Shown here in pieces: positions 1-28,745 of a stretch of 28,745 nucleotides of DNA. Position 1 is the stretch's first letter; the number at the start of each line of letters is the position of its first letter. The notes beneath the pieces were generated by a model. It was not told the DNA's origin. It made no database searches and saw only the letters and a program-made list of their open reading frames with translations. The position numbers and the translations under genes were made by a program. Location of the stretch: positions 1 through 28,745 of IMG/VR virus record IMGVR_UViG_3300009706_000043; one strand, 5' to 3'. Source of the DNA: a virus.

Positions 1-26
1 AGAATTATACAAATTTTATTCCAATC

Positions 27-86
27 TTATCCACATTTTTCTCGGAACGGAAAGTTATCCACAATTTTTTTTAATTTTGTGGATAA
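27..86. promoter_or_regulatory. Cluster of three perfect DnaA-box sequences
   Basis: The 9-mer TTATCCACA occurs at 27-35 and 55-63 on the plus strand, and its reverse complement TGTGGATAA lies at 78-86. This matches the strongest bacterial DnaA box (TTATNCACA). The second and third copies form a 10-bp perfect inverted repeat (55-64 with 77-86) around a T-rich 12-base loop. The surroundings are very AT-rich. A function as a host-DnaA-dependent origin, a DnaA titration site or a transcription control site is inference; the sequence match itself is direct. Confidence 0.6.
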
Positions 87-113
87 AACCTGTTCTCGTT
101 TTTAACAAGTAGT

Positions 114-126
114 GGGCTGGGCTGGG
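114..126 (+). repeat. G-rich short tandem repeat
   Basis: Three GGG tracts separated by CT sit in an otherwise AT-rich leader, between the DnaA-box cluster and the first gene. The function is unknown. It has only three G tracts, so it does not meet the usual four-tract quadruplex pattern. Confidence 0.4.
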
Positions 127-255
127 AACATTTAAAATTCATAGGGGTTACAATTATGGGTAAATATAAGGAGAGTAATTAACACATTTTTAAACAAACT
201 ACAATTTAAGCGTACTGTAGATTCAACTGATGGGTTAGCAGATATATTAAGTTAT

Positions 256-1230
256 ATGCGACCACACAACAGTAGGATTGAACGTAAGTTTATTGCTAGG
301 TTCATTGATTCAGTTAAGGGAATGAAACAAGATTCATTTGGCAACAGATATATATTTGTTGGTAAGAATCCTGACACTATGTTCTCTTGTCATACGGACA
401 CAGTACATAAACATGGCGGTAAACAGAAAGTATATGTAGATACATTTCAAGGTATGATGTATACAGACGGAAAACAATCTAACTGTCTTGGTGCTGACGA
501 TGGTGTTGGTATCTGGATTATGCTTAAAATGATTGCAGAGAAAAAGACTGGTCTATACATTTTCCATAGAGGAGAAGAAGTAGGTGGTCTTGGTTCTAGT
601 TGGATAGCTGAACATAATCAACTGTTATTCTCACATATCACTAAAGCCATTGCTTTTGATAGGAAAGGATATACTGATGTTATTACATATCAGGGTAGTT
701 CCAGATGTTGTAGTAATATCTTTGCTGACGACCTAGCTATTAAATTAGGTATGGGGTACAGAGCAGATGAAGGTGGGCTATTTACGGACACAGCTAACTA
801 TACTATGCTCATACCTGAATGTACTAATATAAGTGTAGGTTATGATTTTCAACATACAGCCAGTGAAACACAAAACTATGTATTTGCTAAAGATTTATTA
901 CATAGAGTATTAGAGATTGATTTCAGTGCTTTACCTGTAGCTAGGAAAACCACAGATATTGACGACTTATTTAGCTCTACTGGTTATGGTACTGGATATA
1001 ATTCTAGTTATGACCATTTCGATTTCAGTGATGAACCAGATGCTATAGCAATTGAAGTTCCTCAATTTAGAACTCAGGTGGAAGCGAGTGAATTTGCTTG
1101 GAAATATCCTGAAGTTATGGCTGAGGAAGTAATTGACTTACAACGAAAAGTTGCTAAAATGGAAAAGCTGGCTAATAGAAAAGCTCAACATAGAGCTGAC
1201 GCTTATCTTAAACATATGAGTGGTGTATAA
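256..1230 (+). CDS. Di-zinc metallopeptidase (clan MH, M28/M20-like)
   Basis: This is a probable zinc-dependent amino- or carboxypeptidase or amidohydrolase. Numbered from the ATG at 256, it shows H46-T-D48, the G-A-D81-D82-G block, E107-E108 in a G-E-E-x-G-G-L-G-S motif, D135 and H200 in a Q-H-T-A-S-E-T motif. This is the ligand order of co-catalytic zinc peptidases. After about residue 225 comes an acidic linker and a helical, charged C-terminus. The frame stays open upstream to 145 and encodes a natural-looking N-terminus (ending L-A-D-I-L-S-Y before M1), so ATG 256 is probably internal. No ATG, GTG or TTG lies upstream in frame; an ATT at 178 follows AAGGAG at 168-173. An eight-codon ORF (156-182) in another frame could also join it by a shift. 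There is no signal peptide, so it should be cytoplasmic. Such an enzyme is not part of the T7 core, and its substrate is unknown. The family call is good; the start is not. Confidence 0.75.
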   Translation: MRPHNSRIERKFIARFIDSVKGMKQDSFGNRYIFVGKNPDTMFSCHTDTVHKHGGKQKVYVDTFQGMMYTDGKQSNCLGADDGVGIWIMLKMIAEKKTGLYIFHRGEEVGGLGSSWIAEHNQLLFSHITKAIAFDRKGYTDVITYQGSSRCCSNIFADDLAIKLGMGYRADEGGLFTDTANYTMLIPECTNISVGYDFQHTASETQNYVFAKDLLHRVLEIDFSALPVARKTTDIDDLFSSTGYGTGYNSSYDHFDFSDEPDAIAIEVPQFRTQVEASEFAWKYPEVMAEEVIDLQRKVAKMEKLANRKAQHRADAYLKHMSGV

Positions 1231-1231
1231 T

Positions 1232-2134
1232 ATGATGAACCTTCGTGAAGCTATTAGAAAAACCATGCTAGAACACTATCAACCTAGAGGCTCTAGGAAT
1301 TTAAAACAACTATCGTCTCTAGGTAATATATTAGAAGAACATATAGGCTCAAGTACTGAGCTGAGTAGTATAGATGATGCTTACATAGATAAACTAATGA
1401 CTAAACTGTTGAAAGCTAAAAACAGTAATGCCACTATTAATCGTAAGTTATCACTACTCAGTAAAGTGCTTGGGCTTGCTGTGTTTAGATGGAAGGAGTT
1501 AGATAAGATGCCTATTATAGAGAGGCTACCAGAGACTCCTTCAAGAATAGCTTGTTTCAGTAAACAAGAAGAACAAGATATTATTATGGCTTGTGAAGAT
1601 ACAGTATTCCAAGAGTTTATTACTATACTATTTGGTACTGGTTTTCGTAACAGTGAGCTGACAGGTTTACAAATAGCTCCTGTAGATGTAGACATAATAA
1701 GGAGCAGAGAACGTAAACGAGCATACGGGGTAGCTGAAGCTGATGTTAAAGCTGGCACTATTACTGTATGGGGTTCTGTATCTGGAACTAGGTCAGGCAG
1801 TAAAACAGGTAATACAAGAACTATACCTATGACTATACCAGTCCAGACTATTCTAAGTAAATATTATAAACTCGGAGTAAAGACTCCGTTTGATATAAGT
1901 GACTATTACATTAACAGACAATGGTTACTTGTTAGGAATAAGCTAGGTAGAAGTAATGACTCTGGGTTTATTCCATATACTATTAGACATACTGTAGCTA
2001 CTAGGCTATGGGAGAAGTCAGGGGATATATACTTAGTAAAAACGTGGTTAGGACACTCAAGTATTAAAACTACTGAGAGGTACACCCACGTATCAGGGAG
2101 TAAGCTAATGGAAGCTAAGAAATACTTAGATTAA
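1232..2134 (+). CDS. int: Tyrosine recombinase / phage integrase
   Basis: This is a site-specific recombinase that would integrate or excise the phage genome. From ATG 1232 it is 300 aa. The N-terminal part (to about residue 105) looks like a SAM-like core-binding domain. The catalytic domain has R139 in G-T-G-F-R-N-S-E-L, a likely beta-hairpin lysine K191, R252 in the R-H-T-V-A-T-R motif, H275 in L-G-H-S-S and nucleophile Y284 in E-R-Y-T-H-V. The box II position that is often His (three before R252) is Tyr, a variant I have seen in other integrases. An in-frame GTG at 1220 would overlap the peptidase, so I prefer ATG 1232 or 1235; neither has a good ribosome binding site, and coupling to the peptidase gene is likely. 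It sits directly upstream of the RNA polymerase gene, as in pelagiphages. The phased repeats just downstream may be its arm sites. Confidence 0.93.
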   Translation: MMNLREAIRKTMLEHYQPRGSRNLKQLSSLGNILEEHIGSSTELSSIDDAYIDKLMTKLLKAKNSNATINRKLSLLSKVLGLAVFRWKELDKMPIIERLPETPSRIACFSKQEEQDIIMACEDTVFQEFITILFGTGFRNSELTGLQIAPVDVDIIRSRERKRAYGVAEADVKAGTITVWGSVSGTRSGSKTGNTRTIPMTIPVQTILSKYYKLGVKTPFDISDYYINRQWLLVRNKLGRSNDSGFIPYTIRHTVATRLWEKSGDIYLVKTWLGHSSIKTTERYTHVSGSKLMEAKKYLD

Positions 2135-2136
2135 TT

Positions 2137-2159
2137 CAAAGTATCCCATACAAGAGGCT
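2137..2159 (+). promoter_or_regulatory. Candidate phage promoter or conserved element, copy 1
   Basis: AAAGTATCCCA at 2138-2148 is followed six bases after the CCC by GAGG. The same 11 bases, with the same CCC-to-GAG spacing, recur just after the RNA polymerase gene at 4697. The layout (CCC, a short AT stretch, then a purine-rich start) resembles T3/T7-class promoters. It lies three bases after the integrase stop codon. The promoter role is inference. Confidence 0.4.
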
Positions 2160-2231
2160 ACTTAGAATGTTCTTAGAATATTCTTAGATTTACTTCTTAC
2201 TTCATTCTTACTATATTCTTATACTAAGAAT
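2159..2231. repeat. Helically phased TTCTTA repeats with terminal palindrome; candidate attP arm or operator sites
   Basis: TTCTTA occurs at 2170, 2181, 2194, 2205 and 2216, and a one-mismatch copy (TACTTA) at 2159. The spacings are 11, 11, 13, 11 and 11 bases, so the sites lie on about the same DNA face. The last copy forms a perfect 7-bp inverted repeat, ATTCTTA-TAC-TAAGAAT, at 2215-2231. The array fills the gap between integrase and RNA polymerase genes. Integrase arm sites or a cooperative repressor operator are the most natural readings. I could not identify an att core. Confidence 0.55.
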
Positions 2232-2259
2232 TAATTATAACAATATACTAGGGGATATT

Positions 2260-4698
2260 ATGTATTTACACCCAATAGAAGATTACGAAAGACAATTAGA
2301 GCTTGAAAAAGAAGCTATTGATATGGGTCGTAAGCAGTATCTTGAGAATAAGGGTAAAACACAAGAATCAGACTTACCACCAGCTCAGAAAATTATGAAT
2401 GACTCAGTTATCCTCCTCACTGAGTCTATTTCTGACTGGATTGTCTCAGTCAAAGTGGGCAGAGCTAATAGGAATGCTAGTCAGGTAAGACTCCTAGAAT
2501 CATTCTCAGGAGATTATGAGACAGTTGCTTATATAGCTACTCGTGAGTGTATTAATCATCTTATACGAGATATTACACTTACCAGACTAGGTTCTATTAT
2601 TGGTAAAAAATTAGAACAACACCTGACGTATGAGAAACTACGTGAGGAACACTACGGTTTACATTTTAAATTAACTAAACAACTACGTCATACTAATTCT
2701 GAAAGACACAGACGACGTGTTGTTATGCATACTATAAATAAGTCTGGATTAACAGAAGTTAAATGGAATGCCAGAGATAGAGATTCTGTGGGTATCCGTT
2801 TAGTTTACTTATTTTCCAAATGTTCAAATTTAATAGAGATTAAAAGACAACGCAACTTTAAGAAGGGAGCTAGAAAGTTTCGCTCTAGTTATATTGTTGC
2901 ACCAACTGATGCTACTGTTGAGTATCTTGAAGAAGGACATGAGAAGTTTTCTTTAATGACTCCTACTCATATGCCTATGTTAATACCACCAAGAGAATGG
3001 ACATCAAGCTCTGGTGGTGGCTATCTTAATCATGATGCTTTTAAACTAAAGTTAGTTAAAGGTAGTAACTATAACTACATGGAAGAAATTGATAATACTG
3101 ATATGCCAGAGGTGTACTCAGCTATCAATGCTATCCAACAAACAGAATGGCGAATAAATAAATCTGTATATAAAGTAATGAAACAGGTATGGGAAGAAGG
3201 CGGTACTCTTGGTAAACTTCCAAGTAGAGAAAAGAAACCTTTACCGACGTGTCCTCAGAATCCACAGGAAAATCCTGAGAAATTTAAAAATTGGAAACGT
3301 GAAGCCGCTAAAATATACGAGGAAAATATTCGTACAGTATCCAAGCGTATTGGCATGGGTAATAAATTATGGTTGTCTCAGAAGTTCTTAGATGAAGAAA
3401 GATTTTACTTTGTCTGGACTATGGACTGGAGACAACGAGCTTATCCACTTGCTAATATGGTTAATCCACAAGCTGATGATTCAGGCAGAGCATTATTACA
3501 ATTCTCTAATGGTAAAAAACTTGGAGAAGATGGTGTCTATTGGTTAGCTATCCATATCGCTGGATTATTTGGTATTGATAAATGTTCTTTTGATGAACGG
3601 GTTAAATGGGTTTATGATAATAATGAACTACTGTTAGATTCAGGAATGAATCCAATGGACGGGGAAAGATTCTGGTCAACCGCTAAGAAACCTTATAGAG
3701 CATTATCCGCTTGTTTTGAATGGTTAGGTGCGAGCATAGCTGGAGAAGATTTTGTTAGTCATCTACCTATTGACTCGGACGGTTCATGTAATGGTATCCA
3801 GAACTTCTCAGCTATGTTATTAGATGAGATAGGTGGTAAAGCTGTGAACTTAGTTCCAGCCGATAAGCCACAGGATATTTATACTGAAGTTCAAATGGCT
3901 GTTACTAATAAGCTTAAGAACATGAAGGACGAGGATTTTGCAAAGGTATGGGAAGATAGAGTATCAAGAGATATTGTTAAACGACCATGTATGACACTAG
4001 CTTATGGCTCGTCTCGTTATGGTATGTGTAACCAAATATTAGAAGAAATTAAAAAATACAAAGCTGATGAAGGTATAAATTATTTACCAGATTACGTAGA
4101 TGAAAATAAAGCTTGTGAATTTCTATCTAATATCGTCTATGATACTATTGGTGATGTGGTTGTTGCGGCTAGGAAGGCTATGGATTGGTTACAGGAAGTA
4201 GCTAAAGTGGCAAGTGAACATCAACTACCAATTCGTTGGGAAACGGCTGTAGGGTTTCCTGTAAGCCAAGCTTATTATGATAATGTAAGTAAGAGGTTAC
4301 AACTGAATTTTGGAAAACAAAAATTTAGACTGAGATATAATCAACAGTCATCAAAGTTATCCAAACGTAAACAGATTAGTGGAATATCTGCTAACTACGT
4401 TCATTCAATGGACGCGGCACACATGATGTCCACTGTCAATATGTGTATGGTTAATGATATAGAAGATTTAGCTATGGTTCATGACTCGTTTGGTACACAC
4501 GCTTGTAACTGTACTTCTTTATATAACATATTAAGATATACATTCGTAAAACAATACTCAGTTGATAGGCTTGAGTTATTCAGAGAACAGATACTAGAAC
4601 AGCTACCAGATGAACTGGGGGTAAAAATACCTCCTGTACCACAAAAGGGTAAGCTTGACATATCAACAGTTATGGAGTCGGAGTACTTTTTTGCTTAA
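2260..4698 (+). CDS. T7-like single-subunit DNA-directed RNA polymerase
   Basis: This enzyme transcribes the phage middle and late genes from phage promoters. At 812 aa it is somewhat shorter than T7 RNA polymerase (883). Motif A is M-D-W-R-Q-R-A-Y-P with catalytic D389 (T7 D537). Motif B has R570, K574 and Y582-G583 (T7 R627, K631, Y639-G640). Motif C is V-H-D-S-F-G-T with D742 (T7 D812). The promoter-specificity loop lies at about 668-705. Aligned by eye, R679 and R690 match T7 R746 and R756, but the positions of T7 N748 and Q758 are Q681 and R692, with a one-residue insertion between. It should therefore read a promoter unlike that of T7. The start has a GGGG Shine-Dalgarno at 2251-2254. 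It follows the integrase and the phased repeats, so its expression may be tied to the lysogeny decision. Confidence 0.98.
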   Translation: MYLHPIEDYERQLELEKEAIDMGRKQYLENKGKTQESDLPPAQKIMNDSVILLTESISDWIVSVKVGRANRNASQVRLLESFSGDYETVAYIATRECINHLIRDITLTRLGSIIGKKLEQHLTYEKLREEHYGLHFKLTKQLRHTNSERHRRRVVMHTINKSGLTEVKWNARDRDSVGIRLVYLFSKCSNLIEIKRQRNFKKGARKFRSSYIVAPTDATVEYLEEGHEKFSLMTPTHMPMLIPPREWTSSSGGGYLNHDAFKLKLVKGSNYNYMEEIDNTDMPEVYSAINAIQQTEWRINKSVYKVMKQVWEEGGTLGKLPSREKKPLPTCPQNPQENPEKFKNWKREAAKIYEENIRTVSKRIGMGNKLWLSQKFLDEERFYFVWTMDWRQRAYPLANMVNPQADDSGRALLQFSNGKKLGEDGVYWLAIHIAGLFGIDKCSFDERVKWVYDNNELLLDSGMNPMDGERFWSTAKKPYRALSACFEWLGASIAGEDFVSHLPIDSDGSCNGIQNFSAMLLDEIGGKAVNLVPADKPQDIYTEVQMAVTNKLKNMKDEDFAKVWEDRVSRDIVKRPCMTLAYGSSRYGMCNQILEEIKKYKADEGINYLPDYVDENKACEFLSNIVYDTIGDVVVAARKAMDWLQEVAKVASEHQLPIRWETAVGFPVSQAYYDNVSKRLQLNFGKQKFRLRYNQQSSKLSKRKQISGISANYVHSMDAAHMMSTVNMCMVNDIEDLAMVHDSFGTHACNCTSLYNILRYTFVKQYSVDRLELFREQILEQLPDELGVKIPPVPQKGKLDISTVMESEYFFA

Positions 4699-4719
4699 AG
4701 TATCCCACTTAGGAGAAGA
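4697..4719 (+). promoter_or_regulatory. Candidate phage promoter or conserved element, copy 2
   Basis: This is an exact copy of AAAGTATCCCA at 4697-4707, overlapping the RNA polymerase stop codon, with GAG six bases after the CCC. It lies just upstream of the small early genes and would suit a phage promoter. The GGAGAAG part also serves as ribosome binding site for the next gene, so conservation of that end has two possible causes. Confidence 0.4.
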
Positions 4720-4722
4720 TTA

Positions 4723-4974
4723 ATGAGTTACTTTATAAGTATGTTACTTCTATGTATGGCTCTGCCAACTCAATATTTATATGACTATGAAATACGGACT
4801 GAGATTATTAATACTGTTGTACATAGCGCAGAAGAACATAATAATGTTTCTTCAGCTCTGTGCGATATAAAATTACTTCATTCTATTGGTGAAGTAGAGC
4901 AACATAAACGGCATCTTGAAAGTGATAAGGCTAATAAGGGTATATGTGTAACTGCCGCGTGTATATGGAAATAG
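4723..4974 (+). CDS. Small protein with hydrophobic N-terminus, unknown function
   Basis: I do not recognise this 83-aa protein. Residues 3-18 are hydrophobic (I-S-M-L-L-L-C-M-A-L), which suggests a membrane anchor or signal peptide; the rest is polar and slightly charged with four scattered cysteines (one in the hydrophobic segment). A clear AGGAGA ribosome binding site lies eight bases upstream. It is the first gene after the RNA polymerase, where T7-like phages carry fast-evolving host-interaction genes. A role against the host is plausible, but nothing in the sequence shows it. Confidence 0.7.
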   Translation: MSYFISMLLLCMALPTQYLYDYEIRTEIINTVVHSAEEHNNVSSALCDIKLLHSIGEVEQHKRHLESDKANKGICVTAACIWK

Positions 4975-4983
4975 GAGTATTTA

Positions 4984-5268
4984 ATGAAGAATTTAACTGA
5001 TGCTATAAACTTTGCCAGTATGAAAGGTACAGTTGAGTGTGCCTTCAGGATAATTCATGGTGTACAACACCACAAGATAGTAGGAGAACGAGTTTTAGCT
5101 ATGGCTTGTGTGTTTGTATTGTTATGTGAAAGATTTAATATCTGTCCTAGAGAAGTTATTGGTAAAGCTGAAAGGTTTATGAAAGATACTGATAAAGTTA
5201 CATACGTTACCCAGATTAGTGCTATTAAAGAATACCTTAATAAAGAAATGCATGAGGACATAAGATAA
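4984..5268 (+). CDS. Conserved-looking small protein, unknown function
   Basis: This 94-aa protein is predicted mostly helical and mixed in charge, with a hydrophobic central helix (about residues 34-46). No motif that I can name is present, and there is no recognisable helix-turn-helix despite the integrase nearby. GGAG lies nine bases upstream of the ATG. Its stop codon overlaps the start of the next small gene by one base (TAATG), so the two are probably translationally coupled. Confidence 0.75.
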   Translation: MKNLTDAINFASMKGTVECAFRIIHGVQHHKIVGERVLAMACVFVLLCERFNICPREVIGKAERFMKDTDKVTYVTQISAIKEYLNKEMHEDIR

Positions 5269-5429
5269 TGGTACATGAATTTAAGACTCAACTTATAATA
5301 GAGGCACGGTTACTGTACGAAAGAGATATACCTTTACCAACAGACCTACACGCTACAATGTTAGAGCATGGGATTGATGTAGAGGCACTACTAAAAAGTT
5401 TTGATAAAAAAAAGAGGGAAACTAGATGA
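5268..5429 (+). CDS. Small protein, 53 aa, unknown function
   Basis: This short ORF runs from ATG 5268 to TGA 5427-5429 and fills the gap between the 94-aa gene and the ssDNA-binding protein gene. It overlaps the former by one base (TAATG) and the latter by four (ATGA), which is strong positional evidence for a translated gene. The product is helical and ends in a lysine/arginine-rich tail (K-K-K-R-E-T-R). No family is recognised. Confidence 0.65.
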   Translation: MVHEFKTQLIIEARLLYERDIPLPTDLHATMLEHGIDVEALLKSFDKKKRETR

Positions 5430-6112
5430 CTAGACGATATTTTAATACACCAAAAGGAATAGCAATTTATCCAAGCTTGCAAAAGCCTAATGATAAATTT
5501 AATAAATTTCAATGTAATTTAAAAGTTTCAGATAGTGAAGAATTAAAAGAATTTTTAGCTATCATAGATGGGAAATGTGAAACCATCAGAGATGAAACAA
5601 TACAGGCTTTAAATGAGAGAGCTGAAAATGCTACTACTGGAGCTGAGAAAAAGAGAGTTAAAGAATCAATTAGCAATTTAGCTGTTAATAAACCATACAC
5701 AGAAAATGTTGATGACAATGGTGATGTGATAGCTGGCGAATGGGTTTTAAAAACTAGCTGTCCAGCAGAAGGTAAAAGCAGACAAGGTACTGTATACCAA
5801 AACAAAGTTGCTGTGTTTGATTCTACTGGTAAACCATTTCCAAAAGACATTGATGTCTGGGGTGGCTCTGAAGTAATCCTTCAGGTTGAACCACGTATGT
5901 ATTATGTGGCTGGTATATCTAAATGTGGTGTAAGCTTAAGATTACGTGCCGCACAGATAATTGAATTAGTATCTGGTGGTAAAGGAAACGCTGATAGTTA
6001 TGGCTTTTCAACACAAGAAGGTTATTCAGCACCAGAAGAAGATGCCACAGTTAAAGACACAAAACCACTCGAAGTCATGGACGACTCGAAAGATGACTCA
6101 ATCGACTTCTAA
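5426..6112 (+). CDS. Single-stranded DNA-binding protein (T7 gp2.5-like)
   Basis: This protein coats single-stranded DNA at the replication fork and in recombination and contacts the phage polymerase and helicase. The length (228 aa) is close to T7 gp2.5 (232). The N-terminal half looks like a beta-rich OB-type core, with W at about residue 107 and the segment V-D-N-P-type replaced by polar loops. The C-terminus is acidic, D-D-S-K-D-D-S-I-D-F, with a final Phe; in T7 an acidic tail ending in Phe mediates contact with gp4 and gp5. The start has GAGGGA upstream and ATGA overlap with the preceding small gene. Its last 20 bases are shared with the next gene. The assignment rests on position, size and the tail. 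Confidence 0.88.
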   Translation: MTRRYFNTPKGIAIYPSLQKPNDKFNKFQCNLKVSDSEELKEFLAIIDGKCETIRDETIQALNERAENATTGAEKKRVKESISNLAVNKPYTENVDDNGDVIAGEWVLKTSCPAEGKSRQGTVYQNKVAVFDSTGKPFPKDIDVWGGSEVILQVEPRMYYVAGISKCGVSLRLRAAQIIELVSGGKGNADSYGFSTQEGYSAPEEDATVKDTKPLEVMDDSKDDSIDF

Positions 6113-6488
6113 ATTACGCTTCCGTATTCCAGTAAACCCAGTACCAGCGAGTAGACCTAGAGTTACTCGTTGGGGGGTTTACTACGGAAAACGACATACA
6201 CAATATGTTAAAGAGTGTGCTGTGTTCTTCAAAACATTTCGAGTATTAAAAACTTTTGATACACCAGTCGAAGTAGGGCTGTCCTTTCTTGTATCAAAAC
6301 CTAAAACAACTAAACGACTATTTCCCATAGGTGATGTAGACAACTACTGTAAGTTGGCTCTTGATGAACTTGTCAAATGGAAAGTTCTAAAGGACGACGA
6401 CCTAGTGTTACGTCTGTTTTCAGATAAAGGATTCGCAGATGAAAATTCTGCGGTGGGTACTTATGTTGTAATAAACCATATAGGATAA
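6093..6488 (+). CDS. rusA: RusA-like Holliday junction resolvase
   Basis: This endonuclease resolves branched DNA. From ATG 6093 the product is 131 aa, close to E. coli RusA (120). It opens with N-P-V-P-A-S-R-P-R, the family's N-terminal signature, and carries D81-V-D83-N84-x-x-K87 and D102. The 81/83/87/102 spacing equals that of RusA D70/D72/K76/D91. The frame is open further upstream (to 5976) inside the gp2.5-like gene, but the family start fits ATG 6093. The gene overlaps the acidic tail of the preceding gene by 20 bases. It takes the place of T7 gene 3 (endonuclease I), which belongs to an unrelated fold, so this looks like a functional replacement at the same locus. Confidence 0.9.
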   Translation: MTQSTSKLRFRIPVNPVPASRPRVTRWGVYYGKRHTQYVKECAVFFKTFRVLKTFDTPVEVGLSFLVSKPKTTKRLFPIGDVDNYCKLALDELVKWKVLKDDDLVLRLFSDKGFADENSAVGTYVVINHIG

Positions 6489-6490
6489 AT

Positions 6491-6919
6491 ATGACTATGA
6501 AAAAAATCATCAATGCAAAGTATATTGTTGTGCATTGTTCAGCTACTAAACCTGATATGTATGTCGATGGAGAAATGATTGACAGATGGCACAGGGAACG
6601 TGGCTTTTTAAAGATTGGTTATCATTGGGTTATTCGTCGTGACGGAACTTTTGATAAAGGCAGAGAAATTGATGAACGCGGAGCGCACGTTAGAGGATTT
6701 AATTCTGTTTCGGTAGGGGTGTGCTTAGTAGGTGGCATAGATGAAGAAGGTAAACCAGATAATAATTTTACCAACGAACAATTTGAGTCTCTTAATGAGA
6801 TTCTTGCCGCTTGTAAACAAACCTACCCTAAAGCAGAGATTTTAGGACACAGAGATTTACCAAGAGTAAAGAAAGCGTGTCCATCATTTGATGTTAGGGA
6901 GTGGTTAAAAAATAGATGA
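6491..6919 (+). CDS. N-acetylmuramoyl-L-alanine amidase (T7 lysozyme gp3.5-like)
   Basis: This zinc amidase cuts the amide bond between muramic acid and L-alanine in peptidoglycan. In T7 the same protein also binds and inhibits the phage RNA polymerase. The 142-aa product has zinc ligands H15 (V-V-H-C-S), H120 (L-G-H-R-D) and C130, and catalytic-type residues Y44 and K128; T7 has H17, Y46, H122, K128 and C130. A second ATG at codon 3 is an alternative start. It overlaps the reductase gene by ATGA. With no other lysin in the window, it is the likely endolysin. Whether it regulates this RNA polymerase cannot be told from sequence. Confidence 0.95.
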   Translation: MTMKKIINAKYIVVHCSATKPDMYVDGEMIDRWHRERGFLKIGYHWVIRRDGTFDKGREIDERGAHVRGFNSVSVGVCLVGGIDEEGKPDNNFTNEQFESLNEILAACKQTYPKAEILGHRDLPRVKKACPSFDVREWLKNR

Positions 6920-8784
6920 GATTACCAACACAATACCAAGATTTTATACACTTAAGTAGATATGCACGTTATTTAACTTCAGAAAGTAGAAGGGAGACAT
7001 GGGAAGAAACAGTAGAGAGATACTGTAATTTTTTTAAACAAAAATTTAATAACAAAATTGATATGTCAGAAATACGTGAAGCAATACTTAAACAAGATAT
7101 TATGCCTAGTATGCGTTGTCTTATGACGGCTGGTAAAGCGTTATCCAGAGATAATGTTGCTGGGTTTAATTGTTCTTACTTACCTGTTGATAATCCTAGA
7201 GCCTTTGATGAAACACTATATATTTTGACGTGTGGCACAGGTGTGGGGTTTTCAGTTGAGAAACAATTTGTAGATAAACTACCAGTAGTATCAGAAGAAT
7301 TTCAAGAGACTGGTACAGTAATACACGTTGCAGATTCTAAAATGGGTTGGGCTGTGAGTTTCAGAGAACTTATTTCTTTACTTTATTCAGGACGAGTACC
7401 CACTTGGGATACTTCTAAGGTTCGTAAAGCTGGAGAAAGATTAAAAACTTTTGGTGGTCGGGCAAGTGGTTCTGCACCATTAGAAAATTTATTTAATTTC
7501 ACAACTCAAATTTTTAAAAATGCGGCTGGTAGAAAATTAAACAGTTTAGAATGTCATGATATATTATGTAAGGTTGGAGATATAGTTGTAGTAGGTGGTG
7601 TCCGTAGGTCTGCTTTAATATCATTATCAGATTTAACAGACGATAGAATGAGAATTGCTAAGTCTGGTGCTTGGTGGGAACAAAATCAACAACGAGCATT
7701 AGCAAATAATTCTGTTGCATATGAAAGTAAACCTGACATGGCACAATTTATGTTTGAGTGGCAAGCTTTATATATGAGCCATTCTGGAGAACGTGGTATT
7801 TTTAATCGTCAAGCGGCTAAAAAGTTTAGTCCAGAACGTAGAGATACAGAATGGTTATTTGGTACTAACCCATGTTCAGAGATTGTATTGAGACCTAATC
7901 AGTTTTGTAATTTATCTGAAGTTATAGTACGTCCAGAAGATACATTAGAAAGTTTAAAAACTAAAGTGAGGCTTGCAACTATTGTAGGTACTATGCAGGC
8001 AAGTTTAACAGATTTTAGATACCTTCGTTCTGTGTGGAAAACAAATACAGAAGAAGAAGCTTTACTTGGTGTATCACTTACTGGAATTATGGATAACAAA
8101 ACATTAAGTTCAATTAATGATAAAGCAAAACACTGGTTAAAGGAGTTAAAGAAATATGCTATTGAAATTAATGCTAGTACGGCTAAGAGTTGTAATGTTA
8201 ATAAAAGCTCTGCTATTACGTGTGTCAAACCCAGTGGTACTGTTAGTCAACTTACTAATAGTGCTTCTGGTATCCACCCTCGTCATAACAGCTATTACAT
8301 AAGAACTGTACGACAGGATAATAAAGACCCACTTACTGTGTTCATGAAAGATAAAGGTTTTATCCATGAGCCAGCAATAGGAAAAGAAGATTCAACTACT
8401 ATATTTTCTTTCGCTATGAAAAGCCCAGACGGAGCTATCATGCGTGATAAGAAAACAGCTATTGAACAATTAGAACATTGGTTAATGTTCCAAGAGTCGT
8501 GGTGTGAGCATAAGCCTTCCATAACTGTATATGTTAGAGAACATGAATGGCTACAGGTGGGTGCTTGGGTGTATGACCATTTCGAAATTATGAGTGGTGT
8601 CTCCTTTTTACCTTACGATAATGGAAACTATAAACAAGCTCCCTATACTGATTGTAACAGGAAAAAGTTTTTAGATGTTAAGAAGAAAACACCTGTGGTT
8701 GATTGGGGTGACCTTATGGAGACTGAAGATAATACAACAAGTAGTCAGGAGTTAGCCTGTACTGCTGGGTCGTGTGAAATATGA
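6916..8784 (+). CDS. nrdJ: Adenosylcobalamin-dependent (class II) ribonucleotide reductase
   Basis: This enzyme makes deoxyribonucleotides for phage DNA synthesis, using coenzyme B12 to form a thiyl radical. The 622-aa product is of the monomeric RTPR type. C86 (G-F-N-C-S) and C331 match the redox pair, and N318-P-C320-S-E322 holds the radical cysteine and glutamate. The C-terminal pair is C615-x4-C620, two residues from the end. These match C119, C408, E410, C419 and C731/C736 of the Lactobacillus enzyme (739 aa). G-G-V-R-R-S-A and K-P-S-G-T-V are further family signatures. Phage copies of this class are known in marine podoviruses. It needs no oxygen and no second subunit, but it depends on host cobalamin. 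The gene overlaps both neighbours by ATGA-type junctions. Confidence 0.95.
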   Translation: MRLPTQYQDFIHLSRYARYLTSESRRETWEETVERYCNFFKQKFNNKIDMSEIREAILKQDIMPSMRCLMTAGKALSRDNVAGFNCSYLPVDNPRAFDETLYILTCGTGVGFSVEKQFVDKLPVVSEEFQETGTVIHVADSKMGWAVSFRELISLLYSGRVPTWDTSKVRKAGERLKTFGGRASGSAPLENLFNFTTQIFKNAAGRKLNSLECHDILCKVGDIVVVGGVRRSALISLSDLTDDRMRIAKSGAWWEQNQQRALANNSVAYESKPDMAQFMFEWQALYMSHSGERGIFNRQAAKKFSPERRDTEWLFGTNPCSEIVLRPNQFCNLSEVIVRPEDTLESLKTKVRLATIVGTMQASLTDFRYLRSVWKTNTEEEALLGVSLTGIMDNKTLSSINDKAKHWLKELKKYAIEINASTAKSCNVNKSSAITCVKPSGTVSQLTNSASGIHPRHNSYYIRTVRQDNKDPLTVFMKDKGFIHEPAIGKEDSTTIFSFAMKSPDGAIMRDKKTAIEQLEHWLMFQESWCEHKPSITVYVREHEWLQVGAWVYDHFEIMSGVSFLPYDNGNYKQAPYTDCNRKKFLDVKKKTPVVDWGDLMETEDNTTSSQELACTAGSCEI

Positions 8785-8918
8785 GAAACAAAGAACGAGT
8801 AGTATATAAGACAGCCATGAGACTTGCATTTGAAAAAGCTGGGTTGTTTGTTAAAAATAATGCTGGAAAATATGTACGTAAAAAGATGTGGAATGTAACT
8901 AGAAAGGGGGTTAAATGA
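8781..8918 (+). CDS. Small basic protein, 45 aa, unknown function
   Basis: This short ORF runs from ATG 8781 (ATGA overlap with the reductase stop) to TGA 8916-8918 (ATGA overlap with the primase-helicase start), filling the gap exactly. The product is highly basic, with many Lys and Arg and few acidic residues, so nucleic-acid binding is possible. No family is recognised. Position and coupling are the main evidence. Confidence 0.65.
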   Translation: MRNKERVVYKTAMRLAFEKAGLFVKNNAGKYVRKKMWNVTRKGVK

Positions 8919-10561
8919 CAAAACATGAAAATTCAGAATTTATTCAACACGAACCCTGTCCTTCATGCGGTAGCAAAGATAATCTTGCGCGTTATGATGA
9001 TGGTCATGGTTTTTGTTTTGGTTGTGGTCATATTGACCGCGTCTCCGATAATATTTCTGACATCAGCAGTGTACGAGATGTACAGAAAACTAGACGAAGT
9101 GAATACTTCAATGGGGAATATGCCAGCATTTCAAAAAGAAATCTTTCCGAAGATACCTGTCGTAAATTTGGTTATCAGGTGGGTACGGATAAAAGTGGTC
9201 AGCCTGTACATATTGCTAATTACTATGATGAGAAAAATGCTGTCGTTGCTCAGAAGATAAGGTGGAAAGATAAAAAGTTTATCTTTATAGGTGAAACCGA
9301 TAAGGTTGGTTTATATGGGCAACACCTTTGGAGAGATAAAGGTAGGAAAGTTGTGGTTACTGAGGGTGAGATTGATTGTCTCAGTGTATCGCAAGCACAG
9401 GGTAATAAATATCCTGTGGTCTCTATACCTACTGGTGTGAAAGGTGCTAAGAAAATTTTAAAACAAGAACTTGAATGGCTTGAGGGTTTTGATGAAGTTA
9501 TTCTTATGTTTGATAATGATGAAGTGGGGATAGAAGCCGCTAAAGATTGCGCACAATTATTCTCGCCTAGTAAATGTAAGATAGCAAAACTACCAGCGAA
9601 AGATGCAAGTGAACTACTTGCTGATAACAGGGTTAAAGATATTATAGAAGGTGTATGGGGTGCAACATCTTATAGACCAGACGGAGTTATCTGTGGTGAT
9701 GAATTAAAAGATGAAATAGATAAGCCTATTGAATGGGGATTATCTTATCCTTATGAAAGATTAACTACTTTAACTTTTGGTATACGACCTAATGAGATAA
9801 TTACATTAGGTGCTGGTACTGGTATGGGTAAAACAGAGTTGTGGAAAGAGATAGCCACACACATAGGAGTAGAGCATAAGCAAAATGTAGGTATGGTTTT
9901 TCTTGAAGAACAGATAACTGATACTGCGTTAGGCATTATGGGTAAACATTCTTCTATACCTTTCCATCTACCAGACACACAATATACAGAAGAAGATAAA
10001 AACAAAGCTTTTAATGAAACATTAAAAACTGGTAGGTTTTTCTTCTATGACCATTTTGGTTACATGGATTATAATTCTATTAAGTCACGACTTAGGTATT
10101 TAGTTGTGTCTTGTGGTTGTAAGTATCTTTTCTTAGACCATATCACTGCGTTAGTAACAGGACATGACGGAGATGAACGACGTGAGTTAGATAGAATAAT
10201 GACAGACCTAGCTTCAATGGTTAGGGAATTAAAATTTACTTTGTTTTTAATTTCACATCTTTCTACCCCTGACGGTAAACCACATGAAGAAGGTGGTAGG
10301 GTTATGTTAAAACATTTCAGAGGTAGCAGAGCTATTGGTCAGTGGTCTAGTTTTGTTGTAGGGTTAGAACGAAACCAACAAGATGTTGATACAGAAGCTA
10401 GACATACAACAACATTAAGAATATTGAAAGATAGATACACAGGAAGAAGTACTGGAGAATGTCTATATCTAGGTTATTCACCAGAAACAGGACGATTAAC
10501 TCCTAAAGATAATTGTCCATTCCAAGATGAAACTGGGGGGGAATCCAATGTTATATTTTGA
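8915..10561 (+). CDS. DNA primase-helicase (T7 gp4-like)
   Basis: This bifunctional replication protein unwinds DNA 5'-3' as a hexamer and makes RNA primers. The 548-aa product starts with a zinc finger (C15, C18, C34, C37; T7 C17, C20, C36, C39). A TOPRIM primase domain follows, with E150-G-E-I-D and F-D200-N-D202-E. The RecA-type helicase has Walker A G299-A-G-T-G-M-G-K306-T and Walker B L-F-L-D408. The protein ends in Phe after a mildly acidic stretch, as T7 gp4 does where it contacts gp5. A strong AAAGGGGG ribosome binding site precedes the ATG. Its last codons overlap the DNA polymerase start and include a run of seven G. Confidence 0.97.
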   Translation: MTKHENSEFIQHEPCPSCGSKDNLARYDDGHGFCFGCGHIDRVSDNISDISSVRDVQKTRRSEYFNGEYASISKRNLSEDTCRKFGYQVGTDKSGQPVHIANYYDEKNAVVAQKIRWKDKKFIFIGETDKVGLYGQHLWRDKGRKVVVTEGEIDCLSVSQAQGNKYPVVSIPTGVKGAKKILKQELEWLEGFDEVILMFDNDEVGIEAAKDCAQLFSPSKCKIAKLPAKDASELLADNRVKDIIEGVWGATSYRPDGVICGDELKDEIDKPIEWGLSYPYERLTTLTFGIRPNEIITLGAGTGMGKTELWKEIATHIGVEHKQNVGMVFLEEQITDTALGIMGKHSSIPFHLPDTQYTEEDKNKAFNETLKTGRFFFYDHFGYMDYNSIKSRLRYLVVSCGCKYLFLDHITALVTGHDGDERRELDRIMTDLASMVRELKFTLFLISHLSTPDGKPHEEGGRVMLKHFRGSRAIGQWSSFVVGLERNQQDVDTEARHTTTLRILKDRYTGRSTGECLYLGYSPETGRLTPKDNCPFQDETGGESNVIF

Positions 10562-12410
10562 TATTGAAACAGATGGGTTACTCCCAGACTTAACTAAAAT
10601 ACATTGTTTAGTTATTGTTAAAGATGAAATGACTTATAGATTTAATGGTAAGTCTATTCAACTTGGTTTAGAAATGTTAGAACAGCATAAGGATAAAATT
10701 TGTGGACAAAATATTATTGGTTTTGATATACCCGTAATACATAAACTATATCCAGATATAAATTTAAAACTAAATCGAGTTGTAGATACTTTAGTTTTAT
10801 CCAGAGTTTTGTTTCCTAATCTTAAAGAGATTGATTATGAAAAGAAAGCTTTAAATAAAAATTATGAGTTAGAATCTAAAAACTTTGGAAGTCATTCTTT
10901 AAATTCGTGGGGGCAACGATTAGGTTTTCCTAAAGATGACTATGCGAATAGAATGGCTGAACAAGGTATTGATGCTTGGGCAGAATGGTCTGAAGAAATG
11001 GAAGATTATTGTGTACAAGATGTTAAACTAACAAAACATTTATATGAAAAAACTCTTGAGACTAAAGAATTATCTACAGACTGTTTTACTTTAGAACATG
11101 AGGTAGCTGATATAATAATACGACAGAGCTTATATGGTTTTACTTTTGATGTTAAGTCTGCTGTTAAATTATATGGTATGCTCTCTGAAAAGAGACAGAT
11201 ACTATCATCAGAACTTAAAGAAATGTTTGGTAGTTGGTATGTTAAACAGCCTGACTTCATACCCAAAAGAGATAACAATAAGAAGGGTTATGTAAAAGGA
11301 GTTCCTGTACCAAGACAAAAGTTAGTAGAATTTAATCCTAACTCTGGAGACCACAGAGCTAAGATGTTAATTGATAATTATAATTGGAAACCTGTAGATT
11401 TTACGCCCTCTGGGAAACCAAAGGTAGATGAAGCGGTACTAAGTAAACTTGATTATCCTTGCATACCTTCAATTCTTGATTACATGGTAGTAGAAAAAAG
11501 AATTGGACAACTAGCTGAAGGAAACAAAGCTTGGCTTAAGTTAGAAAGGAATGGGAGATTACACGGACACGTAAATACAAATGGTGCGGTCACGGGAAGA
11601 ATGACACACCAGAATCCCAATCTAGCTAATGTCGTTGCAAGTTATAGTTTATACGGAAAAGAGTGCCGTTCTTTATTTACCGTTCCCACAGGGCATTTGC
11701 TTTTGGGTTGTGATGCCGAAGGGCTGGAGTTACGAGCGTTAGCGCATTATATGGCGGTCTTTGATGGTGGAAAATACGCTGATACGGTCATTTTAGGGAG
11801 TAAAGAAAAAGGAACAGATGCTCATTCAGTCAACCAAAGAATAATAGGACTCAACAGTAGAGATACTGCTAAGACTTGGTTCTATGCTTTTATATATGGT
11901 TCTGGAAATGTAAAGTTAGGTTCTATAATACATGAAGATAAAAAACTAACTGGTAAACCTAGTGAAGCAACATTAGCAAAACTTGGCGCGGCATCAAGAG
12001 CTAAGCTTTTACAAAGTTTACCAGCTTTAGATAAGCTAACTAAATTAGTACAGAAAAGATTTAGTGAACGTAAATACTTAATCGGTTTAGACGGAAGAAG
12101 GTTATATTGTAGGAGTAATCATTCAGCATTGAATACCCTTCTTCAATCTGCTGGTGCTGTCATTATGAAAAAAGCATTGTGTATATTGGATAATGATTTA
12201 CGTACTGTTAATGGATATAGGAATGGGCTTGATTATGAGTTTGTTGCTAATGTTCATGATGAATTTCAAATAGAAGTTAAAGAAGAATTAGCTAATGATT
12301 TCTTTTTGGTAGCTAGTGCCTCCATTAAAAAAGCGGGGGAGCATTATAATTTTAAATGCCCACTATCAGGAAGTTGTGTTGTTGGTAAAAACTGGTCGGA
12401 GACACACTAA
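10548..12410 (+). CDS. DNA polymerase I-family replicative polymerase (T7 gp5-like)
   Basis: This is the replicative polymerase with 3'-5' proofreading. I chose ATG 10548 because the protein then begins M-L-Y-F-D5-I-E7, matching T7 gp5 D5 and E7; an in-frame ATG at 10527 is less likely. The seven-G run six bases upstream can act as Shine-Dalgarno. The exonuclease also has D60 (G-F-D-I-P) and Y154/D158. Polymerase motif A holds D389, motif B has R-D-x-A-K442 with Y446 (T7 K522/Y526), and motif C is V-H-D571-E. The length is 620 aa against 704 in T7. Much of the loss falls between about residues 227 and 262, where T7 has its thioredoxin-binding insertion, so host thioredoxin may not be the clamp here. 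Confidence 0.97.
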   Translation: MLYFDIETDGLLPDLTKIHCLVIVKDEMTYRFNGKSIQLGLEMLEQHKDKICGQNIIGFDIPVIHKLYPDINLKLNRVVDTLVLSRVLFPNLKEIDYEKKALNKNYELESKNFGSHSLNSWGQRLGFPKDDYANRMAEQGIDAWAEWSEEMEDYCVQDVKLTKHLYEKTLETKELSTDCFTLEHEVADIIIRQSLYGFTFDVKSAVKLYGMLSEKRQILSSELKEMFGSWYVKQPDFIPKRDNNKKGYVKGVPVPRQKLVEFNPNSGDHRAKMLIDNYNWKPVDFTPSGKPKVDEAVLSKLDYPCIPSILDYMVVEKRIGQLAEGNKAWLKLERNGRLHGHVNTNGAVTGRMTHQNPNLANVVASYSLYGKECRSLFTVPTGHLLLGCDAEGLELRALAHYMAVFDGGKYADTVILGSKEKGTDAHSVNQRIIGLNSRDTAKTWFYAFIYGSGNVKLGSIIHEDKKLTGKPSEATLAKLGAASRAKLLQSLPALDKLTKLVQKRFSERKYLIGLDGRRLYCRSNHSALNTLLQSAGAVIMKKALCILDNDLRTVNGYRNGLDYEFVANVHDEFQIEVKEELANDFFLVASASIKKAGEHYNFKCPLSGSCVVGKNWSETH

Positions 12411-12802
12411 TGAGTAAATTTAATAATGATTCTAAATTCGATATAGATTTAAAATATGGTAAAGTAAAAGAAAAAGAAGTAGCTGATATGTTAGAAAACT
12501 CTACCATAGAAGTTAAAACAGAACGAGGACAATGGTTAAACACAGGTAATATTGTTATTGAGTATGCTTGTTATGGTAAACCTTCTGGCATAAGTAACAC
12601 CAAAGCAGATTTTTGGTTTCATAACTTAGCATTAAAAGATGGTAACTTTTGTTCTCTTGTGTTTCCTGTGGCTACATTAAAGAAATATGTATTAGAAAAT
12701 AAATTACGCACAATAAGCGGTGGAGATAACAATGCCGCACAGATGTACCTTGTTCCGTTAAAGGAATTATTTGATTCTAAAAATATACAGGGATTAATAT
12801 AA
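12410..12802 (+). CDS. Probable PD-(D/E)XK-fold nuclease
   Basis: This 130-aa protein has an N-terminal helix with conserved-type Glu (K-E-K-E-V-A-D), then I-E-V-K at about 33-36, followed by strands, and G-N-I-V-I-E-Y and T-K-A-D-F-W-F-H downstream. This arrangement is seen in small PD-(D/E)XK endonucleases, where E-x-K is the metal-binding half-motif. The usual preceding Asp is not obvious, so the call is tentative. It starts on the polymerase stop codon (TAATG) and is coupled to the next gene in the same way. A role in processing phage or host DNA would fit the replication block. Confidence 0.6.
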   Translation: MSKFNNDSKFDIDLKYGKVKEKEVADMLENSTIEVKTERGQWLNTGNIVIEYACYGKPSGISNTKADFWFHNLALKDGNFCSLVFPVATLKKYVLENKLRTISGGDNNAAQMYLVPLKELFDSKNIQGLI

Positions 12803-13056
12803 TGAAAGACAGTGAATCATCTTTTATAATTATAGTTTTAGTATGTGGGATAATTATTTTAGTTGGGCTATTAGACGCTACACGAAGATTAAATGAAAAG
12901 AATGCTGTGGACTGTTTGTTTGAACAAGCTAGAGAACAGAGAGAACAAGATTGGTCATTACAAGATTTATATAATCCGACAGGGGTGTGGTGTTTACCTA
13001 CAGAATATACCGTTGTTCCTGTGGACTGTCAGTGGTATAGTAAATATGCTAACTAG
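12802..13056 (+). CDS. Small single-pass membrane protein, unknown function
   Basis: The 84-aa product has one clear transmembrane segment at about residues 8-24 (I-I-I-V-L-V-C-G-I-I-I-L-V-G-L-L), then a charged helix (R-R-L-N-E-K... R-E-Q-R-E-Q-D-W) and a Trp/Cys-containing tail. It overlaps the preceding stop by one base. It could act at the host membrane, but T7-like holins usually sit after the tail fibre and I see no holin signature beyond the single segment. No family is recognised. Confidence 0.65.
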   Translation: MKDSESSFIIIVLVCGIIILVGLLDATRRLNEKNAVDCLFEQAREQREQDWSLQDLYNPTGVWCLPTEYTVVPVDCQWYSKYAN

Positions 13057-13186
13057 GAAAGTTCTTTACTGTGACGGTAGAAGAACTACCAACCCAGAAT
13101 TGATAGAGGACTTTGAAGATGAATTTGAACAGTGGGTATTTTACTGGTCTTTAATCATGGAACAGTCAGTTATAACACTTCATTAA
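13046..13186 (+). CDS. Small acidic protein, 46 aa, unknown function
   Basis: This is a short ORF from ATG 13046, overlapping the end of the membrane-protein gene by 11 bases and ending at TAA 13184-13186. The product has a basic N-terminus (L-T-R-K-V) and an acidic middle (E-D-F-E-D-E-F-E). The frame is open further upstream to 12893, but that part is a shadow of the membrane-protein gene. It is supported only by position and packing. Confidence 0.45.
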   Translation: MLTRKVLYCDGRRTTNPELIEDFEDEFEQWVFYWSLIMEQSVITLH

Positions 13187-13204
13187 AAATTTGACCTTCT
13201 GAGA

Positions 13205-13222
13205 GTCGTTATAAGAGCTTTC
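13205..13222 (+). promoter_or_regulatory. Possible phage promoter-like element before the exonuclease
   Basis: GTTATAAGAG at 13208-13217 resembles GTTATTAAGAG at 14350-14360 with one base fewer, and both lie in intergenic gaps. It may be a promoter of the phage RNA polymerase opening the next transcription unit. The resemblance to the AAAGTATCCCA elements is weak. Confidence 0.25.
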
Positions 13223-13233
13223 AAATAAACATT

Positions 13234-13247
13234 GATGCTACAGCATC
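13234..13247. other. Short inverted repeat in gap
   Basis: GATGCTACAGCATC is a perfect palindrome around its centre, giving a 5-bp stem with a 4-base loop. It is followed seven bases later by TTTTT-containing sequence (13252-13256). It is too short for a confident terminator; it may be an RNA processing site or a protein-binding site in the 98-base gap 13187-13284, which holds no gene. Confidence 0.3.
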
Positions 13248-13284
13248 TACCTTTTTAACCAACTTTCAACAACTTAGGTGATAC

Positions 13285-14046
13285 ATGAAAACTACTTTAA
13301 TTTTAGACGGGGATATTATCGCATACCAAAGTGCGGCAAGCAGTGAAATAACAGTCGACTTTGATTGTTGTGGTGGATTATGCTGTGAGAGTTACCCAGA
13401 CTTATTAGAAGATAAAATAAAATCTATAATATTAGATTGGATATCTCCAATTAAACATTTTGATAATATATTAATTGCAATAACTAACAAAGAAAAGAAA
13501 AATTGGCGAAAAGATATTTATCCTGAATATAAAGCTAATAGAAAAGATGTAAGAAAACCAGAGTTACTGGTAAAAGCTATTGAATATTTAGAGGAAAATT
13601 ATAATTGTATTTCAACTGCTGGGTTAGAAGCTGATGATGTAATAGGTATAGAGGCTACAACACATGAGAAAGGTATAGTAAAAATAATTGTGTCTACTGA
13701 TAAAGATTTTTTACAGATACCTTGCAGACAGTTAAACCCTGTGACTGGTAAAAAGCTTTATCCTACAACAGAGAAAGCTGATTGGTGGCATATGATTCAA
13801 ACATTAGCTGGCGACCCTGTTGATAATTATAAAGGTGTTCCACGAGTAGGCGTAAAAACAGCAACAAAGATATTGGATAATATTGAAAAAGATTCTTGGT
13901 GGAATACTGTATTAAGCACGTATGAGAATAAAGAGCTAACTGAAGAATATGCTTTAATACAAGCACAGATAGCCAGAATATGTAGAAGTTCAGATTATGA
14001 TACAACTAAAAATGAGGTAAAATTATGGACTCCAAAAATCAGTTAA
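13285..14046 (+). CDS. 5'-3' exonuclease (T7 gp6-like, FEN family)
   Basis: This exonuclease removes RNA primers and degrades host DNA in T7-like phages. The 253-aa product (T7 gp6 is about 300) has the FEN/PIN acidic ligands D8 and D10 (L-D-G-D), E115-A-D117-D118, D139 and D141 (S-T-D-K-D-F-L). A helix-3-turn-helix DNA-binding segment follows (G176-D-P-V-D-N-Y-K-G then V-P-R-V-G-V-K-T-A). AGGTGA precedes the ATG. It follows the longest gap in the replication region, so it may head a transcription unit. Its last 22 bases overlap the DUF3310 gene. Confidence 0.93.
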   Translation: MKTTLILDGDIIAYQSAASSEITVDFDCCGGLCCESYPDLLEDKIKSIILDWISPIKHFDNILIAITNKEKKNWRKDIYPEYKANRKDVRKPELLVKAIEYLEENYNCISTAGLEADDVIGIEATTHEKGIVKIIVSTDKDFLQIPCRQLNPVTGKKLYPTTEKADWWHMIQTLAGDPVDNYKGVPRVGVKTATKILDNIEKDSWWNTVLSTYENKELTEEYALIQAQIARICRSSDYDTTKNEVKLWTPKIS

Positions 14047-14336
14047 AAAAAGACCAAAAAACTTTTGAAGAACTTATACAATCTCAAAAGCCAGCTTCAG
14101 ATATGTTTGACTCAATGAAGTCTCAACCGCATTATATGGAAGGTATACAACCTATAGAATACATACAAAGTAGAATGTCTCCAGCACAATTCTCAGGATA
14201 CCTCGAAGGTAATATTATTAAGTATATTTCTAGGTATCATGTTAAGGGTGAGCCTATAAAAGATTTAACTAAAGCCAAAGTATATTTAGATTGGCTTATT
14301 CAATTAACAGAGAATGGTACGATAAAAGTATCATAG
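14025..14336 (+). CDS. DUF3310 family protein
   Basis: The 103-aa product carries the DUF3310 pattern: H-Y then G-I-Q-P-I-E-Y-I, Q-F-x-G-Y-L-E-G-N-I-I-K-Y-I-S-R-Y, K-G and D-L-x-K-A-x-x-Y-L-D-W-L-I, covering about residues 36-93. The first 35 residues are a polar, lysine-rich extension. The family is widespread in phages; its biochemical role is not certain to me. GAGGT upstream supports ATG 14025, which overlaps the exonuclease by 22 bases. Confidence 0.85.
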   Translation: MDSKNQLKKDQKTFEELIQSQKPASDMFDSMKSQPHYMEGIQPIEYIQSRMSPAQFSGYLEGNIIKYISRYHVKGEPIKDLTKAKVYLDWLIQLTENGTIKVS

Positions 14337-14362
14337 TTCAATATATCCCGTTATTAAGAGGT
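14337..14362 (+). promoter_or_regulatory. Candidate phage promoter-like element, divergent copy
   Basis: The gap holds TATCCC at 14344-14349 and AAGAGG at 14356-14361, the same two blocks as the elements at 2137 and 4697 but with two more bases between them. It stands just before the structural gene block. AAGAGG may also be a distant ribosome binding site of the next gene. Confidence 0.3.
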
Positions 14363-14372
14363 ATGCTAATTT

Positions 14373-14591
14373 ATGTATGAAGAAATACCCTACGTTTCTG
14401 CGGAGTTAGTAGATTATTTTAAATCAAACTATCCGTTAAAACGACCAACAAAAATAGATGCTGAATCTCCACAGGTTGCGTGGAACATAGCATTTCAATC
14501 AGGTGTATTTAGTTTAATAGAAAAACTAGAAGATATACACAAAACTCAAGAAACCACACAAGGTTTAGAACAAGTATTAGGAGAAAAATAA
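14373..14591 (+). CDS. Small phage protein before the gp7.3-like gene, unknown function
   Basis: This 72-aa soluble protein is mainly helical, with a central W-N-I-A-F-Q-S-G segment and a charged C-terminal helix. It lies in the position of the small gene 6.x/7 proteins of T7 just before the structural block. I do not recognise a family. It is separated by one base from the next start. Confidence 0.7.
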   Translation: MYEEIPYVSAELVDYFKSNYPLKRPTKIDAESPQVAWNIAFQSGVFSLIEKLEDIHKTQETTQGLEQVLGEK

Positions 14592-14592
14592 T

Positions 14593-14817
14593 ATGTGTCC
14601 TAGCGCGTTATTCGGTAAACCGAAAGCACTTCCGCCAGCACCAGATGTAGCAAAAACGGAAGTGGGTAAAGATAAATCACCTCCTCAATTTGGTTCTAAA
14701 ACAAAATCAGATGCTAGAACTCAAATTGCTAACAGGTCTGGAACTTCTAAGTTTAGAATAGACTTAAGCGGTGGCGGTTCTGGTGGCTCTGGTCTTAGTA
14801 TACCGACGGTTGTATAA
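14593..14817 (+). CDS. T7 gp7.3-like small virion/tail-assembly protein
   Basis: The 74-aa product is low-complexity: a proline-rich first third (L-P-P-A-P-D), a basic Ser/Thr-rich middle and a Gly/Ser-rich end (S-G-G-G-S-G-G-S-G). It sits immediately before the portal gene, where T7 encodes gp7.3, a small virion protein with a similar basic body and Gly-rich C-terminus needed for tail assembly and adsorption. The assignment rests on position and composition. Its stop overlaps the portal ATG (TAATG). Confidence 0.6.
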   Translation: MCPSALFGKPKALPPAPDVAKTEVGKDKSPPQFGSKTKSDARTQIANRSGTSKFRIDLSGGGSGGSGLSIPTVV

Positions 14818-16373
14818 TGAAATATGATTCTACTTCTGTTAAAAGTCAGTATTCTCGTTGTGAAGATAACAGAGAGCCTTTCTTAAGACGCGCTCGTAAA
14901 GCTTCCTCATTAACACTTCCTTTTTTGATTGCGCCAGATGGTCACACTGGGGCTTCTGATTTACCTACACCTTACCAATCTATGGGTGCTAGGGGTGTTA
15001 CTAATCTCGCCGCAAAATTATTACTTGCATTACTCCCTCCTGACAATCCTTTCTTTAGATATGACGTAGATAAATTCCAACAAGAAGAATTTTCTGAAGA
15101 TGAAAAAGTTCAATTTGATAAAATTCTATCTGACGTTGAAACATCTGTTATGAATTTTATAGAAAGTTCCCCTATTAGAACAGCCGCTTTTGAAATGCTT
15201 AAACATTTAATTGTAGGCGGCAACGTATTAATTCATTATCAATCTGAAAAAGATAAATCTGATTTAAGAGTGTTTGGTGTAGATAGATATATTGTTAAAC
15301 GCGCACCTACTGGAAAAGCACTGGAAATCATAGTTAAAGAAATGGTTGTACCCAATGCACTTTCCCAAGAAATTTTAGAACATTGTCAATGTAAGCCTGA
15401 CAGTGGCGACTCATATAATAAACCCATTCAAATGTATACGAAAGTTTGGTGGGATAACATGGATAATAAATACCATGTATCACAACTTATTAATGATATA
15501 GTTGTTCCTGATTCTGAAGGAACATATACAGAAAATAATGTACCTTTCAGAGCTTTAAGATTACACAGGATAGATGGTGAATCTTATGGTAGAGGTTTGG
15601 TAGAACAATATCTTGGTGATTTAATTTCACTTGAGTCTTTACATGAAAGTATTGTTAAAGCAAGCGCGGCGGCGGCTAAAGTTATTTTCTTACTTGCTCC
15701 TAATGGAGTAACTAAAGCTGATGACTTAAATAAAGCACCTACTGGAGCATTCAGAACAGGTAATGCTGAAGATGTATCAACAATACAAATGGGTAAATAT
15801 AATGATTTTAGGGTTGCACTAGAAACAATAAACAGAATTGAAGCTAGGTTATCTTCTGCGTTTATGTTACGTGAATCTATACAGAGAGATGCGGAACGAG
15901 TAACTGCTGAAGAAATTAGATATATGGCTACTGAGCTTGATGAAGCACAGGGCGGCATATATTCAATTTTAGCTCAAGAGTGGCAACTGCCTTTAGTACA
16001 TATAGTTACTCAGGATATGACCAAAAAGAAATTATTACCAGCTCTACCTAAACAATTATTAACACCAGTTATAACAACAGGTCTTGATGCACTGGGTAGA
16101 ACTAATGACCTTATCAAATTAGATAATATGGTAGAAAGAGTATTTACTTTAGACCCACAACTTGCTGATAAATATATTAACATGGGTGAATATTTAAGAA
16201 GGCGCGGTTCTGCTTTAAAAGTTGAAACAGATGGTCTATTAAAAAGTGAAGAACAAGTTCAGGCACAACAACAAGCTGAACAACAACAACAAATGATGCA
16301 ACAAGGAATACCAAACGCTGTTAGCCAGATAGGGCAAATGGCACAACAACAACAACAGAAACAAACTAAATAG
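14817..16373 (+). CDS. Portal / head-tail connector protein (T7 gp8-like)
   Basis: This forms the dodecameric ring through which DNA is packaged and ejected. The 518-aa length is close to T7 gp8 (536), and the N-terminus (R-C-E-D-N-R-E-P-F-L-R-R-A-R) and T-P-Y-Q-S-M-G-A-R-G-V-T-N-L-A-A-K-L are typical of the family. The last 40 residues are glutamine-rich, in runs of up to five Q, also common in this family. It is coupled to the gp7.3-like gene and followed by the scaffold gene. Confidence 0.95.
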   Translation: MKYDSTSVKSQYSRCEDNREPFLRRARKASSLTLPFLIAPDGHTGASDLPTPYQSMGARGVTNLAAKLLLALLPPDNPFFRYDVDKFQQEEFSEDEKVQFDKILSDVETSVMNFIESSPIRTAAFEMLKHLIVGGNVLIHYQSEKDKSDLRVFGVDRYIVKRAPTGKALEIIVKEMVVPNALSQEILEHCQCKPDSGDSYNKPIQMYTKVWWDNMDNKYHVSQLINDIVVPDSEGTYTENNVPFRALRLHRIDGESYGRGLVEQYLGDLISLESLHESIVKASAAAAKVIFLLAPNGVTKADDLNKAPTGAFRTGNAEDVSTIQMGKYNDFRVALETINRIEARLSSAFMLRESIQRDAERVTAEEIRYMATELDEAQGGIYSILAQEWQLPLVHIVTQDMTKKKLLPALPKQLLTPVITTGLDALGRTNDLIKLDNMVERVFTLDPQLADKYINMGEYLRRRGSALKVETDGLLKSEEQVQAQQQAEQQQQMMQQGIPNAVSQIGQMAQQQQQKQTK

Positions 16374-16381
16374 GAATAAAT

Positions 16382-17236
16382 ATGGCAGACACTATGGATA
16401 GTGCAGTTGAGCCTGAACTCGGTACACCTGAGTACGACGCTAAAATGGCAGACCTTTCAGATACGAAAGGCATACTAAACGGCGGGATACCAGAAAGTAC
16501 AGATAACCCAACTGAATCAGTAGAAGATAATAAACCTGTAAAACCTGAACACGTTCCTGATAAGTATTTTAATTCTGAAACAGGCGAAGTAAATTTTGAA
16601 GCTTGGTCAAAAGAAACAAACTACTATCAGAAAAAAGCTGGTGTTACAGAGAAACCTGAAGCTAAGTCTGAGGACAAAGCTAATGATAAAACCGCTAGTG
16701 AAGTACTAGAAGATAAAGGTTTAAATTTAGAATCTTTCACTGAAGAATATACGGAAACAGGACAACTGTCAGAGAAAACGTATGAGGCTTTAGCTAACGC
16801 TGGTATACCTCAAGAGTATGTAGACCAGTATATCACTGGACAAGAAGCAGTAATTAAACAACAAGAAGCAAGCATTCAAGCCATAGCTGGTGGTAAAGAG
16901 GGTTATGACGGAATGATTGGTTGGGCAAAAGAAAACTTAAGTTCTGAGGAAGTTGAAGTTTTCAATCAAGCGGCTGAGTCTGGAGATATAAATCTATTAT
17001 CAACTAATGTTGAGAATTTACATAATAAATATATTAAAGCTAATGGTCAAGCACCAATAAAACTACAGCAAGGCGACGGTACGCAAACTGGTAGAGATGC
17101 TTATAACTCAAGAGCAGAAATGATGGCTGATATGAGAGACCCACGCTATACTAATGATGAGTATTTTAGAAAACAAGTAGAACTTAAAATAGGACGAAGT
17201 GGAGATAAAATAGGTCTTACACACGTCCACAAATAA
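16382..17236 (+). CDS. Capsid assembly scaffolding protein (T7 gp9-like)
   Basis: This protein guides prohead assembly and is lost from the mature particle. The 284-aa product is acidic and mostly helical, with a disordered Glu/Asp/Pro-rich N-terminal half and a basic C-terminal end (K-I-G-R-S-G-D-K-I), the part that usually contacts the capsid protein. It is placed between portal and major capsid genes, as in T7. AGGAA precedes the ATG. Sequence alone is not distinctive, so position weighs heavily. Confidence 0.9.
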   Translation: MADTMDSAVEPELGTPEYDAKMADLSDTKGILNGGIPESTDNPTESVEDNKPVKPEHVPDKYFNSETGEVNFEAWSKETNYYQKKAGVTEKPEAKSEDKANDKTASEVLEDKGLNLESFTEEYTETGQLSEKTYEALANAGIPQEYVDQYITGQEAVIKQQEASIQAIAGGKEGYDGMIGWAKENLSSEEVEVFNQAAESGDINLLSTNVENLHNKYIKANGQAPIKLQQGDGTQTGRDAYNSRAEMMADMRDPRYTNDEYFRKQVELKIGRSGDKIGLTHVHK

Positions 17237-17318
17237 TTTATATCTAGTTACCTTTAAACCTTTAAGCCTAGTGAGCTAGTAAACTGAAGTCAACTTAGAG
17301 TTAATTGGAGTAATCAAC

Positions 17319-17335
17319 AGCTCTTTTTTAGAGCT
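17319..17335 (+). other. Hairpin upstream of the capsid gene
   Basis: AGCTCT and AGAGCT form a 6-bp stem around five T, inside the 131-base gap 17237-17367 between scaffold and capsid genes. A few T follow the stem. It could be a weak terminator, an RNA processing site or a stabilising 5' structure for the capsid mRNA. The gap holds no ORF; I could not identify a late promoter in it with confidence. Confidence 0.4.
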
Positions 17336-17367
17336 ATTTCTTAACTTCAATAATGAGGTAATAATCA

Positions 17368-18312
17368 ATGGCGAGTCCAAACGCTACTGTGTCCTTTATT
17401 GGACAAGCGAACAGTGCTGGTGATGAACGCGCATTACATTTAAAAGTCTTTAGTGGTGAAGTAATGAACACCTTTGAAGAAACTAATGTAATGATGCCTT
17501 TACACCAAGTTCGCACAATAGCCTCTGGTAAGTCTGCACAGTTTCCAAAAATCGGAACTGCAACAGCTTCTTATCATACGGCTGGTAACGAGATTCTCGG
17601 CACTGCTATTAAACACAATGAAGTAAATATCGCAATAGATAATTTACTTCTTTCAGATGTCTTTATAGCAAATATCGACGAAGCTCTTTCGCACTATGAA
17701 GTTCGTAGTGCATACGCTCGTGAACTAGGTCAAGTCCTAGCTAACGAGTTCGATAAACACGTCTTACAGACTGCGGTTTTAGCTGGACAATTAGCCACTC
17801 CTACAATTACGGGTGGTAAATCTGGTTTAATTTTAACTGAGTCTACTTTCGCAAGTTCAGGCGCAAAGCTTTCAGAAGCTCTGTTTGACTGCGCGCAAAA
17901 TTTTGACGAAAAAGATATTCCTGAGAATGACCGATATCTGGTCTTACCTCCAGCGCAATATTATTTGTTAGCCGCAACAACTGATGTCATTAATCGTGAC
18001 TGGGGTGGTCGTGGTAATTTTGCAGAAGGTGAAGTGCTTAAGGTTGCTGGTATACACGTAGTTAAATCTAACCACGTACCACAAGCTAACGTAGCTCTAT
18101 CTTCTCCAAACCCAACAACTTATAATGGTACTTTCGTAAACACCGTCGGTGTTGCGTTCCATAAAAGTGCAGTTGGTACTGTTAAACTTATGGACTTGGC
18201 AATCGAGTCAGGTTATGACATTCGTCGTCAGGGTACTTTAATGGTAGCTAAGATGGCTGTAGGTCATGGCATACTTCGACCTGAGTCTGCTGTAGAACTT
18301 CAAACTGCATAA
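17368..18312 (+). CDS. Major capsid protein (T7 gp10-like)
   Basis: This forms the icosahedral shell. The 314-aa product (T7 gp10A 345) has the typical opening with F-I-G-Q, then A-L-H-L-K-V-F-S-G-E-V, F-P-K-I-G, G-N-E-I-L-G, the R-x-x-Y-A-R-E-L-G-Q helix, and the C-terminal G-Y-D-I-R-R-Q-G-T segment near the end. The gene uses visibly more C- and G-ending codons than its neighbours, as expected for the most highly expressed gene. It has its own leader with a hairpin and is followed by the strong terminator. GAGGT lies 9 bases upstream of the ATG. Confidence 0.96.
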   Translation: MASPNATVSFIGQANSAGDERALHLKVFSGEVMNTFEETNVMMPLHQVRTIASGKSAQFPKIGTATASYHTAGNEILGTAIKHNEVNIAIDNLLLSDVFIANIDEALSHYEVRSAYARELGQVLANEFDKHVLQTAVLAGQLATPTITGGKSGLILTESTFASSGAKLSEALFDCAQNFDEKDIPENDRYLVLPPAQYYLLAATTDVINRDWGGRGNFAEGEVLKVAGIHVVKSNHVPQANVALSSPNPTTYNGTFVNTVGVAFHKSAVGTVKLMDLAIESGYDIRRQGTLMVAKMAVGHGILRPESAVELQTA

Positions 18313-18333
18313 GTTTGAATCTCACTTTAAACT

Positions 18334-18364
18334 GGGAGTGTCTTTTTGGCACTCCCTTTTTTTT
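18334..18364 (+). terminator. Factor-independent terminator after the capsid gene
   Basis: GGGAGTG (18334-18340) pairs perfectly with CACTCCC (18350-18356); an inner T-G and C-G pair can extend the stem to nine pairs around five T. Eight T follow directly (18357-18364). T7 has its main late terminator at the same place, behind gene 10, so capsid mRNA is made in excess while some polymerase reads on. Confidence 0.88.
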
Positions 18365-18381
18365 AATACATAGGAATTAAT

Positions 18382-18975
18382 ATGGCTGTTACACTTACTA
18401 CGGAATTAGAAGCTATCAATACAATGTTGAGTGTTGTCGGGCAAGCACCAGTTAATGCTTTACCCAGCACATCTAGTAGCAATTCTCCGATAGACGCTGT
18501 GGTTGCTGAAACGGTATTGGACGAAACCAATCGTTCTGTGCAATTAGAGGGTTGGTGGTTTAACACTGAAGAAGATTTAGAAATAGCTCCAGATGTTAAT
18601 AGTAATATAATTCCACCTTTAAATACTTTACGCATAGACCCAAATGAAGAATACCAATATAAGAATTTTGTTTTTCGAGGTGGTAAACTATATGATGCTA
18701 ACGATAATACTTTTGCAATTACTGATACAATCAAATATAATATTGTTTTAGGTTTAGATTTTACAGACTTACCAGAAAGTGCTAGACGTTATATTGTTAT
18801 AAGAGCTACAAGATTATTTCAAGATAGAGTAATGGCTAGTGATACCCTTCATGCCTATACTCAAGAAGATGAATTACGCGCAAGAGCAGAATGTGAAAGG
18901 AGTCATAACAGAAATGGTGATTTTAATTTTAATGATGATTCTCTAGGAATAGACATGGTACACAGGAGATATTAA
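18382..18975 (+). CDS. Tail tubular protein A / adaptor (T7 gp11-like)
   Basis: This forms the ring between the portal and the tail nozzle. The length (197 aa) equals that of T7 gp11 (196). Family features include L-E-A-I-N-x-M-L-S-V-V-G-Q-A-P-V near residues 9-24, the S-V-Q-L-E-G-W-W-F-N-T-E segment near 51-62, and P-E-S-A-R-R-Y-I-x-I-R-A at about 132-143. AGGA precedes the ATG. It overlaps the gp12-like gene by one base. Confidence 0.95.
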   Translation: MAVTLTTELEAINTMLSVVGQAPVNALPSTSSSNSPIDAVVAETVLDETNRSVQLEGWWFNTEEDLEIAPDVNSNIIPPLNTLRIDPNEEYQYKNFVFRGGKLYDANDNTFAITDTIKYNIVLGLDFTDLPESARRYIVIRATRLFQDRVMASDTLHAYTQEDELRARAECERSHNRNGDFNFNDDSLGIDMVHRRY

Positions 18976-21026
18976 TGTCCACTAAATTTGGCTCAAGGCT
19001 CATTAATAAATCTATACCTAGTCTTTTTAATGGGGTTAGCCAACAGGCGGCAAGTTTAAGACTTGATTCTCAAAGTGAAGATGAAGAAAATGCATATCCA
19101 GCATTAGTCGAAGGAAATTATAAAAGACCTCCTAGTACTCACCTTGCTAAACTAAACACAGAAACAAGTGCAGATAATTACATACATTTTATTAATAGAG
19201 ATACTGTTGAAAGATATGTGGTCTTTATTAAGAATGGTGATTTAAAAGTTTATGATTTAACTGGTACTGAGATGACTGTAACTTTTACAGCATCTAAAAC
19301 ATATTTAAATGCTACTACACCAAGAACATCTTTTGCTGTAGTAACGATTGCTGATTTTACTTTCATTGTAAATAAAAGTATAGCAACAGCTATGACTGCT
19401 GATGTTACTGCTGGAACTTTAGCTGGTACAGACCAAGATTTTGATGACTTACCAGCAAGCCCTACTACTGGGGATATAAGAAAAATAGAAGGCGACCCCT
19501 CTAATAATTTTGATAATTATTATGTAAAATTTAATGGTGATGCGTGGGAAGAATGTGCATTACCTAATATATTAAACACTTTTGATGGTACGACTATGCC
19601 ACATAAATTAGTCAGAACAGGTGTAAACACTTTTGAATTTGACGTTGTTACTTGGACAACAAGATTAATAGGTGATGATGATTCTAATCCTAAACCTACA
19701 TTCGTAGGTAATAAACTTAACGACATCTTCTTACATAAAAATAGACTTGGTATATTAAGTGGTGAAAACTGCATAATGACAAGCACACCTTCTTCAGATT
19801 TTAATTTCTGGAGAGAGACAGCTACAACATTAATTGATTCAGACCCTATTGATGTAGCGGCTAGTCATACTAAAGTTTCAACTTTACACCATGCCATACC
19901 ATTTGATAAAACATTATTACTCTTTTCTGAACAAACTCAATTTCTATTATCCAGTGCTAATGTATTATCACCAAAAACTGTATCAATAGATGTAACAACT
20001 CAATTTGAAACTTCTGCTGACGTAAGTCCAGTAGGTGCTGGTGCTAATGTTTATTTCACTGTACCTAGCGGAAATAATACTTCTCTATATGAATATTATG
20101 TAGAAGATGAGGTTGTTACAAATGATGCTAGTGAGATAACATCTCATATACCTACTTATATTCCTAAGAATGTATTTCAAATAGAAGCTTCTTCAAATGA
20201 AGATGTTATATTTACATTGACATCTGAAGATAGAAATCATATGTATGTCTATAAATACTTTTGGCAAGGAAATGAAAAAGTTCAATCTGCTTGGAGTAGG
20301 TGGACATTCGATTCTACTGATACGATACTTGGTCTTAAAATAATAGAGACAGATATATTCGCAGTAGTAAAAAGAGCCGACGGAACATTTCTTGATAAAA
20401 TACTAACTCAGAAAAAACTAGTAGATACAAGTATGCCATTCCTAGTACTCTTAGATAGAAAAACAGAAGTAACAGGAGTATTTGACTCTGGAACAAATCT
20501 TACAACTTGGACTTTACCTTATGAATTTAGTGGTACAGTACACGTAGTATTAGGAACAAGCTTTACTGGTAAAGTTGGTCAATTAGTAGCAAGCCCTTCC
20601 AGACCTACAAACACCACCGTAACTGCTACTGGAGATTTCTCTGCTGGAAATTCTTTTATAGGAATACCTTATACATATAAATATACGTTCTCAGAACAAT
20701 TCTTAAGAGATGCTAGTTTAAACCCAGTTAGAGACGGAAGGTTAATGATAAAACATATGAATCTAAATTACACTGATTCAGGGTTTTTCACAGTTGATGT
20801 TACTCCTAAATTTAGAGATACAAATACAAACATATTTACAGGACAAAGATTGGGTTCAAATTTAACTGTTGGTACAGTTAATCTCCTTACAGGGGCATTT
20901 CGTTTCCCAATATTTTCTGATGCAAAAGGAGTTACCATTGAAATCAAAAACGACAGCCACCTCCCCTGTGTATTCCAAAGTGCAGAATGGACAGCACTGT
21001 TCCACCCACTTTCCCAGCGTAGTTAA
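18975..21026 (+). CDS. Tail tubular protein B / nozzle (T7 gp12-like)
   Basis: This forms the tail nozzle through which DNA leaves. The 683-aa product is shorter than T7 gp12 (794) but keeps the family opening (S-I-P-S-L-F-N-G-V-S-Q-Q), the F-V-G-N-K-L-N-D-I-F-L-H-K-N-R-L-G-I-L segment at about 239-257, the P-S-S-D-F-N-F-W segment and the R-D-G-R-L-M-I-K-H-M near the C-terminus. It ends in W-T-A-L-F-H-P-L. The ATG follows AGGAGAT and overlaps the gp11 stop. Its 3' end overlaps the gp13-like ORF, whose start is unclear. Confidence 0.95.
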   Translation: MSTKFGSRLINKSIPSLFNGVSQQAASLRLDSQSEDEENAYPALVEGNYKRPPSTHLAKLNTETSADNYIHFINRDTVERYVVFIKNGDLKVYDLTGTEMTVTFTASKTYLNATTPRTSFAVVTIADFTFIVNKSIATAMTADVTAGTLAGTDQDFDDLPASPTTGDIRKIEGDPSNNFDNYYVKFNGDAWEECALPNILNTFDGTTMPHKLVRTGVNTFEFDVVTWTTRLIGDDDSNPKPTFVGNKLNDIFLHKNRLGILSGENCIMTSTPSSDFNFWRETATTLIDSDPIDVAASHTKVSTLHHAIPFDKTLLLFSEQTQFLLSSANVLSPKTVSIDVTTQFETSADVSPVGAGANVYFTVPSGNNTSLYEYYVEDEVVTNDASEITSHIPTYIPKNVFQIEASSNEDVIFTLTSEDRNHMYVYKYFWQGNEKVQSAWSRWTFDSTDTILGLKIIETDIFAVVKRADGTFLDKILTQKKLVDTSMPFLVLLDRKTEVTGVFDSGTNLTTWTLPYEFSGTVHVVLGTSFTGKVGQLVASPSRPTNTTVTATGDFSAGNSFIGIPYTYKYTFSEQFLRDASLNPVRDGRLMIKHMNLNYTDSGFFTVDVTPKFRDTNTNIFTGQRLGSNLTVGTVNLLTGAFRFPIFSDAKGVTIEIKNDSHLPCVFQSAEWTALFHPLSQRS

Positions 21027-21471
21027 AGCTTCTATTTATGATGCTAATTATTTATTTCCAAGATTACGAGAACATGATTTACGAGAATGTGAAGCTGTAT
21101 TTGATTTAACAGAAAAGAATCCTTTAATAGAAGCTTTAAATGATTCTAAGGAAGCTTGGACTATACTATATGAAGATAAACCAATAGCTATGTTTGGTGT
21201 TGCTGATTATGGCGGCAATGGTTGGGGTGCGCCATATCTTTTAGGTACAGAAGATTTACCTAAAATTGCTTTTAAATTTTTACGTCATTGTCCTGAGTAC
21301 ATAGATAAAATGCACAGCCACTATGATATTCTAAGTAACTTTGTATTAGCCGACAATAAAATTGCTATTCGTTGGTTAAAGTGGTTAGGTTTTAAATTGA
21401 TTGAAAAAAGAAAATACGGAAGAAAACAAGAATTATTCTATTCATTTATGAGGATTAATAAGAATGTGTAG
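20920..21471 (+). CDS. Internal virion protein A / GNAT-fold protein (T7 gp13-like)
   Basis: The conserved part begins at about 21019 (V-V-K-A-S-I-Y-D-A then L-F-P-R-L-R-E-H-D) and runs to the stop. It resembles T7 gp13 in position and in S-N-F-V-x-A-D-N-x-x-A-I-R-W-L-K-W-L-G-F, a small acetyltransferase-like fold. The start is unsettled. ATG 20920 lies 107 bases inside the gp12-like gene and would add about 33 residues that look like out-of-frame tail sequence; a TTG at 20869 is earlier still. No ATG, GTG or TTG exists between 20923 and 21033 in frame. An ATT at 21034, or a +1 shift from the end of the gp12-like gene, are alternatives. Confidence 0.75.
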   Translation: MQKELPLKSKTTATSPVYSKVQNGQHCSTHFPSVVKASIYDANYLFPRLREHDLRECEAVFDLTEKNPLIEALNDSKEAWTILYEDKPIAMFGVADYGGNGWGAPYLLGTEDLPKIAFKFLRHCPEYIDKMHSHYDILSNFVLADNKIAIRWLKWLGFKLIEKRKYGRKQELFYSFMRINKNV

Positions 21472-22108
21472 TCCAACTCTCGCATTAACTGCTATATCGA
21501 TAGCTGGCTCAGTAATGAGTTATATGCAGACACGCGCCGCCGCTAAAAGAGAAGAAGAAGCTTTACTTACTGGTCAGGCACAAATGGACGCTGAATATGA
21601 CGAACAACGAATAGAATTAGAAAAATCAGCTATGGCTGATAAAGCTAAAGAGAAGATAGAAAAAATTAGAGCTATTGGTTCTGAAAGAGCCGCAAGTGCT
21701 GAAGGTGGTTTTATTGGTTTAGTAACCCAACAAAGACTACAAGATATAGATGCCGCGTCTGGTTTAAATTTAGGTTCTATAGAAGCTGAAAGACGTAGAG
21801 GTCAAAAACAAATTAATCGAAATCAACGGTCAAGTAGGAATCAAACACAAGGCGAATTAAATGCTGTCGAACAAGGTTCTTTAGTAGGAACAGCTTTAGA
21901 AATTGGTGCGGCATACTATAAAGGTAAAGCTGGAACTCCTGACAAGAAAGTTTCTTCCTATGGTCAAAGAGCTACAGGTAAAAGTAGTGCGTCAGTTGCT
22001 AATCTTGGACATTATCAAAGCTCAGTCAGACAAAACATATCAACAAGAAAGTCGGTAGCGGGTACTGGTTTAATGATAAACTCAGGTAAGGCTTCTTATG
22101 GACGTTAA
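21464..22108 (+). CDS. Internal virion protein B (T7 gp14-like)
   Basis: In T7, gp14 is ejected first and forms the outer-membrane channel for DNA entry. The 214-aa product (T7 gp14 196) starts M-C-S-P-T-L-A-L-T-A-I-S-I-A-G-S-V, with a hydrophobic segment at about 5-19, then a long charged alpha-helical coiled coil (about 24-150) rich in Ala, Glu, Arg and Gln, and a Gly/Ser-rich tail. Order and architecture match gp14. GAGGA lies upstream, and it overlaps the gp13-like stop by eight bases. Confidence 0.85.
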   Translation: MCSPTLALTAISIAGSVMSYMQTRAAAKREEEALLTGQAQMDAEYDEQRIELEKSAMADKAKEKIEKIRAIGSERAASAEGGFIGLVTQQRLQDIDAASGLNLGSIEAERRRGQKQINRNQRSSRNQTQGELNAVEQGSLVGTALEIGAAYYKGKAGTPDKKVSSYGQRATGKSSASVANLGHYQSSVRQNISTRKSVAGTGLMINSGKASYGR

Positions 22109-22128
22109 AATTATAATAGGATTAAATA

Positions 22129-24984
22129 ATGACAGACGTTAAACGTACACGGGTTGCTGGAAGTTCTGCCGTATCTGGTGGTGGAGAACAGCTTGGTGAA
22201 ATTAATATGACCCCTGCTATAGTAGCTACTCCTGTAAATTCAACTATTAATACTCATGCTAGTGATAAAAACCAACAGTTTATGGAAAGCTTTGACAAAG
22301 CGGCGGCTGATGCAACTGTTTATTTTAAAGCTAAAGAAAAAGAATATATAGAAGAAGAAACTGTTAAAGCCGCAAATTACGCTAGAAAACACGATATTAA
22401 AACACATAAGGGTGCATTAAAAGCCCTTGAGGGTGAAGAATCAGCTTGGTTTCAACAAGCTTTGGTTAGGCTATCTGGAGAAAACGCGGCAGAAGAAGCA
22501 AGTCGTGAAATGTTGAGAGAATATAATTCTGACTTTGATAGGGATAGAGGCGACGTAAATTCTTTAGTTGATAAATATTTACGTAATTATGAAACGGGTG
22601 ATGTAGATTTTGATACCTCTTTTTTAGTTAATACTGAAAAAGCGGAGGAGATGATTAGAGCTAAACATAGCGAATATCAAGCAGAAGCTTTAGTTCAAGA
22701 AGCTGTTGAACAATTAAACACAAGTATAGAATCAAAATTAAAAACAGCATTAGTTGTAGCTGATGAAACCGACCAAACTTTTTCTGGTGTTTGGGTTGAT
22801 AAATACTTTTCTGAAATAGCCAGCCTAGCTAAAAGTATGGGTGTAGAAAGGTCTCAGTTAAACCAAATGGCGGTTGATGCTGTTATTAAGATTTCAATAG
22901 AACGTGGCGGAGAACCAGAGCTTTTTGATGTATTTTATAAGAAAGGTAAAAATGGAATGTCCTCATTAGCATATACTAATGAGTTTGGTAAAGTTATAGC
23001 TAAAGCTAAAGCACAAGCTAAAACATCTTATGATGCTAAAGTGTCTAAGAAAAATGAATTAATACGATTTCAAACAGTATCTAATATAAAATTTCGCATG
23101 ATGGCGATTTCTGATACTAACCCTTTAGGTGAAAATAAACGATTTACAAAAAATGAAATAGAATCTTTAATCAAAACTCCAGAAAGAGCTGACCCAAAAC
23201 ACCCAGATTATAATCCAAAAGCAATATTAACTGCTGATAACGCTATAACTTTATTAACATTTCAAGAAACACTCCAACGAAAATTAGAGACAGAACAAGC
23301 GTCAGAATTTAGATTGAATATAGACAGGGCTTTAATAGACGCTGTTGATTCAGTATCTTTTTCTCTGGTATATACACCTGAGACAGTATATGAAATGGGG
23401 GAGAGGTATGGAACAGTACAACAACAATTAGCTTATGCTAGAGCGTACATAACAAAGAAAAATGATTTAGTTGAATCTGATACTATACTTTCTGCTGTTT
23501 TAGACCCAGTACTATATAATAATATATCTGGTACAAAACAGGGTAATGAAGCTAAATCGAAAGCTAAAGTTATTCAAGCTAATATGTTTACAGAGTTATC
23601 TAAGATGGATTCAGAATCTGAAGAATTTCTAGTACAATTCACTAAGTTATTAAAATTTAGTTCTGAACGAAATGAAAAAATAGAACCTTTAGCTAGGGCA
23701 TTAAATTCACAGCTAACCCCAGAGACTTTAAAAATAAGAAATGCGTTAAAGAAAGCTGACCCAATATTTTATAGTCTTCACATGGATTCAGAACAAGATA
23801 ATCGTTATATGCTTTTAGAACAAATTATAGAATCTGGAACTGTAGAACAGAAAGACTGGCATAGGGCTGTTCAGGAAGCAGTTTTTAAATCAAAGGAGAA
23901 CTTACCTTTAGCAAAACAGGCGATTACTGAACACTATAAAGGTGGTAATTCAATAACTGAAAAGTTAAAATCTAAAGGTATTGGTGATGGAGATGCTTTT
24001 AAAATAGAAAAAGAAATACAAACTTATAAAGCTCTTAATATGAATGCTAGTATAGATGAAGCATATACTAAAATTACAGAAAGGTGGTTAGCTCAAAGAG
24101 TTAAAATAGGAGATACCTTTTATACTCCAGATGAATCACCAGTAAATTTTGATATAAATTCTGAAGCTGTTGATAGTTATCTTAAAGATATTACTGCTGA
24201 TTTAATCTATTATGGGGTAATTGGCGAAGATACAATACTCCCAGAAAAAATTAAAGAAAAAATTATAGATTTATCAAAACAACCTGCTTTAATGAGCAGA
24301 CGACAAATAGATAGGCAGACAGATACACGTCATGACTTATTAGTAACTAGAAGGGTCATACAGGAAGCTTCTGAGTTTGAAAACAGAGATGGTAAAATAT
24401 TTTTAGATGGAGAACATATTTTTACTTTAGTTCCTCATTCTAATAATACTGATTTAAGAAAAAGCGGTAAATTATCAATACGTCTTCCAAATAATATAGA
24501 AGTGTTTGGCGGTAATAAAAGTGATGAAATAATTAAACATATAAATGATAATACACAGCTTGGAAGCTTTAATGGGCAAATCCATGTTAATTGGGATTCT
24601 ATGCAAAATGAGTTTGAAGAAAAGAATAATAAAGAAGCATTACACGAACAACGCTCAAAAATAGTTGTTAATACTGTTAAACAATATCATAATTTTGTAG
24701 ATGGTATACAAATTACTAATGGTTGGAAACAAGGCAATCTTAAACTTAAACCTTTAAATATAGCAGATATTGACAACTGGCATATTAGACCAGATGCAAT
24801 AGCTGGTGAGCCTATGTCAGCATATATTTTAGAACAGCAAAAACTAGGTCAAATGTATATTACTCAGCTAAAAGAAAAAGCTGTTGAAACTGTTGATGGT
24901 AAAGAAGTTTATAGAGATATAATTATGGACGAAATAGGTAAAGATAAAGGTAAGCTTTCACGAATTTTAAAAGGTTCTAACTAA
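22129..24984 (+). CDS. Internal virion protein C (T7 gp15-like)
   Basis: In T7, gp15 forms part of the ejectosome channel through the periplasm with gp14 and gp16. The 951-aa product is larger than T7 gp15 (747). It is a mostly helical, charged protein; the first 45 residues are Gly/Ser/Thr-rich and probably disordered. I see no enzymatic motif. It is placed between gp14- and gp16-like genes, with AGGA before the ATG and a one-base overlap with the next gene. Confidence 0.88.
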   Translation: MTDVKRTRVAGSSAVSGGGEQLGEINMTPAIVATPVNSTINTHASDKNQQFMESFDKAAADATVYFKAKEKEYIEEETVKAANYARKHDIKTHKGALKALEGEESAWFQQALVRLSGENAAEEASREMLREYNSDFDRDRGDVNSLVDKYLRNYETGDVDFDTSFLVNTEKAEEMIRAKHSEYQAEALVQEAVEQLNTSIESKLKTALVVADETDQTFSGVWVDKYFSEIASLAKSMGVERSQLNQMAVDAVIKISIERGGEPELFDVFYKKGKNGMSSLAYTNEFGKVIAKAKAQAKTSYDAKVSKKNELIRFQTVSNIKFRMMAISDTNPLGENKRFTKNEIESLIKTPERADPKHPDYNPKAILTADNAITLLTFQETLQRKLETEQASEFRLNIDRALIDAVDSVSFSLVYTPETVYEMGERYGTVQQQLAYARAYITKKNDLVESDTILSAVLDPVLYNNISGTKQGNEAKSKAKVIQANMFTELSKMDSESEEFLVQFTKLLKFSSERNEKIEPLARALNSQLTPETLKIRNALKKADPIFYSLHMDSEQDNRYMLLEQIIESGTVEQKDWHRAVQEAVFKSKENLPLAKQAITEHYKGGNSITEKLKSKGIGDGDAFKIEKEIQTYKALNMNASIDEAYTKITERWLAQRVKIGDTFYTPDESPVNFDINSEAVDSYLKDITADLIYYGVIGEDTILPEKIKEKIIDLSKQPALMSRRQIDRQTDTRHDLLVTRRVIQEASEFENRDGKIFLDGEHIFTLVPHSNNTDLRKSGKLSIRLPNNIEVFGGNKSDEIIKHINDNTQLGSFNGQIHVNWDSMQNEFEEKNNKEALHEQRSKIVVNTVKQYHNFVDGIQITNGWKQGNLKLKPLNIADIDNWHIRPDAIAGEPMSAYILEQQKLGQMYITQLKEKAVETVDGKEVYRDIIMDEIGKDKGKLSRILKGSN

Positions 24985-27900
24985 TGGTGGACACAACATT
25001 TAGTAATGTAAATAAAGGAAATCAATTACCCATTACTCCTGTAACACAGATTGAACCTATAGACTCTTTAACACCAAGACAAGAACAAGATACTGATTAT
25101 GGGTGGAGTGTAGAAGAAACTACAAATATACCTATTCTTGAAAGTTTAAATATGCCATCTCCTTTGTTAGAAGATGAAACTACTAGAGAAGAACTTAAAC
25201 AAGCTATACAAGATAATGATAATACAATAGCTAACTTGGCTTATCTTCATACTTATGAATCAATAGAAACAGACCCAGATTTTTTTCTTACAGAAGAAAG
25301 ATTAATAGAAGATGAAGTACCTCTTGAGTTTTGGGATAGTATTATAAAAAGTAGAAGTGATACTGAATATGGCATGAGAGTAATAAAACTAAAACAAGCT
25401 TTAAAAAATGAAGAACTTATACAATCTCAGGGTGGTGTCGGTCTTTTAAAAAGATTAGGTTATAATTTAATAGATGAAGCCGCGTTAGCTTTAACATTCG
25501 CTACTCTTGGTGCTGGTTCTGCATTAACTTGGGGTGGTAAAGGGATTACTACTGCTAATAAAGTATCTCGTTTAAAAAAAGGTTTAACTAATGGTACTAT
25601 AGTAGCTGGCGAAGCTATGGCAATAGAAAATGTTCTAGCTACAGCAAATGACCATTTAGATATTAAAGATGTTTTGTTAGCTGGTGGGGTTGGTTTATTT
25701 TTAGGCGGTAGTTTATCTGCTGTGTTTCATAGAAGCGGTAAATCTGGTTTAAAAGATAACGAGAAACTTAATGAAGATTTTTCTAATGACGTTATGAATT
25801 TGAATCCTGAGAATGGTAGTTATCACACAGACACTGCTGGTGCGCAAAGAGCTACAACAGGAAAACAATTTCATACTGAAAGTACAGAAGAAATATTAAA
25901 CAGAATGAATGTGCCAAAAACTACTAAAAATTGGTTACAAAAATTATTACCAAGAATTGATATTGTTGGAAGGTTATTAGAAAGCGATAATAAAATAACT
26001 AGAGGTCTTGGAAAGTTATTAGCTGAAGATGGGGTTGGAGTAAAAGGTGTTACAAATGAAATAGCCGCAACTCAAATAGCTACTAAGTTAAGATATGTTT
26101 ATCAAGTACTATATAAACGAGTTTCTAATCATGCTTTTGATAATTGGTACGCAAACACCGCTTACACTTGGTATGAAAAACCTTTTAAACGTAAAGTGTT
26201 TATGAAACAAGTATCTCAACATATTAGAGGGAATCTTAGTAAAGATGAAAATGTTATAGAAGCGGCTGAAGCTATATCACAAAATTACAAAAGAATATTA
26301 GGTGATTTAAAAGAAAGCGGTGTAAAAGGTTTTGATGGTGTCATGGAAAATGCTAAGTATTTACCTAGAATACATAAAACAGAACGTCGACTGATGTTAT
26401 ACAGAAGATATGGTGTAAGAAATGTTACTGAATTAGTTTCTAGGGGAATTAGAAAATTTAATGATTCTTTAAGTAAAGCTGATTCTGATAAAATAGCTAG
26501 CGCATATTTAAAGAAGTTAGATGACCTAGATAAACGAGGTATTAATACATTAGATTTTGGTGCTGATAATGCCGCACGTATGGAAGAACTTTTAAAAGAA
26601 TTAGATTTAGAAGATAGTGTTGTAGAAAGTATTATGGTTTCTATGCGTAAAAAAACTGGTCAGAAAACTGGTGTACCTAGTCAAGCTAAATTTAGATTAG
26701 GTATAGATGAAACTGCTTTTATAACTAAACCTTCAAGAACTAATGAAGCAACTGTTGATGATGATTATCTTAAAACATTTAGAAATGACCTAGATGATGA
26801 AATAAAATTTTCTGATTTATTAGAAGATGATGCTGAAGTATTAATGGATAATTATATTCATCAAATGGCTGGTCATATAGCACTGGCTAAAAAAGGAATA
26901 AAAAGCGAAGCTGAGTTTAAAAAACATCTTGAAGCTGTAGTAGCGGAAAATAAAGAGTTAGGAGCGTTAACTGAAGCCCAAGTTAATAAAAATGTTGATA
27001 AATTACAGGTATTATATAATAGTGTTATTGGTAGACCTGTTGAAAATACATCTGCTTTTTGGCAGAGGTCAACCAGAATTTTTAGAGATTTAAACTTCAT
27101 GACTTATATGAACCAAGTTGGTTTCGCACAGATTGCTGAATTTGGGAATGCTTTAGGAATGGTTGGTTGGAGAACAATGTTTACGCAAATTCCTGAAATA
27201 AGAAGAATTATGAAATCTGGTGTAGATGATGATGATTTTCTTTCCGAAATGGAAGTAGTTGTCGGGCTAGGCACAGAAAGAATGCGCGGCGAAGTTATGA
27301 CACGTTATGATGATATACTTCCCGAAGCGGCTTTAACTGGAAAACTTGATATTATTATGGGTGTAGGCAGAAAAATTACAGCAGACATTTCAGGTATGAT
27401 GCCTATAACTTCTTTTATGCATAGATTGACATCAAGAGCTATGGGTCAAAAGTTTTTAAATTTAGCTTATAGAGCTGTTGATGATTTAGGTGAAGTTAAA
27501 TTATCTAAATTAAGTAAGACAGATAGAAACAGGCTTAAAAGCTATGGCATGACAGATGAAGGATTAGAAAATGTTTTAAAGCACATAAAGAAATATGCTA
27601 ATGATGGCAAGTCTGATATGTTTAAAGGAAAAAAATTAAAAAAATTCAACACTGAGAAGTGGGCTAAAACCGAAGAAGGACGTAGGGCTGTAGAAGATTT
27701 AAGTGATGCTATGTTCATTATGGGTAGAAAAGCTGTACAGGAAAATGATATAGGTACTTCTGTATGGCATATGCATACAAGTACAGGTAAGTTATTTACT
27801 CAATTTAGAAGTTTCATGTTAAACGCTTATACTAAACAACTACAATACAACATTGAAATGGCGGACGTACAGACAGCTAATATGTTTATGAGTTCTGTTA

Positions 27901-28334
27901 TGTTTGCTGGAGTTGGTTATACCCTACAAACAAAACTAAACGCAATAGGTAGACATGATGAAGAAGATTACTTAGCTAAGAGGTTAACACCAGAAGAAAT
28001 TGGAAAAGCTTCTTGGCAAAGAGCTGGGTGGGCTTCTATACTTCCTATGATAGCAGATACTATATGGTCTCACGCTGGTAATGACCCTTATTTTAGATAT
28101 GGAAGAAGCACTGGTTTAGCTTCAGATATGTTTATGGGTATACCAGCCGCTTCAGTTGTTAATAAAGCTGATGGAGCAATTAAAGGTGTTGCTCATGGAA
28201 TAAGAACCGACCAAGAAATTAGTAGAAATGATTTCAGAAACATTACAAAATTAATACCTTTTAACAATGCATTAATTATCAAACAGTACTTAGAAAACCT
28301 AAGTCAAGAATTCCCTGATATTTACAAACAATAG
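24984..28334 (+). CDS. Internal virion protein D (T7 gp16-like), without transglycosylase domain
   Basis: This is the largest virion protein and is ejected into the host to pull in DNA. The 1116-aa product (T7 gp16 1318) starts with an acidic, poorly structured stretch where T7 has its lytic transglycosylase; no E-S-x-x-N/D catalytic pattern or G-L-M/F-Q type motif is visible. Hydrophobic glycine-rich segments at about 164-182 and 228-248 could cross the inner membrane. The rest is helical, and the C-terminal W-H-M-H-T-S-T-G-K-L-F-T-Q-F-R-S-F-M region resembles the conserved end of gp16 proteins. It is coupled to the gp15-like gene by TAATG. Confidence 0.9.
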   Translation: MVDTTFSNVNKGNQLPITPVTQIEPIDSLTPRQEQDTDYGWSVEETTNIPILESLNMPSPLLEDETTREELKQAIQDNDNTIANLAYLHTYESIETDPDFFLTEERLIEDEVPLEFWDSIIKSRSDTEYGMRVIKLKQALKNEELIQSQGGVGLLKRLGYNLIDEAALALTFATLGAGSALTWGGKGITTANKVSRLKKGLTNGTIVAGEAMAIENVLATANDHLDIKDVLLAGGVGLFLGGSLSAVFHRSGKSGLKDNEKLNEDFSNDVMNLNPENGSYHTDTAGAQRATTGKQFHTESTEEILNRMNVPKTTKNWLQKLLPRIDIVGRLLESDNKITRGLGKLLAEDGVGVKGVTNEIAATQIATKLRYVYQVLYKRVSNHAFDNWYANTAYTWYEKPFKRKVFMKQVSQHIRGNLSKDENVIEAAEAISQNYKRILGDLKESGVKGFDGVMENAKYLPRIHKTERRLMLYRRYGVRNVTELVSRGIRKFNDSLSKADSDKIASAYLKKLDDLDKRGINTLDFGADNAARMEELLKELDLEDSVVESIMVSMRKKTGQKTGVPSQAKFRLGIDETAFITKPSRTNEATVDDDYLKTFRNDLDDEIKFSDLLEDDAEVLMDNYIHQMAGHIALAKKGIKSEAEFKKHLEAVVAENKELGALTEAQVNKNVDKLQVLYNSVIGRPVENTSAFWQRSTRIFRDLNFMTYMNQVGFAQIAEFGNALGMVGWRTMFTQIPEIRRIMKSGVDDDDFLSEMEVVVGLGTERMRGEVMTRYDDILPEAALTGKLDIIMGVGRKITADISGMMPITSFMHRLTSRAMGQKFLNLAYRAVDDLGEVKLSKLSKTDRNRLKSYGMTDEGLENVLKHIKKYANDGKSDMFKGKKLKKFNTEKWAKTEEGRRAVEDLSDAMFIMGRKAVQENDIGTSVWHMHTSTGKLFTQFRSFMLNAYTKQLQYNIEMADVQTANMFMSSVMFAGVGYTLQTKLNAIGRHDEEDYLAKRLTPEEIGKASWQRAGWASILPMIADTIWSHAGNDPYFRYGRSTGLASDMFMGIPAASVVNKADGAIKGVAHGIRTDQEISRNDFRNITKLIPFNNALIIKQYLENLSQEFPDIYKQ

Positions 28335-28344
28335 GAATATATAA

Positions 28345-28745
28345 ATGGCAAACTCTTACGTCGATTATACTGGTAATGACTCTACGACTACGTGGAGTGT
28401 ACCATTTTCATTCATAAATCGAACAGACGTTTCCGTAACAAACGTGGCTACAGACGCGGCTCTTACGTTTACTTTTCTATCTGATTCTCAGATACAAATA
28501 TCTCCAGCAGTTGCAGGTTCAGTAACTTTTAGAGTTAAACGTAATACACCAGATTCGTCTAGGCTTGTAGATTTTGCTAACGGAAGTAATTTAACTGAAG
28601 CTGATTTAGACCTAGCTAATACTCAAGTATTTAATTTAGCTGTAGAAGCTTCTGATGATTCATTAAGTAAAGTAGAAGTTCCAAATTCTTCTTTGAATGG
28701 TCTTAAACTACCAGCTCCAGAAGCTAGTAAAATGATTCAATGGAA
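28345..28745 (+). CDS. Tail fibre protein (T7 gp17-like), N-terminal part only
   Basis: The ORF starts at ATG 28345 after AGGAA and stays open to the window end, giving 133 residues. It opens M-A-N-S-Y-V-D-Y-T-G-N, then W-S-V-P-F-S-F-I, and continues with R-V-K-R-N-T, R-L-V-D-F-A-N-G-S-N-L-T-E-A-D-L-D and Q-V-F-N-L-A-V-E-A. This is the tail-attachment domain of T7 gp17-like fibres. The receptor-binding part lies beyond the window, so host range cannot be judged. Confidence 0.93.
   Translation, partial: MANSYVDYTGNDSTTTWSVPFSFINRTDVSVTNVATDAALTFTFLSDSQIQISPAVAGSVTFRVKRNTPDSSRLVDFANGSNLTEADLDLANTQVFNLAVEASDDSLSKVEVPNSSLNGLKLPAPEASKMIQW

Follow-up and report, generated by a model that had tools for sequence, protein, structure and literature searches.

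Three exact DnaA boxes clustered within 60 bases of a temperate-type T7-like phage sequence were found to lie inside the genome, just downstream of a strong predicted host promoter and in the predicted leader of an operon encoding a peptidase, a tyrosine integrase, and a T7-type RNA polymerase (RNAP). This position makes a host-controlled switch a better guess than an origin at the left end of the phage, and we favor, as possible rather than probable, the reading that host DnaA binds the leader boxes and blocks or tunes transcription into the peptidase-integrase-RNAP operon. The window (the whole stretch of DNA analyzed) is an IMG/VR fragment of 28,745 bases that is classed as linear, and its left edge is an assembly break. 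The boxes, and the repeat formed by two of them, are located as follows.

27-35, + strand: DnaA box 1, exact TTATCCACA, with a weak 6/9 partner, TTATTCCAA, at 16-24, two bases upstream
55-63, + strand: DnaA box 2, exact TTATCCACA in the window
78-86, - strand: DnaA box 3, exact TTATCCACA, inverted relative to boxes 1 and 2
55-86: perfect 10-bp inverted repeat comprising boxes 2 and 3, with arms TTATCCACAA (55-64) and TTGTGGATAA (77-86) and a 12-nt T-rich spacer

With both strands counted (+, +, -), these are the only exact copies of TTATCCACA in the whole 28,745-base window. The arrangement was as described in the initial annotation, which had reported two direct copies and one inverted copy within 60 bases and a 10-bp inverted repeat with a T-rich spacer formed by two of them. 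Its further statement that the trio is improbable by chance was confirmed: an order-3 Markov model gave an expectation of 0.30 copies of TTATCCACA per window and approximately 4e-8 clusters of three in 60 bp, none of 600 windows resampled at order 2 held three boxes inside 60 bp, and none of 100 dinucleotide shuffles of the window gave three copies of TTATCCACA. The gaps between the boxes are 19 and 14 bp, and a spacing of 2-3 bp is seen for box 1 alone, with its weak 6/9 partner. On the overlapping contig L010, box 2 reads TTATTCACA because of a single-nucleotide difference (C to T) at window position 59, and the TTWTNCACA consensus is still satisfied.

The assignment to the T7-like phages was upheld by the genes recognised in the window, which encode a T7-type RNAP, a primase-helicase, and a DNA polymerase, and by the T7-like large terminase on L010, which shares 58% identity with that of Rhizobium phage RHEph01. 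A lysozyme-type amidase and RusA were also recognised. The best relatives of the RNAP, whether from isolates, viral contigs, or bacterial genomes, are 35-42% identical to it, and no DNA-level matches to isolated phages or plasmids were found. The gene order is that of temperate-type alphaproteobacterial T7-like phages: the T7-type RNAP, primase-helicase, DNA polymerase, and terminase occur in order and the integrase precedes the RNAP, as in the temperate type of the Autographiviridae sensu lato. A MarR-type regulator, which is common but not universal ahead of the integrase in temperate T7-like members, is present there in CRP-171, HTVC200P, and RHEph01; none was found between the promoter and the integrase of this phage, where the sequence is covered.

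The initial annotation had placed the boxes at the left end of the phage, which two contigs matching the window from its base 1 at >99.9% identity contradict. L009 (15,810 bases) extends 362 bases and L010 (10,365 bases) extends 5,891 bases upstream, and a phage left end at the boxes was rejected because of the terminase, Hsp20, junction, and 432-aa early gene that lie upstream on L010.

L010 863-2831: terminase small and large subunits
L010 3282-3686: Hsp20, followed by the noncoding late/early junction
L010 4128-5426: early gene of 432 aa, the first early gene, upstream of the boxes
L010 5918-5977: DnaA-box trio, with the peptidase gene next

From this gene order, running from terminase to early gene, L010 spans the joined late and early genome ends, and the trio follows an early gene, approximately 1.8-2.3 kb in from the late/early junction; this distance is reckoned from the junction on L010. 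The window and the upstream sequence together come to 34.6 kb and the relatives measure 38-46 kb, so roughly 6 kb more of genome is estimated, in which a MarR-type regulator might be encoded. All four exact boxes on L010 and the window (4/4) fall in two noncoding regions flanking the first early gene. A second inverted pair, TTATCCACCGC/GCTGTGGATAA, is present at L010 3885/3923 in the late/early junction, and is accompanied by a GC-rich island in the L010 3800-3935 stretch, beside Hsp20.

The upstream sequence also supplied a sigma-70 promoter match, TTGACA-N17-TACAAT with an extended -10 (TG-TACAAT), at window -41 to -13 (L010 5850-5878). No other match of at least 11/12 occurs on either strand of the 34.6 kb, where the expectation for the extended form is 0.075, and the promoter ends 39 bp before box 1. 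Because the predicted promoter is upstream of the boxes and would read through them, as looked for in a DnaA-regulated unit, the boxes fall in what is predicted to be the leader of the peptidase-integrase-RNAP operon. In the compared stretch, 13 positions distinguish L009 from L010, 10 of which lie in a 103-bp patch (window -102 to 0), the others being at 59 (inside box 2), 414, and 2826. No difference falls in the 41 bp around the promoter, versus the 10 in the patch, giving a P value of 0.005 that is indicative only, since this interval was picked after the differences were seen. The dense patch (L009 260-362/L010 5789-5891) stops exactly at the start of the window's assembly. The window, L009, and L010 are nearly identical, so that conservation of the boxes is hardly sampled and the contigs are not independent evidence. 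A search of the leader for an RNA hairpin gave no significant result (z -1.1). The leader and the operon that follows it comprise these features.

1-177, + strand: predicted 5' leader of the peptidase-integrase-RNAP operon, with the sigma-70 promoter just upstream of the window
178-1230, + strand: Zn/M28-like peptidase gene, first ATG at 256
1220-2134, + strand: tyrosine integrase, conserved catalytic positions kept
2139-2147, + strand: AAGTATCCC, a motif of a putative phage RNAP promoter, ahead of the RNAP gene
2260-4698, + strand: T7-type single-subunit RNA polymerase

Homology to Rhizobium phage Pasto suggests that the peptidase starts upstream of the ATG at 256, perhaps at an ATT at 178 behind AAGGAG; in the 155-256 stretch, a short open reading frame with its ATG at 155 carries this AAGGAG ahead of the possible ATT start. 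The integrase is apparently intact. It is without the N-terminal domain found in related phage integrases, and a Tyr replaces the first His of its HxxR motif. Further + strand copies of AAGTATCCC occur at 4698, after the RNAP gene, and at L010 2831, in the late region; the copies before and after the RNAP gene are intergenic, and the repeated motif probably marks phage RNAP promoters. The integrase-RNAP gap contains an array of TTCTTA (window 2161-2230, with copies at 2170, 2181, 2194, 2205, and 2216 in steps of 11-13 bp) accompanied by an inverted TAAGAA at 2225; the array lies in one of the least stable stretches and could represent operators, attachment arms, or iterons. A tRNA/attP search found no tRNA.

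If the boxes control the operon, DnaA would occupy the two direct boxes and the inverted one, the first of them lying about 33 nt past the predicted start of transcription, and the bound protein would block or slow host RNA polymerase entering the operon. The amounts of integrase and phage RNAP, early in infection or in the prophage, would then follow the free DnaA of the host, hence its replication state, and the decision between lysis and lysogeny could be affected. Precedents bear on this scheme. LUZ100, a T7-like phage, has a MarR-integrase operon under a host promoter, with proposed read-through into an RNAP gene that has its own phage promoter (PMC10134795). DnaA bound in a transcribed region has been reported as a roadblock to RNA polymerase and represses several E. 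coli promoters (PMC11317965). DnaA control is thus supported by boxes that exceed chance, by the unique 11/12 promoter 39 bp upstream, by the sparing of that promoter from sequence differences, by the noncoding placement, by the LUZ100-like layout, and by the reported DnaA roadblocks and repression. It is weakened by the preference of E. coli DnaA for paired boxes 2-3 bp apart (PMC11317965), a spacing that in the trio only box 1 shows, with its weak partner; by the lack of a cluster in 160 other T7-like RNAP loci; and by the small number of differences among near-identical contigs, one of which nevertheless falls in box 2. The proposal of a control site for the first gene was the best fit of the three ideas in the initial annotation, given the strong sigma-70 promoter upstream and the boxes in the leader, with the difference that control would act on the peptidase-integrase-RNAP operon and not on the first gene. 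The more specific idea that host DnaA at the three boxes takes the place of MarR, and so couples integrase and RNAP production to the replication state of the host, we regard as unlikely.

The layout matches the LUZ100 lysogeny cassette (a Pseudomonas phage; PMC10134795) in having a host promoter, an integrase, and an RNAP with its own putative phage promoter, in equal order and strand; it differs in that LUZ100 has MarR before the integrase, whereas this phage has a peptidase at that position, shows no MarR, and carries three DnaA boxes in its leader. In Rhizobium phage Pasto, a 516-aa protein homologous to the 432-aa one (24% identity) is followed by a zinc peptidase (41%) and then an integrase, but a helix-turn-helix gene precedes the integrase and there is no box cluster, only one exact box inside the peptidase gene. 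At the E. coli DnaA-regulated promoters and roadblocks, too, the boxes lie within or close to a promoter or a leader that is transcribed; binding was shown in those cases and is favored by a spacing of 2-3 bp (PMC11317965), whereas here binding is predicted and the gaps are 19 and 14 bp.

A comparable cluster was found at none of 160 other T7-like RNAP loci, 94 of which had at least 3 kb upstream, and a family-wide T7-like feature was rejected on this count. Box counts upstream of RNAP in T7-like loci were not clearly above those of permuted motifs. When 20 related isolates were screened whole, two close boxes were seen in HTVC200P only, so that the comparison with relatives proposed in the initial annotation yielded no such trio in either set. 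In this Pelagibacter phage (L164 41959-41987, near the right end) two copies of TTATTCACA lie 20 bp apart, with four ATTCACA-type repeats in steps of about 10 bp. The premise that T7-like phages are free of DnaA sites was, however, too strong, as a box-array search revealed that some lytic T7-like isolates carry dense exact or near-exact arrays in their terminal region: P483, A7, nasanit, and SEqdws-315 of Berlinvirus and phiEap-1 of Eapunavirus. The exact TTATCCACA arrays in lytic T7-like isolates, all unannotated, are these.

L491 2434-2559: exact TTATCCACA array
L492 22-147: exact TTATCCACA array
L493 71-174: exact TTATCCACA array
L494 12-80: exact TTATCCACA array
L495 1086-1188: exact TTATCCACA array

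The terminal arrays of the isolates have 3-8 boxes in a single orientation; A7 and phiEap-1 carry an array near both record ends, and a single array occupies this region in P483, in nasanit, and in SEqdws-315. Some T5-like records also matched the box-array search, with one match inside an annotated terminal repeat. Literature searches found no report on DnaA boxes in T7-like phages.

Across IMG/VR the trio pattern occurs in at least 120 contigs, compared with 0 for the reversed pattern. The loci listed from two box-pattern scans sort into 52 groups according to their flanking proteins, and of 37 sampled clusters only 7 lie inside an open reading frame of at least 70 aa. In the scanned representatives of a group of 95 related viral loci (among the matches listed; for instance L017 6727-6790), a DnaA-box cluster lies between the genes for the small and large terminase subunits. 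A general link between box clusters and terminase, suggested by the first sample, failed after reduction to the 52 groups, as it came mostly from this one 95-locus group. T7-type primase-helicases accompany arrays of 5-12 DnaA boxes, many in steps of 11-12 bp, in L052 (1936-2127), L037, L032, L079, L092, L100, and L104, with no T7-type RNAP seen in the pieces covered; judged by their sequences, these arrays are good candidates for DnaA-dependent phage origins. L416 and L442, which also have DnaA-box clusters, encode an Hsp20 related to that of L010, and the ribonucleotide reductase of L442 is 58% identical to that of the window.

An origin at the trio itself, at which DnaA would open an AT-rich region, perhaps aided by transcription, and the phage primase-helicase would load at infection or for an episome, we consider distinctly unlikely. 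It would account for three exact, strong boxes in 60 bp beside a T-rich stretch, for a promoter reading through them, and for a best 50-bp window among the 0.84% least stable, and separate phages with a T7-type primase-helicase do have the 5-12-box arrays with 11-12 bp periods (again with no T7-type RNAP in the pieces seen). At 100-150 bp, however, the box region ranks only at 5.8-10.9% in instability and the integrase-RNAP gap is among the least stable; the intergenic region of the boxes has no iterons, and the trio has no 11-12 bp strong-box array. The GC skew is positive on both sides, with a dip in the noncoding stretch alone, so that the skew plot called for in the initial annotation showed no switch at the boxes. 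No Rep or partition gene was recognised among the proteins scanned from the 34.6 kb, and the integrase is apparently intact, with conserved catalytic positions kept. The T7 primary origin lies after the RNAP gene, and a phage-promoter-like motif follows the RNAP gene here at 4698, in that very place. The lack of a clearly distinctive unwinding element, of a recognised Rep or partition gene, and of a skew change, together with the retained integrase positions, makes an origin less likely, and the suggestion of a host-initiator-dependent origin for maintenance without integration was not supported.

A reduced terminal-region array that serves DNA entry, circularisation, or packaging instead of gene expression is also unlikely, but it is kept in play by the arrays of the isolates and by the second inverted pair, which lies at the L010 late/early junction. 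Berlinvirus and Eapunavirus isolates have terminal-region arrays, near both ends in A7 and phiEap-1; some T5-like records match, one of them inside an annotated terminal repeat; and the injection stop signal proposed for T5 includes DnaA boxes (PMC13250531). The trio instead follows an early gene, about 1.8-2.3 kb in from the junction, and comprises three boxes in mixed orientation (+, +, -) as opposed to 3-8 in one orientation, and the adjacency to terminase in viral contigs stems largely from the one related 95-locus group. Titration, by which the sites would sequester DnaA after infection and dampen host initiation, fits three strong sites per genome in noncoding DNA that are multiplied by phage replication, but three to five sites per genome is a small number, and titration does not explain why they sit at a fixed position behind a strong promoter; we judge it improbable. 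Equally improbable is a chance occurrence or relic with no present function: the cluster is restricted to one lineage and one box is already altered in L010, but only about 4e-8 such clusters are expected per window and this one comes immediately after the best promoter that the sequence contains. Least probable of all is that the boxes are operators or arm sites of a phage protein (the integrase, an unknown repressor, or the phage RNAP) that merely resemble DnaA boxes. The symmetrical layout close to the integrase operon and the context of box 2, which resembles the putative phage promoter motif, would agree with this. Against it stand the exact fit of all three boxes to the DnaA consensus, an integrase without its relatives' N-terminal domain that could bind arm sites, the different 11-bp repeat array preceding the RNAP gene, and the trio pattern in at least 120 viral contigs versus 0 for its reverse, which points to DnaA.

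With regard to the phages that carry terminal arrays, this phage shares with Berlinvirus (P483, A7, nasanit, and SEqdws-315) and Eapunavirus phiEap-1 the T7-like type and clustered exact TTATCCACA near the left-end region, but their arrays are at the genome ends and have more boxes in one orientation, whereas the trio is about 2 kb further in and mixed. The T5 injection stop signal resembles it in combining DnaA boxes and inverted repeats in an early region next to the phage end; T5 is an unrelated phage type with two-step entry, no phage RNA polymerase, and a larger repeat region in the terminal repeat (PMC13250531). Clustered DnaA boxes are widespread in viral DNA, and the terminal-region clusters in culturable T7-like isolates provide laboratory systems for asking what the boxes do. 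The choice between integration and lysis in temperate T7-like phages is an unsettled question, and if DnaA control of the operon is true, a DnaA-responsive leader ahead of integrase and phage RNAP would tie that choice to host replication.
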